A program made the position numbers and the translations under genes. A DNA stretch of 64,000 bases from Nonlabens sp. YIK11. GTDB taxonomy: Bacteria > Bacteroidota > Bacteroidia > Flavobacteriales > Flavobacteriaceae. Below the pieces are notes generated by a model. That model was given only the letters and a program-made list of their open reading frames with translations, was not told the origin of the DNA and ran no database searches. Of this stretch, positions 1-64,000 are shown piece by piece. The stretch is taken from assembly GCF_001413925.1 (NCBI RefSeq), contig NZ_LBMJ01000001.1, positions 2,210,001-2,274,000 of the forward strand, in the 5' to 3' direction. Position 1 is the first letter of the stretch. Each line of letters begins with the position of its first letter.

Positions 1-75
1 ATGGAAGTGGATCATAAGGTTTACGGCAAGTCCGTCACGGCAGATGAGATGCGTGATCTTTTGGGTGTTAGATAG
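1..75 (+). CDS. C-terminal tail of an unidentified protein (cut by window edge)
   Basis: An open frame runs from the first base of the window to a TAG stop at 73-75, and its last 24 residues end in DEMRDLLGVR. An ATG lies at base 1, but this is probably an internal methionine of a longer gene that starts before the window. A strong terminator follows 25 bases after the stop, which supports a real gene end. I do not recognise the family from this short tail. Confidence 0.5.
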   Translation: MEVDHKVYGKSVTADEMRDLLGVR

Positions 76-100
76 TTACAAGAAACCTTTTATAATGAAG

Positions 101-137
101 AAAGCCACGATTCTATAGGATCGTGGCTTTTATTTTT
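101..137 (+). terminator. Rho-independent terminator
   Basis: An 11-bp stem (AAAGCCACGAT pairing with ATCGTGGCTTT, 8-nt loop) is followed by TTATTTTT. It closes the gene that ends at base 75. Confidence 0.9.
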
Positions 138-139
138 AG

Positions 140-176
140 CTAATAAAAACTTACCTCGATTAATGTAGAGGTAAGT
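140..176 (-). terminator. Possible second minus-strand terminator
   Basis: A 9-bp stem (ACTTACCTC at 149-157 with GAGGTAAGT at 168-176) is followed on the minus strand by TTTTATTAG. It may back up the hairpin next to the HPF-like gene stop. Confidence 0.5.
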
Positions 177-239
177 CTAAGGCAATGTAAAGTAGTTAAG
201 TGTTTGCACTAATCAATGTCCCAGTACAGTCACAACTAT

Positions 240-270
240 TAAAAAAGGTCAGGTTTTTAGGGGAAACCTG
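240..270 (-). terminator. Terminator after the short HPF-like gene
   Basis: CAGGTTT (250-256) pairs with AAACCTG (264-270). Read on the minus strand the stem is followed by ACC and six T, ten bases after the stop of the 280-585 gene. Confidence 0.65.
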
Positions 271-279
271 TATCCCTTT

Positions 280-585
280 TTAAGCAGATGCTACCATCTG
301 GCGCTGTTGTTCATTAAACATGAAGGCTAATTCAGGTTTAATCGTTTTAAAGGCATTCTTGAAATTTGTACCAGATTGCTCGATGACCACACTGTCATTG
401 CTCTTCAAACGTATCTGCATCTTAAGCGTGCTGATAAGTTTGTCTCGGTTGTCAAAAGTTCGACTTAGAAAGCAGTAAACTGTAGAGATGTGAGAGTCCT
501 CTCCCATAAGCTCTTCTAAAGAATCAGTAATAAACTCCTCCAGTTTTTTGCTTCTAGTTAAGTGGTTATAGTTGAAGTGTACCAT
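280..585 (-). CDS. HPF/RaiA-like short protein, divergent paralogue
   Basis: This 101-residue protein looks like a diverged ribosome hibernation factor (HPF/RaiA, sigma-54 modulation family). Its opening, VHFNYNHLTRSKKLEEF, lines up with FNYQHVTGSQELEAY of the HPF homologue at 2126-2428, and both keep the beta-strand/helix length of the family. It lacks the basic C-terminal tail of the other copy. I place the start at 585 (MVHFNYNH): a longer frame opening at 624 begins inside the terminator-like hairpin behind terC. The family binds the 30S decoding region in stationary phase; whether this copy still binds ribosomes is not shown by sequence. Confidence 0.6.
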   Translation of the reverse strand: MVHFNYNHLTRSKKLEEFITDSLEELMGEDSHISTVYCFLSRTFDNRDKLISTLKMQIRLKSNDSVVIEQSGTNFKNAFKTIKPELAFMFNEQQRQMVASA

Positions 586-611
586 ATTAAAATAATTTGA
601 TACTAATATAC

Positions 612-649
612 CGACTAAAAACACCTAAATATCGATAAACGGGTGTTTT
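612..649 (-). terminator. Possible terminator behind terC
   Basis: AAAACACC (617-624) pairs with GGTGTTTT (642-649). On the minus strand the stem ends in a short T run, GGTGTTTTTAG, just after the terC stop. Confidence 0.5.
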
Positions 650-657
650 AACACTTT

Positions 658-1644
658 TTAGGGCTTTTTATCGGTATTGAGTGACTCTTTAACGTTTTGT
701 CGATCTTTTTCGTCGGTAGGTTTGAGACTTGAAAAGAGCATTCCTAAGCCTAAAGCGAGAATGATTACCGCAAGAGAAAGCCATTCTGGGAACTCGACAT
801 GGTGCACTAAAATGAGCTTGATACCTACAAAGGCAAGTATAACCACCAGACTGTAATGTATGTATTGGAATTTATCAAGTAAGTTGGATAGGAAGAAGTA
901 CATGCTACGCAATCCCATGATCGCAAGGATATTACTGGAGAAAACCAAAAATGGATCTGCAGTGATCGCTAAAATCGCAGGAATCGAATCCAGCGCAAAT
1001 AAAATATCGGTTAGCTCAATAACGATCAAGGCAAGGAATAGAGGTGTAGCAATCCGTTTCCCCATTTTATGGACAAACATTTTTTGTCCGTCAAGCGTGT
1101 TGGTTACTGGAAATAACTTGCGAGCGAATTTATACACATAGGACTTTTCTGGATCAAAATCCTCATCATGCGAGGTCAACATATTGTAGGCCGTATACAA
1201 TAGGAAGGCACCAAAAACATAAGTCATCCAGCTTACCTCATTAATCAATGCCACGCCAAACAATATCATGAGTGCTCTAAAGACAAGCGCACCTACAATT
1301 CCCCAAAATAGAACGCGATGCTGATATTTTAAAGGTATGGAGAAGGATTTGAAGATAACGGCAATGACAAAAATGTTATCGATGCTTAAGGACAACTCAA
1401 TCAAATAACCTGTCACGTATTTAAGAGCAGCATTGGAAGCCGTGAGGTCATCCGGATTTGCGATCCAGCCGTTTTGATAAATGAGGTAAACGGCACCGGT
1501 AAATGCCAGAGCAATTCCTACCCAAAGTGCGGTATATTTTGAGGCTTCCTTGGTGTCAATCACATGTGCCTTGCGATTAAAAACAAATAAGTCGAGCACT
1601 AGGAAAATGCTCACAAGAATGATGAAAGAAACCCAAACAATCAT
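658..1644 (-). CDS. TerC/Alx-family integral membrane protein
   Basis: A 328-residue polytopic membrane protein of the TerC family (Alx/YgjT branch by length). Two family signatures with membrane aspartates are visible: LSLSIDNIFV around residue 85 and ELTDILFALDSIPA around residue 210. About eight to nine hydrophobic segments span the protein, with an acidic cytoplasmic loop (SHDEDFDPEKS) in the middle. Members are linked to tellurite resistance, metal (manganese) export and metalation of exported proteins; substrate cannot be read from the sequence. It lies between the two HPF-like genes on the same strand. A hairpin/terminator at 1657-1700 separates it from the upstream pair, so it probably has its own promoter. 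Confidence 0.88.
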   Translation of the reverse strand: MIVWVSFIILVSIFLVLDLFVFNRKAHVIDTKEASKYTALWVGIALAFTGAVYLIYQNGWIANPDDLTASNAALKYVTGYLIELSLSIDNIFVIAVIFKSFSIPLKYQHRVLFWGIVGALVFRALMILFGVALINEVSWMTYVFGAFLLYTAYNMLTSHDEDFDPEKSYVYKFARKLFPVTNTLDGQKMFVHKMGKRIATPLFLALIVIELTDILFALDSIPAILAITADPFLVFSSNILAIMGLRSMYFFLSNLLDKFQYIHYSLVVILAFVGIKLILVHHVEFPEWLSLAVIILALGLGMLFSSLKPTDEKDRQNVKESLNTDKKP

Positions 1645-1656
1645 AAATAGTAGAAT

Positions 1657-1700
1657 TTAAAAACGAAGGCTGTAAAAGAAAAAGATTCCTCTACAGCCTT
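1657..1700 (-). terminator. Terminator of the HPF-ArsC-fold operon
   Basis: AAGGCTGTA (1666-1674) pairs with TACAGCCTT (1692-1700). On the minus strand the stem is followed by CGTTTTTAAA. It sits 23 bases after the ArsC-fold gene stop. Confidence 0.75.
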
Positions 1701-1722
1701 AGTTGTGTACAAAGATACAATC

Positions 1723-2124
1723 TTACGGTATGTTTACCGCTGCCGTATCTGTGTCAAAAAATTGAGTGATATCACCATAAAGTTTTGCAACAATGGCTTT
1801 TTTGCCTTTGACTGCAATAGGGTAAATCAACATATCCGGTTCGTGTTGTAGAATTTTGATAGCACCGTCGTTATCCAGTTTCACGTGCTCACCATGTTTT
1901 TGTACAAAAGCACTATGATCTGTTGGGATTAGGTCCTTAACTTGTATACCTAATAGATCTGCGAGTTCTGTGAAAAAAGTGCCCGTCAATTTTTGTTTGG
2001 TAACGTCTATAGCGTTCAAATTATCGTCAGCAGATTTTGCATAGGCAAAGATCTCCTTATGATTCTTGATGTCGCTGTTGTAGATAAGCGTTATCTCGTG
2101 CTCGTCTGTTGCAATTGATACCAT
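1723..2124 (-). CDS. ArsC/Spx-fold protein without catalytic cysteine
   Basis: This 133-residue protein follows the arsenate reductase (ArsC/YffB) layout: an N-terminal strand-turn-helix (ITLIYNSDIKNHKEIFAYAK), a middle ELADLLGIQVKDLI helix, and the C-terminal PDMLIYPIAVKGKKAIVAKL segment that matches the family's NPxLIxRPIVxxG region. The position where ArsC carries its cysteine (after the first strand) holds aspartate/isoleucine, and the protein has no cysteine at all. Redox chemistry is therefore unlikely; a structural or binding role is my inference. Its start lies one base after the stop of the HPF gene, so the two are almost certainly co-translated, hinting at a link to ribosome dormancy or stress. 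Confidence 0.6.
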   Translation of the reverse strand: MVSIATDEHEITLIYNSDIKNHKEIFAYAKSADDNLNAIDVTKQKLTGTFFTELADLLGIQVKDLIPTDHSAFVQKHGEHVKLDNDGAIKILQHEPDMLIYPIAVKGKKAIVAKLYGDITQFFDTDTAAVNIP

Positions 2125-2125
2125 C

Positions 2126-2428
2126 CTAGTGATTTATCATATCTGCCTTGCGCTTCTCACATTGTGTTTTGAGTTGGGCAACGACTTTCTTTACAGACTC
2201 TTTAAAGGTATTGTGTGATTCTTCGGCAAAAAGTCTAGGTCCAGGTGCGCTTAGGCGTATTTCTGCGATCATACCGGTTTCACGGCTGGAAGTATTTTCT
2301 AATCTAAAAAATACATCTGCTCTGGTGACCCAGTTGTAGCGATCAAATATAGGTTGAAGTTTTTCAGCGGTATAAGCCTCTAATTCTTGGCTTCCTGTAA
2401 CGTGTTGGTAGTTGAAATTTATGGACAT
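2126..2428 (-). CDS. Ribosome hibernation-promoting factor, HPF/RaiA family
   Basis: A 100-residue short-form HPF/YfiA protein. Seen: FNYQHVTGSQELEAYTAEKL at the N-terminus, a middle strand with ADVFFRLENTS, EIRLSAPGPRLFAEE, and a basic C-terminal helix (KKVVAQLKTQCEKRK), which is the ribosome-facing part in this family. Such proteins block the decoding centre or promote 100S dimers in stationary phase. It is the first gene of a two-gene operon with the cysteine-less ArsC-fold protein. A near-consensus minus-strand TATCTTTA box lies at 2446-2453, about 20 bases before the start. Confidence 0.85.
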   Translation of the reverse strand: MSINFNYQHVTGSQELEAYTAEKLQPIFDRYNWVTRADVFFRLENTSSRETGMIAEIRLSAPGPRLFAEESHNTFKESVKKVVAQLKTQCEKRKADMINH

Positions 2429-2706
2429 AAATGTATGTTTTTGATTAAAGATACTTTGCGGATGAGGATCTCATCCCTAATTTAATCAATTCTTAGCATT
2501 GATTTACATATTATTTAAGGTTATTGAGAATTCAGCAAAAATGCAGTAAAACTTAAGCGGATTTCCCCTACAATTTCAAATGTCTTAGAATCATTTGATT
2601 AAATCACTTTAGCTATTATTTCCTGACTTCACGTCGGGAAAAAGAGTGATGATTGATGGTTAGAGCCGCCAACTCAAAATGAATGTTGTTCTATTATCTT
2701 CGTAAT

Positions 2707-4572
2707 ATGAAAAAGATGATATTTTTTGTGGTGATGGTGGGAAGTTTCGCTTTCGCGAAAGCGCAATTAGGATTTTGCTCTGGTGCATCCAGTGAAGCAA
2801 TTTTTACCGAAACCTTTGGCAGTGGAACCACGAGCGGTCCACCATTGACAGCGGTTCAAACCGGCTATACTTTTGTGAACTCCAATACGCAAGACGGTCA
2901 GTACACGATTTCCAGTAATTTGCAGCAGCTGGGTAGCTTTCATAATGTAGGTGATCATACCGGTGATGCTAACGGAAAGGCCTTTATTGTTAATGCTTCC
3001 TTTGATTCTGACCAATTTTACCAAACGACCATAAACGGACTGTGCGAGAATACCAACTATGAATTTAGCGCTTGGATCATCAATTTGCTTAACGGTTCCA
3101 ACAATGTATGTGCTGGTCGTGAGGTACCCGTGCAGGTGCGTTTTGAAATATGGGACGTGACCGATACCAACAGGCTTGCCCAAGGCGTCATGGATCCCAG
3201 GTTTGCAGAAAACCAACCCGTATGGATACAATACGGATTGACCTTCACCACAGCAGCAGGTCAGAATGGATGTATCTTAAAGATGATCAATGAAGGTGAT
3301 GGCGGCTGCGGTAATGATCTTGCGATTGACGATATCGTGTTCCGTACTTGTGGTGACGTGGTGCAGTTGGAAGACGCAAACAACGACACGGAAGCTTTTA
3401 GATGCATCAACGATCCCAGTGAAGCCATTACATTGACCATCAACACCAGCGAATCCATTTATGATAGCCCTGAATATCAATGGCAAACCAGTACTGATGG
3501 ACAAAATTTTACGGACATCAATGGTGAAAACGGAAACTCATTCACTTCACCAACATTGACAGCGACGACGTTTTATCGGGTAAAAATCGCCGAAGACGCC
3601 GTGAATCTCATTGGAACAGAATGCGCCAATTTTTCTGATATTTTTGAATATAGGGTAGTGGACGTTCCCGAACCAACACCGATAGAAGATGATGTCGTGA
3701 GCTGTGCTGGAGAAGGCGCAACTCTTGAAGTGAGCGTAGCCAATGGTTTTGTCGTGGACTGGTACGATTCAGCTACTGGCGGTAACTTTTTACAGTCTGC
3801 CAGTAATACGTTGCAGGTAACCCAAACTGGAACCTATTATGCCCAAACCAGAGATTTTGCTTCGGGATGTGTGAGTTCTAATAGAGTTGCTATCGACTTT
3901 ACGGTAAGCAATCCTCCAGTGGTGAGTGGTCAGGATTTAGTGGTTTGTCCAGATGAGAATGTCCTTTTGGATACTGGATTTACTGGCCTGGCGACCTATG
4001 AATGGAGTACGGGCGAACGCACGCCCACCATACAGGTAATTGGTGCTGGCACGTATACCGTAGAAGTCACCAATCCCAATGGATGCTCGTCTACCGCAAC
4101 TTTTACGATTAGCACCATCGATGCGCCTCAAATCCTGGAATTACAGGAAAACGGAAACATACTCACAGTCATCACCAATGACGGTGATTTCCAGTACAGA
4201 TTCAACAACGGTCCATACCAAAGAAGCAATGATTTAGATATTACTGGCGTGTTACAGGCTGTGGTAGAAGTAAGCGATTTGCAAAACTGTACCACGGTAA
4301 CTCAAACCTTCAATAGGTTGGGCATCAACCAATTTTTCACACCCAACAATGACGGATTCAACGACGTCTGGGAAGTAGGCAATCTTGCTGCATTTCCTGG
4401 CGCTCGTGTAGAGTTGTTTGATAGGTTTGGGAAGCTTTTAAAAGTCATGACGGCGACAGATCCCAGCTGGAACGGTACTTTCAACAACGAGCCATTGCCC
4501 AGTACAGATTATTGGTATCGCATCATTTACGACAATAGGGAAGTGACCGGCCATTTTTCTTTGAAGCGATAA
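2707..4572 (+). CDS. T9SS type B sorting domain (gliding-associated C-terminal) secreted protein
   Basis: A 621-residue exported protein. The start is set at 2707, giving a compact signal peptide (MKKMIFFVVMVGSFAFAKAQ); an in-frame ATG at 2683 lies upstream of a promoter-like TATCTTCG box. Residues about 25-190 form a jelly-roll-like region with NYEFSAWI and DLAIDDI. Then come two or three Ig-like segments with paired cysteines. The last 85 residues are the type B (CHU_C) sorting domain: FFTPNNDGFNDVW, VELFDRFGKLL, WNGTFNNEPLPSTDYWYRI. Such proteins cross the outer membrane by T9SS and need a PorP/SprF partner. A perfect CGCTTTCGCGAAAGCG palindrome encodes the AFAKA at the signal peptidase site. 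Ligand unknown. Confidence 0.88.
   Translation: MKKMIFFVVMVGSFAFAKAQLGFCSGASSEAIFTETFGSGTTSGPPLTAVQTGYTFVNSNTQDGQYTISSNLQQLGSFHNVGDHTGDANGKAFIVNASFDSDQFYQTTINGLCENTNYEFSAWIINLLNGSNNVCAGREVPVQVRFEIWDVTDTNRLAQGVMDPRFAENQPVWIQYGLTFTTAAGQNGCILKMINEGDGGCGNDLAIDDIVFRTCGDVVQLEDANNDTEAFRCINDPSEAITLTINTSESIYDSPEYQWQTSTDGQNFTDINGENGNSFTSPTLTATTFYRVKIAEDAVNLIGTECANFSDIFEYRVVDVPEPTPIEDDVVSCAGEGATLEVSVANGFVVDWYDSATGGNFLQSASNTLQVTQTGTYYAQTRDFASGCVSSNRVAIDFTVSNPPVVSGQDLVVCPDENVLLDTGFTGLATYEWSTGERTPTIQVIGAGTYTVEVTNPNGCSSTATFTISTIDAPQILELQENGNILTVITNDGDFQYRFNNGPYQRSNDLDITGVLQAVVEVSDLQNCTTVTQTFNRLGINQFFTPNNDGFNDVWEVGNLAAFPGARVELFDRFGKLLKVMTATDPSWNGTFNNEPLPSTDYWYRIIYDNREVTGHFSLKR
2748..2763. repeat. Palindrome CGCTTTCGCGAAAGCG inside the signal peptide of the 2707 gene
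   Basis: Perfect 16-bp copy, in frame GCT TTC GCG AAA GCG = AFAKA, placed at the predicted signal peptidase cleavage region. Confidence 0.9.
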
Positions 4573-4585
4573 AGTTTTTAGGGAA

Positions 4586-4626
4586 TTCGCTTTCCTGCCT
4601 GTCCGGCAGGCAGGCGCGAAAGCGAA
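4586..4626. repeat. Composite nested palindrome
   Basis: Outer arms TTCGCTTTC and GCGAAAGCGAA belong to the common palindrome, but the centre is split by a second inverted repeat (CCTGCCTG at 4594-4601 with CAGGCAGG at 4607-4614). It lies between two convergent genes. Confidence 0.85.
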
Positions 4627-4644
4627 CTCATCAACAGACTATAA

Positions 4645-4682
4645 CAAAAAATCCAGATGGTGAATGCCATCTGGATTTTTTT
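4645..4682. terminator. Bidirectional terminator between convergent genes
   Basis: AAAATCCAGATGG pairs with CCATCTGGATTTT, flanked by an A run on the left and a T run on the right. It can serve both the 2707 gene and the OmpA gene ending at 4700. Confidence 0.88.
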
Positions 4683-4699
4683 ATAGGTGGAAACTGCTT

Positions 4700-6583
4700 T
4701 TAATTCAGGATCTTGAACTCACTTCGTCTATTCAAACGGTACTCTTCTTCAGTACACATGCCTTCGTTAACACATTTGTTTAAAGGTTGCATTTCACCAT
4801 AACCAATGCTTCTCAAACGATCCCTGTCAATTCCTTTACTCACGATGTATTCAAGAGTAGCAGCGGCGCGTCTATTCGATAGATCTAAATTATATTCTGC
4901 CGGGCCACGTACATCTGTGTGAGAAGATATCTCGATTTCCATTTCTGGATATTTATTCAAAATGTCCACTAAATTATCCAGCGTTGCTGCAGCTTTCGGT
5001 TTGATAACGGACTCATCAAAGTCAAAGAAGATCTGGTCCAGTTCTACCTGAGTATCACCTTTACGGTCCTGTCTGATCATATCTTCTGCATCGTCATAAG
5101 AAAGTAAGGTCAGTAAAATATCATGGCTTATTTTTCCATTTTTATCTGTAGAGAAATCTACGTTTTGAGGTATGTACAATTTACGAGTTCCTCTAATGGT
5201 ATACTTTCTATTAGGTTTGATCTTGAAAAAGTAACGGGCATCTTCTCCCACGATAGCATCGTCGATAACCGTACCGCGCTCATCCAGAAGGGAAACCAGC
5301 GACTCTGGAAGTAGTTTATTGGTGATGCTGTCTTTCACAACACCGCCAACGGCGTATTTATCCAGCATATTTTCTTCACGAAAGGACTCATACAACACAT
5401 CTGTACCGCTACGATTGGATGAAAACCAGGCTCTATCCAGGTTCTCATCAACGATATAGGCAAAGTCGTCTCTTGAACTATTGATGGTAGATCCTAAATT
5501 GATAGGTTTTTCAAAAGTACCATTTACCATATCACTTCTATGAATATCCAGACCACCTAATCCAGGTTTACCGTTGGTCGCATAATACAAAGTATTAGTG
5601 CCACTGATGTATGGAAATTGATCCAGGTGTTGGGTATTGATATCCTCGCCTAAATTGACTGGTTCGCCATAGGTTCCATTACCAAGAATGTCCACTTTGT
5701 AAATATCAAACTCTCCATAACCACCAGGCATGTTGCTGGAATAGTATAAGGTAGAACCGTCTTTGCTCAAAGAAGGATGTTGATTGCTATAGGTCTCATC
5801 GTTAAATGGCAACGAAGTAATATTGGTCCATTGACCGTCAACCAATTCTGCTCTAAAAATCTGCATATTGGAAACAGGCATACCGTCTACCTTGACGCGT
5901 TCCTCATTATTTCTATTGAAATACATAACCGTACCAGCTTGGTTAAATACAGCATTGCTTTCATGTAAATCTGTGTTGACGGCCTCAAAAGCTTCAACAG
6001 ATTTCAAGGAACCGTTGCGATCTAAAGTTGCCGTGTATAAATCCAAATAGGGCAGTCCGTTCCAGGCATAAATGGGACGCTCCTTATTTCTAGAAGACGC
6101 AAAGACTACTTTATCATTACCCATAAAAGACATCCCAAAATCGCTATTGGAACCATTGTTTGCCATAGGCCTAACATTGAAAGTGTGCGGCGTGCTTAAC
6201 TCAAGATCTTTAAGGAATTCTCTGGTATTCCACGATTGACCTTGATAATAAAGCATATAGCTATCTGCTTTGTCATAATCCTTGATTGCCATGAGTGACT
6301 GTGCATATCTATAAATACGATCATAGTCTTCTATAACGCCACCTTTATCTTCTACTTTGGAATAAGTAAAAGCTGCTTTATCCATGTCACCAACATAGTA
6401 ATAACAATCCCCTAATTTTTTAAGTACCTCAGTGGTAGGCTTTAGGTTTTCGTAATTTTTGATGGCTTCAACATAGGCTTGATTTTTATAAAGCCTATTG
6501 GTTTGCTTCAAGCTTAGCTCTTGTGCTTGGGCGCAAAATGAGGTGCATAGCCCCATGAGCAGAATTGTAATTCGTAATCTCAT
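4700..6583 (-). CDS. OmpA-family protein with TPR and PD40 repeats (T9SS-linked)
   Basis: A 627-residue outer membrane-associated protein with a signal peptide ending CAQAQ. Order seen: a TPR-like helical region (residues 25-125, LKKLGDCYYYVGDMDKAA), PD40/WD40-like beta-propeller repeats (about 140-400, SKDGSTLYYSSNMPGGYGEF and relatives), a carboxypeptidase regulatory-like fold, and a C-terminal OmpA domain (about 515-627) with FDFDESVIKPKA, SHTDVRGPAEYN and LSNRRAAATLEYI, which binds peptidoglycan. It is the last gene of a three-gene operon with a type B cargo protein and PorP/SprF. This trio is common in Bacteroidota; the OmpA member probably anchors the SprF-cargo complex to the cell wall (inference). 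Confidence 0.88.
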   Translation of the reverse strand: MRLRITILLMGLCTSFCAQAQELSLKQTNRLYKNQAYVEAIKNYENLKPTTEVLKKLGDCYYYVGDMDKAAFTYSKVEDKGGVIEDYDRIYRYAQSLMAIKDYDKADSYMLYYQGQSWNTREFLKDLELSTPHTFNVRPMANNGSNSDFGMSFMGNDKVVFASSRNKERPIYAWNGLPYLDLYTATLDRNGSLKSVEAFEAVNTDLHESNAVFNQAGTVMYFNRNNEERVKVDGMPVSNMQIFRAELVDGQWTNITSLPFNDETYSNQHPSLSKDGSTLYYSSNMPGGYGEFDIYKVDILGNGTYGEPVNLGEDINTQHLDQFPYISGTNTLYYATNGKPGLGGLDIHRSDMVNGTFEKPINLGSTINSSRDDFAYIVDENLDRAWFSSNRSGTDVLYESFREENMLDKYAVGGVVKDSITNKLLPESLVSLLDERGTVIDDAIVGEDARYFFKIKPNRKYTIRGTRKLYIPQNVDFSTDKNGKISHDILLTLLSYDDAEDMIRQDRKGDTQVELDQIFFDFDESVIKPKAAATLDNLVDILNKYPEMEIEISSHTDVRGPAEYNLDLSNRRAAATLEYIVSKGIDRDRLRSIGYGEMQPLNKCVNEGMCTEEEYRLNRRSEFKILN

Positions 6584-6600
6584 AATGTCTCGGTGTCTTA

Positions 6601-7560
6601 TTAAAAGAATCTTGGGGAACGGTCAAAACCTCTGTCCCAAACTTTTGATTGTATATTAAAGAGTAGCATGATCTCGTGGGAACCTGTATTGTAATTCCCT
6701 AGATTGTTTACAGTATAATCATAGGCATAACCAACTCTCAAGTTGGGCGCTATTCTATAATTGACCAGTCCAGAAACCGCATCTCCAAATCTATAGGCTA
6801 CACCAGCTTCAAATTTTTCATTAAACAACACATTAGCCGTCAGGTCTAGTGTTAACGGTGCTCCTTTTACACCTCGTAGTAAGAAGGCTGGCTTTAGTTT
6901 TATTTCGTCATTGAGGTCCATCACGTAACCACTGGTCAAGAATAAATGAATATCCTGAACTCCTGTTGACTGTACACCATTATCATTTTCTAGGTGTGTA
7001 GTGGTCAATAAATTTGGAGCCGATAATCCTGCATAAAACCTATCGGTATAATAGAAAGCTCCAGCACCAACATTAGGGAATGTCTGATTGATGTTATCCC
7101 TAAAGGCAATATCAGTATCCGTACCACCAGATTGTAGGGTGAAGCCATCAAAATTTGCATCAAATAATGTCACTCCAGCTTTTAAACCAAGGGATAATTT
7201 CCCTTGTTCAGAAACAGGTAGTATGTACGCAAAGTCTGCATAGATATTATTCTCAGTAACTACGTTACCAATATCATCATTGGTAAAGGATAAGCCCAGT
7301 TCGATGCGATCATTTACTGGATAATGAACAAAAAAGGAAGCCGTTTTAGGCGCTCCTTCAATGCCTGCCCATTGAGATCTGTACAAAGCTCCCAAATTGA
7401 TCTCCTGCTGGTTGCCAGTGGCATAAGCAGGATTGATGATCTTTTGATTGTACATGTATTGCGTGAACTGTGGATCCTGTTGTGCAGTGGCCTTACAAAG
7501 CATACCTAAGGTAAAAGCTAGGAACAGACCGATTGTATAGTTGTTTTTCATGTGTGTCAT
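6601..7560 (-). CDS. PorP/SprF-family T9SS outer membrane protein
   Basis: A 319-residue beta-barrel protein of the PorP/SprF family. The diagnostic N-terminus is QQDPQFTQYMYNQKIINPAY directly after a signal peptide ending in TAQ, followed by LGALYRSQWAGIEGAPKT. The rest shows alternating strands typical of a barrel. SprF-like proteins are needed for secretion and surface attachment of type B cargo such as SprB in Flavobacterium johnsoniae. It sits between the 1383-residue type B protein (upstream, 11-bp gap) and the OmpA/PD40 protein (17-bp gap), so it is probably the dedicated partner of that cargo. Confidence 0.93.
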   Translation of the reverse strand: MTHMKNNYTIGLFLAFTLGMLCKATAQQDPQFTQYMYNQKIINPAYATGNQQEINLGALYRSQWAGIEGAPKTASFFVHYPVNDRIELGLSFTNDDIGNVVTENNIYADFAYILPVSEQGKLSLGLKAGVTLFDANFDGFTLQSGGTDTDIAFRDNINQTFPNVGAGAFYYTDRFYAGLSAPNLLTTTHLENDNGVQSTGVQDIHLFLTSGYVMDLNDEIKLKPAFLLRGVKGAPLTLDLTANVLFNEKFEAGVAYRFGDAVSGLVNYRIAPNLRVGYAYDYTVNNLGNYNTGSHEIMLLFNIQSKVWDRGFDRSPRFF

Positions 7561-7571
7561 CTTTCTGGCTT

Positions 7572-10500
7572 CTATCTACTTATGTATAATCTTCCTTGTC
7601 TAGGTTTAGTGCTACCGTCATTGAATTTCAAGATGTAGAAATAAACACCTACCGGCAATTGACCGTTGCTAAATAAGGCATCTTGATTAGAGGTACCGTC
7701 AAATCTTGGTGTGCTATCCACACCTTTATAGACCAGTATTCCGTTTCTGTTATAAATCTCCATTTCGAAGTTTGGATACAAGAATCCAAGATTATCAATA
7801 TCAAAAGTATCATTGACGCCATCATTGTTAGGAGAGAAGCCATCAGGTACAACGACGTCACCACACGCTGTAAGATCTGGAGTAACGGCTAGTCGCACAC
7901 TGCTCTCACAAGCAGAAGCAGGATCAACAATCACCGCATAATAAGTCGTATCTCGAGACAATAAGGTGGATAAGGATAACGGTGACGTGCCGTTTGCTTC
8001 TGCATACCATTGGATGTTGTTTGCAGTAGCATCATATTCATTAATGTTGCGAGTCAAGTCCAACAACGTCGGATTGTCATTTACACAAAACGAGCCTCCA
8101 TCTGCAGTCAGTGTTGGAGTAGGAGCATCATTTATAATGGCACTAACTTGTACTCGTTGATCTGATTCACAACCCGTATTACTGGTTTGGGTAGCAAAAT
8201 AAGTCGCACCATCTACAAGTAATGTATCATCTGACAACGGTGTGGTGGCATCTACAGAATCGTACCATGTGATCGTTTCACCGGTAACCGCTGCATCTAG
8301 ATCCATTACCATAGGCATCTCGCTAGCACAAAATGTCAAACTCGCTGATGTCACTGTTGGAGGCGCTGTTTCTTCAATCATGACGTCCACCTGCGATACG
8401 GCATCCGTACTACATGGAGACGTAGCCGCAACAGTGTACGTATAAATTCCAGCTGTATCCACGGCAGGGTCAAAAATATTTCCGCCGTTTGCCAATTGTG
8501 GAGACCAAACGCCATTGGTGTCCGGCGTGCCACCTAGGCTAGCAGTCAAATCAAATGGTGCATCAATTTTACAAATCATGATGGTGGAACTCGTGCCCGC
8601 ATCTGGAGCAGCGGTTACAGTAACTTCAACTGTAGCACTGGATGTGTTACAACCATTCATTACGGTATAGGTATAGGTGCCAGCTGGATCAACGGCTGGA
8701 TCAAAAACACCGGTGTTACTGGTTAAGGCAGGTGACCAAGTTCCGCCAGCATCTGCTGCGCCCAATAGACTAAATAAATCTACTGAGGCATTATCAGAAC
8801 AAAAATCAATGCTGGTACTCGTTCCTGCACTAACTGGATTTTGAACCGTTACTGTTGTGAGTGTGGAACTATTACCACATGGTGCTGTACCGGTAATGGT
8901 GTACTCAAAAGTGTAGGTTCCAGGAGCGACGGCGCTAGCGTCAAAAGTAGAGCCAGTTAAAGCTCCAGATCCATCCGTGTCCACCCAAGTTCCTCCAGCA
9001 TCCTGAGTGCCATCCAATGCTGTAAATAGATCTACAGCGCTATTATCGCTACAAACCGTGATAGGTGCAGCAACTCCTGCATTGGGAGTTTGATTGATGG
9101 TAACGGTCACTGCAGTAGAAACAGATGATTCACAGTTGGTTACTGAATCTGTCTGAGTAGCGTAGTAGTCTTCACCATCCTGTAAAGCATCTGTTGAAGC
9201 AACCAAATTGGTCAATTCGGCATCGCTATACCATTGAATAATAGTACCTGTGGCGCTGAGATCCGATACGGTGGCTTGATCACAAAACTCCTGTGTAGCT
9301 GGAGCCACAGGCGCTGCGATATCATTTATGGTGACCGTAATGGTTTCAGAATCGTCAACACAACTTCCTATACCTGTAACCGTGTAGGTAAAATTATAGG
9401 AACCTTGTGATAAGGCGCTCAAGTCAAGGATATTGTTAGTTAAGGCACCAGTGGCATCATCATCATTCCAGGTACCATTGGTATCATTACCTGCTAACTG
9501 ATTGAAGAGATCCAACTGTTGACCAGCGGTAACATCTTCCAAACAAATCTCAAAGTCAGTTCCTGTACCAGCCTCTGGCGGATCAGTAACCGTAACGGTA
9601 ACTGTGGATGTTGCCGTACAACTAGCATCAGTAATGGTATAAGTAAAACTATAGGAACCTACCGCTAATAGTGTCAAGTCTACGTTATCGCCATTAAGTG
9701 CTCCAGTCGCATCATCGTCTGACCAATCGCCACCTGCATCTTCACCAGTTAGTTGATTGAATAAATCAAGCGGAGAGACTGCAGCTGCGTCTGTTTCACA
9801 AACTTCAAATGGAGTAGGAGTTCCTGCTTCAGGCAGCTCTGTGATGATCACGGTGACTGTTACATCGTCATCCGTACAGTTACCTATGGCTGGTACGGTA
9901 TAGGTAAAGTCAAAACTACCAGTTCCCAGAGTGGTTAAATCAATGGGGTTGGTTACTGCCGTACCACTTGAATTGGATCCTGCAAACCAAGTACCATTCG
10001 TGTCTTGCGTGCCATCCAATAATGAGAACAGATCAAACGGCGAACTTCCTGCAGCCGCGTCTTCACAAACCTCAAATGGAGTTCCTATATAGTTACCAGA
10101 TTCTGGTGCTGGTTGGATAACGATGCTAATCGACTCACTATCGGTACAAGAACCATTGTCGATGGTATAGGTAAACACGTAAGGGCTTCCTTCCACAGCA
10201 AAGCCAGTGATGTCGATACTGTTGGCTACCGTTGTGTTTGACGCATCAGTCCAGGTGCCATTGTTGTTATCTTGAGAACCATCTAAAGCATCAAATAAAT
10301 TAAAAGGAGAATTCTGGTCGATCTCGTTCTCACAAATTTCTGCAGGGACAGCAGTTCCTGCATTGGGATCTTCCAAAATAATTACCTGTACCGTCGTGTT
10401 ATCTTCAGGGCAAGGATTTGGATCCAAATTCTGACTGTACGTAAAATTATAGGAACCAACTGCCAAGGTTGTAAAATCAAAAGTAGAGGAGACCGTTGGA

Positions 10501-11723
10501 TCAGAGCTGGTCGTTCCTTGGGTCCATCTACCACCTGCATCTTCATCATCAATCAATTGGAATAAATCATAGGCCGTCGGCGCCTGTGACTCACAAAAAG
10601 TCAACGGACTCAAGCCAGAAGCAACACCAGAAGATAAAATTTCATTAACGACAATGGTAATAGTCGCTGTTTGATCTGGACATGGATCAGTACCAGGAAC
10701 CGTGTACACATAGTTATAGGATCCAGGTGTCAATGCACTAATATTAGTGGTTCCCGTATTACCATTAGTAATGGTTGTAGGGCCTTCCCAAGTACCTGTG
10801 GTATCTGGATTCCCTGTCAATAACGGAAAAAGATCAAAATCATCTTGAGGTAGGTTATCGATACAGTATTGCTGGGTCGTTCCTACACCTGGAACAGGTG
10901 GCTCTGCAATGCGAACGGTAACTGCCACAGCTTCACTCTCACAAAAGAAATTGTCTGCTTGTACGTAGTAGGTTTCTCCATCAATCAACAAAGTAGTAGG
11001 AGACAAGGATGGTGGTATTGGACTGTTATCACTATCCACCTCACTATACCAGTTGAAGTTATTGGTCGTTCCTGGATCAAGGTCTGCTACAGTAGGTGCA
11101 GTATCAGAACAAAAATCTTGAGTGGTTGGTGGACTAGGAGCAGCTGGTGAATCAAAGACGGCGATACTACCAGATTCTATCTGACTTCTACAGCCTGCGT
11201 TGTCCACAAATACGATAAAGTAATTTGCATTTCTTGGTAAGGCCTCTGCTGGCTGGCGTTGATCTGTTAGTGCAAAATCTGAATAGATTTCTACGGATCC
11301 TCCAGTAGGGACATTAGGAGCAAGCGCCTGATTGATATAGGATTGAATAGTGGGATTCTCGTTATCACAAAAAATGGCTTCTAGACTTTGGCCGCTGGGA
11401 TCTACCGTAAAATCTACGACCAGCTCATCACGAGTACCACAATTTCCTGTGGTGTCACCCGCATAATAAGTGCCTTGTCGCACGAGTTGGGATGGTGGTA
11501 TGGGCGATCCACCAGTAGGATTAGCATACCACCTTATAGGATTGGCGCCAGGATTGGCAAATGCATTTAAGTCTTGAAAAGTCAGTCCAAAGGCATCACA
11601 AATCACTTGAGGTGAAGCGGTCACCGTTGGACACTGTGCCTGTGCGTGTAGCATGGGCAGGAACAGCAGCAGGAACAACAGCCATGGTGTTGGCAGTAAG
11701 TTACTTACGTAGTTTTTTTTCAT
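7572..11723 (-). CDS. Large T9SS type B repeat adhesin-like surface protein
   Basis: A 1383-residue secreted protein with a signal peptide ending MLHAQAQ. The body is made of repeats of about 75-85 residues. Type A repeats (nine seen, roughly residues 280-1090) share a cysteine, DLF, a short acidic GxxDxxGTW stretch, then LxxGSYxFTY and a second cysteine. Type B repeats at both ends carry a cysteine followed by a WYxxxxG core. The last 90 residues form the type B sorting domain (GFSPNNDGVNDTFDI, MEIYNRNGILVYKG, GVYFYILKF). The paired cysteines suggest one disulfide per repeat and the many Asp suggest calcium binding (inference). It leads the operon with SprF-like and OmpA proteins. A role as an adhesin or matrix fibre is likely; ligand unknown. 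Confidence 0.9.
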   Translation of the reverse strand: MKKNYVSNLLPTPWLLFLLLFLPMLHAQAQCPTVTASPQVICDAFGLTFQDLNAFANPGANPIRWYANPTGGSPIPPSQLVRQGTYYAGDTTGNCGTRDELVVDFTVDPSGQSLEAIFCDNENPTIQSYINQALAPNVPTGGSVEIYSDFALTDQRQPAEALPRNANYFIVFVDNAGCRSQIESGSIAVFDSPAAPSPPTTQDFCSDTAPTVADLDPGTTNNFNWYSEVDSDNSPIPPSLSPTTLLIDGETYYVQADNFFCESEAVAVTVRIAEPPVPGVGTTQQYCIDNLPQDDFDLFPLLTGNPDTTGTWEGPTTITNGNTGTTNISALTPGSYNYVYTVPGTDPCPDQTATITIVVNEILSSGVASGLSPLTFCESQAPTAYDLFQLIDDEDAGGRWTQGTTSSDPTVSSTFDFTTLAVGSYNFTYSQNLDPNPCPEDNTTVQVIILEDPNAGTAVPAEICENEIDQNSPFNLFDALDGSQDNNNGTWTDASNTTVANSIDITGFAVEGSPYVFTYTIDNGSCTDSESISIVIQPAPESGNYIGTPFEVCEDAAAGSSPFDLFSLLDGTQDTNGTWFAGSNSSGTAVTNPIDLTTLGTGSFDFTYTVPAIGNCTDDDVTVTVIITELPEAGTPTPFEVCETDAAAVSPLDLFNQLTGEDAGGDWSDDDATGALNGDNVDLTLLAVGSYSFTYTITDASCTATSTVTVTVTDPPEAGTGTDFEICLEDVTAGQQLDLFNQLAGNDTNGTWNDDDATGALTNNILDLSALSQGSYNFTYTVTGIGSCVDDSETITVTINDIAAPVAPATQEFCDQATVSDLSATGTIIQWYSDAELTNLVASTDALQDGEDYYATQTDSVTNCESSVSTAVTVTINQTPNAGVAAPITVCSDNSAVDLFTALDGTQDAGGTWVDTDGSGALTGSTFDASAVAPGTYTFEYTITGTAPCGNSSTLTTVTVQNPVSAGTSTSIDFCSDNASVDLFSLLGAADAGGTWSPALTSNTGVFDPAVDPAGTYTYTVMNGCNTSSATVEVTVTAAPDAGTSSTIMICKIDAPFDLTASLGGTPDTNGVWSPQLANGGNIFDPAVDTAGIYTYTVAATSPCSTDAVSQVDVMIEETAPPTVTSASLTFCASEMPMVMDLDAAVTGETITWYDSVDATTPLSDDTLLVDGATYFATQTSNTGCESDQRVQVSAIINDAPTPTLTADGGSFCVNDNPTLLDLTRNINEYDATANNIQWYAEANGTSPLSLSTLLSRDTTYYAVIVDPASACESSVRLAVTPDLTACGDVVVPDGFSPNNDGVNDTFDIDNLGFLYPNFEMEIYNRNGILVYKGVDSTPRFDGTSNQDALFSNGQLPVGVYFYILKFNDGSTKPRQGRLYISR

Positions 11724-11948
11724 AAAATAGCTTCCTATATAAATTAATTACAAATTGATCAAGGGGAATTGGTGTGATATGGGTTGATTGGTTTAAGAGG
11801 CTAATATAGAAGAACCGCGGTTATAGACCACTTTAATCTGATAAATATTACGATTGTCGTTAAATTTTATCGACGAACGGTTAAAAATCTTAAAAAGTCT
11901 TAATACTAATTCGAGATATGTACCTAGTAGATAGGTAAAAGATAGTTA

Positions 11949-11964
11949 CGCTTTCGCGAAAGCG
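11949..11964. repeat. Palindrome CGCTTTCGCGAAAGCG, intergenic
   Basis: Perfect 16-bp copy, extended on the right to GCGAACTC, in the gap between divergent genes. Confidence 0.9.
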
Positions 11965-12151
11965 AACTCCATATCCATAACACTACAAAAAATGAAGTTT
12001 TGATGGTTTTTCCATGTTCCGAGTAAATGTTTTAAAAAGGGTAGAAGGTCTTTATCTGAAAATACACGCGAAAGGTTGTCTGAAGCTTATGGCTTTTTTA
12101 ATAGGATTTTACCAAGAAGCTTGGCATTATTATGGTAGCTTAACTTTCAAA

Positions 12152-12159
12152 TATCTTTG
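12152..12159 (+). promoter_or_regulatory. TATCTTTG promoter box of the DUF4251 gene
   Basis: Matches the Bacteroidota -7 motif TAnnTTTG. It ends only 2 bases before the ATG at 12162 and 8 before the second ATG at 12168, so the transcript is probably leaderless or nearly so. Confidence 0.55.
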
Positions 12160-12161
12160 TT

Positions 12162-12740
12162 ATGAAAATGTATCGTCCTATATATAGTAAATGTGTGTTG
12201 TTACTTATCGCAATTTTAAGCATTACTGCCTGCAGCGTTCAAAAAACGGGAAGCCCAGCAGAATTTGAGGCGTTGACCAATAAAGTGGTTAATGGTGATA
12301 CGTTGCGCATTGAGATGGATGCGGCTTATCCCTTGAATACGTATGCATCCCAACAAGTGATTCAACAATTGATGCGTAATACGGGAAACACAGCTAACAG
12401 GATAGATCTTAGCGGTGATTCTTATTTTCTAGAAATTCATCCAGATATGGTGAAAGCCAGTTTACCGTTTTTTGGAGAGCGTCGTCAAGGTGCTGGTTAT
12501 AACAATCCGCAAGACAGTGGTATCAATTTTGAACAGGCGCCTGAAGATTATCTCTACACGGCAGATAATGAGGCATACAAATACGAGATTGAATTTGATG
12601 CCAATGACAAAACCGAAAATTATGATGTGGACGTCGTTGTATTTGCTAATGGTAAAGCAACAGTTTACGTAAGAAGTACCACCAGAACGGTCATGCAATA
12701 TCAAGGAAGAGTGGTACCAACCAACGATTCTAAGAAGTAA
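12162..12740 (+). CDS. DUF4251 lipoprotein
   Basis: A 192-residue predicted lipoprotein: the N-terminus carries a hydrophobic helix ending in the lipobox ITAC. The mature part matches DUF4251 in length and layout, with NRIDLSGDSYFLEIHPDMVKA-like and YKYEIEFDANDKTENYDV-like beta strands. Family members are Bacteroidota envelope proteins of unknown function. An ATG two codons downstream (12168) fits the promoter position better, since the TATCTTTG box ends at 12159. It is a single gene, flanked by a divergent T9SS operon and a convergent hypothetical. Confidence 0.8.
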   Translation: MKMYRPIYSKCVLLLIAILSITACSVQKTGSPAEFEALTNKVVNGDTLRIEMDAAYPLNTYASQQVIQQLMRNTGNTANRIDLSGDSYFLEIHPDMVKASLPFFGERRQGAGYNNPQDSGINFEQAPEDYLYTADNEAYKYEIEFDANDKTENYDVDVVVFANGKATVYVRSTTRTVMQYQGRVVPTNDSKK

Positions 12741-12821
12741 TCAAAACGAGAACAAGTCTACTTAGTTCTCAAATATTCTATTTGACATAATATACATTAT
12801 GGTTCAAATATCGAATTCTTT

Positions 12822-13691
12822 TTAATCTTCACAAATCGAATAAAACAAACTTCCCGGATTCATAACTATAGTATTTACAGGCATCATCTTAGGCCTAATT
12901 CTAATAAATGGTACTAAATCTTGATCTGTAGGATTCTCAGCATACGGGAACTGTTCATTATTTGAATCCAGAACTTCTGGAAATATCTCATTCTTGAAAT
13001 ACTGTTCAAAGAATTCGAGATCTTCTGCATTGATGTCTTTATACTCGGATCGCTTTGGAATGCCACCTTGATCTTCCATAAATAATTGACCTTCCATGAA
13101 CCTTGCTTGAAAGGTTCCACCTTGAGAATAGCCTTTTGGTAAACCTGTGAGCAATAACTCATTATACGTAGCGTTTGGTTTAAAACTAAAGATATAGTTC
13201 TTAGAGTTTGTGATTTCGCTCTCGACATATGTTCTCAAATCCTGCTGATAGATTTCTATTTGCTCAATGGCATTGCGTTGCGAGTAGATATAAGGATACG
13301 TAAAGCAATTGGCGGCTTCATTAAATATAGCCGTAAAGGCATCATTTTCAGAACCATTGAAACGTATCGCAAAACCTCTATTGGCGTCAAGCCCAACACG
13401 AACTTTAACCGAATCCTGAATACTCGAATTATAGCGAGCGTACAATACCACTTTAGGTTCCTTATGATAGGTGAATAGATAATGGTCTCCTACTTTTTGC
13501 CAAGTTCCTTTGAGCACACCTCCAAAAAATGCGATAGCAAAATGATGATCTGGTGAGATAATCATATCAGAACCTCCATGTGGATCATTACTTGAAATAT
13601 GATACGCTCCAGAAATGTCCTCAACAGAATGCTGTGCAACACCTAAGGCCATCCCACTAAAAACAAATAGTATTGACAAAACCTTTTTCAT
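12822..13691 (-). CDS. Exported protein of unknown function
   Basis: A 289-residue protein with a clean signal peptide (MKKVLSILFVFSGMALGVAQ). The mature part begins with a segment that resembles lipocalin-like or META-like beta-strand openings (DISGAYHISSNDPHGG, then GTWQKVGDHYLFTY) and continues as mixed strands and helices; it ends in SLFYSICED. I do not recognise the family. It has no T9SS sorting domain, so it probably stays in the periplasm. It stands alone, convergent with the DUF4251 gene. Confidence 0.7.
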   Translation of the reverse strand: MKKVLSILFVFSGMALGVAQHSVEDISGAYHISSNDPHGGSDMIISPDHHFAIAFFGGVLKGTWQKVGDHYLFTYHKEPKVVLYARYNSSIQDSVKVRVGLDANRGFAIRFNGSENDAFTAIFNEAANCFTYPYIYSQRNAIEQIEIYQQDLRTYVESEITNSKNYIFSFKPNATYNELLLTGLPKGYSQGGTFQARFMEGQLFMEDQGGIPKRSEYKDINAEDLEFFEQYFKNEIFPEVLDSNNEQFPYAENPTDQDLVPFIRIRPKMMPVNTIVMNPGSLFYSICED

Positions 13692-13894
13692 TGGGATCCC
13701 ATTTTTCCAAAATAAAGATAATCTAATCTGCCGCTATAAAAATCTACTACGGTGACCACTACTCTACTATTCATACGATCACTGTTATTTCTTACCAGAG
13801 GCGTCATTGTACTAGATTACCAAGCAAGGTCTGCTCCTCATAATTCTTAACATATTATAAGGTTCTCAAAGCTTCATTTTAAAATGTTATGGTT

Positions 13895-13902
13895 TAGTTT
13901 TG
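13895..13902 (+). promoter_or_regulatory. TAGTTTTG promoter box of the NhaC-family gene
   Basis: Fits TAnnTTTG. Transcription from here would start near 13908, just before the S-box-like element, and leave a leader of about 145 nt. Confidence 0.6.
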
Positions 13903-13914
13903 CCGCCGCAAATA

Positions 13915-13979
13915 ATTATCAAGAATCTCATTAGGGAGATAGCAACCTGCAATAACGAGCAAGGTGCTAAATGGATAAG
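13915..13979 (+). promoter_or_regulatory. Compact S-box (SAM-I)-like riboswitch candidate
   Basis: Conserved S-box pieces appear in order: TTATCAAGA (P1 and J1/2), AGCAACC, GGTGCTAA and GATAA (P1 closing). P1: TTATC 13916-13920 with GATAA 13974-13978. P2: ATCTC 13925-13929 with GAGAT 13936-13940. P3: GC, ACC, TGC (13942-13950) with GCA, GGT, GC (13959-13967). The P2 loop UUAG (13931-13934) is complementary to CUAA (13967-13970), the place of the SAM-I pseudoknot. The long kink-turned P2 and the P4 hairpin of ordinary S-boxes are missing. The downstream gene is an NhaC-family transporter, the family of the S-box-regulated methionine transporter candidate MetT, which supports the reading. Confidence 0.55.
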
Positions 13980-14051
13980 CCAAGTTTTTGGAAAAAATGT
14001 TAACTCATACTTCTATTGCTGGTCGCTGTTTCCCTTATCTCAAATCAAGAT

Positions 14052-15362
14052 ATGGATCATAAAACCGTGATTACCCCTAAATTTTCAGCGCTTATACCGC
14101 TTTTTGTCTTCGTCTTTACTTTTCTAGGCGTTGGTATTATTCAAAATGACTTTTACGCATTACCAGCACCTATAGCTGTTATTGCGGGAATTATCGTGGC
14201 GTTCCTGATGTTCAGACAGACCATCGAATCCAAAATCCAAACTCTTTTAAAAGGTTGTGGTGACGATAAGATCTTGACCATGTGTTTGATTTATCTCTTG
14301 GCCGGTGCTTTTGCTGCCATCACTAACGCAACTGGTAGCGTGGATGCTATTGTCAATTTGGGCCTGGACTTTATTGCCGTGCAATATATCTACGTGGGCA
14401 TCTTTGTTATCGCTGCATTTTTATCGGTTTCTACAGGAACTTCTGTAGGTGCGATCGTCGCGCTGGCGCCTATTGTGGTAGGCTTTGCCGATAAAAGCAG
14501 CGCAGACCTCGCCATTTTGTGCGGCGCCTTGCTGGGCGGTAGTATGTTTGGTGATAATCTCTCGGTCATATCAGATACCACGATCGCTGCGACCCAATCT
14601 TTGGGTTGTAAGATGAGTGATAAATTCAAGGAGAATATTAAGATCGCTCTTCCAGCTGCATTGGTCACCATTGCCATTTTGATATTTCAAGGGTTGGATC
14701 TAGAGTCTGGCAATGCAGAGACGATCGTTTATGATTATTCGGTGATTAAAATTTTGCCGTACCTTCTTGTAATTGGGCTTTCTGTATTGGGCGTTAATGT
14801 GTTTATCACACTGCTTTTGGGATGCATCAGTGCTGCCCTATTGGGGATTGCCTATGGTGATTTCACCATATTGGAATCTACCAAAATCGCCTATGAAGGC
14901 TTTACCAGTATGACCGAAATCTTCTTACTTTCCTTACTTACCGGTGGTCTAGCTGCACTCGTGGCGAGAAATGGTGGAATTGATTTTATTCTGATCAAAA
15001 TAAAAAAGCTGATCTCCAGCAAGAAATCGGCGCAATTGGGAATTGCTTCACTGGTCAGCACCGTGAATCTAGCCATTGCAAACAATACAGTTTCCATCAT
15101 CATCACAGGTCCCATTGCCAAAACCATTAATGATGAGTACCATCTGGATAACAAGAAAACCGCATCCATTCTGGATATTTTTGCCTGTATTTTTCAGGGA
15201 TTGTTGCCCTATGGTGCACAGGTGTTGATGATCTTGAGTTTGTCTAACGAACTAATCAATTATCTGGATTTGGTTTCTAATACGTGGTACCTCTTGTTAC
15301 TGTTGATTACGACCATAGCATTCATTGTTTTCAATACACCTAAAACGGTAAGAGTTCCATAA
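14052..15362 (+). CDS. NhaC-family Na+/H+ antiporter, candidate methionine transporter
   Basis: A 436-residue polytopic membrane protein with about 11-12 hydrophobic segments. NhaC-family marks include STGTSVGAIVALAP (about residue 130), LLGGSMFGDNLSVISDTTIAA (about 165-185, the conserved GDNLSxISDT motif) and IANNTVSIIITGPIAK near residue 345. The start at 14052 (MDHKTVI) is preferred over the TTG at 14016. NhaC/MleN proteins exchange sodium for protons, often with an organic acid or amino acid. In Firmicutes a related gene, metT, is S-box controlled and predicted to import methionine. The S-box-like leader here points to the same role, but substrate is inferred. Confidence 0.85.
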   Translation: MDHKTVITPKFSALIPLFVFVFTFLGVGIIQNDFYALPAPIAVIAGIIVAFLMFRQTIESKIQTLLKGCGDDKILTMCLIYLLAGAFAAITNATGSVDAIVNLGLDFIAVQYIYVGIFVIAAFLSVSTGTSVGAIVALAPIVVGFADKSSADLAILCGALLGGSMFGDNLSVISDTTIAATQSLGCKMSDKFKENIKIALPAALVTIAILIFQGLDLESGNAETIVYDYSVIKILPYLLVIGLSVLGVNVFITLLLGCISAALLGIAYGDFTILESTKIAYEGFTSMTEIFLLSLLTGGLAALVARNGGIDFILIKIKKLISSKKSAQLGIASLVSTVNLAIANNTVSIIITGPIAKTINDEYHLDNKKTASILDIFACIFQGLLPYGAQVLMILSLSNELINYLDLVSNTWYLLLLLITTIAFIVFNTPKTVRVP

Positions 15363-15453
15363 ATTAGAACACATGGCGAATTGGGAACCTTTGCTTCCAC
15401 TCTAGTTGCAAATTCAATAACCTGAGTGCTGTCAGCCTATTCGATTAAAATTT

Positions 15454-16086
15454 ATGATTCCAAAACTTCATTACATATCAAACGCCAAAACGCCGCAACT
15501 TCATCTGGACAACATTCAGAAAGCCTGCAGTGCTGGAATCGAATTGGTACAATTGGACATGAAGCACATCAAGAAACCAGCGCTTTTACAGTTGGCTAAA
15601 GATGTACAGGCCATCACGTCACATTTCCAGACCAGACTCATCATCACGAGCCATTACAAGATTGCCGAAACTATTAAAGCAGACGGCGTATTCCTGGAAA
15701 AAACTGATGCTTCTCCTACTCTAGTGAGAGAACATTTGTTCCCATGGCAAAGCATTGGTGCTAGCGCGCACACCTTGCAGGATGGTGAGAACTTGATTAA
15801 AAAAGAAGTGGATTATATCGCCTTAGGACCATTTCAAACGGCTAAGGAAGATAAAACGAATGCCTTAGGGATCAATGGTTATACCGCTATTGCGGAAGCT
15901 TTACTAACCGAAACACCATTACTAGGTTTTGGCAACATTACTACAAACGATGTCAAGAACATCTTGGACACTGGTATCTCTGGAATCATCGTATCTCAAG
16001 AAATCAATGCCGATTTCAATTTGATCAAAACCTATCATCAGTTGCTTAATGCCTCTTCTACGCAAGAGATGAGGCATAGTTTCTAG
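15454..16086 (+). CDS. ThiE/TenI-like TIM-barrel protein, degenerate
   Basis: A 210-residue protein with the thiamine phosphate synthase fold: GIELVQLDMK, ADGVFLEKTD, SIGASAHTLQDGEN, DYIALGPFQTAKEDKT and a late GFGNIT phosphate-loop region occur in ThiE order. Key residues differ: the QLRxK motif is QLDMK, the INDR motif is ITSHYK, and HLGQxD is FLEKTD. Loss of these pyrophosphate and pyrimidine contacts argues against true ThiE activity and for a TenI-like or unknown role. No thi genes are nearby. The start ATG at 15454 is the first in frame; it stands as a single gene. Confidence 0.65.
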   Translation: MIPKLHYISNAKTPQLHLDNIQKACSAGIELVQLDMKHIKKPALLQLAKDVQAITSHFQTRLIITSHYKIAETIKADGVFLEKTDASPTLVREHLFPWQSIGASAHTLQDGENLIKKEVDYIALGPFQTAKEDKTNALGINGYTAIAEALLTETPLLGFGNITTNDVKNILDTGISGIIVSQEINADFNLIKTYHQLLNASSTQEMRHSF

Positions 16087-16135
16087 GCTGCTTATCCTGC
16101 GAATTGCGAATAATTGTAATGCAGTTATGGTTTAA

Positions 16136-16156
16136 TTCTCTTCCGCGAAAGCGATA
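16136..16156. repeat. Degenerate copy of the palindrome
   Basis: CTCTTCCGCGAAAGCGATAA keeps the right arm GCGAAAGCG, with a decayed left arm. Intergenic, after the ThiE/TenI-like gene. Confidence 0.6.
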
Positions 16157-16264
16157 AAAAACTATCCAGCTTCTAAATGACTCACCCTAAAATGACTACG
16201 AATTGTAGCGAGTCATTGTGAATATCTATCCTCAAATTTGCCGGTTCCCGCTGGTATGACGCTC

Positions 16265-16272
16265 TATATTTG
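16265..16272 (+). promoter_or_regulatory. TATATTTG promoter box of the DUF4494 gene
   Basis: Perfect TAnnTTTG box 20 bases before the ATG; a TTTG at 16237-16240 lies 24 bases upstream as a possible -33 element. Confidence 0.65.
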
Positions 16273-16292
16273 CCGTCCCAAAAAAGAATCCT

Positions 16293-16853
16293 ATGAGCGC
16301 CACATGGTACGAGTGCAAAGTGAAGTATAGAAAATTTAATGAAGCCACGGCCAGTCATAAAATGAAAACAGAGCCTTTTCTGGTAGATGCGATATCCTAC
16401 ACAGAAGCCGAAAGCAGAATCACCGAAGAAATGGCGGCTTATTTGAGTGACAACGAGGAGATCAAAATCACCAACATCAAAGTGGCTAATTATGCCGAGA
16501 TCCATCCATTCGAAAACTCAGACCGCTGGTTCAAATCAAAGATTTCACTCATCGCTGTAGATGAAGAAAGTGGCAAGGAGCGTAAAACCAACATCTACTT
16601 CCTTGTACAAGCCAACGACGTGAAAGAAGCGTATGAAAATACCGTAAGCGCCATGGCAGATACAATGGGAGAATATACGATTACAGCCGTTGCAGAATCA
16701 CCTATTATGGATGTGTTCCCATATTTCACCGGTGAGGAAGATGATGTAGAACGTTTGAAAAACTTCACGGCTCTTAAAGACTCAATATCGGTTTCTCATG
16801 AAACCGATGAAGTACTGGAAATGGAAGATTCCCTGATCGCTGTTGAGGATTAG
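16293..16853 (+). CDS. DUF4494 protein
   Basis: A 186-residue cytoplasmic protein of family DUF4494, found across Bacteroidota. Typical features: TWYECKVKYRK at the start, EPFLVDAISYTEAESRI, an ITNIKVANYAEI strand, WFKSKISLIAVDEESGKERK, and FLVQANDVKEAYENT. The acidic tail from about residue 150 is variable. Function is unknown. It has its own TATATTTG promoter, and its last four bases overlap the convergent methyltransferase gene. Confidence 0.85.
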   Translation: MSATWYECKVKYRKFNEATASHKMKTEPFLVDAISYTEAESRITEEMAAYLSDNEEIKITNIKVANYAEIHPFENSDRWFKSKISLIAVDEESGKERKTNIYFLVQANDVKEAYENTVSAMADTMGEYTITAVAESPIMDVFPYFTGEEDDVERLKNFTALKDSISVSHETDEVLEMEDSLIAVED

Positions 16854-17614
16854 GATTTCTCAAAAACCATACAATGCTGCCATGGCAAGTTGTCGATGTT
16901 CTTGACCAGCTTAAAACCTGCGGCTTCCATTTCTTTGATGGATTGCGCCTCGGTCATTTTATGAATGGTTTTGATGGGAATGGATCGATCTTCACCACGA
17001 TATTCAATCAAATAGACCTTGGCGTTGGGTCGCAAGGACTTTTTGATGGACAACATCATCTCTAATGGATAATTAAACTCGTGGTACACGTCCACCATCA
17101 AGACTTTGTCGATGGTGTTTTCGGGTAGGTTAACGCTTTGCTCGTCGCCTTTAATCAGGTTCACGTTATCCATGCCGTTATTTTGCAGTTGCCTGCGCAT
17201 CTCTGCAAGCATTTCTTCTTGAATGTCGACCGCATATACTTCACCTTCGTGAGCTATAGGTGCTATTTTAAAAACGTGGTATCCAGATCCAGCGCCTATG
17301 TCAGCAATCACATCGTCACTTTGGATATCCATATTTTCCAGTAGTTTGGAAACATTTTCTTCCTTCTCACGCTCGGGACGGTTCAGCCATTCCATGCCTT
17401 GAAATCCCATGACATGAGCGATCTCGCGACCTAGATACCACTTCCCTATTCCATTGTAATCACCAGATTTATAGGTATAGATCTCAGTGGTTTTTTCTGT
17501 TGGTTCGTCTTTCTTTTGACCTTGACAACTCGCAAAACTCATACAGAGCGCCAGCGTGATCACTGGAATCGCATAGTGATGGATGCGACGGTAAAAAATG
17601 CTTTTGGAGTCCAT
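16850..17614 (-). CDS. Predicted lipoprotein with a SAM-dependent methyltransferase domain
   Basis: A 254-residue protein. The N-terminus has a basic region, a hydrophobic helix and FASC, which looks like a lipobox; an upstream ATG at 17647 would add 11 residues and a poor signal. Residues about 85-200 are a class I methyltransferase domain: DVIADIGAGSGYHVFKIAP (motif I), GEVYAVDIQEEM (motif II), NTIDKVLMVDVYHEF (motif IV) and a RPNAKVYLIEY strand. SAM is not expected outside the cytoplasm, so an exported enzyme is odd; the helix might instead act as an uncleaved anchor with a cytoplasmic domain. Substrate unknown. It ends overlapping the DUF4494 gene by 4 bp and follows the YqhA-like gene. 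Confidence 0.7.
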   Translation of the reverse strand: MDSKSIFYRRIHHYAIPVITLALCMSFASCQGQKKDEPTEKTTEIYTYKSGDYNGIGKWYLGREIAHVMGFQGMEWLNRPEREKEENVSKLLENMDIQSDDVIADIGAGSGYHVFKIAPIAHEGEVYAVDIQEEMLAEMRRQLQNNGMDNVNLIKGDEQSVNLPENTIDKVLMVDVYHEFNYPLEMMLSIKKSLRPNAKVYLIEYRGEDRSIPIKTIHKMTEAQSIKEMEAAGFKLVKNIDNLPWQHCMVFEKS

Positions 17615-17657
17615 GATGCTAGGTTGAAAATTTGTGGTTCGATCCATTTCTGGAATT

Positions 17658-18116
17658 TTAGGCCTCGTCCTTGTTGGCCAAAAAGTAGGTCAAAGCTCCT
17701 ACGACCAGTGCCAGTCCAGCGCCTAGATATAAGATCTCGACACCACTGTTATAGACCACCACACGTCCCGTAAAAGAGATCGTCATGATAAAAATCACCA
17801 TCTTGATCATCAACGCCTTTAATCCATCCAGGTCCTCAATGACCAGCCACGATGGCAAATTGGGAATCTTACACACGTACAATTCAAATAAAGCCGTCCC
17901 AACAGATAACAAAATCACGCCCAGCAGCACAAGATCTAGTGCCTTCAAACAATTCTTGATCACTTCGTCCTCTTCACTATACCCCAAAACTATCTTTGAG
18001 AGCGTGCTATAAATCTCTTTAAATGCATAAAATTCCACGCCTATCGCCAGCGCGATAATGGCGATCACTGCCAGGGCAGCTACGATTTTTAGGAGGAAGC
18101 CTAGAGATTTTGTCAT
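17658..18116 (-). CDS. YqhA/UPF0114-family membrane protein
   Basis: A 152-residue inner membrane protein with four hydrophobic segments. It matches UPF0114 (YqhA): a GVEFYAFKEIYSTL region after helix 1, DLVLLGVILLSVGTALFELYV, and the conserved LPSWLVIEDLDGLKALMIKMV stretch before helix 3. Function is not known. It probably leads a two-gene unit with the methyltransferase-like gene. Confidence 0.85.
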   Translation of the reverse strand: MTKSLGFLLKIVAALAVIAIIALAIGVEFYAFKEIYSTLSKIVLGYSEEDEVIKNCLKALDLVLLGVILLSVGTALFELYVCKIPNLPSWLVIEDLDGLKALMIKMVIFIMTISFTGRVVVYNSGVEILYLGAGLALVVGALTYFLANKDEA

Positions 18117-18165
18117 TTTGGTAGTTTTTGATACGGTGAGAAAAGATAATGAAAATGTGGTCTAG

Positions 18166-18185
18166 TTCGCTTTCGCGAAAGCGAA
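18166..18185. repeat. Palindrome, extended 20-bp copy
   Basis: TTCGCTTTCGCGAAAGCGAA, a perfect 20-bp palindrome, 50 bp upstream of the YqhA-like gene and 58 bp after the ABC permease stop. Confidence 0.92.
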
Positions 18186-18243
18186 ATAAACATTCACTCA
18201 TCTACTATTTTCAAACTTCATAACTGATACTCAATGAGGTGCA

Positions 18244-20787
18244 TCATGCTGCTTTGCGCAGCACTTCTAACGGCGAACTGCTCAATACACTGCGAATGTT
18301 GCTCAATCCTATGATTAAAACCAATATCGAAATTGCCGGTAAAAACACTATAAACGGCACTGCTGACGGTACAAAAGGCTCTTTGAATATGAGCAGCGCG
18401 AGCAGCAAACTGCTCACTAAAGCCAGTATGATACCTACCAAACTACCCAAAATTCCCAGAAACAGATATTCCAAGGCGGTGATCTTAAGGATTTGACGAT
18501 TTTTGGCACCTAAAGTGCGTAGCAGTACACTTTCCTTGATGCGCTGATATTTGCTGGTTCTTACAGATCCTATCAACACAATGATTCCCGTAAGAATGCT
18601 GAAGAACGCCATGAAGTTGATGATCCATGAGACTTTGTCCAGTATATCTTCTACCACGTTAAAAACCTGTCGCAAATCGATGATGGAGATATTAGGGAAC
18701 TTTCTCACCAGATCCCGCTGGAATCCTGCCGATTGCTCCTCGGTTGGTGCGTAGGTCGTTAGCACATTAAACTGCGGTGCATTTTCTAAAATTCCGCTAG
18801 GGAAAACGATGGAAAAATTGATCTGTAGATTGGCCCAATCCACCTGGCGTATGCTGCCCACCACAGTTTCCATAAGAACACCTTGTACGTTTAAGGTAAT
18901 GCGGTCGCCTACCGTAACGTTGGCATCTTGGGCTAGGTTATCTGAAATGGAAATCTGCACCAGTTCGCCTGTTTTTTGTGAAGGTGTCCAGCTGCCTGCA
19001 ATGATCTTTTCTGACGGTATCAAGCTATCGCGATAGGTGGTTCTAAACTCATGATTGAGGATCCAGCCGCGTATTTGTCGTGTGGTATCGACACGCAGTT
19101 CGCTTACCAATTGATCCTTGATCTTATGCATGCGCATCGTGACTAACGGAATATTGTCAATCACGGGTAATTGATTCTCTTCAAAAGTAGCCACCACAGC
19201 ATCCAGTTGATCGGGCTGTACGTCCAGTGCTATGATATTGGCTCTTTCAGAGGCCTGTCCTATTTCGGTTTTTCCCAGTAAAATGTCTTTGGTAAAGTAT
19301 AAAGTGCTTACCAGAAAGGTTCCCAAACCTATGGCAACGAGTAACACGACGGTTTGGTTATTGGGTCTGAAAAGGTTGAGCAAGCTTTGTCGGGTCGTGA
19401 ATCCAGCGCGTTTAGGAAAATTCCTTTTGATCAAGCGCATCGCACCTATCGCAATACCAGCTAAAATAGCAAAGGTCACCAGTACACCAGCCACAAACGC
19501 TAGCGCAAACAACGCATCTTTCAATAGCCACCAGGAGAAAAGATACAGGGACAAAACGATCAACCCTATCACAATAATTCGAGCCGTATTAGATCTGGCA
19601 GATGAAGAATTGGTTACTCTTAAGACTTCCAATGGAGAAACATACCAGGTGCGCATTAAGGGCAGCAAGGCAAACAGCACAGACATGAAAAGACCCAACA
19701 ACACACCCATGATTAAGGGTTGTGTGTTAATGGTAATCTCTAACTCAAAAGGTAAAAATTCCCGTAATATGTAGGGAAATACCGCTTGAAGACCAACGCC
19801 AATAGCGGTTCCTATCAATCCACCAATGACGCCAATACCAGCAATTTGAATGAGGTAAATCAGGAAACTCTGCTTTCTGGAAGCGCCCATGCATTTGAGA
19901 ACCGCAACAGCGTTGAGTTTTTCCTTGATATAGATATTGACAGAACTGGCAATACCTACACAGCCCAACAACAAAGCGATAAAAGCGGCTAGATTCAAAT
20001 AGGCACCTACGTTTTCATAGCGTCTGCCCAGTCGCCTACTGGTACTCGTGTGTGTATCCAGATCTGCATCCTCCACATCAAGTTGTGGCTCTACTTTCTG
20101 CTCCAGCGCGGTCAAATCTGCCTCTGGCTGATTGAAGAAAAATTGATATTCCTTACGACTCCCGAATTGCAACAATTCCGTCGCTTCCACATATTCATAA
20201 GGAATCACCACAGGTGGCGCTACAGATGTGGAAATACCTTCACTACCAGGAATGGATTTGAGCGATCCTGCAATGGGTAATGTGAGTTCACCTATTTTGA
20301 TCGAATCTCCAGGTTGGATGTTGTACTGCAGCATCAATGTGGCATCTACCAGTGCTCCGCCAGTATTTTGATACTGATCTCCAGCGTTTGCTGGCAGCGT
20401 TTCTATAGAGCCATAAAAAGGAAACTTTCCTTCCAGACCGCGAACGTTAACGAGCTTTGTGCCTCCATTTTTGGGAAATGCAATCATGGAAACAAAAGTC
20501 ACTTCCTGGGCGTCAGGCTGCAAAGAATCGATGATCGCCTGTGCTCGTTCATTAGGAATGTCGTCACTATCGATGATAAAGTCGGCACCCATCAGGGATT
20601 TGGATTGCCGCTGGATATTGTCGGTAAGATTTTGACTAAAAAGCTGAATGGAAACCACAGCCGCAATACCCAGAATTATGGACGCCATAAACAGCAATAA
20701 TCTTGAGGTACTGGCTTTAGCATCGCGCCACGCCATTTTTAAAAGCCAGTTTAGCCTTAGGCTTGAGGTTAATTGGTTCGAATTCAA
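18244..20787 (-). CDS. FtsX-like ABC transporter permease (YbbP-type)
   Basis: An 847-residue permease with two FtsX modules. N-terminal helix then a large periplasmic MacB-like domain (about 45-250), three helices (VNIYIKEKLNAVAVLKCMGAS is the hallmark loop), a middle helix pair, a second periplasmic domain (about 480-700), and three last helices with the matching RTSKYQRIKESVLLRTLGAK loop. This is the layout of YbbP-type permeases. Its start codon overlaps the stop of the ATPase gene by 4 bp, so the two subunits are coupled. Together with the divergent TesA-like esterase it forms the ybbA-ybbP-tesA neighbourhood known from Proteobacteria. Substrate is unknown; a lipid or lipoprotein role is suspected. 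Confidence 0.88.
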   Translation of the reverse strand: MNSNQLTSSLRLNWLLKMAWRDAKASTSRLLLFMASIILGIAAVVSIQLFSQNLTDNIQRQSKSLMGADFIIDSDDIPNERAQAIIDSLQPDAQEVTFVSMIAFPKNGGTKLVNVRGLEGKFPFYGSIETLPANAGDQYQNTGGALVDATLMLQYNIQPGDSIKIGELTLPIAGSLKSIPGSEGISTSVAPPVVIPYEYVEATELLQFGSRKEYQFFFNQPEADLTALEQKVEPQLDVEDADLDTHTSTSRRLGRRYENVGAYLNLAAFIALLLGCVGIASSVNIYIKEKLNAVAVLKCMGASRKQSFLIYLIQIAGIGVIGGLIGTAIGVGLQAVFPYILREFLPFELEITINTQPLIMGVLLGLFMSVLFALLPLMRTWYVSPLEVLRVTNSSSARSNTARIIVIGLIVLSLYLFSWWLLKDALFALAFVAGVLVTFAILAGIAIGAMRLIKRNFPKRAGFTTRQSLLNLFRPNNQTVVLLVAIGLGTFLVSTLYFTKDILLGKTEIGQASERANIIALDVQPDQLDAVVATFEENQLPVIDNIPLVTMRMHKIKDQLVSELRVDTTRQIRGWILNHEFRTTYRDSLIPSEKIIAGSWTPSQKTGELVQISISDNLAQDANVTVGDRITLNVQGVLMETVVGSIRQVDWANLQINFSIVFPSGILENAPQFNVLTTYAPTEEQSAGFQRDLVRKFPNISIIDLRQVFNVVEDILDKVSWIINFMAFFSILTGIIVLIGSVRTSKYQRIKESVLLRTLGAKNRQILKITALEYLFLGILGSLVGIILALVSSLLLALLIFKEPFVPSAVPFIVFLPAISILVLIIGLSNIRSVLSSSPLEVLRKAA

Positions 20788-21473
20788 ATCGCAGTTATAG
20801 GTTCATTCGTTAACACTTGTCCACCTTTCAACCTTAGTATCTGCTGGGTTCTCGCAGCAAGGTCTAGATCGTGCGATATGATCACCAGTGTCGTTCCTGC
20901 ATCCTTATTGATATCCAAGAGAAGTTTGATGACCTTCTCGCCAGTTTCTTCATCTAGGTTTCCCGTAGGTTCATCTGCAAACAAAATGGATGGACGATTG
21001 GAAAAAGCTCTTGCCAGCGCTACACGTTGCTGCTCACCACCAGATAATTGTGATGGATAGTGGTTGACTCGATCGCCTAGACCTACTTTTTCCAACAGTT
21101 CGCTAGCTCTTTCGACCGCAGTAGCATCACCTTGTAATTCTAGAGGAACACTTACATTCTCTAAAGCTGTTAGTGTAGGTAACAACTGAAAATTTTGAAA
21201 AATAAAGCCTACCTCTCTGTTGCGCAGTTGAGCGCGCTCATCTTCATTGAGTTGATTCAGATCATGACCGCAAAGTTCAACAGTTCCAGCATTTGGCTGA
21301 TCAAGACCTGCGCACAAACCTAGCAAGGTGGTTTTCCCACTACCTGATGGCCCGACAATGGAAAAAGTTTGCCCTTTTTCTACCTCAAACGAGACATTTT
21401 TCAATACCGTTAATTGTCGCGAACCACTGGTATATGTTTTCTCCAGCCCATTAATCTTTATTATCTTTGACAT
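20784..21473 (-). CDS. ABC transporter ATP-binding protein (YbbA/LolD-like)
   Basis: A 229-residue ATPase. Walker A GPSGSGKTTLL, Q-loop FIFQNFQLLPTLTALENV, signature LSGGEQQRVALARA, Walker B ILFADEPTGNLD and H-loop VIISHD are all intact. The NFQLLPTLTALENV form is typical of the MacB/LolD/YbbA branch that works with FtsX-like permeases. It precedes the permease with a 4-bp overlap. Its start lies 29 bp from the divergent esterase, and a plus-strand promoter box (21462-21469) falls inside its first codons. Confidence 0.92.
   Translation of the reverse strand: MSKIIKINGLEKTYTSGSRQLTVLKNVSFEVEKGQTFSIVGPSGSGKTTLLGLCAGLDQPNAGTVELCGHDLNQLNEDERAQLRNREVGFIFQNFQLLPTLTALENVSVPLELQGDATAVERASELLEKVGLGDRVNHYPSQLSGGEQQRVALARAFSNRPSILFADEPTGNLDEETGEKVIKLLLDINKDAGTTLVIISHDLDLAARTQQILRLKGGQVLTNEPITAI
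21462..21469 (+). promoter_or_regulatory. TATCTTTG box upstream of the TesA-like gene
   Basis: TAnnTTTG match on the plus strand, lying inside the first codons of the divergent ATPase gene. It would give a leader of about 28-46 nt for the esterase. Confidence 0.45.
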
Positions 21474-21502
21474 TGATTCTTTAAATATTTTCTGCTAAGC
21501 TT

Positions 21503-22252
21503 ATGCTCAAATCTAAAACTATGGAAACCCTTTTTAACAGAGCAATTTATAAGCAACGTATCCTATTAAACTTTTGTTATTTTCTATGTGCTTTGTCGCT
21601 CTTCTCCTGCAAGAATGACACAGCACCAACTACAGAAACCACCACAGAAACTACCAGTCAAGAATCTGAAGAGGCTCAAACTTCAAGTGATAAAACCATT
21701 TTGTTTTTTGGAGATAGTCTGACGGCTGGATATGGTCTCGATGACACAGCAGATGCCTTTCCTGGTGTGATTCAGGAAAAGATTGATGCCGCTGGTCTTG
21801 ATTATCAGGTAGTGAATTCAGGTATTAGTGGTGAAACTACGGCTGGTGGAAAAAGCCGCATTGATTGGACACTCAACCAAAAAATTGATGTTTTTGTATT
21901 GGAATTAGGCGCCAATGACGGTTTGCGTGGCGTGCCTGTTTCAGAAACTAGAGCTAATTTACAAGCCATTATTGATGCCGTGAGAGCCAGCGACCCAGAA
22001 ACCAAAATTGTTCTAGCTGGAATGCAACTACCGCCTAATATGGGTCAGCAATATACTAGCGAATTCAAATCCATGTTCTCTGATCTTGCCACTGAAAACA
22101 ACATCTTTTTGATACCGTTTCTATTAGAAGATGTTGGCGGTGTTCCATCCCTAAATCAAAACGATGGCATACATCCTACCGTTGAAGGTCATAAAATATT
22201 GGCAGATAATGTTTGGCAAGTATTGGAAGGCGTGATTTCTACACCTTCATGA
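21503..22252 (+). CDS. TesA-like GDSL esterase / arylesterase lipoprotein
   Basis: A 249-residue SGNH hydrolase. Block I FFGDSLTAGYG holds the nucleophile Ser, block II has the SGETTAGG glycine, block III is LELGANDGLRG with the oxyanion Asn, and block V is DGIHPTVEGH with catalytic Asp and His. The N-terminus ends in a lipobox (LFSC), followed by a Thr/Glu-rich linker, so it is probably a lipoprotein. ATG 21521 is an alternative start. In Proteobacteria TesA (acyl-CoA thioesterase/lysophospholipase) neighbours YbbA-YbbP, as here divergently. Physiological substrate is unknown. Confidence 0.88.
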   Translation: MLKSKTMETLFNRAIYKQRILLNFCYFLCALSLFSCKNDTAPTTETTTETTSQESEEAQTSSDKTILFFGDSLTAGYGLDDTADAFPGVIQEKIDAAGLDYQVVNSGISGETTAGGKSRIDWTLNQKIDVFVLELGANDGLRGVPVSETRANLQAIIDAVRASDPETKIVLAGMQLPPNMGQQYTSEFKSMFSDLATENNIFLIPFLLEDVGGVPSLNQNDGIHPTVEGHKILADNVWQVLEGVISTPS

Positions 22253-22291
22253 TCCACGCAGAATGGATAGTTGCAAGTGGTTTGTTCAAAG

Positions 22292-22331
22292 TTCGCTTTC
22301 GCACCTGGCTGCTCGCAGACAGAAAAGCGAA
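22292..22331. repeat. Composite palindrome copy
   Basis: Arms TTCGCTTTCGC and AAAAGCGAA surround an unrelated 20-bp centre (ACCTGGCTGCTCGCAGACAG). Lies between convergent genes. Confidence 0.65.
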
Positions 22332-22350
22332 CTAAAAATTAAAACCTCAA

Positions 22351-23379
22351 TTATGCTGCCACTGCTTCCTTTTCGGCAGCTAGCTCTTTCATTATGTTTG
22401 CAAATGAGGTGTAGGATTTGATCTTATCATTTATATCATAGATATTACAAACTGCGATGAGCTCATCGGCATTGGTTTGTTTCAAGAAATCTTTTACTTG
22501 CTCCTTGACAGTTTCCTTGCTGCCAATAAAGGAATATTTGAGCATTTGATGTATTTGTGGATGCTGCATCACTTGCTGTAAATCGTCGTCCATCTCCACT
22601 GGAGGCTGCACAAAATCGCGTTTGCCAGTGAAGATCCCTAGAATCATTTTAATCAGAGATGTGGATAGAGCTTGTGCTTCTTCGTCAGTGTCAGCAATAA
22701 TTACGTTCACACCTGCCATTACATAGGGTTTATCCAAAACCTCTGATGGCTTAAATTCTTCTCGATAAATCTTTAGGGCATCAAATAAATGAGTGGTAGC
22801 AAAATGGCTGGCAAATGCATAGGGTAATCCTTTTGCTGCCGCGAGATGTGCACTGTCGGTGCTGGATCCAAGGATGTATAAAGGCACATCAACACCTTCA
22901 GCTACCGTGGCGCGAACTTTTGATCTTGCATTTTCCTTCTTGAAATAAGTCTCGAGTTTTTCCAGTTCTGCTGGAAAGGAATGTGCGGCTTGCATAAAAT
23001 CAGAGCGAATCGCTTGTGCGGTTTCACGATCTGTACCAGGTGCACGACCCAAACCTAGATCGATTCTATTGGGATAAAGGCTTGCCAAAGTTCCAAATTG
23101 CTCTGCTATAATCAATGGCGAGTGATTAGGTAACATGATGCCGCCAGATCCTATGCGCAAGGTATTGGTGTTTTCTGCCAGATATCCAATTAATATGGAT
23201 GTAGCACTACTACCTATGTTGGGAGCGTTGTGATGTTCTGCAAGCCAATATCGCTCGTAACCATTGTCTTCGGCAGCTTGAGCAATTTTAAGGGCATTGT
23301 GGTACGTCTGTTGAGTCGTTTGACCTTGCGATACCAGTGCAAGATCAAGTATGGAATATAATGTTTGATTCTTTTTCAT
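22351..23379 (-). CDS. LLM-class flavin-dependent oxidoreductase
   Basis: A 342-residue luciferase-like monooxygenase family protein. The YSILDLALVSQGQT start, YERYWLAEHHNAPNIGSSAT, LRIGSGGIMLPNHSPL and DLGLGRAPGTDRETAQAIR are hallmarks of the subgroup that includes E. coli YhbW (single-gene MsnO8-like). These enzymes use FMN; the native substrate is usually unknown. It is a single gene between two hairpin elements: a terminator upstream at 23427 and a composite palindrome downstream. Confidence 0.92.
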   Translation of the reverse strand: MKKNQTLYSILDLALVSQGQTTQQTYHNALKIAQAAEDNGYERYWLAEHHNAPNIGSSATSILIGYLAENTNTLRIGSGGIMLPNHSPLIIAEQFGTLASLYPNRIDLGLGRAPGTDRETAQAIRSDFMQAAHSFPAELEKLETYFKKENARSKVRATVAEGVDVPLYILGSSTDSAHLAAAKGLPYAFASHFATTHLFDALKIYREEFKPSEVLDKPYVMAGVNVIIADTDEEAQALSTSLIKMILGIFTGKRDFVQPPVEMDDDLQQVMQHPQIHQMLKYSFIGSKETVKEQVKDFLKQTNADELIAVCNIYDINDKIKSYTSFANIMKELAAEKEAVAA

Positions 23380-23426
23380 GTAATAATGAGTTCAAACGCT
23401 GTTCCATTTTTAAAATGCTGTGCAAC

Positions 23427-23462
23427 AAAAAACCCATCTAGGTAAGCCTAGATGGGTTTTAA
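23427..23462 (-). terminator. Terminator of the cold shock gene
   Basis: AAAACCCATCTAGG pairs perfectly with CCTAGATGGGTTTT around a TAAG loop. It lies 55 bp after the cold shock stop on the minus strand. Confidence 0.9.
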
Positions 23463-23517
23463 TTTCAATTCCTTATTTCCTTAAGAAAACGGGAAGAGCA
23501 GTTTGTTTAAATTCTAA

Positions 23518-23709
23518 TTAAAGAACTTTTACGTTTACTGCGTTCAATCCTTTGTTTCCTTCTTTAAGATCAAAAGATACTTCATCGCCTTCGCGAATTT
23601 CATCGATCAATCCTGAGATATGTACGAAGTGGTCCTTGTCAACACCTTCTTCAGTGATGAATCCGAAACCTTTAGTTTCATTGAAAAATTTTACTGTTCC
23701 TGTACTCAT
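23518..23709 (-). CDS. Cold shock protein (CspA family)
   Basis: A 63-residue single cold shock domain. RNP1 is KGFGFI and the RNP2-like segment is HFVHIS, where most homologues have VFVHFS. The TVKFFNETKGFGFI opening and the ending AVNVKVL fit the family. It binds single-stranded RNA/DNA as a chaperone. It is monocistronic with a strong terminator. A minus-strand CATCTTTG box about 30 bases upstream may be its promoter. Confidence 0.95.
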   Translation of the reverse strand: MSTGTVKFFNETKGFGFITEEGVDKDHFVHISGLIDEIREGDEVSFDLKEGNKGLNAVNVKVL

Positions 23710-23951
23710 TGTAAATGTTATAATAATTAAGCTGCAAAGATGGACTTATTCTAGGTAGTAACAGCCATTATTATCAGTTATATTTAAATAAAAAACTTTT
23801 GAAAATCAATAACTTACTGTTCATAGGCCTTGCCATAGGATTGAACCTTTAATTAATTTTTGAATTGGTAGCTCACGACTGCCTTTTTGTTGGATACTGC
23901 AAGCCGATCGCCTATTTTTAAAGGGTCAAACAGGAACTAAAAGGACAACTT

Positions 23952-24836
23952 ATGGCCATTATCAAACGAGAAGACATTTCCCAAGAGGTTTTTGACCTCT
24001 ATGACGATTATGCCCACAACAAGATTGACAGACGTGTCTTTTTGGAGCGTTTATCGGTTTTTGCGGTAGGCGCGATGACACTACCTTCATTGCTCAGTTT
24101 TGTGCAACCCAATTATGAAAACCCAACGGTTCCCGTCGATGACGATAGATTTGCGAGTGAATACATTACCTATGAGTCTCCTAAAGGTGGCGGCCAGATT
24201 AAAGGTTTGCTTTCAAAACCAGCTCATCTGACAGGTAAAGTTCCCGGTATAGTAGTGGTTCATGAAAATCGTGGGTTGAATCCTTATGTGGAAGATGTAG
24301 GTCGACAAGGTGCGATTGATGGATTTATCACATTAGCACCAGATGCCTTGACACCGTTGGGCGGTTATCCAGGTAATGATGATGAAGGTCGTGCCATGCA
24401 AAGCAAGCGCGATCGATTGGAAATGCTGGAAGACTTTATCGCTGCTTACCATTACGTCAAAAACCACGAGAACTGTAATGGCAATGTAGGTGTTGTGGGC
24501 TTCTGTTTTGGTGGTTGGGTGGCAAACATGATGGCCGTACAACTGCCGGGTTTAGGCGCTGCGGTACCATTTTATGGTCGACAGCCTGACAAGGAACAAG
24601 CCGCCGAGGTTAAGGCGCCGCTCCTACTTCAATATGCTGGACTGGATGAGCGCGTGAATGCCGGCTGGCCAGAATACAAGGAAGTTTTGGAAACCAACAA
24701 TATTGAGCATACCGCTTATTTTTATGAAGGTGTCAACCACGGCTTCCACAATTATTCCACACCTAGGTACGACAAAGCTGCTGCAGATCTCGCCTGGAGC
24801 CGTACAATAGATTTTTTCAAAAAGCATCTTTCTTGA
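23952..24836 (+). CDS. Dienelactone hydrolase-family protein with Tat-like signal
   Basis: A 294-residue alpha/beta hydrolase. The cysteine nucleophile lies in VGFCFGGWVA, the acid in YAGLDERVN and the histidine in VNHGFHNYSTPRYD, the order of dienelactone hydrolase. Residues about 25-50 (DRRVFLERLSVFAVGAMTLP) resemble a twin-arginine signal (RRxFL), preceded by an unusual 25-residue extension, so export by Tat is plausible. Family members cleave dienelactones or related esters; the natural substrate is not known. It sits 110 bp upstream of the M28 peptidase, with a decayed palindrome between. Confidence 0.88.
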   Translation: MAIIKREDISQEVFDLYDDYAHNKIDRRVFLERLSVFAVGAMTLPSLLSFVQPNYENPTVPVDDDRFASEYITYESPKGGGQIKGLLSKPAHLTGKVPGIVVVHENRGLNPYVEDVGRQGAIDGFITLAPDALTPLGGYPGNDDEGRAMQSKRDRLEMLEDFIAAYHYVKNHENCNGNVGVVGFCFGGWVANMMAVQLPGLGAAVPFYGRQPDKEQAAEVKAPLLLQYAGLDERVNAGWPEYKEVLETNNIEHTAYFYEGVNHGFHNYSTPRYDKAAADLAWSRTIDFFKKHLS

Positions 24837-24855
24837 TGCAAGAAAATACAGGGTC

Positions 24856-24894
24856 TCGCTTTACTGTCTACCGACAAGCAATAGCCAAAGCGAA
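24856..24894. repeat. Decayed composite palindrome
   Basis: Outer arms TCGCTTT and AAAGCGA enclose ACTGTCTACCGACAAGCA, which resembles the inner repeat of the copy at 29488-29528. Confidence 0.55.
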
Positions 24895-24947
24895 ATCTCA
24901 TAAAACTTTTTCCACCTAACTTTAAACCTAACAATTAATATAAACCA

Positions 24948-26495
24948 ATGAAGAAAACTCAATTATTATTCTCGAGTCTCATACTGGCCGCTGGCCTTGT
25001 GACGGCCCAACAACAAGATCCAGTGGTGGACGCCATGGTAAAAGAAGCCAGTGAAAACTCCCAATTGGAAAACCTAGCGCATGAACTTATGGATGTCGTG
25101 GGACCACGTCTAGTAGGTTCACCACAGATGAAAGCCGCTGGTGATTGGGCAGTGAATAAATACAAATCATGGGGCATCGATGCCAAAACCGAAAAATATG
25201 GCGACTGGCGCGGCTGGGAACGCGGTATCACGCACATTGACATGGTGGCACCTAGAGTACAAACACTACAGGGAATGCAACTGGCCTGGAGTCCTAGCAC
25301 CGGTAAAAAAGGAGTACGCGGTGAAGTCGTGGCACTTCCTACCGTTTCCAATGAAGCAGAATTCCAAAATTGGTTGAAAACCATTAAAGGTAAAATTGTC
25401 TTGACATCCATGCCGCAACCTACCGGTAGACCAGATGAAAACTGGGAAGAGTTCGCAACACCAGAATCCTTTGAGAAAATGAAGGAAATGCGCGATACAC
25501 TCAACCAGCAGTTTAGAAAAAACATGAGTAATATGGGTGTTTCTTCCCGCGATTTGGATTCCGTTCTTGAAAAAGCTGGCGCTATTGCGGTAATTTCATC
25601 CAACTGGTCTAGAGGTTTTGGAGTTAATAAGATCTTCAGCACCAGTACAGAAAAGATTCCTGAAATCGACCTAGAACTGGAAGACTACGGTATGTTATGG
25701 AGGCTGGCAGAATCAGGTCACAAACCAGAAGTAAACATTGTAGCCGAATCTAAAGACCTAGGAAAACAACCTACATTCAACACGATAGCAGAAATTAAAG
25801 GAACTGAAAAACCAGATGAATATGTGGTGCTATCAGCGCACTTTGATTCTTGGGATGGCGGTACTGGAGCGACTGATAATGGTACGGGAACCATCACCAT
25901 GATGGAGGCTGCAAGATTGCTTAAAAAGCACTACCCTAATCCAAAGCGTACGATTATTGTAGGCCTTTGGGGCAGCGAGGAACAAGGTTTGAACGGTTCT
26001 AGAGCTTATGTAGAAGATCATCCTGAAATCGTTGAAGGCGTACAGGCTGTATTCAATCAGGATAACGGTACTGGTCGTGTCGTGAACTTATCTGGTGGTG
26101 GTTTTCTATATTCCTATGACTACTTGAGCAGATGGCTTAGTGCGGTACCCAATGATATTACCAAGCATATTGAAACGAGTTTCCCAGGTTCACCAGCACG
26201 TGGTGGATCTGACTATGCATCCTTCCAGGCTGCTGGTGCGCCAGCATTTAGTTTGAGCTCTATAAGCTGGGATTACTGGAATTACACCTGGCATACCAAT
26301 AGAGATACATATGATAAAATAGTTTTTGACGACGTGCGCAACAATGCGATCTTGACTGCGATCTTGGCTTACAAAGCCAGTGAAGATCCTGAAAAGGCCT
26401 CTCGTGAAAAGGCTGTATTGCCTATCAACCGTCGTACTGGTGAGCCTAGTGAATGGCCTACACCACGATCTCCCACAAGATTGGGCGGTATGTAA
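24948..26495 (+). CDS. Exported M28-family zinc peptidase
   Basis: A 515-residue peptidase with a signal peptide ending GLVTAQ. It has the M28 layout with a PA-like insert (about residues 90-250) and the zinc site: LSAHFDSWDGGTGATDNGTG supplies His and Asp, WGSEEQGLNGS supplies the Glu pair, and FNQDNGTG and WHTNRDTYDK carry the remaining ligands. Such enzymes are aminopeptidases or carboxypeptidase Q-like dipeptidases that work in the periplasm or outside the cell. No T9SS sorting domain is present. A good terminator follows. Confidence 0.92.
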   Translation: MKKTQLLFSSLILAAGLVTAQQQDPVVDAMVKEASENSQLENLAHELMDVVGPRLVGSPQMKAAGDWAVNKYKSWGIDAKTEKYGDWRGWERGITHIDMVAPRVQTLQGMQLAWSPSTGKKGVRGEVVALPTVSNEAEFQNWLKTIKGKIVLTSMPQPTGRPDENWEEFATPESFEKMKEMRDTLNQQFRKNMSNMGVSSRDLDSVLEKAGAIAVISSNWSRGFGVNKIFSTSTEKIPEIDLELEDYGMLWRLAESGHKPEVNIVAESKDLGKQPTFNTIAEIKGTEKPDEYVVLSAHFDSWDGGTGATDNGTGTITMMEAARLLKKHYPNPKRTIIVGLWGSEEQGLNGSRAYVEDHPEIVEGVQAVFNQDNGTGRVVNLSGGGFLYSYDYLSRWLSAVPNDITKHIETSFPGSPARGGSDYASFQAAGAPAFSLSSISWDYWNYTWHTNRDTYDKIVFDDVRNNAILTAILAYKASEDPEKASREKAVLPINRRTGEPSEWPTPRSPTRLGGM

Positions 26496-26516
26496 AAGCA
26501 GCTGGATCTATTCCAT

Positions 26517-26550
26517 AAAAAAGCCATTCTAGTGATAGAATGGCTTTTCT
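26517..26550. terminator. Terminator after the M28 peptidase
   Basis: AAAAAGCCATTCTA pairs with TAGAATGGCTTTT around GTGA. It can serve both convergent genes. Confidence 0.88.
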
Positions 26551-26568
26551 TATATCGTATGAAAGCGT

Positions 26569-26754
26569 TTAAGAATTTGCTTTCTTTTCCTTTTCCAGTT
26601 TCTTGGCTTCTCTCTTCATTTTCATTTTTTCAAGCATGGTACCTGTAATCCAATAAGGGATCGCAAATGCCGTTAAGAAAATCATTAACCAGAACCCTAT
26701 CGTTAGAATTGCTGCAAATGCTAAAAAGCCTAAATATTGATCAAATTCAAACAT
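26569..26754 (-). CDS. Small membrane protein of unknown function
   Basis: A 61-residue protein with two hydrophobic stretches (residues about 8-38) and a strongly basic tail rich in Lys and Glu (KMKMKREAKKLEKEKK). It is flanked by a terminator and the fumarase promoter region and has a clean start and stop. I do not recognise a family. Confidence 0.6.
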   Translation of the reverse strand: MFEFDQYLGFLAFAAILTIGFWLMIFLTAFAIPYWITGTMLEKMKMKREAKKLEKEKKANS

Positions 26755-26869
26755 AACTTTTGTTTAGATACTGCAAAGATAGTGGCTGCAGGCATAAAAT
26801 AAAACTTGCAGGTATACTTTATTAACAAAAATCTTCTGTTTGATGTGAATAAAGTGGTGTGGATAAGTT

Positions 26870-26885
26870 CGCTTTCGCGAAAGCG
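26870..26885. repeat. Palindrome CGCTTTCGCGAAAGCG, intergenic
   Basis: Perfect 16-bp copy about 75 bp upstream of the fumarase promoter box. Confidence 0.9.
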
Positions 26886-26960
26886 ATAACCTCAAAAGTC
26901 ACTGTGCAAATCTTAAGAACAATTTATTGAGGTTGATTCAGCCATAAGCGCGGTGAACTC

Positions 26961-26968
26961 TATATTTG
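26961..26968 (+). promoter_or_regulatory. TATATTTG promoter box of fumC
   Basis: TAnnTTTG match 15 bases before the ATG at 26984; it overlaps the TTG at 26966, ruling that out as a start. Confidence 0.65.
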
Positions 26969-26983
26969 TGTAAAATCAACTCC

Positions 26984-28378
26984 ATGGAACACCGTATAGA
27001 AAAAGATACCATGGGACCCATAGAGGTTCCAGCAGATAAATTGTGGGGCGCGCAAACACAGCGTTCCCGTGAGAATTTTAAGATAGGTCCATCTGGCAGT
27101 ATGCCGCTGGAAATAATTTATGGCTTTGCCTATCTCAAAAAAGCGGCGGCTTATACTAATGAAGAGCTAGGTGTCCTCGCCACTGAAAAGCGCGATTTGA
27201 TCGCCCAGGTCTGTGATGAGATTCTAGATGGGAAACATGACGATCAATTCCCATTGGTGATCTGGCAAACCGGTTCTGGAACGCAATCCAACATGAATGT
27301 GAACGAGGTAATTGCCAACCGCGCCCACCAGATTGCAGGTAAAAAAATAGGCGAAGGTGACAAAACCATACAACCCAACGACGACGTCAATAAATCCCAA
27401 AGCAGTAACGATACTTTCCCAACAGGAATGCATATTGCCTGCTATAAAAGAATTGTAGAAGACACCATTCCTGGGATCATCCAGTTGCGCAATACATTGC
27501 ACGAGAAAAGCCAGGAATTTAGCGAAGTAGTCAAAATAGGACGCACACACTTGATGGATGCGACTCCATTGACTTTGGGTCAAGAATTTTCAGGATATGT
27601 TTCCCAGTTGGATCACGGTATCATTGCTTTGGAGCATACCTTGGATCATTTGAGTGAATTGGCTCTAGGTGGAACCGCTGTGGGAACAGGACTCAACACA
27701 CCAGACGGCTATGACGTTAAAGTGGCAGGCTATATTGCAGAATTCACAGGCCTACCTTTCAAAACAGCCGATAATAAATTTGAAGCCTTGGCGGCTCATG
27801 ATGCTTTGGTAGAAACGCATGGAGCATTAAAGCAAGTGGCTGTTTCCTTAAATAAAATTGCTAATGACATACGAATGCTGGCCAGTGGACCACGCAGCGG
27901 TATTGGCGAAATTATCATCCCAGCAAACGAACCAGGAAGTTCCATCATGCCAGGAAAAGTGAACCCAACCCAATGTGAAGCATTGACGATGGTAAGTGCT
28001 CAAGTAATGGGTAACGATGTCACGGTAAGCGTTGGTGGTATGCAAGGTCAATATGAACTGAACGTTTTCAAACCAGTCATGGCTGCTGCCGTCTTGCAAA
28101 GCGCCCAATTGATAGGTGATGCTTGTAGAAGTTTTGAAGAACACTGTGCTGCGGGAATCGAACCTAATCATACGCGCATCAAGGATTTATTGAACAACTC
28201 TTTAATGCTGGTTACCGCCTTGAATACCAAGATAGGCTACTACAAAGCCGCCGAAATAGCCAACAAGGCTCATGAAGAAGGCACTACGTTAAAAGAAGCT
28301 GCCGTAGCCACAGGCTACCTAACTGCTGAAGAGTTTGACGAATGGGTCAGACCTGAGGATATGGTTGGGAAGCGATAG
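26984..28378 (+). CDS. fumC: Class II fumarate hydratase
   Basis: A 464-residue class II fumarase that interconverts fumarate and L-malate in the TCA cycle. Seen: the lyase signature [13 protein letters not shown] at about residue 320, [21 protein letters not shown] near 100, [13 protein letters not shown] at about 140, and [20 protein letters not shown] at about 190 with the catalytic His. Length and order match FumC. The ATG at 26984 (MEHRIEKDT) is preferred because a TTG start at 26966 falls within the promoter box. Single gene with its own terminator. Confidence 0.96.
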
Positions 28379-28399
28379 TATTTTCAACAAAATCAAAGG

Positions 28400-28429
28400 A
28401 AAATCCCAACCGTTCGGTTGGGATTTTTT
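28400..28429 (+). terminator. fumC terminator
   Basis: AAATCCCAACCG pairs with CGGTTGGGATTT, followed by a T run. Confidence 0.92.
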
Positions 28430-28546
28430 ATGTACTAATGTGTCTTGATAAGGTTCATTTAAAACATAGCCTACTGTAAGTTAAAGAGATAGTTGACTAC
28501 TCTTAGATATATGGCACGACTTGTTGCCATATGCTAATCTGCCAAC

Positions 28547-29446
28547 ATGCTGCAAAATAATCAACTACTCAACAAATCCTTTGATGTACTTCTTTCAGAT
28601 AAAACACGAGGCATTGTAGAGCGTGTCATCCTTATCATCGCGCTCATCAGTTTCTTTATCCATTTGTTATTGATCTATCTGGTGAAATTTGAGGTGATCA
28701 CCTTTCAAAATCTTCCAGAATTACTGGAGAACCCAATCTCATCTGTTTATACACCTTTCTCCTTTATATTGATTTATGAGGTCTATCTGCTAATTTATTA
28801 TCTACCCAAATCGTTTACGACCTATATCATCAAGCAGTATGAGATCATTACGCTCATTATCATCCGTAAGCTGTTTAAGGACCTATCTGCTTTAAAGCTA
28901 AGTTCTGACTGGTTTGAGATCAAAGGAGACCTGCAGTTTACCTATGACATCATCGCTTCTCTAGTCCTATTCTACCTCATTTATTTATTCCAGAAGCAAG
29001 GCAAGAAAAAGTATATCAGCGAGAAAATTGACCAGAAGATTATTCAGAGCTTTATATTTCAAAAGAAAACCATCGCTGTTTTCCTGTTGCCATTATTCTT
29101 TGGCATGGCGCTGTATACTTTAATAGATTGGGTGATAGGAGTCGCCGGCACCAGCGATCAAGTTGGTGCTTTTGAGAGCATCAATAATCTGTTTTTTGAC
29201 CAATTCTTTACCATTTTGATCCTAGTTGACGTCGTGCTTTTACTCATTAGCTTTTTCTACACGCACCATTTTCATAAGATCATCAGAAACTCTGGATTCA
29301 TCATATCTACGATACTCATTCGCATGTCCTTTGGTGTGGACGACTTGATCAGCACGGTACTCATCGTCGTTGCTGTGGCCTTTGGCCTTTGCATCATTGC
29401 GATTCATAACCGCTATGAAAAAAGCGATCTTGAAGACCAAGTGTGA
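28547..29446 (+). CDS. Polytopic membrane protein of unknown function
   Basis: A 299-residue protein with about seven hydrophobic helices. A cytoplasmic N-terminus (NKSFDVLLSDKTRGIVER) precedes helix 1; helices cluster at about 25-45, 65-85, 130-150, 175-195, 210-240 and 255-285. A basic loop (QKQGKKKYISEKIDQK) lies in the middle. The segment YIIKQYEIITLIIIRKLFKDLSAL has the regular basic pattern of an amphipathic linker. I do not recognise a family. It is monocistronic. Confidence 0.7.
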   Translation: MLQNNQLLNKSFDVLLSDKTRGIVERVILIIALISFFIHLLLIYLVKFEVITFQNLPELLENPISSVYTPFSFILIYEVYLLIYYLPKSFTTYIIKQYEIITLIIIRKLFKDLSALKLSSDWFEIKGDLQFTYDIIASLVLFYLIYLFQKQGKKKYISEKIDQKIIQSFIFQKKTIAVFLLPLFFGMALYTLIDWVIGVAGTSDQVGAFESINNLFFDQFFTILILVDVVLLLISFFYTHHFHKIIRNSGFIISTILIRMSFGVDDLISTVLIVVAVAFGLCIIAIHNRYEKSDLEDQV

Positions 29447-29487
29447 AAAACTGAACTAGGTACTCGTTTAAGAGAAGATATTAAGTG

Positions 29488-29528
29488 TCGAACTTTCGCG
29501 CCTGCCTGTCGGTAGACAGGAAATCGAA
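29488..29528. repeat. Composite nested palindrome
   Basis: Arms TCGAACTTTCGCG and AAATCGAA flank an inner inverted repeat CCTGTC (29505-29510) with GACAGG (29515-29520). Lies between convergent genes. Confidence 0.8.
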
Positions 29529-29530
29529 CT

Positions 29531-32500
29531 CTATTTCAACCTTTTCTTACCGTACACCTTTTTTTCTCTCCATAGGGCAAATCCTGCTAGGATAGCCACG
29601 AATGCGAGTGATCCGAAAATGGCTTGATAGGAAATGATCTGGTCACCACTAGCATAACTGTGCAGTCCAGATAGGTAAAAATTCACTCCAAAATAGGTCA
29701 TCATCACGCTGTAAAAAGCCAACACAGACCATAGATTGAACGTCCAGCGGCCTTTCAAGCCTGGAACCAATCTCAAGTGCAGTACAAAGGCATAAACGAA
29801 AATGGTAATCAAAGCCCAAGTTTCCTTAGGATCCCAACCCCAGTAACGTCCCCAACTTTCATTAGCCCACATGGCTCCCAAAAAGTTACCTATGGTCAAC
29901 ATGATCAAGCCTACCGTCAAAGAAACCTCGTTGATGTAGGTCAACTCTTTGATGTTAAGATCCATTTTCTTTTTATTCTTCTTAGACGAGAAAATCATCA
30001 AGATCAAGGTCACGATACCTAGAATCATCCCCAAGGCAAATGGCCCATAACTACCTACAATCACGGCAACGTGAATCATTAACCAGTATGAATCCAGTAC
30101 CGGTTGAAGGTTGGCTATCGATGGATCGAGCCAGTTCAATTGCGCCACCCATAATATAATGGCGACCACAAAAGCCGTGCTGGCAATAGTCATTTCACTT
30201 TTTCTTCCAAACATCAACCCAAAGGCCATGGTAGCCCAAGCGACATAAATCAAGGATTCATAAGCATCTGACCATGGTGCGTGACCACTCAAATACCAGC
30301 GAACCGCCAGCGCAAGAGTGTGTACCAAGAAGATCCCAAAAATGGCATACTTGTGAAATTTAATCGTCCAGCGGATTTCTTTCATAGGCCTAACGATCTC
30401 AACGATCAATAGGATCAGCATCACGACTCCAAACCACACGTACCATTTGTACAAGCTCTTGAAGACGTCATATTTGTTGTAAAGGATTTCTGCCTCAATC
30501 TTGTCTTCTGATGGCATCACATCGGTACCATAAGCGCGCTGAAATTCAAATAGACTATTGAGCGCAGTATTGGCTCTTAAATAATCACCTGTCTGGTTAC
30601 CTTCATTAAGTAATGTCGTATATGCTGGTACAAAATCCCTTACAAAATTATAATCGCCTTCACGTTCAAAGCCAGCCTCATCTCTTTCCAGTGCAGAATA
30701 CCAAGTATTATTTTCTGCATTGGGATTAGGGAAAATCTTTAAAATCGAACCACTGATGACTTGGTCCAGCAAACCAACGCTAAAGTTGATATCAATAAAT
30801 TCGTTTTGAATATTGGTTTTGACGTCGGCACTGTTGGCATCGTCCAAGAACGGACTTAATTTATAGCCACCTACCTCGCCGTTAGGTTTTCTAAAGAAAT
30901 CCATACCGCTGGCATACGAGCGACTTTTATCCACATCAATAACCGATTTTAAAGAATCGTTCTTGTAATACAATTTGATAATGGGCACCTCAAACCAAAG
31001 TTGGCCCATTTGCATCATGCTTATAAGCGTTTGTTCTGGAGATAAGCGCACTGTGGAATCGCCCACTTTTGCCTCATAATAATCACGCTCTGACATGCGT
31101 CGCAGCACCTCAGATGCTAGAGTTGCGATAGGCTTCATACGACCATTGTCCTGTACCACTACTCTACCAAAACGGTCTGCCTGTGCCTTGGGAACCATAT
31201 TTGCCACGATGATGCTATCTAAAACCCGCAATGGGATTTCTGGAAGTACCTGTGGCGTGGCAGGTGCCGCTTGTTCTGCTTTCATGGCGTCTGCCGGCAT
31301 GTTGGTACTAACACCATCACGACTTTCCATGGAGGTGTCTCCATCTACAGTCTCAAGGTCATGTCCTGCATGATTTTGAAAGGCAGGTTGTTGGACCGCG
31401 TGGTTGTGACCCGTATGATCTACCGCAACGCTGTCAGTTTGTGTAGGTGGTTGTTGGTAATTCGCCATTTCGGCTACGCTCAATGCAGGTTTCGCGAAAG
31501 CGAAACTACCACTCATCAACACTGCGATCATCAACACTTTTTTAGCTTTACGCTTCTCTACTCGATTGATCAATCTGCGCAGCTCACCAAATCTGGTATT
31601 AGGATCAAAGATCAAAGCCATCATCGCTATGTACAACAAAATATATCCAGCATAGGTAACAGCCTTACCCCAGAAGTCATGATTTACCGACAGGTGTGTT
31701 CCCAGCTCATCTGGATCAAAACCAGATTGGAAAAATCTAAAACCAGCTTTGTCCAAAACGTGGTTCATATAAATACGTTCTTCAGTTTTGGTACTATCAG
31801 CATCGTTGACCACGACCTGACTCTCAAACGCAGAATAACCTTTTTCCGTTCCAGGATATTTAGTGGCGATAAAGTCTTTGAGAGTGATGCTAAAGGGAAG
31901 TTCGCGGTCAATAGATCCATATTTCATATAAAATTTTAGACCGTTAATGTCAGTGCTGGAATAATCTGTCAAGATGCCTTTTCCACCCATCAATTCAATG
32001 CGTTGCTCATCATCACCGCTGCGCAAGGTTCCAATAAGGCCATATGCTTTAGCCGATGTAGGTTCTGCACTCGCCACAATACCTACTTCTCCTTGCTGTA
32101 TAGGTTCTGGAATGACAAACTGCATTCCTGCCATGTTGTACAGGGAACGCAACTGTAATGGTTGGAGAGAATCTGCAAAGACCTCGCCCTTTTGCTGGTC
32201 TGCCATTCTTAGGTAATCACCTTCAAAAGGTGTCTGGATGGAGTAACCATTCCAGTTCTCGATAATGTTGATCATGCCTTTCTCGGCCGCTTCTTGAGGA
32301 TCTTTGTTTACGGCAAAAAGAACACCGTGAATACTAGCTTCCTCGCCATCTTTTATCAAGTGATCATGTCTGGATCCAGATCCAGCTTCAACAATCTTGA
32401 GGTAACGATCGCCATTTTCACTAGGCTTTAATCCTTCTACCGCGTCATAAATAAGCGTATCTACTTGAAAGCTGACCTCTTTGTCATAGAATTCAAAAGT

Positions 32501-32968
32501 TTCCACATCGTCATAATCATAGCGGCTTAACAAGACTTCTTCTCTCACTTCACGTTGCATGGGATTCCCGTTGGGATCCTCGCCCTGGATCAAAACGCTG
32601 TAATACGTCTCATCACTTAAAAAGGTATCTTCTGTCTGGCCTTCACGTATCAACATCATTCCTTCATAAGAAATGTATCTCGTGATTCCAGCGCCTATGA
32701 TGATAAGAATCCATGACAAGTGCATGGTGAGCGTTGCCCATTTCTTCCACTGCCATAATTGATAGCGTTTGATGTTACCTATAAAGTTGAGCATCAACCA
32801 CAACATCAAGGCGCTAAACCACCAAGTATTATATACCCAAAGCTTTGAAGTAGGCGTGTCGTAGGAGTTTTCAATAAAGGTACCGACGGCCATGCTTATC
32901 GCAAAAACAATCAGTAAAATGGACATGGTTCTAGTGGAGAAAAGAATCGCTATTATCCTGTCTTTCAT
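29531..32968 (-). CDS. Fused cytochrome c maturation protein CcsB-CcsA (ResB-ResC)
   Basis: A 1145-residue fusion of system II cytochrome c synthesis. N-terminal third: ResB/CcsB-like, with transmembrane helices near 10-30, 55-75 and 90-110 and a long periplasmic part ending near 460 (helix WGKAVTYAGYILLYIAMMALI). Then a loosely conserved linker with a His-rich stretch (HTGHNHAVQQ, NHAGHD). C-terminal third: CcsA with eight helices and the heme-binding WWD motif WGRYWGWDPKETWALIT. It moves heme and joins it to apocytochromes at the outer face of the inner membrane. The start is 32968 (MKDRIIAILF); the frame stays open to 33163, but that part overlaps the divergent gene and lies upstream of the TATCTTTG box at 32988-32995. 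Confidence 0.93.
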   Translation of the reverse strand: MKDRIIAILFSTRTMSILLIVFAISMAVGTFIENSYDTPTSKLWVYNTWWFSALMLWLMLNFIGNIKRYQLWQWKKWATLTMHLSWILIIIGAGITRYISYEGMMLIREGQTEDTFLSDETYYSVLIQGEDPNGNPMQREVREEVLLSRYDYDDVETFEFYDKEVSFQVDTLIYDAVEGLKPSENGDRYLKIVEAGSGSRHDHLIKDGEEASIHGVLFAVNKDPQEAAEKGMINIIENWNGYSIQTPFEGDYLRMADQQKGEVFADSLQPLQLRSLYNMAGMQFVIPEPIQQGEVGIVASAEPTSAKAYGLIGTLRSGDDEQRIELMGGKGILTDYSSTDINGLKFYMKYGSIDRELPFSITLKDFIATKYPGTEKGYSAFESQVVVNDADSTKTEERIYMNHVLDKAGFRFFQSGFDPDELGTHLSVNHDFWGKAVTYAGYILLYIAMMALIFDPNTRFGELRRLINRVEKRKAKKVLMIAVLMSGSFAFAKPALSVAEMANYQQPPTQTDSVAVDHTGHNHAVQQPAFQNHAGHDLETVDGDTSMESRDGVSTNMPADAMKAEQAAPATPQVLPEIPLRVLDSIIVANMVPKAQADRFGRVVVQDNGRMKPIATLASEVLRRMSERDYYEAKVGDSTVRLSPEQTLISMMQMGQLWFEVPIIKLYYKNDSLKSVIDVDKSRSYASGMDFFRKPNGEVGGYKLSPFLDDANSADVKTNIQNEFIDINFSVGLLDQVISGSILKIFPNPNAENNTWYSALERDEAGFEREGDYNFVRDFVPAYTTLLNEGNQTGDYLRANTALNSLFEFQRAYGTDVMPSEDKIEAEILYNKYDVFKSLYKWYVWFGVVMLILLIVEIVRPMKEIRWTIKFHKYAIFGIFLVHTLALAVRWYLSGHAPWSDAYESLIYVAWATMAFGLMFGRKSEMTIASTAFVVAIILWVAQLNWLDPSIANLQPVLDSYWLMIHVAVIVGSYGPFALGMILGIVTLILMIFSSKKNKKKMDLNIKELTYINEVSLTVGLIMLTIGNFLGAMWANESWGRYWGWDPKETWALITIFVYAFVLHLRLVPGLKGRWTFNLWSVLAFYSVMMTYFGVNFYLSGLHSYASGDQIISYQAIFGSLAFVAILAGFALWREKKVYGKKRLK
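31491..31507. repeat. Palindrome copy inside ccsBA
   Basis: TTTCGCGAAAGCGAAAC, with a truncated arm; encodes FAFAK on the minus strand after a hydrophobic stretch in the linker between the CcsB and CcsA parts. Confidence 0.8.
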
Positions 32969-32987
32969 AGGTCTATTTAAAGGTGTG

Positions 32988-32995
32988 CAAAGATA
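32988..32995 (-). promoter_or_regulatory. TATCTTTG promoter box of ccsBA
   Basis: Minus-strand TAnnTTTG match 20 bases before the chosen start at 32968. Confidence 0.6.
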
Positions 32996-33021
32996 CTTTA
33001 CAAAAGCCGCAATGCCATACC

Positions 33022-33051
33022 TTGTCTGTCGCTTGTTACTTCCTATTTTTA
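33022..33051 (+). promoter_or_regulatory. Promoter of the DUF2520-kdsC-ubiA-maf operon
   Basis: TTG at 33022-33024, 19-bp spacer, TATTTTTA at 33044-33051. The ATG follows after 4 bases, so the message is probably leaderless. Confidence 0.6.
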
Positions 33052-33055
33052 CAGT

Positions 33056-33808
33056 ATGATCAGTGTTTTTGTCATAGGTACCGGTAATCTGGGAATGCAA
33101 TTGTGTAGCGCGCTGGAAACTGCTGTAGATTCTCAAGTCAAGCTTGTTGGATATACGAACCAAAGCGGTTCAAAACTTTCAGAAATCAATGCGCCATTGT
33201 TCAAAGAAAACTGGCCGCCATGCGATCTTTACATCATCGCGGTACCAGACGATGCGATTCAAGAAGTAAGTCAGTTCGTGCCTCAAAATCAGGCCGTGGC
33301 GCATACCAGCGGTAGCGTTCCTATGAATGTTTTGGCACGACATGAGCAGCATGGTGTTCTCTACATCCCGCAAACTTTTACCAAATACCGAAGAGCGGCT
33401 TTGGAAGAAGTTACCGTATGCCTGGAATCTAACTCACAGGAAATTGATGAAAAATTGAGGTTGGTGGCTGGTACGCTTTCGCGAAAGCGAACTCATATCA
33501 ACTCCACGCAACGACAACAACTTCATCTTGCCGCTGTCTATATGAACAATTTTGTCAATCACTGTTATTTCAAATCTGCGGAAATCCTAAAAAACGCCGA
33601 CCTTGATCAAGACCTTCTAAATGAATTGAGGGCAGAAACGCTCACAAATGCTCAGTCCACAACCGCTCAAGAGGCACAAACGGGACCAGCGCGCCGTGGT
33701 GACCAAAAAACCATCGAGCGTCATTTGAAGCAATTAAAAGAAGAAGATCAAGCCATGTATCTGGCCATAAGTGAATCCATCAAACGTACCTATGAAGACG
33801 AATTATAA
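33056..33808 (+). CDS. Rossmann-fold DUF2520 protein
   Basis: A 250-residue protein with an N-terminal NAD(P)-binding Rossmann domain (VFVIGTGNLGMQLCSAL, then DLYIIAVPDDAI and AHTSGSVPM) and a C-terminal helical DUF2520 domain (about 130-245, with QQLHLAAVYMNNFVNHCY and TGPARRGDQKTIERHL). Layout resembles pyrroline-5-carboxylate or ketopantoate reductases but the substrate is unknown. A perfect palindrome (33474-33489) is read as LSRKR at residues 141-145, in the linker between domains. It leads the operon; its end overlaps kdsC by 17 bp. Confidence 0.85.
   Translation: MISVFVIGTGNLGMQLCSALETAVDSQVKLVGYTNQSGSKLSEINAPLFKENWPPCDLYIIAVPDDAIQEVSQFVPQNQAVAHTSGSVPMNVLARHEQHGVLYIPQTFTKYRRAALEEVTVCLESNSQEIDEKLRLVAGTLSRKRTHINSTQRQQLHLAAVYMNNFVNHCYFKSAEILKNADLDQDLLNELRAETLTNAQSTTAQEAQTGPARRGDQKTIERHLKQLKEEDQAMYLAISESIKRTYEDEL
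33474..33489. repeat. Palindrome inside the DUF2520 gene
   Basis: Perfect 16-bp copy read in the CTT TCG CGA AAG frame (LSRK) between the two protein domains. Confidence 0.9.
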
Positions 33809-34325
33809 GAAACTGCTCACTAATATCAAGGCCTTTATTTTTGACGTCGATGGCGTGCTAACGGATGGTCGACTGCTAATTTCAGATAGTGGTGAATTAC
33901 TGCGCACCATGAATGCCAAGGATGGCTATGCAATGAAAACCGCATTAAATAATGGATATCTGGTCTGCATTATAACTGGTGGTAAAAATGAAGGTGTCAA
34001 ATCCAGACTACTGGGACTAGGCGTTAATGACGTGTTTCTGGACGCTCACGATAAAATGAAGGAGCTCCAGGAATATATGGATAAACACGATTTAACAGCA
34101 GAAGAGCTACTATACATGGGCGACGATATGCCTGACGTTCCCGTTTTGGAACATGTAGGACTGGCTAGCTGTCCACAGGATGCCATTCCAGAAGTCAAAG
34201 CGGTTTGCGATTATATTTCCCACAAAAAAGGTGGCGATGCCTGTGTACGCGATGTCATTGAGCAAGTCATGAAAGTGCATGGTAAATGGAAGGTGGAATA
34301 TGGTAAAAACGCCGCTAGCAGTTGA
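33792..34325 (+). CDS. kdsC: KdsC-like HAD phosphatase (Kdo-8-phosphate phosphatase)
   Basis: A 177-residue small HAD hydrolase. Motif I is FIFDVDGVLTDGR, the TDG form typical of KdsC; motif II IITGGKNEG; motif III/IV lysine and MGDDMPDVPVLE. KdsC removes phosphate from Kdo-8-phosphate in the synthesis of Kdo for lipopolysaccharide core. ATG 33792 is chosen; it lies inside the end of the DUF2520 gene, and an upstream GTG (33771) has no better context. Followed by ubiA with a start that overlaps its stop. Confidence 0.88.
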   Translation: MKTNYKKLLTNIKAFIFDVDGVLTDGRLLISDSGELLRTMNAKDGYAMKTALNNGYLVCIITGGKNEGVKSRLLGLGVNDVFLDAHDKMKELQEYMDKHDLTAEELLYMGDDMPDVPVLEHVGLASCPQDAIPEVKAVCDYISHKKGGDACVRDVIEQVMKVHGKWKVEYGKNAASS

Positions 34326-35224
34326 TATACTTAAAACTTACTCGATGGCCTAATGTGTTGATGACCGTTCTTACTCAGCTGGTCATTATATACGGCTATT
34401 TACCGCAGACGCAGGCTTCCTTGGCTTTAGAATCTTGGCAGGTGTTTTTATTGCTACTGGCCACCGCTTTGTTGACGGCGAGTGGTAACGTGATCAACGA
34501 TATTTATGACGTTGCTACAGATGTGCTCAATAAACCGGATAAAGTAATCGTGGGCAAACGTATCACAGAAAAAAAAGCCTTCAATTTTTACATCCTATTG
34601 ACTATTCTTGCCGTTGTTGCTGGATTTATTCTAGCCAATAGCATACACTTACCTAGCCTAGCCGCAATCTTTATCATCGTGTCCTTTGTACTTTATTTGT
34701 ATGCGACCAACCTAAAGAAAATACTGCTTTTGGGAAATGTGGTAATCTCTGTACTAGTAGCGTTGGTGGTGATTATCATCGCAGTTTTTGAACTGGTTCC
34801 CTCAATAACCGATTTAAATAGAGCTATACAGTTATCTGTATTCCGGCATCTCTTGATATTTTCCCTTTTTGCTTTTTTAGTAAATCTTCTAAGAGAAAAT
34901 ATCAAGGATTGCCAAGATGTAAAAGGTGATCACGCCACTGGTAGGAACAGTCTTGCCATCGTTCTGGGCCGACTTAGGGCGTTGAAAGTGTTGTCCATTT
35001 ATACCATTATCTTAGTATTGGTTATAGGTTATCTGGTTTTTGATCAGCTATTTGCAGACCGTGTGACCTTGTACTATATCGTGTTTTTAATCATGGCGCC
35101 GTTAATGTTTCTGGGAATCAGATTGTGGACGGCCGTATCCAAAAAAGAATTAGCAATACTTTCATTGGTTTGTAAATTGGTTTTACTCACTGGTATCATA
35201 GGTATTGCCTTAATCAAATTTTAA
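34322..35224 (+). CDS. UbiA-family prenyltransferase
   Basis: A 300-residue membrane prenyltransferase with about eight to nine helices and both aspartate-rich motifs: NDIYDVATD (about residue 60) and DCQDVKGD (about 200). Bacteroidota members at this locus are usually annotated as geranylgeranylglycerol-phosphate geranylgeranyltransferase-like; the acceptor is not evident here. The only possible start is TTG 34322, overlapping the kdsC stop as TTGA; an in-frame TAG lies two codons upstream and the next Met is past the first helix. Translational coupling is likely. Confidence 0.85.
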   Translation: MIYLKLTRWPNVLMTVLTQLVIIYGYLPQTQASLALESWQVFLLLLATALLTASGNVINDIYDVATDVLNKPDKVIVGKRITEKKAFNFYILLTILAVVAGFILANSIHLPSLAAIFIIVSFVLYLYATNLKKILLLGNVVISVLVALVVIIIAVFELVPSITDLNRAIQLSVFRHLLIFSLFAFLVNLLRENIKDCQDVKGDHATGRNSLAIVLGRLRALKVLSIYTIILVLVIGYLVFDQLFADRVTLYYIVFLIMAPLMFLGIRLWTAVSKKELAILSLVCKLVLLTGIIGIALIKF

Positions 35225-35809
35225 ATGTTACAGGAAAAACTTCAACATATAGACATCATACTTGCCTCACAGTCGCCACGCCGGCAAGAATTACTAAAAG
35301 GACTGGACATCGATTTTAGAATTGAAACTAGGCCTGTCGATGAAGTTTATGAAGATCACTTAACTGCTGGTGAAATCACCGCTTTTCTTGCGGCGCTCAA
35401 GGCGAAAGCATTTCAAAATGACGTTAAGGAAAATGAGCTGCTTATAACCAGCGACACCATTGTATGGTTGGATAATGAGGCTTTAGGCAAACCAGAAAAC
35501 GAACAGCACGCCAAAGAAATGCTTGCCTCCATGAGTGGCAAGATGCACGAAGTATATACATCGGTCACATTTACCACAAGTACAAAACAAGACACTATAA
35601 CCGATTGTACCAAAGTCTATTTTAAAAAACTTACCACTGCGGAGATTTCCTATTACGTCGATACGTATCAACCTATGGATCGTGCTGGCGCCTATGGCAT
35701 ACAAGACTGGATAGGATATACCGGCATTGAAAAGTTGGATGGTTGCTATTATAACGTGATGGGATTACCTTTACCTAAAGTCTATGAATGGCTTGCACAG
35801 AATTTCTAA
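35225..35809 (+). CDS. maf: Maf-like nucleoside triphosphate pyrophosphatase
   Basis: A 194-residue Maf protein. Seen: ILASQSPRRQELL at the start (Ser and Arg residues that bind the nucleotide), ITSDTIVWLDNEALGKP with the catalytic Asp, and the late DRAGAYGIQDWIG motif. Maf enzymes hydrolyse non-canonical or UTP/dTTP-type nucleotides. It begins directly after the ubiA stop and is followed by a small lipoprotein gene, within the same operon. Confidence 0.93.
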   Translation: MLQEKLQHIDIILASQSPRRQELLKGLDIDFRIETRPVDEVYEDHLTAGEITAFLAALKAKAFQNDVKENELLITSDTIVWLDNEALGKPENEQHAKEMLASMSGKMHEVYTSVTFTTSTKQDTITDCTKVYFKKLTTAEISYYVDTYQPMDRAGAYGIQDWIGYTGIEKLDGCYYNVMGLPLPKVYEWLAQNF

Positions 35810-35811
35810 GT

Positions 35812-36234
35812 ATGAAAAACAACATCGCTTCTACTCTATTCTTTATGGTTCTCATGTTTGCTACCATGAGCTGCAAAAACGATAAGGACTCTTCCGCAGA
35901 TGATGTGGTTGAAGTTCTAGACTGCTCTTCGGTTAAAACGGGTAAGTTCAAGTATGCCAATCCTGCCTATGGCGAGTGGATCATTGACCGCAATGAGACG
36001 ACCAGTGTGGAAATAAGCAAAACCGACGATCTCAAGATTTACAGCGATGTCGTATGGATCACTGATTGTGAATACGAACTGCACATTACCGATACCGATA
36101 ACCTAGATAACATGGCCGTGGTTTCCAGCGTCCTGAGAGTTGTGATTACTGATGTGATGGATTATGGTTACAAGTGCATATCCTACACACCAGATGGACC
36201 CGAAGAGTTTGAAATGATTAGGATTGATGGATAA
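35812..36234 (+). CDS. Small lipoprotein of unknown function
   Basis: A 140-residue protein with a signal sequence ending MSC, a weak lipobox, then a Lys/Asp-rich linker. The mature part has several beta strands (FKYANPAYGEWIIDRNETT, VVWITDCEYELHIT) and two internal cysteines. This strand pattern recurs in Bacteroidota lipoproteins of no known function. It starts two bases after the maf stop, so it belongs to the operon. Confidence 0.7.
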   Translation: MKNNIASTLFFMVLMFATMSCKNDKDSSADDVVEVLDCSSVKTGKFKYANPAYGEWIIDRNETTSVEISKTDDLKIYSDVVWITDCEYELHITDTDNLDNMAVVSSVLRVVITDVMDYGYKCISYTPDGPEEFEMIRIDG

Positions 36235-36448
36235 AATTTACAAAGGTTTTGTGGCTGGAAGTATTGCAGCGGCTGTTCTATCACTGCTGTTCTATAGTTC
36301 GGAAATAAATTTCCAGTATGAATATTTTAACTGGAAAAATTTTGCATGGCTATTTTTACAAACCATTGCACCTTTGATGGTTATGGCCATTTATTATTTG
36401 TGGCGAACTATGTATAAATTGAAAGATCTTAAAAGTCACGAGGATTAA
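36227..36448 (+). CDS. Small membrane protein of unknown function
   Basis: A 73-residue protein with two transmembrane helices (about residues 7-24 and 40-60) and a basic tail (KLKDLKSHED). Its ATG at 36227 overlaps the lipoprotein stop by 8 bp, suggesting translational coupling. I see no family signature. Confidence 0.6.
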   Translation: MDKIYKGFVAGSIAAAVLSLLFYSSEINFQYEYFNWKNFAWLFLQTIAPLMVMAIYYLWRTMYKLKDLKSHED

Positions 36449-36455
36449 ATAAATT

Positions 36456-36471
36456 CGCTTTCGCGAAAGCG
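36456..36471. repeat. Palindrome CGCTTTCGCGAAAGCG, intergenic
   Basis: Perfect 16-bp copy directly after the small membrane protein gene and before a terminator. Confidence 0.9.
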
Positions 36472-36477
36472 TTGAAA

Positions 36478-36515
36478 CAAAAAACCCATCTTGAATCAAT
36501 CAAGATGGGTTTTTA
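36478..36515. terminator. Bidirectional terminator between the maf operon and ndk
   Basis: AAAAACCCATCTTGA pairs with TCAAGATGGGTTTTT with A and T runs on either side. Confidence 0.92.
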
Positions 36516-36534
36516 ATTTTATAAAGAATGTTCT

Positions 36535-36954
36535 CTAGAACATCTCTCTTCCTGCAAAGTGGAATGCTGCCTCAATCGCTGCATTCTCATCACTATCGCT
36601 ACCGTGTACGGCATTCTCGCCTACACTTTTGGCAAATAATTTTCTTATGGTTCCATCAGCAGCCTCAGATGGGTTGGTCGCACCTATCAAGGTACGGAAA
36701 TCTGCTACGGCATTTTCTTTCTCCAATACTGCTGCCACGATAGGACCACGAGACATGAATTCTACCAATTCGCCAAAGAATGGACGCTCACTGTGAATGG
36801 CATAAAATTCTTCAGCATCTGCCACAGTCATCTGTGTCAATTTCAAAGCGGCGATCTTAAAACCACTGCTTGTTATTTTTTCTAGTATAGCACCTATGTG
36901 TCCATCCTCGACAGCATCAGGTTTGATCATTGTAAATGTTCTATTCGTTGCCAT
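36535..36954 (-). CDS. ndk: Nucleoside diphosphate kinase
   Basis: A 139-residue NDP kinase that transfers phosphate from ATP to other nucleoside diphosphates. [16 protein letters not shown] opens the fold and the active-site histidine is in [12 protein letters not shown]. The length is normal for the short-form enzyme. It has a good promoter (36978-37009) and a shared terminator. Confidence 0.97.
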
Positions 36955-36977
36955 TTTTCATTTTTAAAATTGCGGTG

Positions 36978-37009
36978 CAAAAGTACGTCATATAAAAGGC
37001 TTTAAACAA
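36978..37009 (-). promoter_or_regulatory. ndk promoter
   Basis: On the minus strand: TTG at 37009-37007, 21-bp spacer, TACTTTTG at 36985-36978, then 23 bases to the ATG. Confidence 0.7.
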
Positions 37010-37083
37010 TGTATTTAAGCTTTTTTGCCATAGGTACTTCACACATATCTGCTTATCTACCATCGTCAAATGCCTAGAAATCC

Positions 37084-37091
37084 TATTTTTG
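37084..37091 (+). promoter_or_regulatory. TATTTTTG promoter box of the DHH-gldI unit
   Basis: TAnnTTTG match ending 7 bases before the ATG at 37099, so the leader is at most a few nucleotides. Confidence 0.6.
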
Positions 37092-37098
37092 CAGCCTT

Positions 37099-38124
37099 AT
37101 GCAAAAAGAAGAAATCCAAAAACTGAAGGCTGAATTATCAACGCCACAGAAAATTGTCATCGTACCTCATAAAAGTCCGGACGGTGATGCTGTTGGTTCC
37201 ATTACCGCGCTTTATAGTTTTCTCATTAAACAGAATCATGAGGTAAGTATGATTTCGCCCAACGATTTCCCATCCTTTCTGTCGTGGTTGACGCATAGCG
37301 ATAAGATTTTGAACTATGAGCAGAGCAGATCTGAATCTGACGCGCTTATCGCAGCGGCAGATTTCATTTTTATCTTGGATCACAATGCCTTGCATAGAAC
37401 CGGCGATATGGAATCACCACTATCACAGTCTAATGCGACCTTTGTGATGATTGATCATCACCAGCAGCCTGATGATTTTGCTACCTATATGTATAGCGAC
37501 ACCAGCATGAGCAGTACATGTGAGATGATGTATCACTTTTTAGATAAGATGGATGCCTTGAATCAAATCGATGCTGCCATGGCCACAAGTCTGTATACCG
37601 GTATTTTAACAGATACGGGCAGTTTCAAATATAGATCCACAACTTCTACCACGCTGCGCGTTGCAGCTAACCTGGTAGATAAAGGTGCCGATAGCGAGGC
37701 CATCAACCGCAAAATCTATGACGTGAACACACCATCAAGAATGAAATTGTTGGGTGTGGCACTAAACAATCTCACCGTTCTACCCCAATATAGAACTGCC
37801 TTTATCACCTTGACACAACAAGAGCTGGACGACAACAATTTCCAAAAAGGCGATACTGAAGGCTTTGTCAATTATGCCTTGAGTCTGGACGACGTGGTAT
37901 TTGCACAGATCTTTATCGAGAAAAAGGATGAGAGCATCATCAAGACTTCCCTAAGGTCCAAAGGTGATTTTGACGTGAATGAAATGGCCCGAAAACACTG
38001 GAATGGTGGTGGCCACAAGAATGCGGCTGGCGGCAGGTCAGAACTAAGTATGCAAGAAACTAAAGACAAATTAATCCTTATATTGCGCGACTATGAAAAA
38101 GCCCTACAGGATACTCAAATATAG
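37099..38124 (+). CDS. DHH/DHHA1 phosphoesterase (NrnA-like)
   Basis: A 341-residue protein with the DHH domain (VPHKSPDGDAVGS, ILDHNALHRTGD, VMIDHHQQPDD, TGILTDTGSF) that binds two manganese ions, and a DHHA1 domain with WNGGGHKNAAGG near residue 315. It matches NrnA-type enzymes, which degrade nanoRNA or dephosphorylate pAp. Its last 32 bases overlap the start of gldI, so the two are coupled. Confidence 0.9.
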   Translation: MQKEEIQKLKAELSTPQKIVIVPHKSPDGDAVGSITALYSFLIKQNHEVSMISPNDFPSFLSWLTHSDKILNYEQSRSESDALIAAADFIFILDHNALHRTGDMESPLSQSNATFVMIDHHQQPDDFATYMYSDTSMSSTCEMMYHFLDKMDALNQIDAAMATSLYTGILTDTGSFKYRSTTSTTLRVAANLVDKGADSEAINRKIYDVNTPSRMKLLGVALNNLTVLPQYRTAFITLTQQELDDNNFQKGDTEGFVNYALSLDDVVFAQIFIEKKDESIIKTSLRSKGDFDVNEMARKHWNGGGHKNAAGGRSELSMQETKDKLILILRDYEKALQDTQI

Positions 38125-38653
38125 TCTCGTACTGACGCTACTTGTCGGGTTGTTGATCAGTTGCAAAAACCTGGAGGCGCGTGAGCCCATCGAGCGTAAA
38201 ACCAGCACCAGGACTGATTTCTCTATCGAACTAAACAAACAAAGAAACGCTGCCGAAGAAGCCTATATAGAAAAACTAATCAAGGCAGATTCTACTGAAT
38301 TTCTGAGATCTTCCAATGGATTTTATTACCGTTTTATTGTCCAGGACAGCATTGCTGGTGACCGTCCAGAATTTGGCGATCGCGTGACTTTTGAATACAA
38401 CATCGAGACTATTGACGGCGAGACCATTTATAGTAAGGAAGAACTCTCACCAGTCACTAAAAGTCTGGAACAGGAATACGGCATCTTCAAAGGCCTGCGT
38501 GAAGGTCTCAAATTGATGCAGGAAAATGATGAAGTCGTCTTTTATTTCCCGTCGTACACGGCCTATGGTTTCTATGGCGATGAAAAAAGGATAGGCTTGC
38601 ATACACCTATCAAAAGCACGGTTAAATTGCTGGAGATTGATAAGAGTAATTAA
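38093..38653 (+). CDS. gldI: Gliding motility lipoprotein GldI (FKBP-type prolyl isomerase)
   Basis: A 186-residue lipoprotein: hydrophobic signal ending LISC. The mature part is an FKBP domain with GDRVTFEYNIETIDGETIYS, LREGLKLMQENDEVVFYFPS and AYGFYGDEKRIGLHTPI. In Flavobacterium johnsoniae GldI is needed for gliding and T9SS function, probably folding secretion components in the periplasm. It overlaps the DHH gene and is followed, after a palindrome, by a second prolyl isomerase. Confidence 0.87.
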   Translation: MKKPYRILKYSLVLTLLVGLLISCKNLEAREPIERKTSTRTDFSIELNKQRNAAEEAYIEKLIKADSTEFLRSSNGFYYRFIVQDSIAGDRPEFGDRVTFEYNIETIDGETIYSKEELSPVTKSLEQEYGIFKGLREGLKLMQENDEVVFYFPSYTAYGFYGDEKRIGLHTPIKSTVKLLEIDKSN

Positions 38654-38665
38654 TATTAAATTTGT

Positions 38666-38685
38666 TTCGCTTTCGCGAAAGCGAA
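38666..38685. repeat. Palindrome, extended 20-bp copy
   Basis: TTCGCTTTCGCGAAAGCGAA, perfect, in the gap between gldI and the second prolyl isomerase gene. Confidence 0.92.
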
Positions 38686-38725
38686 CTCAACCACAAACCC
38701 TATAATTCTAATTAAATTTTTGAAA

Positions 38726-39874
38726 ATGAAGAAAATTCACGGCTTACTACTTATTCTAGCCATCATATTAACTGCAGCGTCCTGTAAAAACGAGTATCCA
38801 GACATGGAGGACGGCATCTATGCAGAATTCCAGACTACAAAGGGAACCATGCTGGCAGAGCTTTATTATGAAGCTGCACCTACTACAGTGGCAAACTTTG
38901 TCGCACTTACCGAAGGTAATCACGAGTACGTACTGGACAGTCTTAAAGGAAAGCCTTTCTATGATGGATTGATCTTCCATAGGGTCATTGATAGTTTCAT
39001 GATCCAAGGTGGTGACTATACCGGTACAGGTTCTGGTCAAACAGGTTACCAATTTGCTCAAGAAATCGTCGATACTTTAAAGCACGATGAAAAAGGAATT
39101 CTTTCCATGGCAAATGCTGGACCTGGTACTAATGGTAGCCAGTTTTTTATCATGGACGAGCCCAATGCAAATCTGGATGGTGGTTATAACGTTTTTGGTA
39201 AAGTCATAGAAGGACTTGCCGTGATCGACTCCATATCGACGGTAGCGACTAATCCTAGAGACAATCGTCCAGTGGATAGCGTTATAATGAAAAAAGTAAG
39301 AATCATTAGAAAAGGTAAAGAAGCCAAAAAATGGGATGCCGTAAAGACTTTCAAAGAAGGTCAGGAACTTGCAGAACAAGAGCGTATCGCCGCACAAAAA
39401 CTAGCAGAAGACCGTCGCGCGGCAGCACCAGCAAAGCGTGAGGCAAAAGCAAATGAATTTGCAGAGATGAAAGCTAAGGCCAGTAAGTTGCCCAACAGCA
39501 GCGTGATGGTTTATTCTATCGAGAAAGGCAATGGCGGTAAGCCAGAAGAAGGAACTAGAGTTTTATTGGAATATTCTGGATTTTTAGAAAACGGTAACCT
39601 CTTTGACAGTAGCAGTATTGAAACGGCTCAAGAATTTGATGCGGTCAACCCTAATAAGGAAAGAGCTAATATGTACAGAGCTATTCCAGTGCAGTACAGC
39701 AAGCAAGCGGCAGCGATTCCTGGTTTTAGAGATGCATTATTATCCATGAATTATGGTGACAAAATCGTAGCCTTTATTCCTGCAGAGTTTGCCTATGGTG
39801 AGGCTGGAAACGGTCCTATACCACCTAACTCGAACATCATCTTTGAGATGGAACTCATGGAAGCCGATCAATAG
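38726..39874 (+). CDS. Cyclophilin-FKBP fusion prolyl isomerase lipoprotein
   Basis: A 382-residue lipoprotein with two isomerase folds. After a signal ending AASC, residues about 30-190 are a cyclophilin (FHRVIDSFMIQGGDYTGTG, SMANAGPGTNGSQFFI). A charged Ala/Lys/Glu-rich helix (about 195-250) links to a C-terminal FKBP domain (RVLLEYSGFLENGNLFDSS, IPGFRDALLSMNYGDK, AYGEAGNGPIPPNSNI). Both catalyse proline isomerisation; here both face the periplasm. Placing it next to gldI suggests a shared role in folding outer membrane or T9SS proteins (inference). ATG 38726 is preferred over the upstream TTG. Confidence 0.9.
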   Translation: MKKIHGLLLILAIILTAASCKNEYPDMEDGIYAEFQTTKGTMLAELYYEAAPTTVANFVALTEGNHEYVLDSLKGKPFYDGLIFHRVIDSFMIQGGDYTGTGSGQTGYQFAQEIVDTLKHDEKGILSMANAGPGTNGSQFFIMDEPNANLDGGYNVFGKVIEGLAVIDSISTVATNPRDNRPVDSVIMKKVRIIRKGKEAKKWDAVKTFKEGQELAEQERIAAQKLAEDRRAAAPAKREAKANEFAEMKAKASKLPNSSVMVYSIEKGNGGKPEEGTRVLLEYSGFLENGNLFDSSSIETAQEFDAVNPNKERANMYRAIPVQYSKQAAAIPGFRDALLSMNYGDKIVAFIPAEFAYGEAGNGPIPPNSNIIFEMELMEADQ

Positions 39875-39895
39875 CCTGAAAAGCTAAATCTATTG

Positions 39896-39929
39896 TAAAA
39901 ACGCGCCTGAAAATGGTGCGTTTTTTTTT
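39896..39929 (+). terminator. Terminator after the prolyl isomerase gene
   Basis: ACGCGCC pairs with GGTGCGT (one G-T) and is followed by a run of nine T. Confidence 0.88.
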
Positions 39930-39946
39930 GCTCTATCATAAACCAT

Positions 39947-39954
39947 TATATTTA
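39947..39954 (+). promoter_or_regulatory. TATATTTA promoter-like box before ridA-like gene
   Basis: One-base variant of TAnnTTTG, ending 5 bases before the ATG at 39960. Confidence 0.45.
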
Positions 39955-39959
39955 TCGAC

Positions 39960-40355
39960 ATGAAGGAAATTATATACACTAAGACAGCGCCCAATCCCAT
40001 AGGACCGTACAATCAAGCGGTTTTATGGAGAGGATTGCATCAACATACATTATATACGAGCGGCCAGATTGCCATTGATCCATCTACTGGAAATCTTGAT
40101 ACCAGTGATCTTGAAAAGGAAACTCATTTAGTGATGAAAAACCTACAAGAAGTACTTAAAGCTGCTGGGATGAGTTTTGATCACGTGGTCAAGACCAGTA
40201 TTTTTTTAAGCGACATGAAAAACTTTGCTACAGTGAATAAGGTTTATGGTAGCTACTTTGATGAAGCCACCGCACCAGCAAGGGAAACAGTAGAAGTAGC
40301 AAACTTGCCAAAGTATGTGAATGTAGAAATTTCAGCTATCGCGATCAATGGATAA
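39960..40355 (+). CDS. RidA/YjgF-family enamine/imine deaminase
   Basis: A 131-residue RidA-family protein. IGPYNQAVLW, LYTSGQIAIDPSTG, VVKTSIFLSDMKNF and the ARETVEVANLPK motif with the carboxylate-binding Arg are all present. RidA clears reactive enamine/imine intermediates from PLP enzymes. Its stop overlaps the next gene's start by 8 bp. Confidence 0.92.
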   Translation: MKEIIYTKTAPNPIGPYNQAVLWRGLHQHTLYTSGQIAIDPSTGNLDTSDLEKETHLVMKNLQEVLKAAGMSFDHVVKTSIFLSDMKNFATVNKVYGSYFDEATAPARETVEVANLPKYVNVEISAIAING

Positions 40356-41226
40356 GACAACCTTTTCGGATTCTGAGTTGATCCTCAATAAGGATGGTAG
40401 CATTTATCATTTGAATTTAAGACCTGATCAACTTGCCCATACCATCATCACCGTTGGTGATCCAGAACGTGTTCCTGAAGTCTCCAAGTATTTTGATTTC
40501 ATTGAGCATAAAGTAGCCAAAAGAGAATTTCATACACATACCGGAACTTATAAAGGTAAACCTGTCAGTGTTATTTCTACAGGAATAGGAACAGACAATA
40601 TTGATATCGTGTTTAATGAATTGGATGCATTGGTCAATATTGACTTTGAAACTCGACAGATCAAGGAGAACCTCACTTCTCTTGACATCATACGTATAGG
40701 TACGACAGGAGCCGTACAGCCCAATATTCCTATAGATTCATTTCTTCTTTCCCAGCGCGGTATAGGCTTTGACAGTTTACTGCACTGGTATGACAATGAT
40801 ATTGAGGATAAAGAATTTGCAGATGCACTTATCAAAGAACTTAAGTTATCTGATGATATGGCTACACCGTATATTGTCCAGTGTAATAGGGAGCTTGCAA
40901 AACACTTTCAGACGATTGAAATGTTAAACGGTACCACGATTACCAATGTTGGTTTTTACGGTCCACAGTCCCGTAGATTAAGGTTGGCACCATCCAATAA
41001 GGAATTAAAGCAACTCATCTCCAATTTTTCATTTAACGGTCACCAAATTACCAATCTAGAAATGGAAACTTCTGGTATATATGCCATGGCAGCATTGCTG
41101 GGACATAGAGCAGTTTCTTTGAATGCGGTTCTTGCCAATAGAGCCACAGGTGATTTTTCCAAAACGCCCAACAAGACGGTTGATAAGTTGATTCAGTTTA
41201 CGTTAGATCGCATATTAAGTATTTAG
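40348..41226 (+). CDS. Nucleoside phosphorylase (uridine phosphorylase-like)
   Basis: A 292-residue nucleoside phosphorylase. VGDPERVPEVSKYFD (phosphate contact), VISTGIGTDNIDIVFNELDAL, IRIGTTGAVQ and the ribose-binding NLEMETSGIYAMAALLGHRA fit the Udp/DeoD superfamily, longer than E. coli Udp. It cleaves a nucleoside with phosphate; base preference cannot be assigned. Coupled to the RidA-like gene upstream and four bases before polyphosphate kinase. Confidence 0.87.
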   Translation: MDKTTFSDSELILNKDGSIYHLNLRPDQLAHTIITVGDPERVPEVSKYFDFIEHKVAKREFHTHTGTYKGKPVSVISTGIGTDNIDIVFNELDALVNIDFETRQIKENLTSLDIIRIGTTGAVQPNIPIDSFLLSQRGIGFDSLLHWYDNDIEDKEFADALIKELKLSDDMATPYIVQCNRELAKHFQTIEMLNGTTITNVGFYGPQSRRLRLAPSNKELKQLISNFSFNGHQITNLEMETSGIYAMAALLGHRAVSLNAVLANRATGDFSKTPNKTVDKLIQFTLDRILSI

Positions 41227-41230
41227 AAAT

Positions 41231-43300
41231 TTGAGTTCATATAAAACGCTCGTGGAAAAACTAAAGGATTATCCTTATCAGCACAGAGATATCAATTGGC
41301 TTAGCTTCAATGATCGGGTGCTGCAAGAAGCTGCAGATACTAGCAATCCGCTATATGAACGTTTGAAGTTCATTGCGATTTTTTCTTCTAATCTCGATGA
41401 GTATTTTAGAGTTCGGGTTTCACAACTAAGGCAGCTTAAAAGGGTTGATAAGAGCTTACGCAAAAAACTAGCACTACGGCCATCCAAGTTTGTAAAGCAA
41501 TTACTGCAAAAAGTCCATGAGCAACAGCAATGGTTAGGAGATATCTTCTTTGACCAAATTGTCCCTGATTTGGCCAACCACAACATCATTCTTCTCAAAA
41601 AAGATGAGCTGCAGGATAAATTTAAAAAAGAAGCGCTTCACTATTTTGAAGAGAATTTAAAGAGCCTGGTCCATTCAGAATTAGTGGAAGCCAGCAAGCA
41701 CAGCGATATTTTCCTTGAGAATCAGCATATCTATCTGCTCGTAACATTTGAGGATGAATCTAAATACGGTATTGTCAAGGTTCCATCAAATGAAGATCAG
41801 CGGTTTGTTGAGATCGCTCAAGAAGATGGAAAATTTTACATCTGTTTTCTGGATGATATTATCAAGTTAAAGCTTCCACATCTATTCGAAAAGGAAACCA
41901 TTACAGGTTGCTATTCGGTCAAGTTGTCTAGAGATGCAGAATTGTATCTGGATCAAGAACTTGAAGGCGAACTGGCAGACAAGATTTACGAATCTCTCGC
42001 TCAACGTACAGATGGTCAACCTACCCGATTTCTCTACGACGAGGCCATGCCTAAAGAGGTGCGGAAGAATATTAGAAAAAGCCTGGGATTAGGCAAAATC
42101 GATATGGTAGCTGGTGGCGCCTATCACAATTTTGATGATTTCTTTGGTTTTCCAGATCCTACCAACAATCCAGAGTTACATGCGCCAGAAATGAAGGTTA
42201 TCGAACATTCAGGACTGCACGGTAAAAATTATTTTGATGTCATTAAGGAAAAGGATCAATTGGTTCACTTTCCGTTCATGTCCTTTGACTATGTTCAAAA
42301 ATTCATTGATCAAAGCTCCACAGACGATCAAGTAGAAGAAATCAAAATAAGCTTGTATCGCGTAGCAGATGAAAGTGATCTAACAGATTCACTGTTAACG
42401 GCCCTTAAAAATGGAAAAAAAGTGACCGTTTTTGTAGAAGCCAAAGCAAGATTTGATGAGGAAAACAACATCAAATGGGGTCGTATTTTTGAGGAACATG
42501 GCGCTCAGGTCATCTACAGTTATCCGCGTATTAAGGTCCATAGCAAGGTATTGCTCGTACTGCGCCGTGAGAAAAATAAACTGAAAAGATACGCTTACAT
42601 AGGTACAGGAAATTTCAACGCCAAAACCTCAAAGATCTACTGCGACCATGGCTTGTTTACCGCAAACAAACAGGTCACCAAAGATCTATCGCGCGTTTTC
42701 AAGGTATTGGAAGGCAAATTGATTATTCCCAGAGCCAAACACTTACTCATTTCTCCGTTTACCACAAGAAGAACTTTTGAAGATTTGATTCGTAAGGAAA
42801 TCGATGCGGCTAAAGCAGGAAAACCAGCCAAAATCACTGCAAAAATGAATCAGCTGGAAGATCCTGGAATGATCAATTTACTCTATAAAGCCAGTCAAGC
42901 TGGAGTTCAAATTAGATTGATCGTGCGTGGTTTCTCGAGTCTGATCCCACAATTGGATCAAATAAGTGAGAACATTTATATGACCTCGATTGTAGATCGA
43001 TACCTGGAGCACGGCAGGATTTATAAGTTTCACAATAACGGTGAGCCGCTCATGTTTATGGGCAGTGCAGACTGGATGTCCCGTAATCTAGATCGTCGCA
43101 TAGAGGTCCTCGCTCCTATTTACGACGACGATATTTTCAAGGAGCTGGACGAGATTCTTGAAATCCAACTCAATGATAACGTCAAGGCACGCATACACAC
43201 GCCTGAAGAAGACAATCCTTTTGTAGAGACGGATGAGAATAACATCATTCGCTCTCAAGAAGAGGTTTATAAATACTTAAAAAACAAACACCAGGCATAA
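41231..43300 (+). CDS. ppk1: Polyphosphate kinase 1
   Basis: A 689-residue PPK1. N domain with HRDINWLSFNDRVLQEA, head domain with FIAIFSSNLDEYFRVR, then the catalytic domains: IKVHSKVLLVLR (autophosphorylated His region), YAYIGTGNFNAKTSKIYCDH and MGSADWMSRNLDRRIEVLAP. It polymerises the ATP gamma-phosphate into polyphosphate, at the inner membrane in E. coli. No ATG fits: TTG 41231 or GTG 41252 are the candidate starts; I use 41231, four bases after the phosphorylase stop. Confidence 0.95.
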   Translation: MSSYKTLVEKLKDYPYQHRDINWLSFNDRVLQEAADTSNPLYERLKFIAIFSSNLDEYFRVRVSQLRQLKRVDKSLRKKLALRPSKFVKQLLQKVHEQQQWLGDIFFDQIVPDLANHNIILLKKDELQDKFKKEALHYFEENLKSLVHSELVEASKHSDIFLENQHIYLLVTFEDESKYGIVKVPSNEDQRFVEIAQEDGKFYICFLDDIIKLKLPHLFEKETITGCYSVKLSRDAELYLDQELEGELADKIYESLAQRTDGQPTRFLYDEAMPKEVRKNIRKSLGLGKIDMVAGGAYHNFDDFFGFPDPTNNPELHAPEMKVIEHSGLHGKNYFDVIKEKDQLVHFPFMSFDYVQKFIDQSSTDDQVEEIKISLYRVADESDLTDSLLTALKNGKKVTVFVEAKARFDEENNIKWGRIFEEHGAQVIYSYPRIKVHSKVLLVLRREKNKLKRYAYIGTGNFNAKTSKIYCDHGLFTANKQVTKDLSRVFKVLEGKLIIPRAKHLLISPFTTRRTFEDLIRKEIDAAKAGKPAKITAKMNQLEDPGMINLLYKASQAGVQIRLIVRGFSSLIPQLDQISENIYMTSIVDRYLEHGRIYKFHNNGEPLMFMGSADWMSRNLDRRIEVLAPIYDDDIFKELDEILEIQLNDNVKARIHTPEEDNPFVETDENNIIRSQEEVYKYLKNKHQA

Positions 43301-43302
43301 AT

Positions 43303-44175
43303 ATGACAACGATCAATATAGGTGGCGTTCCAGAACATTTCAATTTACCGTGGCACCTTGCTATTGAGGATGACGCTTTCGCGAAAGCGAGCATAGAATT
43401 AAACTGGCAGGACATACCAGAAGGTAGTGGTAGAATGTGCCAAGCGCTGCGTGATGGCGAGCTTGATGTCGCCTGTATTTTGACAGATGGAATTATCAAG
43501 GATATTACCGCTGGAAATCCGTCCAAAATCCTTCAGGTGTATGTGAAATCACCTTTGTTATGGGGTGTTCATGCACCTGCAAACCTCATCGCAGAGGATA
43601 CTGCACAACTGCACGATCCAGTCATCGCCATAAGTCGTTACGGCAGTGGCTCGCATTTGATGAGTTTTCTACTTGCCAAGCGACACGATTGGAATCCTGA
43701 AGAATTAAAATTTGACCTGGTCAACACGCTCGATGGCGCCGTAAAATCCTTGAGTGCAGGACAGGCGCAATTGTTTCTTTGGGAACGATATATGACGCAG
43801 CCATATGTAGATCAAGGAATTTTCAAACGATTGGAAACCATCGCAACGCCATGGCCCAGTTTTGTCATTGCAGCAACAGATCAATGCATTGCAGAAAAGC
43901 AGGAAGCACTGATCAAAATGCTACAAATTATTAATAAGTATTCTGCTGATTTTAAAGAGATTCCAAGCATTGACCGAACCATTGCTTCACATTACGATCT
44001 ACAGGTTGGTGACGTACAACAATGGCTTTTGAGAACAGAGTTTACCGACCAGCAATTGAACGCTAAGACAGTTGCAAAGATCAGTGAACAATTTATGAAT
44101 GTAGGCATATCAAAAGAGCCTATAAGACTGGAAGATTTATTATACGATCTACCGTTTCCTGACGAGGAAGAATAG
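43303..44175 (+). CDS. Type 2 periplasmic-binding-fold protein without signal peptide
   Basis: A 290-residue protein with the NMT1/THI5 or SsuA-like substrate-binding fold: INIGGVPEHFNLPWHLAIED at the start, GELDVACILTDGIIKDI, YGSGSHLMSFLLAK and LSAGQAQLFLWERYMTQPY. The sequence begins at the first strand, with no signal peptide or lipobox, so it is cytosolic, and no transporter genes are near. A perfect palindrome at 43374-43389 encodes AFAKA at residues 25-29. It may act as a sensor or enzyme; I cannot tell. Two bases after ppk1, convergent with ung. Confidence 0.72.
   Translation: MTTINIGGVPEHFNLPWHLAIEDDAFAKASIELNWQDIPEGSGRMCQALRDGELDVACILTDGIIKDITAGNPSKILQVYVKSPLLWGVHAPANLIAEDTAQLHDPVIAISRYGSGSHLMSFLLAKRHDWNPEELKFDLVNTLDGAVKSLSAGQAQLFLWERYMTQPYVDQGIFKRLETIATPWPSFVIAATDQCIAEKQEALIKMLQIINKYSADFKEIPSIDRTIASHYDLQVGDVQQWLLRTEFTDQQLNAKTVAKISEQFMNVGISKEPIRLEDLLYDLPFPDEEE
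43374..43389. repeat. Palindrome inside the binding-fold gene
   Basis: Perfect 16-bp copy encoding AFAKA, in the first helix region. Confidence 0.9.
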
Positions 44176-44176
44176 A

Positions 44177-44848
44177 TTACCAATCAATGGGCTTCTTCCC
44201 TTGCTCCTGCAAATAGCGGTTGCATCTGGAGAAATGCTTGTTGTCAAACCAGTAGCCGCGATTGGCACTTAATGGTGATGGATGTCCCGAAGTGAGCACA
44301 AAGTGCTTTTTCTCATTGATAAATTTGAGCTTGCTTTTGGCAAAACTTCCCCAAAGCATAAAAACCAGCTTCTCACGTTCCTCTGCAAGAGTTTTAATCA
44401 CATGATCGGTGAATTGTTCCCAACCTTTTTTCTGATGGCTACCGGCCTTTCCAGCTTCTACAGTAAGTGTTGCATTAAGGAGCAAAACTCCTTGATCTGC
44501 CCAGTGTTCCAGGTTGCCTGATTTGGGATAAGGCTTTCTCAAATCAGTATCGCGTTGCTGTTCCTTAAATATATTGATGAGTGATGGTGGATGCGGAATC
44601 CCATCTGCTACTGAAAAGCACAAACCGTTTGCTTGACCGGCACCATGATATGGGTCTTGTCCTAAAATAACCACCTTGACCTCTTCAAAAGGTGTACGAT
44701 CAAAGGCCGCAAAGATTTTATTTCCTGGTGGATAACAGGTTTTAATTTCGTATTCCTGCTTTACAAATGCAATAAGGTTTTCAAAATATTCTTTACTAAA
44801 TTCCTCTCGCAGCATTTCCTTCCAGCTGGGCTCAATTTTTACAGGCAT
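44177..44848 (-). CDS. ung: Uracil-DNA glycosylase
   Basis: A 223-residue family 1 UDG that removes uracil from DNA. Active-site motif VVILGQDPYHGAGQANGLCF with the catalytic Asp, LLLNATLTVEAGKAGSH, and the DNA-inserting HPSPLSANRG loop with the catalytic His are intact. Convergent with the binding-fold gene, one base apart. Confidence 0.97.
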   Translation of the reverse strand: MPVKIEPSWKEMLREEFSKEYFENLIAFVKQEYEIKTCYPPGNKIFAAFDRTPFEEVKVVILGQDPYHGAGQANGLCFSVADGIPHPPSLINIFKEQQRDTDLRKPYPKSGNLEHWADQGVLLLNATLTVEAGKAGSHQKKGWEQFTDHVIKTLAEEREKLVFMLWGSFAKSKLKFINEKKHFVLTSGHPSPLSANRGYWFDNKHFSRCNRYLQEQGKKPIDW

Positions 44849-44967
44849 CTTAAGCTTTTACCGTAAAGTTACAATCCAGAACCTATAACGCTTGAGCGAT
44901 CTGGACTAAAGTATTCACAACATCCTTCATATCATCTAAGCACCGTTAAAAAACCACCAATCAGCGG

Positions 44968-44996
44968 TTGGGAACGGCGTTACTGCCCTATTTTTG
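44968..44996 (+). promoter_or_regulatory. mutS2 promoter
   Basis: TTG at 44968-44970, 18-bp spacer, TATTTTTG at 44989-44996, ATG nine bases on at 45006. Confidence 0.7.
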
Positions 44997-45005
44997 TTAG
45001 TGACT

Positions 45006-47171
45006 ATGAGGAAAATTTCCAGAAAAACATTACAGGATATTGAGTTTGACAAAGTTGTCGAGCAAGCCACCGGTTATTGCAGTACAGACGACGGTAAGGC
45101 CGCATTATCAAAAGTAAGACCGCTAGAAGGTAGAAAAGCAATTGTTGAATCGCTCTCGCACACCAGTGAATACCTGTCATCTTTTTCTTCTGACTATGCC
45201 ATTCCCAATCATGGATTTGATCCCATAGATCGCGAGTTGCAACTGCTGGGAATCGAGAATAGCGTCTTGGAAAAGGAAAGCATTCGCAAGTTGGTGGTTC
45301 TGCCTAGATCTGTCAACGAGCATATCAAATTCTTCAAGAAAACCGAAGAACTGTTTCCAGCGCTTGCCGCTAGAACCAAGGAATTGGAATACAATACTCA
45401 AGTGCCAGATAAGGTTGATGAGATTTTAGACCGTTTTGGAGAGATCAAGGATGACGCCTCACCGGTACTTAAAAACCTGCGTAGGGAAATGAATACCGTA
45501 CGCGGCCAGCTCAACGGTAGCTTTGGTGCTGCATTGACTCATTATCTCAAGTTGGAATACTTGGACGACATCAGGGAAACCGTTGTTGAAAATCGTCGCG
45601 TCCTTGCTGTTCGATCCATGCATCGCCGCAAAGTAAAGGGAAAGATCATGGGCAGCTCCAAAACTGGTAGCATCACCTATATTGAACCAGAGCGCGTGTT
45701 GACGCTTTCGCGAAAGCTGTCAGAATTAGAAATTGAGGAACATGAAGAAATTCAGCGCATCCTCAAAGAGCTGACAGATTTCATGCGCTATTTCATGGAA
45801 GAATTTGAGGAACAACGAAAGTACCTCACACAAACCGATGTCGTCGCTGCCAAAGCCAAGTACGCGCGTAAGATTGATGGATTATTACCCATTATCGTGG
45901 ATCATCTGGAACTGGATCTGGTAAATGCCTATCATCCATTACTGATGGTAGCCAATAGGGAACGCGACCAAAAAACCTATCCACAAAGTATACGACTGGC
46001 TCCTGAAAATAGGATCATTGTCATTTCTGGACCTAACGCTGGTGGTAAATCCATCACATTAAAAACTATAGGATTACTGCAGGTAATGCTGCAGTCTGGT
46101 ATGCTATTACCGGTGCATGAAAAAAGTAGAGTTTGTTTTTTCAATAATATTTTAACTGACATAGGTGATAATCAAAGTATTGATAATCAATTAAGTACTT
46201 ATAGTTATCGCTTAAAGAACATGAGAGGTTTTTTGCGCAAAGCAGATGACAGGACGCTTTTCCTAATCGATGAATTTGGTACGGGTTCCGACCCAGAATT
46301 GGGTGGTGCTCTAGCAGAAAGTATGCTGGAAGAGCTTTATGCGAGAAAATCCTACGGGATTATTACCACGCACTACACCAACTTAAAAATGCTGGCCAAC
46401 GAGTTGGATGAGATGACCAATGCCAATATGTTGTTTGATGCTCAAACCCTCGAGCCCATCTACCAGTTGCAGCTAGGAGAAGCTGGTAGTTCGTTCACTT
46501 TTGAAGTTGCGCAAAAAAATGGGATCCCATATTCATTGATCAATAAGGCCAAAAAGAAAGTCGAACGTGGTAAAATACGTTTTGATAAGTCTATTGCTGC
46601 TCTTCAAAAAGAACGTTCAGATTTGCGCAAAAACAACGCTTCTTTGAGAGATAAGGAAGTACGCGCTACACAAACTGCCAACAAATTAGAGGACACTCAG
46701 GATCGAGTCAAGCAGAAATTGGAAGATTTTCAAGAACTCTATGACAGTTACCAGCGCTACATTCAGCTGGGTAAAAAGTTTGATCAACTGGCTAAGGACT
46801 TTTCAAACAATAAGAAAAAACGCTTATTGTTGAACGAACTCATGAAGCTCGTCATCACTGAAAACGTGAAACGACAACCCAAACCAGCAAAAAAATCGGA
46901 AGCCAAAAAAGAGCAAGGCAAAAAGAAACAAGTGGAAAATGAGGTCATTCAAAAGGTGACCAAAATAAGGCAGGAAAGAAAAGCAGCCCAGCCTAAAGCC
47001 GTGGTAGAGGAAAAACCAAAACACACGTTTAAGCTGAACGAACGGGTACGTTTGATCGACTCAAAATCCATAGGAACTATTGATAGCATAGAAAAAGGCA
47101 GAGCGACAGTCAATTATGGGATGTTTACCACCTTAGTTAGCCTTGAACAATTAGAACCAGTAAAGAAATAA
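45006..47171 (+). CDS. mutS2: MutS2-family ATPase lacking the Smr domain
   Basis: A 721-residue MutS2 homologue. N-terminal helical core and clamp (about 1-290), ATPase with SGPNAGGKSITLKTIG (Walker A), FLIDEFGTGSDPELGG (Walker B) and TTHYTNLK, then a coiled coil (about 500-600). The C-terminus ends in a KOW-like beta segment (LNERVRLIDSKSIGTIDSI) and lacks the Smr nuclease domain of the roughly 780-residue Bacillus protein. MutS2 proteins act on recombination intermediates or stalled ribosomes. The ATG at 45006 is chosen because the TTG at 44994 sits inside the promoter box. A palindrome copy encodes LSRK near residue 234. Confidence 0.9.
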   Translation: MRKISRKTLQDIEFDKVVEQATGYCSTDDGKAALSKVRPLEGRKAIVESLSHTSEYLSSFSSDYAIPNHGFDPIDRELQLLGIENSVLEKESIRKLVVLPRSVNEHIKFFKKTEELFPALAARTKELEYNTQVPDKVDEILDRFGEIKDDASPVLKNLRREMNTVRGQLNGSFGAALTHYLKLEYLDDIRETVVENRRVLAVRSMHRRKVKGKIMGSSKTGSITYIEPERVLTLSRKLSELEIEEHEEIQRILKELTDFMRYFMEEFEEQRKYLTQTDVVAAKAKYARKIDGLLPIIVDHLELDLVNAYHPLLMVANRERDQKTYPQSIRLAPENRIIVISGPNAGGKSITLKTIGLLQVMLQSGMLLPVHEKSRVCFFNNILTDIGDNQSIDNQLSTYSYRLKNMRGFLRKADDRTLFLIDEFGTGSDPELGGALAESMLEELYARKSYGIITTHYTNLKMLANELDEMTNANMLFDAQTLEPIYQLQLGEAGSSFTFEVAQKNGIPYSLINKAKKKVERGKIRFDKSIAALQKERSDLRKNNASLRDKEVRATQTANKLEDTQDRVKQKLEDFQELYDSYQRYIQLGKKFDQLAKDFSNNKKKRLLLNELMKLVITENVKRQPKPAKKSEAKKEQGKKKQVENEVIQKVTKIRQERKAAQPKAVVEEKPKHTFKLNERVRLIDSKSIGTIDSIEKGRATVNYGMFTTLVSLEQLEPVKK
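45703..45717. repeat. Palindrome inside mutS2
   Basis: CGCTTTCGCGAAAGC, 15 of 16 bases, read as LSRK. Confidence 0.85.
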
Positions 47172-47575
47172 TGGAAAAGAAAATCGTGCTTTTTGACGGT
47201 GTTTGTAATCTGTGTAATAAAGCAGTGACGTTTATTATTGAGCATGATCCTAAGGATCAATTTAGATTTGCAGCCTTACAAAGTGAAATAGGTACATCCT
47301 TACTTTCAAAACATCAGATTGATCCGGCCAAAATTGATAGCATCATCTTAATTAAAAACGATAAGGCCTATATAAAGGCCAGTGCTGCTTTACGTATTGC
47401 AAAAGACCTTTCTGGAGCTATATCATTAGTATATGCTTTTGTCATCCTACCTAAGTTTATAACCAACTCCATCTACGATTTTATCGCAAGAAATAGATAC
47501 AGCTGGTTTGGTAAGAAGGATAACTGTATGATCCCAACGCCAGGTTTAAAATCTAAGTTCCTGGACCAAGACTAA
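47171..47575 (+). CDS. DCC-family thiol-disulfide protein
   Basis: A 134-residue DUF393 (DCC/YuxK) protein with the conserved FDGVCNLCNKAV start, whose CxxC is thioredoxin-like, plus FRFAALQSE and the C-terminal RYSWFGKKDNCMIP motif. Function unknown, presumed redox. Its ATG overlaps the mutS2 stop by one base. Confidence 0.88.
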   Translation: MEKKIVLFDGVCNLCNKAVTFIIEHDPKDQFRFAALQSEIGTSLLSKHQIDPAKIDSIILIKNDKAYIKASAALRIAKDLSGAISLVYAFVILPKFITNSIYDFIARNRYSWFGKKDNCMIPTPGLKSKFLDQD

Positions 47576-47590
47576 GTATTAGTTAACATC

Positions 47591-47623
47591 TTGGCATTCT
47601 TACAGTTTAAGCTATTATATTTA
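47591..47623 (+). promoter_or_regulatory. Promoter of the double OmpA-like gene
   Basis: TTG at 47591-47593, 22-bp spacer, TATATTTA at 47616-47623. Confidence 0.55.
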
Positions 47624-47638
47624 TGAAAATTTTTTTGA

Positions 47639-48718
47639 GTGAAAAGTTTCTTGATAGGCTTATTGGTTTTTCTTTTCTATGCCGCTTTGTGCGTAGTGCT
47701 CCTATCCTATGCCATGGATACCTATTCCGTAAAGGAGAACTCTCTTGAAATAGTTGGAGAGAATGAAATTGATCAAAAAACGATCGACGATCTTTCCTAT
47801 GAAGATTCAACCGATTTAGGCTCATCAGCAGCCAGTGAATTAGACGAGGTAAACAATGATTCCATCAATAATTCCCTGCAGAATTCAGATAATGTCGATG
47901 CTGATGATCTCACTGATTCTGATCCACAAACTGAGAGCGCATCGATCGAAAATATAAATCGTCCAGCGATTCCTTTTAATGTGGTACTGCCTAATGGCAC
48001 GCAATTGATTCAATGTAACTCTTTTTCAGTTGTGTTTCAAGATCAAGTTCGGGTGAAAATCCCATATGCCTGTAGAGATTACGGTATAAGCATCAAATCC
48101 TTTTTAGACAAAAATCCTGAATCTATTCTTAGAATCACTGGTTATACTGATCCTAACGAATCGCCCAATACAGGAATTGGAAGAGCTGAATATCTAAAAA
48201 AACTATTGACCAATACAGGAATTCCAGCAGACAGAATTATTGCAACTTCTGCTGTAAACAACCTCAATTTTAGCTCTGGTTCTGCTAATGGCGGCGTTGC
48301 TATGGAAATCAATGGGTCATTTACTTCAAACCCATCGTCATCTCAAACAGCTGATAACGAATCAAGCGCCTCTCCAGACAATCCAAAAGAGTCTAATTCA
48401 GTCATCGCTTCAAAGAAGTTTACCTCAGGCTTCCAGGAAAAATACTTTTATGGAGATCAAAAATTTACAGCCTACACAACAACCATCAAAAGCCTGCTGA
48501 ATCAAAATCCGTCAAGCAAAGTATATGCATACAGCTATACAGATAGCGAAGGCGATAGCAAGGATAACTTTGCTATTTCAAGGGACAATGCCAGCACCGT
48601 TAGAAAAATCCTCTTACAAAGTGGCATACCATCCAACCGCATTCAGTCTGTGGCTCGCGGTGAGCAAAATGCTGGTGGATCAGGAAGCAATTTGTGCATA
48701 ATACTAGTAATCAAATAA
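47639..48718 (+). CDS. Membrane-anchored protein with two OmpA-like domains
   Basis: A 359-residue protein with an N-terminal helix (FLIGLLVFLFYAALCVVLLSYAM), a long Asp/Ser/Asn-rich linker (about 30-110), and two tandem OmpA/MotB-like modules. The first (about 115-220) ends in GIPADRIIATSA and the second (about 255-359) in GIPSNRIQSVARGEQNAGG, preceded by ISRDNASTVRKILLQS. Peptidoglycan binding is expected, though both lack the classic NxxLSxxRA sequence in full. Start is GTG 47639; the ATG at 47622 is in another frame. Confidence 0.75.
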   Translation: MKSFLIGLLVFLFYAALCVVLLSYAMDTYSVKENSLEIVGENEIDQKTIDDLSYEDSTDLGSSAASELDEVNNDSINNSLQNSDNVDADDLTDSDPQTESASIENINRPAIPFNVVLPNGTQLIQCNSFSVVFQDQVRVKIPYACRDYGISIKSFLDKNPESILRITGYTDPNESPNTGIGRAEYLKKLLTNTGIPADRIIATSAVNNLNFSSGSANGGVAMEINGSFTSNPSSSQTADNESSASPDNPKESNSVIASKKFTSGFQEKYFYGDQKFTAYTTTIKSLLNQNPSSKVYAYSYTDSEGDSKDNFAISRDNASTVRKILLQSGIPSNRIQSVARGEQNAGGSGSNLCIILVIK

Positions 48719-48723
48719 TAGCT

Positions 48724-49290
48724 ATGATGGAAGATATTCTAACCAATTGGACTTTCTATGCGATTCTAGTGGTCATGCTTTTTGGTGCCTTTATCATTGG
48801 CTATTTTTTCGGGAATTCGTCCAATAAGACCGTGGTAGTAAAAACAGAGAAGGTTGTTGTACCTCTCGCCAGTTCCACACCAAAGCCAGCAGAACAAGAT
48901 GCTGATGAAGATAAACAGGATAAAAAGCGCATTGAAATAGATGAATTAAGCCGTCCTGGTCCTATTAGAGCCCTAAAGACCAGAGAACGTTCTGGATCCT
49001 TGAGCAATGATGCAAAGATGTCTCTTGCTGAAGAAAAATTGGATTTTGAATCCATTGGCCGTGGTGATCGCCATAACAAAGATGATTTTCAAAAGATCAT
49101 TGGTATTGGTCCTTTTATTGAAGAAAAACTCAATTCCATCGGGATCTATAATTTCAGCCAGTTGGCTAATATGTCTGATAAAGACATGGAAGCCATTACC
49201 GCACTAATTGATTTCTTTCCAGGGCGTATCCATAGAGATGACTGGAAAGGTCAAGCCAAGAAATTAACTGAAAAAGAAAATCAGGCATAA
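48724..49290 (+). CDS. Membrane-anchored helix-hairpin-helix protein
   Basis: A 188-residue protein with an N-terminal transmembrane helix (about 8-28), a charged linker, and a C-terminal helix-hairpin-helix module of the COG3743 type: FQKIIGIGPFIEEKLNSIGI, FSQLANMSDKDMEAI and IHRDDWKGQAKKL. Such modules bind DNA or act as small interaction domains; the anchor puts it at the inner membrane. It directly follows the double OmpA-like gene, so the two may work together. The ATG pair at 48724/48727 is the likely start. Confidence 0.78.
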   Translation: MMEDILTNWTFYAILVVMLFGAFIIGYFFGNSSNKTVVVKTEKVVVPLASSTPKPAEQDADEDKQDKKRIEIDELSRPGPIRALKTRERSGSLSNDAKMSLAEEKLDFESIGRGDRHNKDDFQKIIGIGPFIEEKLNSIGIYNFSQLANMSDKDMEAITALIDFFPGRIHRDDWKGQAKKLTEKENQA

Positions 49291-49315
49291 AAGTCTAAAG
49301 CTCTCATGCCTGATT
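49269..49315 (-). terminator. Terminator of the lipid A-prohibitin run
   Basis: AATCAGGCAT pairs with ATGCCTGATT; on the minus strand the stem is followed by TTCTTTTT. It overlaps the end of the convergent HhH gene. Confidence 0.7.
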
Positions 49316-49341
49316 CACAAAATACTGATAACTTCTCTTCT

Positions 49342-50151
49342 TTACTGGTTGCCTAAGATGATTGGTAAACCACTATCACCAGAACCTACGACTACCACTT
49401 TGGCATTAGGTGATTCGGCTAATTTGAGAGTCGCCTCGATACCTTTTTCCGTCAAAATTTTGTCTGTAAGTGATGCGCTCAAGATTTGATTGGCCACCGC
49501 TTTACCTTCAGCATCGATTTTTTGACGCTCGGCTTCTTTGGTTGCTTTAGTAAGACGGAACTCGTATTCCAAAGATTCCTGTTCCTGACGCAATTTACGC
49601 TCGATAGCTTCCTTGATTTTTTCAGGCAGCGTTACATCTTTTACAAGCACTCTGTTGACTTGCACATATTGGGATTCCAACTCTTTACGTACTTCATCTA
49701 GAATTTCTGCCTGTATAACATCACGTTTGCTGGAATACAATTGCTCTGGAGTATAACGTCCTACAACACTACGTGCTGCAGCACTAATAGCAGGAGAAAG
49801 GATCTCGTTGACATAATCTCTTCCTTTTTCTTTATAGAGATAAGGTAACTTGTCATATTCAGGTTGATACCATACGGTAGCATCTACTGAAACCTCTAAT
49901 CCATTCACAGATAGTACGTTCATTCTGTCACTTATGGACAATTGACGTACTGGAAAGATGATCATATCATTCCATGGTGCTATGATTTGAAAACCTTCGC
50001 CATAGGTGTTTTCTAATTCAACTCCATCACTTAATTTAAAAAGCACACCAGCTTGACCTGCGTCAATAACGACGGCACTTTTGATTAAAACTATAATAAA
50101 TAAAACGACTCCAATAATGATAAATATTGCAGCTCTAGGTAATCTCTCCAT
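49342..50151 (-). CDS. Prohibitin/SPFH-family protein
   Basis: A 269-residue SPFH protein: N-terminal membrane helix (about 8-27), Band 7 domain (VVIDAGQAGVLFKLSDG, VSVDATVWYQ, GRYTPEQLYSSKRD) and a long C-terminal coiled coil (RKLRQEQESLEYEFRLTKAT). Prohibitins form ring complexes in membranes and often modulate FtsH-type proteases. Last gene of the run. Confidence 0.93.
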   Translation of the reverse strand: MERLPRAAIFIIIGVVLFIIVLIKSAVVIDAGQAGVLFKLSDGVELENTYGEGFQIIAPWNDMIIFPVRQLSISDRMNVLSVNGLEVSVDATVWYQPEYDKLPYLYKEKGRDYVNEILSPAISAAARSVVGRYTPEQLYSSKRDVIQAEILDEVRKELESQYVQVNRVLVKDVTLPEKIKEAIERKLRQEQESLEYEFRLTKATKEAERQKIDAEGKAVANQILSASLTDKILTEKGIEATLKLAESPNAKVVVVGSGDSGLPIILGNQ

Positions 50152-50161
50152 GTGTAATTTT

Positions 50162-52183
50162 TTAAATTAATCCGTTGTATTTTCTTAGGAACCATTCCGC
50201 AGAAAGTAATAGTAATATGATAGCCAGTAGGATTTTCCAGTCAATTAGTGACTCATAGGTAACTTCACTCCTTTCCACATCCTGCAGCAAGGTATCACTT
50301 AATAACTTGGTCTTGAGTTTATCTATTTCCTTTCCGTAAAAAACTTGATCATCTGTGGCGATAGACTGTAAAGATGAATAGTCTGCGTTGACAAATTGTT
50401 TCTCAATATTAAATTCCAAAATTGAAAAAGCTCCTGATCGGCTCAAATTTTCCCCAGTAGCGCTCACGGTAAAGCTATAATCTCCTGCTGGTAAACCGCT
50501 CAAATCCACCTGATAGGAATTTCCAGAAAGCACAAAAGGACGTACCAATTGCTCTTGTGAAGCATCATTTGTGATGGTCATATTAAGAACACCATCTGTG
50601 ATAAACTCATAATTTTTATTCAAATACTGCGCAGAAATTAAAATGCGCTCATTTTCAAAATAAAAAGTCTTGGAATCTACATCCAGTCGATTTCTTTTCT
50701 TGTTGCTGGCGAGAAATTGGATTTGGGAATTGATGAGATCATCAAAATTTCTGAAATCCTTTTCCGCTAGGTAACTCTGCGCTCTCCATCGCCACAGGCC
50801 ACTTCCCGTAAAAACGGCATGTTTACCCGTTGTGTTTTCATAGGTAAACCACAACGGTTGGTCTGTAGTGACTGATCCTATTTGTTTGTACATCAAAACA
50901 CTCAAAGATTCTCTAGGAATGATTTGACCAAATGGTGACGTCACTGGCGGATAGTCTTCAAAGTCAAAGGATTCTAGATTAAAATTGGCATACGCCTCAT
51001 TCATAATAGGCTGCACGTCATCACTTTGTGGGTAATTCTCGATTTGAAATGCTTCGGTTGAACCGTTCAGAAAACCTAGATTAGGCTTGGGTCCTAAAAA
51101 GAGCCAAGTGTTTTTTTGCAAGGTGTTTATAGTAGAGTTCGCTTTCGCGAAAGCGGAATCCATACCATACAAAATCACAAGGTTGTAGTCATTGATATCA
51201 TAGGAGTCTGATGTCTTCTTGATCTCAACGGTACGTTGCCTGTTGGACTCGATGGCCTTTTTGAGCGCGGCAATATCTGGATGGACGATATTGCTTAAAA
51301 TCAATATTTTAGACTTCTGATCAATGACTTCTACAGCAAAATCACGTCTATTGTTTGTTATATTTTTCTCTTGAGTTATGGGATCCAATTGCGCAGCCAT
51401 TTTTTGCAAATCGATGGCTGTACTTTTGAGCTGTACATTGATGACGGCAGAAGATTTTTCTGAATCAAAACTTAGTTTCTCCTGATATAAAGTGGCGTTT
51501 TTATCGATGATCCTAAAAGTGGTAGTAACCGGATCGTCACCCGTATAGCTTACCAAAACTTCAACAGGATACTCATTATTGAGATAACTGTATCGATTCA
51601 CATTTACCTGATTGATTCTAAGGTCTGGATATCTCGTGGTGTCGCCGTAAACGACTGGATATACGTGTGATTTGGAATCAATTTTACTGTATCGATAGTT
51701 GGAACCCAGAGTTTGGTTACCATCAGTCATCAACACAATGGCCTTGTTTCTATTTCTAAAAAGCTGTTGTGGTTGCTCCACAGCTGCGGAAATATCACTC
51801 GCAACTCCTTCAAAATTCAAGGAATCTGACAAGGAAATCCCATCAGAAAACTGATAGGAAATAATTTCAAATTTGTCTTTCAATTCTGGATCTGTCAGTA
51901 ATTGATCAAAGTCAGCAGCTAATTGTTCATTAAATTCCAGATTTACAATCGACTGACTATTGTCTGCCATCAACACCAGTTGTGGTTTAATGGTTTGATA
52001 GGAAGTGCTTTCAAACTTGGGACTGATAAAAAGCAACAATATGCAAAAAACCGTTGCTGCCCTTAAAATGGCAAACAACGGTTTTCTATTCTTTTTACTA
52101 CTGGAAAACAAATAATCATACTGAATCAGTGCAATAAGAACTGCAGCAATTGCCGCAATAAACAACCAGATCCAGACCATCAT
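50162..52183 (-). CDS. VWA-domain membrane protein
   Basis: A 673-residue protein: two N-terminal helices, a von Willebrand A-like domain with a MIDAS start (MADNSQSIV, DxSxS) and LMTDGNQT, a long beta-rich periplasmic region, and a C-terminal helix (ILLAIILLLLSAEWFL) with a short basic tail. It resembles BatA-like or DUF58-neighbour proteins of Bacteroidota, but no MoxR gene is here. Function unknown. A perfect palindrome (51140-51155) encodes AFAKA near residue 345, in a loop. Confidence 0.8.
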   Translation of the reverse strand: MMVWIWLFIAAIAAVLIALIQYDYLFSSSKKNRKPLFAILRAATVFCILLLFISPKFESTSYQTIKPQLVLMADNSQSIVNLEFNEQLAADFDQLLTDPELKDKFEIISYQFSDGISLSDSLNFEGVASDISAAVEQPQQLFRNRNKAIVLMTDGNQTLGSNYRYSKIDSKSHVYPVVYGDTTRYPDLRINQVNVNRYSYLNNEYPVEVLVSYTGDDPVTTTFRIIDKNATLYQEKLSFDSEKSSAVINVQLKSTAIDLQKMAAQLDPITQEKNITNNRRDFAVEVIDQKSKILILSNIVHPDIAALKKAIESNRQRTVEIKKTSDSYDINDYNLVILYGMDSAFAKANSTINTLQKNTWLFLGPKPNLGFLNGSTEAFQIENYPQSDDVQPIMNEAYANFNLESFDFEDYPPVTSPFGQIIPRESLSVLMYKQIGSVTTDQPLWFTYENTTGKHAVFTGSGLWRWRAQSYLAEKDFRNFDDLINSQIQFLASNKKRNRLDVDSKTFYFENERILISAQYLNKNYEFITDGVLNMTITNDASQEQLVRPFVLSGNSYQVDLSGLPAGDYSFTVSATGENLSRSGAFSILEFNIEKQFVNADYSSLQSIATDDQVFYGKEIDKLKTKLLSDTLLQDVERSEVTYESLIDWKILLAIILLLLSAEWFLRKYNGLI
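51140..51155. repeat. Palindrome inside the VWA gene
   Basis: Perfect 16-bp copy; minus-strand reading AFAKA. Confidence 0.9.
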
Positions 52184-52188
52184 ATTTG

Positions 52189-52935
52189 TTATGTCAACAT
52201 GCCGCCATCCACGTGCAAGGTTTGTCCCGTCACGTAAGCGCTAAGCTCACTAGCTAGAAACACACAGGCATTTGCTACATCTTCTGGCGTTCCACCACGT
52301 TTAAGCGGTATGGCTTCTCTCCAGCTTTTGACTGTATCTTCATTAAGTGCGCCAGTCATTTCGGTTACTATAAATCCAGGTGCAATAGCATTACATCTGA
52401 TGTTCCTAGAACCTAATTCAAGAGCCACTGACTTTGTGAAACCTATGATACCAGCTTTACTCGCTGCATAATTGGTTTGACCAGCATTACCCTTAACACC
52501 TACTACACTACTCATGTTGATGATGCTACCGTGACGTTGTTTAAGCATGGTGCGCTGCACCGCTTTAGTCATATTAAAAACGGACTTCAAGTTGACCTCG
52601 ATCACGTTATCAAAATCTTCCTCACTAATGCGCATCAATAGATTGTCTTTAGTGATTCCAGCGTTATTGATCAACACATCGATGGAGTCAAAATCTTTAG
52701 CTACTTGATCAATCAGGTCTTGAGATTCTTTAAAGTCTGCAGCATTGCTTTTGTAAGCCTTTGCCTTGACGCCCAATCCCTGAAGTTCTTTTTCCAATTC
52801 TAACGCTGGAGCTTCTGAGCTGCTGTAGGTAAAGGCGACGTTTGCGCCATGGTTAGCAAAAACCCTAGCGATACCACTACCTATTCCACGGCTTGCACCA
52901 GTTATAATGACATTTTTACCTTCTAGTAATTTCAT
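52189..52935 (-). CDS. fabG: 3-oxoacyl-ACP reductase
   Basis: A 248-residue short-chain dehydrogenase. TGASRGIGSGIA binds NADPH, NNAGITKDNLLMRI and the Ser/Tyr/Lys catalytic set in NMSSVVG and NYAASKAGIIG are those of FabG, as is the ending VTGQTLHVDGGMLT. It reduces 3-oxoacyl-ACP in fatty acid elongation. It fits with the nearby FabZ and the acyl-ACP users LpxA/LpxD. It starts one base from the upstream gene's stop. Confidence 0.93.
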   Translation of the reverse strand: MKLLEGKNVIITGASRGIGSGIARVFANHGANVAFTYSSSEAPALELEKELQGLGVKAKAYKSNAADFKESQDLIDQVAKDFDSIDVLINNAGITKDNLLMRISEEDFDNVIEVNLKSVFNMTKAVQRTMLKQRHGSIINMSSVVGVKGNAGQTNYAASKAGIIGFTKSVALELGSRNIRCNAIAPGFIVTEMTGALNEDTVKSWREAIPLKRGGTPEDVANACVFLASELSAYVTGQTLHVDGGMLT

Positions 52936-53478
52936 CTAGTCTGTTACTATTTTAGTTCTGTATTCTTCTTTCAATAATCCTTCTCTCTCATACCATTCCT
53001 TAAGCCCCATATATTTTGTTCTGGAACCTTTGATGGCAAAATTGTCAATTTTGTCTTGTTTGGTTCTCAAAACAAAGGCCGCCGCGATGATTTTCTTGCG
53101 AATCTTATCAAATTGCGTAGGCTCAATATTTTTGATGGCAATAGCATGACTCGTCATATCGTCATAAGACAATGGTGTGCGAGTTGCTTTAAGTCGAGAA
53201 AGTATAAATTTCCCCCAAATGGATTTACGTCCTGGCTTTTTCTTGTACTTACGTTTAGGTTTGTCTGCAGTTTCTTCTCGCCTACCACGATCATTTTGTG
53301 GTGACACATCTTCTGCTGAAGACTTAGGCTGAGATTCAACAACTCCTGTATCCACACCAGACAATTCTTCCAGGATGGATTTTAACTCTGCAAGTTTTTC
53401 CAAAGTTTGTGAATACTCTTGCTGATAATGCAGTTTCATCTTGACCGCAATTTCCTCACTAATTTTATAGTTAGACAT
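52936..53478 (-). CDS. Basic, probably DNA-binding protein of unknown family
   Basis: A 180-residue protein: coiled-coil N-terminus (about 1-40), a basic linker (PKRKYKKKPGRKSIW, AT-hook-like PGRK core) and a C-terminal about 80-residue helical domain (SYDDMTSHAIAIKNIEP, FDKIRKKIIAAAFVLR) that looks like a winged-helix module. DNA binding is inferred from charge and layout only. It lies between sucD and fabG, adjoining fabG. Confidence 0.65.
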   Translation of the reverse strand: MSNYKISEEIAVKMKLHYQQEYSQTLEKLAELKSILEELSGVDTGVVESQPKSSAEDVSPQNDRGRREETADKPKRKYKKKPGRKSIWGKFILSRLKATRTPLSYDDMTSHAIAIKNIEPTQFDKIRKKIIAAAFVLRTKQDKIDNFAIKGSRTKYMGLKEWYEREGLLKEEYRTKIVTD

Positions 53479-53517
53479 AAAGGGGAATTTTAATGGTTGG
53501 CTACATGAAGCGAAGGA

Positions 53518-54393
53518 TTACTTAGAAAGTACCTCTGCTACTTTTTTGCCTATTTCTGCTGGAGAATCTACTACGTGAATACCACATTCTCTCATAATTT
53601 TCTTTTTAGCTTGAGCAGTATCTTCAGAACCACCAACGATCGCACCGGCATGACCCATGGTTCTACCAGCAGGCGCCGTTTCTCCAGCGATAAAACCAAT
53701 AACTGGTTTTTTGTTGCCGTTTTCTTTGATCCATTTTGCAGCATCTGCTTCCAGTTGACCACCTATCTCTCCTATCATAACGATAGCTTCAGTTTCTGGG
53801 TCGTTCATGAACAGCTCGACAGCTTCTTTGGTAGTCGTACCTATGATTGGGTCACCACCTATTCCTATTGCAGTAGAGATTCCGTATCCTTGTTTTACGA
53901 CTTGGTCAGAAGCTTCATATGTTAGGGTTCCAGATTTAGAAACGATACCAACTTTACCTTTTTTGAAAACAAAACCTGGCATGATACCAACCTTTGCTTC
54001 ACCTGGAGTGATCACACCTGGACAGTTAGGACCTACCAGACGGCAATCTTTATTTTTAATATAGTCAGCCGCTTTTACCATGTCTGCCACTGGAATACCT
54101 TCAGTAATAGCGATGATTACTTTGATACCGGCATCAGCAGCTTCCATGATCGCATCTGCAGCAAATGCTGGCGGTACAAAAATGATGGTCACATCTGCAC
54201 CTGCTTTTTCCACAGCTTCTTGTACGGTATTGAAAACAGGCTTGTCTAAATGTGTTTGTCCACCTTTTCCAGGCGTTACACCACCTACGACGTTAGTTCC
54301 ATACTCGATCATTTGACCTGCGTGGAATGTTCCTTCACTACCCGTGAATCCTTGAACAATTATTTTAGAATCCTTGTTTACTAAAACGCTCAT
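53518..54393 (-). CDS. sucD: Succinate-CoA ligase alpha subunit
   Basis: A 291-residue SucD that makes succinate and ATP/GTP from succinyl-CoA with SucB/C. CoA-binding [36 protein letters not shown] and the phosphohistidine loop [13 protein letters not shown] are intact. The beta subunit gene is not in this window, which is usual in Bacteroidota. Confidence 0.96.
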
Positions 54394-54427
54394 TTATATG
54401 TTTTTTGAGTTGAGTATTATTATTTAA

Positions 54428-54799
54428 TTAAATAGCTGGGTGACTGGTTTGATGGCAAGTTTTCAACTTTCCATCTTCAATCTTCCAGATGCTTATAAAA
54501 TATCCTATGGGAACTTCTTCACCTGGATTTTCAATAGTTCTTGTGTATAATGTGTATCGTACGGCAACTTCATCCTTCTCACTTAAAATATGGCTCACAT
54601 CATATCTCAAACTTTCATAAGATAATGATGCAGACTCAATTAATTCCCAATAACTAGTGAAATCATAGACATTGTAGCCTGTACTGGAATGCCAGTACAC
54701 CTGTAGGTCACTGTGAATGTATTGCTCGTAAACTTCCTTTTGTTTGAAGGCGTCTGATTCAAAGAAAGAGGTTACTAACTTTTTTGCCGCTGCTGACAT
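54428..54799 (-). CDS. SnoaL/NTF2-like protein
   Basis: A 123-residue protein of the NTF2/SnoaL fold: an N-terminal helix (KKLVTSFFES), VYEQYIHSDLQVYWHSSTGY, and the C-terminal strand block EVAVRYTLYTRT and GYFISIWKIEDGKLKTCH. No catalytic role can be assigned. It starts one base from the lpxD paralogue's stop. Confidence 0.8.
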   Translation of the reverse strand: MSAAAKKLVTSFFESDAFKQKEVYEQYIHSDLQVYWHSSTGYNVYDFTSYWELIESASLSYESLRYDVSHILSEKDEVAVRYTLYTRTIENPGEEVPIGYFISIWKIEDGKLKTCHQTSHPAI

Positions 54800-54800
54800 C

Positions 54801-55730
54801 TTATTTGTTATTTTTCATAAAGTTAGGCAGCATACGTACAGCAGCCAACTCTTTAAACTTTTCTTTGGAATTTCCTGCTGGACTACCAAAAACACTACTT
54901 CCCGAAGGAACATCCTTGGAAATACCGCTTTGGGCAAAAACCTCTGCTCCTTTACCTATCGTTACATCGCTGCGCACACCGGCCTGACCCCATAGTTTAG
55001 CATCATCTTCAATAACCACGCAACCCGATATACCCACCTGACTGGCGATCAAGACGTGTTTACCTAAAACAGTATCGTGACCTATTTGAACTTGATTGTC
55101 GATTTTTGAACCATAACCTATCGTCGTATCACCGCTTACACCACGATCAATAGTACAAAGTGCCCCAATTTCCACATTGTCCTCAATGACCACACGACCG
55201 TTGCTTAATAGCTTGTCGTATCCATCTGGTCGTCTCTTATAGTAAAACGCATCAGTACCTATGACGGTTCCAGAATGGATGATCACATTATCACCAATTA
55301 TACAGTCGTTATTGATGGAAACATTGCTGTGAATGACACAGTTATCGCCTATTTCAACGCCATTTGCAATGAAGGCGTTAGGTTGCACGATACTGTTTTT
55401 ACCAATTTTGTAGGCTGGTTGGTTCGCTTTCGCGAAAGCGATAAACGGTCTAAACTTCTTAGTAAGCACATTGAAATCCCGAAATGGGTCATCTGATATA
55501 AGCAGCGCCTTGCCTTCTGGACAGTCTACTTTTTTATTGATCAAGATGATGGTAGCGGCACTGTTAAGGGCTTTATCGTAATATTTCGGATGGTCCACAA
55601 AAACAATGTCGCCTGGAGTCACCACATGAATTTCATTCATGCCGGTCACAGGAAAATCTGGAGCACCCACAAAATCGCATCCCAAAATGGATGCTATTTC
55701 GCTTAATGTGTATGTAGTTGAGAACTTCAA
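54801..55730 (-). CDS. Second LpxD-like acyltransferase
   Basis: A 309-residue hexapeptide-repeat acyltransferase, paralogue of lpxD at 58487. N-terminal uridine-binding domain (LSEIASILGCDFVGAPDF), left-handed helix repeats, and the catalytic-type His in VQIGHDTVLGKHVLIASQVG. It is shorter and diverged, so the acyl donor or acceptor may differ. A perfect palindrome encodes AFAKA around residues 98-102 at the domain junction. One base from efp. Confidence 0.85.
   Translation of the reverse strand: MKFSTTYTLSEIASILGCDFVGAPDFPVTGMNEIHVVTPGDIVFVDHPKYYDKALNSAATIILINKKVDCPEGKALLISDDPFRDFNVLTKKFRPFIAFAKANQPAYKIGKNSIVQPNAFIANGVEIGDNCVIHSNVSINNDCIIGDNVIIHSGTVIGTDAFYYKRRPDGYDKLLSNGRVVIEDNVEIGALCTIDRGVSGDTTIGYGSKIDNQVQIGHDTVLGKHVLIASQVGISGCVVIEDDAKLWGQAGVRSDVTIGKGAEVFAQSGISKDVPSGSSVFGSPAGNSKEKFKELAAVRMLPNFMKNNK
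55425..55440. repeat. Palindrome inside the second lpxD-like gene
   Basis: Perfect 16-bp copy; minus-strand AFAKA at the junction of the N-terminal and helix-repeat domains. Confidence 0.9.
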
Positions 55731-56297
55731 TTATTGCTTCATGCGCTCTTGGTAAGAGCCTTTCTCTGTATCAATACGGATGATGTCACCTTCATTGATA
55801 AACAAAGGAACGTTTACCGTTGCACCAGTCTCTACAGTAGCTGGTTTTGTAGCATTTGTCGCCGTGTTACCCTTAAGCCCAGGCTCTGTAGCCGTTACTT
55901 CAAGCACTACGTATTGTGGCATGTCTACGGATAGTGGCGAGTTATCCTCTGTATTGATCTGGATCGTCACATTCTCACCTTCTTTCAAAAGTTCTGGTGT
56001 ATCCAGAGAGCTCTCCAACAATCTGATTTGTGAATAATCGTCTGTATTCATGAAATGATAGAATTCACCATCATTGTAGAGATATTGAAATTTTTGGGAC
56101 TCGACTCTAATATCTTCAATTTTGTGACCTGCCGAAAAAGTATTGTCCAGCACTTTCCCTGACGTCACGCTTTTAAGCTTTGTTCTCACGAATGCCGGTC
56201 CTTTACCTGGCTTCACGTGAAGAAACTCTATAATTTTATAAATATCGTTGTTGTACCTAATGCACAATCCTTTTCTAATGTCGCTTGTTGATGCCAT
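55731..56297 (-). CDS. efp: Elongation factor P
   Basis: A 188-residue EF-P that rescues ribosomes stalled at polyproline. KOW-like domain with tip lysine in KPGKGPAFVRTKLK, OB domains, and the signature end IRIDTEKGSYQERMK. The tip holds Lys, so lysylation or a similar modification is possible, but no epmA/B is seen here. It sits among lpx genes. Confidence 0.96.
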   Translation of the reverse strand: MASTSDIRKGLCIRYNNDIYKIIEFLHVKPGKGPAFVRTKLKSVTSGKVLDNTFSAGHKIEDIRVESQKFQYLYNDGEFYHFMNTDDYSQIRLLESSLDTPELLKEGENVTIQINTEDNSPLSVDMPQYVVLEVTATEPGLKGNTATNATKPATVETGATVNVPLFINEGDIIRIDTEKGSYQERMKQ

Positions 56298-56300
56298 ATG

Positions 56301-57086
56301 TTAGTTACTACCGACGTATCCTCTCATGATACCTCGTTTTGAGTTCTTAATAAATTCTAATATTTCGTCACGTTCTGTGGTTGCACTCATTTCTGCCTCG
56401 ATGATCTCCACAGCTTGAGTTACGTTGTAATTTTTTTGATACAGTATTCTGAAAATATCTTGTATCTCACGAATTTTTTCCAATTCAAATCCACGGCGGC
56501 GCAAACCTACACTATTGATCCCAACGTAGCTCAAAGGTTCACGTCCAGCTTTTACAAATGGAGGAACATCCTTACGAACCAAGGATCCACCAGTTACAAA
56601 TGCATGACTACCTACTTGACAAAATTGCTGTACAGCAGCCATTCCCGCAAGTACCACATAATCGCCTACCGTAATATGTCCAGCGAGCGTGCTGTTGTTT
56701 GAAAAAATGCAATTGTCACCAACGATACAATCGTGCGCAATATGGCAATAGGCCATGATCCAGCAGTTTTTACCGATGATGGTTTTCATCCTATCAGAAG
56801 TGCCTCTATTAATGGTGACGCATTCCCGTATGGTAGTCCCATCACCTATGATGGTCTGTGTATCCTCATCGTCAAACTTCTTGTCTTGAGGTATGGCAGA
56901 GATAACTGCTCCAGGGAAAATACTAACGTTCTTTCCTATACGAGCACCTTCCATAATGGTCACATTGGAACCTATCCACGAACCTTCTCCAATGATAACA
57001 TCATTGTGAATGGTAGTGAAAGGTTCTATCACGACATTTTTGGCGATTTTAGCTCCTGGATGTACGTATGCTAAGGGTTGGTTCAT
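56301..57086 (-). CDS. lpxA: Acyl-ACP--UDP-N-acetylglucosamine O-acyltransferase
   Basis: A 261-residue LpxA, the first step of lipid A. Hexapeptide repeats run from residue 5 to about 185, with the catalytic-type His in AYCHIAHDCIVGDN, INRGTSDR, and the C-terminal helical domain (LRRRGFELEKIREIQDIFR). Overlaps the lpxC-fabZ stop by one base. Confidence 0.95.
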   Translation of the reverse strand: MNQPLAYVHPGAKIAKNVVIEPFTTIHNDVIIGEGSWIGSNVTIMEGARIGKNVSIFPGAVISAIPQDKKFDDEDTQTIIGDGTTIRECVTINRGTSDRMKTIIGKNCWIMAYCHIAHDCIVGDNCIFSNNSTLAGHITVGDYVVLAGMAAVQQFCQVGSHAFVTGGSLVRKDVPPFVKAGREPLSYVGINSVGLRRRGFELEKIREIQDIFRILYQKNYNVTQAVEIIEAEMSATTERDEILEFIKNSKRGIMRGYVGSN

Positions 57087-58486
57087 TATTTGACTTTAGA
57101 GATTTGGGCCATGAGTTCAGCCTCTGCACATAATACTCCATTTGCATAAGCATAGGCTTGCATGTGAGCGATTCCTCTACGAATAGGACTTATGAGCTCT
57201 GCTTTAAAAATAAGTGTATCACCAGGAGAAACCTTTCGTTTGAATTTCACATTATCCATTTTCATGAAGAACGTGAGGTAGTTCTCGGGATCTGGTACGG
57301 TACTCAAGACTAAAATACCACCATTTTGTGCCATAGCCTCAACAATGAGAACACCTGGCATTACTGGTTGTCCTGGAAAATGACCTACAAAAAACGGTTC
57401 GTTCATAGTGACGTTTTTCAGGCCTATAACTTCAGTATCGGTTAGCTTGAAAATTTTATCAACTAAAAGGAATGGAGGTCTGTGCGGTAAAACTTCCATG
57501 ATTTTTACCGTATCCATCAATGGTTCCTGATGAATATCAACTTGAGGCACGTTATCCCTAATTTCTTTTTTGATGAGCTTGGAAAGTTTTTTAGCGAACT
57601 GTGTATTTATAAAATGACCAGGTTTCGTAGCTATGACCTTACCTCGTATTCTATAACCTACCAATGCCAAGTCGCCTATAACGTCCAACAACTTATGTCT
57701 AGCGGCCTCGTTAGGATGATGTAATGTCAAGTTATCCAAGATCCCATTAGGCTTTACCGATATATTATCCTTGTTGAATGCCTTCTTGAGGTTGTCCATG
57801 GTTTTTTGAGACAGTTCCTTATCCACATAGACGATCGCATTATTGAGGTCACCACCTTGGATCAGGCCGTGCTCCAATAGCATTTCAATCTCATGTAAGA
57901 AACTGAAGGTTCTCGAACTCGCAATATCATCTTTAAAATTGGAGATCTTTTGTAAGGTGGCATTTTGGGTTCCCAAAACTTTAGTTCCAAAATCGACCAT
58001 AGTGGTGATTTGATAAGAATCGGCTGGCATGAGAAGAATCTCGCTACCTGTTTCTTCATCTTTATATGAGATCACCTCTTTAACCACAAACTCTTTACGC
58101 ATCACGTCAAGCTCTACTTTTCCAGCCTTTTCTAACGCTTCCACGAAAAACTTTGAAGAACCATCCATAATAGGTGGCTCGCTGCTATCAATTTCTATTA
58201 AGCAATTGTCAATTTCCAATCCAACAAGAGCTGCGAGTACATGCTCGCACGTATTGATCTGCACTCCGTTTTTATCCAGCGTTGTCCCTCTTTTTGTATC
58301 GGTAACATAATTAGCGAGAGCCTCAATGATTGGTTGTCCTTCTAAATCAATTCTTTGAAAGGCATAACCATGATCTGCTGGTGCAGGTTTAAAATTAAGT
58401 TTTACGGATTTTCCCGTATGCAGGCCTACGCCACTAAGCGATACCTCTTTTTCAATGGTAGTTTGCTTAAATTCTGTTGCCGTCAT
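57086..58486 (-). CDS. lpxC/fabZ: Bifunctional LpxC-FabZ
   Basis: A 466-residue fusion. Residues 1-300: LpxC deacetylase, with zinc-site INTCEHVLAAL and the HKLLDVIGDLALVG motif, the committed step of lipid A. Residues about 320-466: FabZ dehydratase, with LPHRPPFLLVDKI and FFVGHFPGQPVMPGVL (catalytic His and the downstream Glu). The fusion is characteristic of Bacteroidota/Chlorobi. Between lpxD and lpxA in the same operon. Confidence 0.96.
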   Translation of the reverse strand: MTATEFKQTTIEKEVSLSGVGLHTGKSVKLNFKPAPADHGYAFQRIDLEGQPIIEALANYVTDTKRGTTLDKNGVQINTCEHVLAALVGLEIDNCLIEIDSSEPPIMDGSSKFFVEALEKAGKVELDVMRKEFVVKEVISYKDEETGSEILLMPADSYQITTMVDFGTKVLGTQNATLQKISNFKDDIASSRTFSFLHEIEMLLEHGLIQGGDLNNAIVYVDKELSQKTMDNLKKAFNKDNISVKPNGILDNLTLHHPNEAARHKLLDVIGDLALVGYRIRGKVIATKPGHFINTQFAKKLSKLIKKEIRDNVPQVDIHQEPLMDTVKIMEVLPHRPPFLLVDKIFKLTDTEVIGLKNVTMNEPFFVGHFPGQPVMPGVLIVEAMAQNGGILVLSTVPDPENYLTFFMKMDNVKFKRKVSPGDTLIFKAELISPIRRGIAHMQAYAYANGVLCAEAELMAQISKVK

Positions 58487-59506
58487 TTATGCGTGATTTT
58501 TCTCTAACTGTGTAATTCTCTTTTCTAGTTTTGGGAGATTTTTGAAATTGACATAAGATCTATTCCAGTCTCCATATTCAAATGCAGGTGATCCTTGAAT
58601 GTTGGAACCTGATTTAATGTTTTTACCTATTCCTGATTGGGCTTGGATACCTACATTATCACCTATAGTAAGGTGACCGGCAATTCCTACCTGTCCACCT
58701 ATTCTACAATTCTTACCTATTTTACTGCTACCCGCGATTCCCGTTTGCGATGCAATAACGGTGTTCTCACCAATCTCTACGTTATGCGCCACCTGAATCT
58801 GGTTATCCAACTTCACACCTTTCCTTATAACCGTACTACCTAAGGTAGCTCTATCTATCGTTGTTAAAGCACCAATATCAACGTTGTCTTCTATAATGAC
58901 ATTGCCTATCTGAGGAACTTTGGAATAACTTCCATCCTCATTGGGTGAAAATCCAAAGCCGTCTGCACCTATAACACAACCAGAGTTGATTATCACTTGA
59001 TTCCCTATAACAGACTCAGACATAATTTTTGCACCAGAGTAAATGACGCAATTGTCACCTATGCTTACATTTTCTGAGATGTGCACGTTAGAAAATATCT
59101 TTACGTTTTTACCAATTTTCACATTCTCGGCTATGTAGCTAAATGCGCCCAAGTAAAAACCATCAAGATGACTGACGCTACCATGAATAAAGCTGGGCTG
59201 CTCAATACCATTTTTGTTGAGTTTTGCAGCTTGGTAAAATTCCAATAATTTAGAAAAAGCTTTGTAGGAATCCTTAACCCTAATAAGAGTTGATGAAACT
59301 TCATTTTCTGCTTGAAAATCTTGATTTACTATCACCGCAGAAGCCTTAGTAGAGTATAAATACGAGTTATACTTAGGATTTGACAAAAAGCTTAAGCTAC
59401 CCGCAGATCCTTCTTCTATTTTTGACAATTTGTGAACCTCAATATTTGGGTCACCATCTACGGTTCCCTCGAGGATATCAGCAATTTGTTGCGCTTTGAA
59501 TTTCAT
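58487..59506 (-). CDS. lpxD: UDP-3-O-acylglucosamine N-acyltransferase
   Basis: A 339-residue LpxD, third step of lipid A. N-terminal uridine domain (AQQIADILEGTVDGDPN, GSLSFLSNPKYNSYLY), hexapeptide repeats from about 105, catalytic His in QIQVAHNVEIGENTVIA, and a C-terminal helix (NLPKLEKRITQLEKN). Followed directly by lpxC-fabZ. Confidence 0.95.
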   Translation of the reverse strand: MKFKAQQIADILEGTVDGDPNIEVHKLSKIEEGSAGSLSFLSNPKYNSYLYSTKASAVIVNQDFQAENEVSSTLIRVKDSYKAFSKLLEFYQAAKLNKNGIEQPSFIHGSVSHLDGFYLGAFSYIAENVKIGKNVKIFSNVHISENVSIGDNCVIYSGAKIMSESVIGNQVIINSGCVIGADGFGFSPNEDGSYSKVPQIGNVIIEDNVDIGALTTIDRATLGSTVIRKGVKLDNQIQVAHNVEIGENTVIASQTGIAGSSKIGKNCRIGGQVGIAGHLTIGDNVGIQAQSGIGKNIKSGSNIQGSPAFEYGDWNRSYVNFKNLPKLEKRITQLEKNHA

Positions 59507-59529
59507 TCTAGCAAAAATACTAATTTAAA

Positions 59530-60747
59530 TCAATCTTGAATCTTTGGATAGCAATAGTAATATTTGGTCACCACTTTGGTCAAGGCTTCAAAACTCTGCT
59601 CGTTAGTAGCGTCTGTCAATTCCTCCAACTTTCCTTTTTTGTTGAGGATTAGAATAGGGTTCGCTTTCGCGTAAGCGGAAACACTAATGGTCCCGTTAAA
59701 TATAAAATAGCCAGCCTCTTCACTAGTGAGATTGTAGGATTTTTTGAGCTTCTCGATTTTACTTTTCAATTTGTTGGTGGATACGGGCTTATCGACAATC
59801 TTGATTTTCAACAACTGCCTATTAATGATCATTTTGCACAACTCGCTAAGAACGAAATCTGCAGAATTCATGTTCATTTTGAGTAACTGGATGACGTCGC
59901 TGTCATCAATCATGGCAAAAGCTTCCAGTAAATCTTTGGGAGCAGTGATTTCGTTTTTCAAAAAATAACGAAGGGTTTGTGGTGTTTCGACAACAATATC
60001 TCGCTGCATGAGTTCTGCAATGCGCTTGAAGACACTTTGAAGTAGGTGTTCTGCGCCTATGCCTGTCTTGTGCAAGTAGACTTGCCAGTACATCAATCTA
60101 CGATTGGATAAAAAACTCTCTACACTGTACAGTGCTTTTTCCTCCACCACTAGTCTATCGTCCTTGACATTGAGCATGGCAATAAGCCGCTGGCTATTGA
60201 TATTACCTTCTGCAACACCTGTATAAAAGCTATCCCTTCTCAAATAATCTAGCCGGTCCATATCCAGCTGACTCGATACCAATTCCAACATGAATGGCCT
60301 GTCGTACTCACCTTTGAATATTTGGATAGCAGTGGTTAAACTTCCGTTAAACTGACGGTTGAGATCCTCCATAAAAAGCAACGATAACTCCTCATGATGT
60401 CGTCCAGGTACAATCAAATTCTCCAACGCATGGGAAAAAGGACCATGACCTAAATCGTGCAATAATATGGCTTTATATAATGCATCTTCTTCTACTTCAC
60501 TGATGCTAACCGACTTTGATCTAAGCACTTGAACCGCTTTTTGCATAAGGTGCATACAACCTATTGCATGGTGAAATCTAGTATGGTTGGCTCCAGGATA
60601 GACCAGATAACTTAGACCCATCTGGGTAATGCGACGCAGCCTTTGAAAGTAAGGATGCTCAATTAACTCAAATATCTCGTTGTTGGGGACGGAAATAAAT
60701 CCATAGATAGGATCGTTTAATATTTTAAGTTTGTTCTGCTGTTTCAA
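59530..60747 (-). CDS. HD-domain phosphohydrolase
   Basis: A 405-residue HD hydrolase (dNTPase/SAMHD1-like COG1078). NDPIYGFISVP start, FQRLRRITQMG, RFHHAIG, the metal-binding LHDLGHGPFSHALE, and SQLDMDRLDYLRRDSF are the family's marks. It likely cleaves a nucleotide. The start is TTG 60747: a minus-strand TATATTTG box at 60766-60773 rules out the ATG at 60792, and no ATG lies between. First gene of the lipid A run; a one-mismatch palindrome encodes AYAKA near residue 359. Confidence 0.87.
   Translation of the reverse strand: MKQQNKLKILNDPIYGFISVPNNEIFELIEHPYFQRLRRITQMGLSYLVYPGANHTRFHHAIGCMHLMQKAVQVLRSKSVSISEVEEDALYKAILLHDLGHGPFSHALENLIVPGRHHEELSLLFMEDLNRQFNGSLTTAIQIFKGEYDRPFMLELVSSQLDMDRLDYLRRDSFYTGVAEGNINSQRLIAMLNVKDDRLVVEEKALYSVESFLSNRRLMYWQVYLHKTGIGAEHLLQSVFKRIAELMQRDIVVETPQTLRYFLKNEITAPKDLLEAFAMIDDSDVIQLLKMNMNSADFVLSELCKMIINRQLLKIKIVDKPVSTNKLKSKIEKLKKSYNLTSEEAGYFIFNGTISVSAYAKANPILILNKKGKLEELTDATNEQSFEALTKVVTKYYYCYPKIQD
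59662..59677. repeat. Palindrome copy with one mismatch inside the HD gene
   Basis: CGCTTTCGCGTAAGCG; minus-strand reading AYAKA instead of AFAKA. Confidence 0.8.
60726..60733 (+). promoter_or_regulatory. TAAGTTTG promoter box of porX
   Basis: TAnnTTTG match lying inside the first codons of the divergent HD gene, about 45 bases before the porX ATG. Confidence 0.5.
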
Positions 60748-60765
60748 TAGATGCAAGCGTTTCAA

Positions 60766-60773
60766 CAAATATA
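60766..60773 (-). promoter_or_regulatory. TATATTTG promoter box of the HD-lpx run
   Basis: Minus-strand box about 18 bases before the TTG start at 60747; it lies between the two divergent start codons. Confidence 0.6.
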
Positions 60774-60778
60774 CAGAT

Positions 60779-62329
60779 ATGACGACGATCAAAATACTAT
60801 GGGTAGATGACGAGGTAGATCTTTTAAAACCTCACATCATATTTCTTAAAAACAAAGGATATGAAGTGGATACAAGAGTATCTGGAACTGAGGCACTGGA
60901 AGCTATTGAAGAAGAACTATATGACATTGTCCTTCTAGACGAGAATATGCCAGGATTGACCGGTCTTGAAACCTTGCACGAGATCAAAGAAAAACAAGCC
61001 AATCTTCCCGTGATCATGATCACTAAAAGCGAAGAAGAATACATTATGGAAGAGGCCATAGGTTCCAAGATTGCTGATTACCTTATTAAACCCGTGAACC
61101 CAAACCAGATCCTATTATCTCTAAAAAAGAATTTGGACCACTCTAGATTGGTCAATGCAAAGACCACGTCAGATTACCAGCGTGAATTTCGCAAGATCGC
61201 TATGGATTTGTCGATGATCAATAGCTATGAAGAGTGGACGCAAATGTATCAGCGATTGCTTTTTTGGGAACTCGAACTCGAGAATGTAGACGATTCTGGA
61301 ATGTTTGAGATCCTAACCGCTCAAAAGACAGAAGCCAATCAACAGTTTTGCAAATTTGTTGACAAAAATTACAAGCAATGGTTTGAAGATGAAGAGGATG
61401 CGCCGGTATTAAGCCATCAACTCTTCAAAAAACGAGTTGTTCCTTTGTTGAAGGAAAAAGAACCAGTTCTGTTTGTTGTCGTAGATAATATGAGGTATGA
61501 TCAATTCAAGATGTTTGAGAATATCATCAACAATAATTACAAAAAAGTCCAGGAAGAAACCTACTGCTCCATCTTACCTACGGCGACGCAATACGCTCGC
61601 AACGCCATATTTTCGGGCTTAATGCCAGCAGACATGGAAAAGAGACATCCCAACTATTGGCTTAATGATACTGACGATGGTGGGAAGAATATGCATGAAA
61701 AGGATTTTCTTGAAGCACAACTCAAGCGATTGGGTCTTAACATTAAGCATCAATACCATAAGATTACTAATGAACAAAATGGGCGCAAACTAGCCGAAAG
61801 CTTCAAAACTCAAAAAGATAACGACCTAACGGTCATTGTATATAATTTTGTCGACATGCTTTCCCACTCAAAAACAGAGATGGAAGTAATTAAGGATCTT
61901 GCCAGTACCGATAAGTCCTATCGATCACTTACTGTGAGCTGGTTCAAAAATTCACCGTTGCTGGAAATGATCCAACGTGGTGCAGAATTGGGAATGAAAC
62001 TCGTGCTAACCACAGATCACGGTACCATAAATGTCACGACGCCCAGCAAAGTCATAGGCGATAAAAACACAAGTCTCAATTTAAGGTATAAAACTGGTCG
62101 TAGTTTATCTTATGAGGATAAGGATGTAATAGCAGCAACAGACCCATCAACCATCGGTCTCCCTAAAATCAATATGAGCAGTAGCTTCATATTTGCAAAG
62201 GGCGACCTATTCTTTGCCTATCCCAACAATTACAACCATTATGTGAGTTATTATAGGAACACGTATCAACATGGTGGAGTTTCCCTAGAAGAAATGTTGA
62301 TACCCTTCGCCGTCTTCAATCCTCGATAA
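60779..62329 (+). CDS. porX: T9SS response regulator PorX (receiver-PglZ)
   Basis: A 516-residue regulator. Residues 1-120: receiver domain with acidic pair VDDE, phospho-Asp in VLLDENMPGLTGLE, and Lys in LIKPVNP. Then a helical linker and a C-terminal PglZ domain (about 200-516) of the alkaline phosphatase fold, with VVVDNMRYDQF, PTATQYARNAIFSG, TTDHGTINV and YQHGGVSLEEM. In Porphyromonas PorX, with sensor PorY and sigma factor SigP, controls T9SS genes; its PglZ part cleaves oligonucleotides. The ATG at 60779 gives MTTIKILWVDDE. tsaE starts right after its stop. Confidence 0.95.
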   Translation: MTTIKILWVDDEVDLLKPHIIFLKNKGYEVDTRVSGTEALEAIEEELYDIVLLDENMPGLTGLETLHEIKEKQANLPVIMITKSEEEYIMEEAIGSKIADYLIKPVNPNQILLSLKKNLDHSRLVNAKTTSDYQREFRKIAMDLSMINSYEEWTQMYQRLLFWELELENVDDSGMFEILTAQKTEANQQFCKFVDKNYKQWFEDEEDAPVLSHQLFKKRVVPLLKEKEPVLFVVVDNMRYDQFKMFENIINNNYKKVQEETYCSILPTATQYARNAIFSGLMPADMEKRHPNYWLNDTDDGGKNMHEKDFLEAQLKRLGLNIKHQYHKITNEQNGRKLAESFKTQKDNDLTVIVYNFVDMLSHSKTEMEVIKDLASTDKSYRSLTVSWFKNSPLLEMIQRGAELGMKLVLTTDHGTINVTTPSKVIGDKNTSLNLRYKTGRSLSYEDKDVIAATDPSTIGLPKINMSSSFIFAKGDLFFAYPNNYNHYVSYYRNTYQHGGVSLEEMLIPFAVFNPR

Positions 62330-62740
62330 ATGGAATACCAACTTAAAGATATAGATAAGGCTGCCGCTCATATTATCGCTTCCGCGAAAAGTGATAACCT
62401 CCTATTTGAAGCTCCCATGGGATCTGGTAAGACCACACTAATTACAGCGATCTGTAAACAACTAGGCGTGACCGAAGCCATTTCTTCTCCTACCTATAAT
62501 ATAGTCAATGAGTACAGTGGGACAGACAAAGACATCTATCACTTTGACCTGTACAGAATCAATACTATCGACGAACTACATGATATAGGTGTCGAGGAAT
62601 ATTTTGATTCAGCTTCTTTGAGACTGATCGAATGGCCATCTTTAATTGTTCCAATTATTTCTGATTATCAGTATGTTAAAATTAGAATAATTAACAGTAC
62701 ATCGAGAATTTTAAATATCAGCGATGTAGTTCGTCGATGA
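62330..62740 (+). CDS. tsaE: tRNA threonylcarbamoyladenosine ATPase TsaE
   Basis: A 136-residue TsaE (YjeE). Walker A APMGSGKTTLITAIC, SSPTYNIVNEY, YHFDLYRI and the Trp-containing LIEWPSLI are typical. It assists TsaB-TsaD in making t6A37 in tRNAs. Starts at the base after the porX stop. A decayed palindrome near residue 17 encodes ASAK. Confidence 0.94.
   Translation: MEYQLKDIDKAAAHIIASAKSDNLLFEAPMGSGKTTLITAICKQLGVTEAISSPTYNIVNEYSGTDKDIYHFDLYRINTIDELHDIGVEEYFDSASLRLIEWPSLIVPIISDYQYVKIRIINSTSRILNISDVVRR
62378..62394. repeat. Degenerate palindrome inside tsaE
   Basis: CGCTTCCGCGAAAAGTG shows two or three changes from the core; in frame ASAKS. Confidence 0.5.
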
Positions 62741-62845
62741 AGTTTATTACCATTTATTAATGTTTTAACTTAAATAATTAACAACAAACGTTCTCTAAGC
62801 GACATATCTATCATTTCGGCGATTATACGTTCATAGCAATAAAAA

Positions 62846-62887
62846 AAGGAGGTTTCAATGCTAGTTTTATATCACTTATTTACTTAA
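62846..62887 (+). other. Strong Shine-Dalgarno with a 9-codon ORF
   Basis: AAGGAGG (62846-62852), 5-base spacer, then ATG 62858 and nine codons (MLVLYHLFT) to TAA. Strong SD sequences are rare in this phylum; this may be a leader peptide, or chance. Confidence 0.35.
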
Positions 62888-62918
62888 ACCCTTTTTTTAA
62901 TTACTTAAACCAAATATC

Positions 62919-63065
62919 ATGAACAACAAATCACTCAAAGCAATCGCCCTAGTTTCACTTTTTGCTGTATCTTTAGCTGCAACTGCAGCGACATCTTTCG
63001 CTCCTGAAACGACAAATGCAAAGAAAATCGACAAAGCGTGGATCATTATACCTTCTCGTGGGTAG
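62919..63065 (+). CDS. Small exported peptide, unknown function
   Basis: A 48-residue frame with a good signal peptide: MNNKSLKAIALVSLFAVSLA, then small residues ATAATSFA with a plausible cleavage site, leaving a mature peptide of about 20 residues ending IIIPSRG. It overlaps the next gene by 50 bp in another frame. No family recognised. It is about 30 bases after the strong SD/9-codon ORF. Confidence 0.5.
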   Translation: MNNKSLKAIALVSLFAVSLAATAATSFAPETTNAKKIDKAWIIIPSRG

Positions 63066-63507
63066 TTTTGTAGCGGTCATTCTGGCCACTACACCATACT
63101 TTTTTTATTCATATGAAGTTGTCCCAACCGGTCCGGATTGGGACAATTTTTTATTTACATACCATTCTGGTTATTATCTACGAGCTCAAGTAAGTATTTG
63201 GACTATCATGGCGAAATTCATACCTTTTTACCTGATGGTGATTTGGTTTTTGACTTGTAAACATTGGTGGTACCACTGTATTTTAATACCTATGGCGATG
63301 TATGGCTTTCAACTATATAGTTCTATCAATGATGATCTAAAATTTATGGATGAAAGCGAAGAACTTGGATTTATAGTTCCAGTTGTCATTGCCTCACTAT
63401 CATTAACTTACCTCGCAAGAACTAAAGTTTTCGACAAAGTTCACGGCATCGACATTTCAGAAATTGAAAACTACGTCAAGAAACCTAGCGATAGATTTTT
63501 CAAGTAA
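63016..63507 (+). CDS. Membrane protein of unknown function
   Basis: A 163-residue protein with a basic N-terminus (MQRKSTKRG), four hydrophobic helices (about 10-30, 58-78, 82-102 and 118-136), and a periplasmic loop with VVPTGPDWDNFLFTYHSGYY. The segment CKHWWYHCILIPMAMYGFQ is a Trp/His-rich membrane edge. I do not recognise a family. The first 50 bases overlap the exported peptide gene; a GTG at 63058 is an alternative start but would drop the basic N-terminus. Confidence 0.72.
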   Translation: MQRKSTKRGSLYLLVGSFVAVILATTPYFFYSYEVVPTGPDWDNFLFTYHSGYYLRAQVSIWTIMAKFIPFYLMVIWFLTCKHWWYHCILIPMAMYGFQLYSSINDDLKFMDESEELGFIVPVVIASLSLTYLARTKVFDKVHGIDISEIENYVKKPSDRFFK

Positions 63508-63540
63508 TTATTCTAACTTGCTGACTGCATAAACCTTGTT

Positions 63541-64000
63541 ATGAGTCACATTCTCAATCCATTTACTAAAGATCAATTGATTCCTCAAGAGGAACGTCTA
63601 GAGATTCAACGCACTAAAAAGGAGCTTTTTATTGGGATTCCCAAAGAAGACCAACAGGTTGAAAAACGAATCTGCCTCACACCAGACGCGGTTGCCGCAC
63701 TCACCGCACATGGACATCGCATCATCATAGAAAAAGGAGCTGGTTTAGGAAGCAGCTTTACTGATAACGAATATCTAAATTCTGGTGCAGAGCTTACTTC
63801 AGACACTAAAAAAGTCTTCTCCTGCCCTACTATTCTAAAGGTGGCACCACCATCAATGGAGGAGATCAAAATGATCAAGCCTCAAACCGTTTTGATCAGC
63901 GCTCTTCAACTTAAGACAAGAAACAAAGAGTATTTTGAAAAACTTGCAGCCAAAAAAATAACCGCACTAGCGTTTGAATTTATTCAGGATGATGATGGTC
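63541..64000 (+). CDS. ald: Alanine dehydrogenase, N-terminal part (cut by window edge)
   Basis: The first 153 residues are visible, the rest lies beyond the window. IGIPKEDQQVEKRICLTPDAV, EKGAGLGSSFTDNEY, a PPSMEEI-type loop and FEFIQDD agree with the alanine dehydrogenase/PNT N-terminal domain, which carries the pyruvate-binding Arg and Lys. It oxidises L-alanine to pyruvate with NAD+. A 20-residue N-terminal extension before the catalytic fold is longer than in Bacillus Ald, as seen in Bacteroidota homologues. The porX-tsaE-ald order fits other members of the phylum. Confidence 0.87.
   Translation, partial: MSHILNPFTKDQLIPQEERLEIQRTKKELFIGIPKEDQQVEKRICLTPDAVAALTAHGHRIIIEKGAGLGSSFTDNEYLNSGAELTSDTKKVFSCPTILKVAPPSMEEIKMIKPQTVLISALQLKTRNKEYFEKLAAKKITALAFEFIQDDDG

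Follow-up and report, generated by a model that had tools for sequence, protein, structure and literature searches.

The leader and the transporter gene

The window, by which we mean the whole 64,000-nucleotide stretch of Nonlabens sp. YIK11 DNA analysed here, carries on its forward strand an NhaC-family transporter gene preceded by an RNA leader. The encoded protein of 436 amino acids contains a PF03553 domain (86.8 bits against a cut-off of 23), and its ATG start at 14052 fits the starts of its orthologs. Against TIGR00931, the NhaC antiporter equivalog, the protein scores 89.4 bits, below the cut-off of 370, and no relatives were found by sequence in the PDB at E <= 0.01. A thiamine-monophosphate-synthase-like gene (PF02581, 15454–16086, +) lies 91 nt beyond the transporter gene and is read in the same direction. 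The features of the leader and the gene are listed below in window coordinates; percentages are paired cells in the alignment of 69 leaders.

13895–13902, +, -7 box TAGTTTTG of the flavobacterial type TAnnTTTG
13911–14007, +, SAM-I/IV aptamer (RF01725, 62.8 bits, model positions 1–99 of 99)
13916–13924, +, core word TTATCAAGA, read from the sequence
13916–13920/13974–13978, +, P1, 5 bp (98.8%, nearly invariant)
13925–13929/13936–13940, +, P2 hairpin of 5 bp with a 6-nt loop and without an internal loop (99.7%)
13933–13947, +, candidate switch strand A (3' strand of P2, J2/3 and the start of P3), complementary to strand B
13941–13947, +, core word AGCAACC, read from the sequence
13941–13950/13959–13968, +, P3 with the conserved AGCAACC/GGUGC core (99.8%)
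13953–13956/13999–14002, +, PK-2, UAAC in the P3 loop with GUUA (99.6%, with a swap test on 24 divergent members)
13963–13970, +, core word GGTGCTAA, read from the sequence
13974–13978, +, core word GATAA, read from the sequence
13980–13983/13988–13991, +, P5 hairpin (98.5%, nearly invariant)
14021–14035, +, candidate switch strand B GGTCGCTGTTTCCCT, 16 nt before the start codon (duplex with strand A in the window, -21.1 kcal/mol)
14036–14052, +, small hairpin TATCT/AGATA reaching the A of the start codon, a prediction from the fold with the aptamer formed
14052–15362, +, putative metT-like NhaC-family transporter gene (PF03553)

Identity of the aptamer

The RF01725 match lies well above the family cut-off of 41.1 bits, with E = 5.2e-8 when the whole 64 kb was searched against 4227 Rfam families. 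It is the sole gathering-level match in the window and the only RF01725 match in the genome; one weaker match from a family of the same clan overlaps it. SAM-I (RF00162) had no match at 13911–14007 at E <= 1e-3 and matched two other places in the genome. SAM-IV (RF00634) matched nowhere in this genome at the same threshold, while the control search matched in one genome, and SAM_alpha (RF00521) had no match in this genome either, a negative without weight since its control matched nowhere. Because RF01725 is matched over its full length and neither RF00162 nor RF00634 is matched here, we assign the leader, on covariance-model grounds, as a complete SAM-I/IV riboswitch aptamer and regard the class as secure; the RNA would accordingly be expected to bind SAM.

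The first-pass annotation had described a compact S-box-like leader with the four core words in order, P1, a 5-bp P2 and P3, and had noted that a long P2 and P4 were absent. This description holds: the core words lie within 63 nt, the three helices are in place, and the sequence has neither a P4 hairpin nor a long P2 with a kink-turn or internal loop, for which there is no room between the mapped elements. The features that it missed are P5, PK-2, the -7 box (13895–13902) and the downstream switch strand (14021–14035). Its proposed comparison with the three covariance models gave RF01725 over the cut-off and, at E <= 1e-3, nothing at this site from the other two. SAM-I riboswitches have a P4 hairpin and a long P2 with a kink-turn, but since the RNA fits the SAM-I/IV model end to end, their absence needs no special explanation. 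The apparent loss of SAM-I parts is the normal plan of the SAM-I/IV family, and the Rfam consensus of RF01725 shows no P4 pairs.

Conservation of the aptamer pairings

The aptamer alignment comprises 69 distinct orthologous leaders. From the set of 70 leaders, L051 was left out as a duplicate of L038; L003, L008, L011 and L012 were not added, having the same leaders as L037, L073, L058 and L086, and L014, L016 and L017 stand outside the set of 70. Taken together, P1, P2, P3, P5 and PK-2 are paired in 99.4% of cells. The aptamer columns hardly vary, and the alignment therefore yields almost no covariation, with one both-side change in all. PK-2 was also examined by swapping tails among 24 RF01725 members, namely the one in the window, 15 found in relatives and 8 in viral contigs (the L131 loop was entered shortened and kept as computed). 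The mean match between a member's loop and its own tail was 10.5 versus 9.29 with swapped tails, and the highest of 300 swaps reached 10.375, below the value for the members' own tails; one of the 24 members scored 0, with no loop/tail match.

These data bear on the idea, put forward in the first-pass annotation, that the leader is a minimal or decayed SAM-I riboswitch with a pseudoknot between the P2 loop and J3/4. The S-box core words are indeed shared, and UUAG (13931–13934) and CUAA (13967–13970) are complementary in this sequence. In the alignment of orthologous leaders, however, where P1, P2 and P3 are kept, this pair is formed in 32.4% of cells versus a shuffle mean of 32.3%. RF00162 has no match here at E <= 1e-3, and RF01725 is matched over its full length and conserved across the 69 distinct leaders; taken together, these results make the SAM-I reading barely credible. 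By comparison of the leaders, the conserved pseudoknot is PK-2 on the P3 loop and not the P2-loop/J3/4 pair.

Linkage of the leader to the transporter gene

A protein-guided scan of named genomes gave 230 loci with transporter relatives, of which the best 80 were kept. The leader core was found upstream in 63 of these 80, and RF01725 passed its cut-off in all 20 core-positive loci sampled. In the remaining 17 loci, cmscan detected SAM-I/IV in three, identified the Pontibacter mangrovi leader as a canonical SAM-I, and found no hit of the SAM clan upstream of 12 remoter loci (L085 and L094–L104; 40–56% identity). The best 80 of 230 include 67 named loci with at least 72% identity, and 66 of these have the leader in front of the NhaC-family ortholog; in the 67th, L049, the contig leaves just 98 nt upstream. 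The named genera with transporter loci presumably all belong to Flavobacteriaceae. In a separate set of 148 relatives, RF01725 matched in 21 genomes (over the cut-off in 20) and the transporter gene was present in 15 at E <= 1e-20. The RNA accompanies all nine genes of at least 59% identity, and the six remoter gene-bearing relatives lack RF01725 and show no gathering-level match to any other SAM family. Within the genus, the gene occurs in 3 of 23 genomes, all three with the RNA, and a fourth genome has a weak, below-cut-off RF01725 match at another place (L021). Across these comparisons, the linkage of the leader to the transporter gene is secure, in agreement with the earlier reading of an S-box-clan SAM leader in front of an NhaC-family gene.

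The Pontibacter mangrovi ortholog (56% identity) is preceded by a canonical SAM-I and not by SAM-I/IV (L093 1657–1759; gene 1971–3305), and the sensor class thus differs before the same transporter gene. In Clostridium perfringens, MetT, a member of the NhaC superfamily under S-box control, is termed a "potential" or "probable" methionine transporter, and the same S-box/metT arrangement is named for other Firmicutes in the same source (PMC2940859). Since SAM riboswitches precede both the close orthologs (SAM-I/IV) and the one in Pontibacter (SAM-I), a metT-like methionine transporter role is likely on comparative grounds. The first-pass suggestion of a methionine importer remains the likely product, with methionine as the presumed substrate.

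The genome of YIK11 also has two canonical SAM-I riboswitches (C1:109959–110063 and 120260–120379, both on the minus strand), which precede a homocysteine S-methyltransferase-domain gene (PF02574) and a Cys/Met PLP-enzyme-domain gene (PF01053). With SAM-I before synthesis genes and SAM-I/IV before the transporter, one genome therefore splits the two classes by gene role.

Other SAM-I/IV RNAs in relatives and viral contigs

Divergent RF01725 matches (37–66 bits) occur in relatives at L002, L006, L009, L010, L013, L015 and L018–L024, with no recognised methionine gene downstream. Ten downstream proteins were scanned with Pfam, giving one VapE-like protein (L022), one phage integrase (L023), one sub-cut-off HTH (L024) and no hit in seven; one relative genome (G080) holds four RF01725 copies. 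SAM-I/IV leaders at L014 (1501–3097) and L016 (reverse strand) precede an open frame of 41 aa whose last residues read CHFYMRMCCCF, and in L014 a TonB receptor plug domain comes next; the cysteine-run pattern of this frame was found in 2 of the 148 genomes. A one-pattern scan of IMG/VR viral contigs returned 11 contigs, eight of which carry RF01725 over the cut-off, with nine matches (L122, L123/L129 with the same RNA, L130, L131 and L132; L127 and L128). In six viral contigs (five distinct), the RNA ends at most 13 nt from the start of a protein of ~86 aa with a GNRGWT-like motif, and in several viral contigs the PK-2 strand lies just before the start codon. This ~86-aa protein has 154 related proteins, no PHROG match and, in Pfam, one weak below-cut-off hit. 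As in the relatives, the genes behind the viral RNAs show no connection to methionine.

Promoter and expression platform

TAnnTTTG, the flavobacterial -7 consensus (PMC9723704), lies no more than 40 nt ahead of the leader in 64 of the 70 cases, compared with the 2.7 that mononucleotide shuffles would give; only 7 of the 70 have a TTG (-33) further upstream. Judged by the spacing from the -7 box, the RNA would start at about 13909, and the start codon lies 142–156 nt after the leader start in 70 of 70 leaders.

Between the aptamer and the start codon lies strand B, which may pair with strand A or, when free, with the start region. The A/B duplex of the window has a z-score of -4.4, and none of 200 shuffles gave so stable a duplex. 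The mean z of the 70 leaders is -3.2; 51 of them have p <= 0.05 and 19 do not. In a profile of aptamer segments against the platform, the only peak of complementarity is at strand A (mean z -3.2); segments away from strand A give z of -0.5 to +0.6, with shoulders where segments overlap it. In the alignment, the A/B helix is paired in 78.5% of cells versus 50–65% in slid controls, and its covariation score of 0.180 exceeds the slid maximum of 0.131 and was not reached in any of 500 shuffles. Cells with a change on both sides number 22, more than in any shuffle, but a slide of -1 gives an equal count; the five pairs with both-side change were reached by 88 of 500 shuffles and the 16 further pair types by 43 of 500. 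Because a slid control matches the both-side-change count, duplex profiles and contrasts between leaders were used for the A/B helix. Across 30 disjoint close pairs of leaders that differ in strand A, a leader's own partners bind better in 22 contrasts, worse in three and equally in five (p 1.6e-4); in random disjoint pairings the mean coupling was -3.4, similar to the -3.2 of close pairs. The order-level relatives L014 and L016, which have another downstream gene, retain an A/B match of 8 bp in which the letters differ. Taken comparatively, the A/B complementarity is conserved.

Proposed switch mechanism

We consider it likely that at high SAM levels the SAM-I/IV riboswitch represses the metT-like methionine importer by way of an A/B switch over the start; both the sign of control and the translational mode would follow from this model. 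Transcription would start next to the aptamer, which would form first as the RNA is made. With SAM bound, P1-P2-P3, P5 and PK-2 would form and leave strand B free to fold onto the start region, blocking translation (OFF). In the SAM-free state, strand B would pair with strand A, breaking P2, J2/3 and P3 and freeing the start region (ON). Strand A cannot take part in P2, J2/3 and P3 and in the A/B helix at once; from the sequence, the two states are therefore mutually exclusive. OFF with SAM and ON without it is the sign expected for an importer.

Folding predictions agree with this model in part. When strand B was blocked in silico, mean predicted start access rose from 0.41 to 0.56, compared with 0.47 when a control segment was blocked, and a rise of more than 0.1 was seen in 36 of 69 leaders versus 15 of 69 with the control block; in the window alone, access stayed at 0.45 (0.45 to 0.45). 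Start access was 0.53 in free folds of the full-length leader versus 0.44 for the platform alone, lower in 52 of 70 leaders (0.54 versus 0.44 in the window). The pairing probability between strand A and the platform in free folds has a mean of only 0.28, with 0.76 for the window. Forcing the aptamer in the window costs 10.3 kcal/mol relative to the A/B fold, in a model that includes neither the pseudoknot nor the ligand.

The same aptamer and gene could instead be controlled at the level of the transcript, through termination, Rho or mRNA decay, with the A/B helix as an anti-aptamer acting on the transcript. A U-rich stretch directly follows strand B in many leaders, and the predicted access to the start shifts only slightly in some leaders and not at all in the window, as this alternative would allow. 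However, a scan of the window at 13700–14200 found no terminator-like site, the spacing from the start to the platform is kept at 142–156 nt over the 70 leaders, and a terminator made of the A/B helix and a U-run would cut the transcript short when SAM is scarce, the opposite of what an importer calls for. We therefore regard control of the transcript as unlikely, though of all the alternatives to the translational switch it deserves the most weight.

A short leader peptide that mediates control is a far less probable explanation. It would begin at an AUG in the PK-2 strand (13997) and end near the metT start; an ATG occupies the position of 13997–13999 in 54 of 69 aligned leaders, and a similar peptide, for example of 14 codons, can be read in several. 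Yet 14 of the 69 have ACG and one has TTG instead, the frame is only three codons long in four leaders, its phase relative to metT is evenly spread (19, 17 and 16 of 52), and the peptide similarity coincides with the stretch constrained by strand B. With no sign of coding selection or of a conserved peptide, a leader peptide from the PK-2 ATG was rejected.

Translation starts in Bacteroidota depart from the Shine-Dalgarno pattern (PMC9723704). Extending the translational A/B switch beyond the window, we propose that in Flavobacteriaceae SAM-I/IV leaders the P2/J2-3 strand may hold off a pyrimidine strand that would otherwise cover an A-rich start, as a conserved translational switch that suits bacteria not relying on Shine-Dalgarno pairing and that is also present, with different letters, in L014 and L016; we hold the case for this generalization to be evenly balanced.

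What this analysis adds is the conserved expression platform, a modest mechanistic addition to a family, a ligand class and an S-box/metT link that were already known. In the accessible open-licence literature, no description of an A/B strand-swap platform was found; the SAM-I/IV structure paper lies outside that scope. The interest of the present analysis is nevertheless not confined to the platform. Through it, a gene that Pfam lists only as a member of a Na+/H+ antiporter family acquires a SAM sensor and a probable role in methionine uptake. Gene and sensor concern many marine Flavobacteriaceae, and the switch offers a concrete, testable model of riboswitch translation control in Bacteroidota.

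Comparison with known systems

The closest known system is SAM-I/IV itself (RF01725), with PDB 4L81 as its solved example (PMC5393176). The window leader shares its core, simple P2, P3, P5 and PK-2, and the family is described without a P2 internal loop (PMC2864571). The solved SAM-I/IV has a P4 hairpin (PMC6890682), whereas the window leader has none. SAM-IV (RF00634) is similar in having P5 and PK-2 and lacking P4, but it has P2a/P2b and PK-1 (PMC6890682), and the YIK11 genome contains no match to its model. The SAM-I class (RF00162) shares the SAM-binding core words with the window leader, and its arrangement is alike in the S-box before the NhaC-family metT of Firmicutes (PMC2940859). In contrast to SAM-I, the window leader lacks the long P2, P4 and a conserved P2-loop/J3/4 pair, and possesses P5 and PK-2. 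On the protein side, the transporter resembles MetT in combining an NhaC-type Pfam domain with a SAM riboswitch upstream, a likeness drawn by description, with transport predicted in both (PMC2940859).
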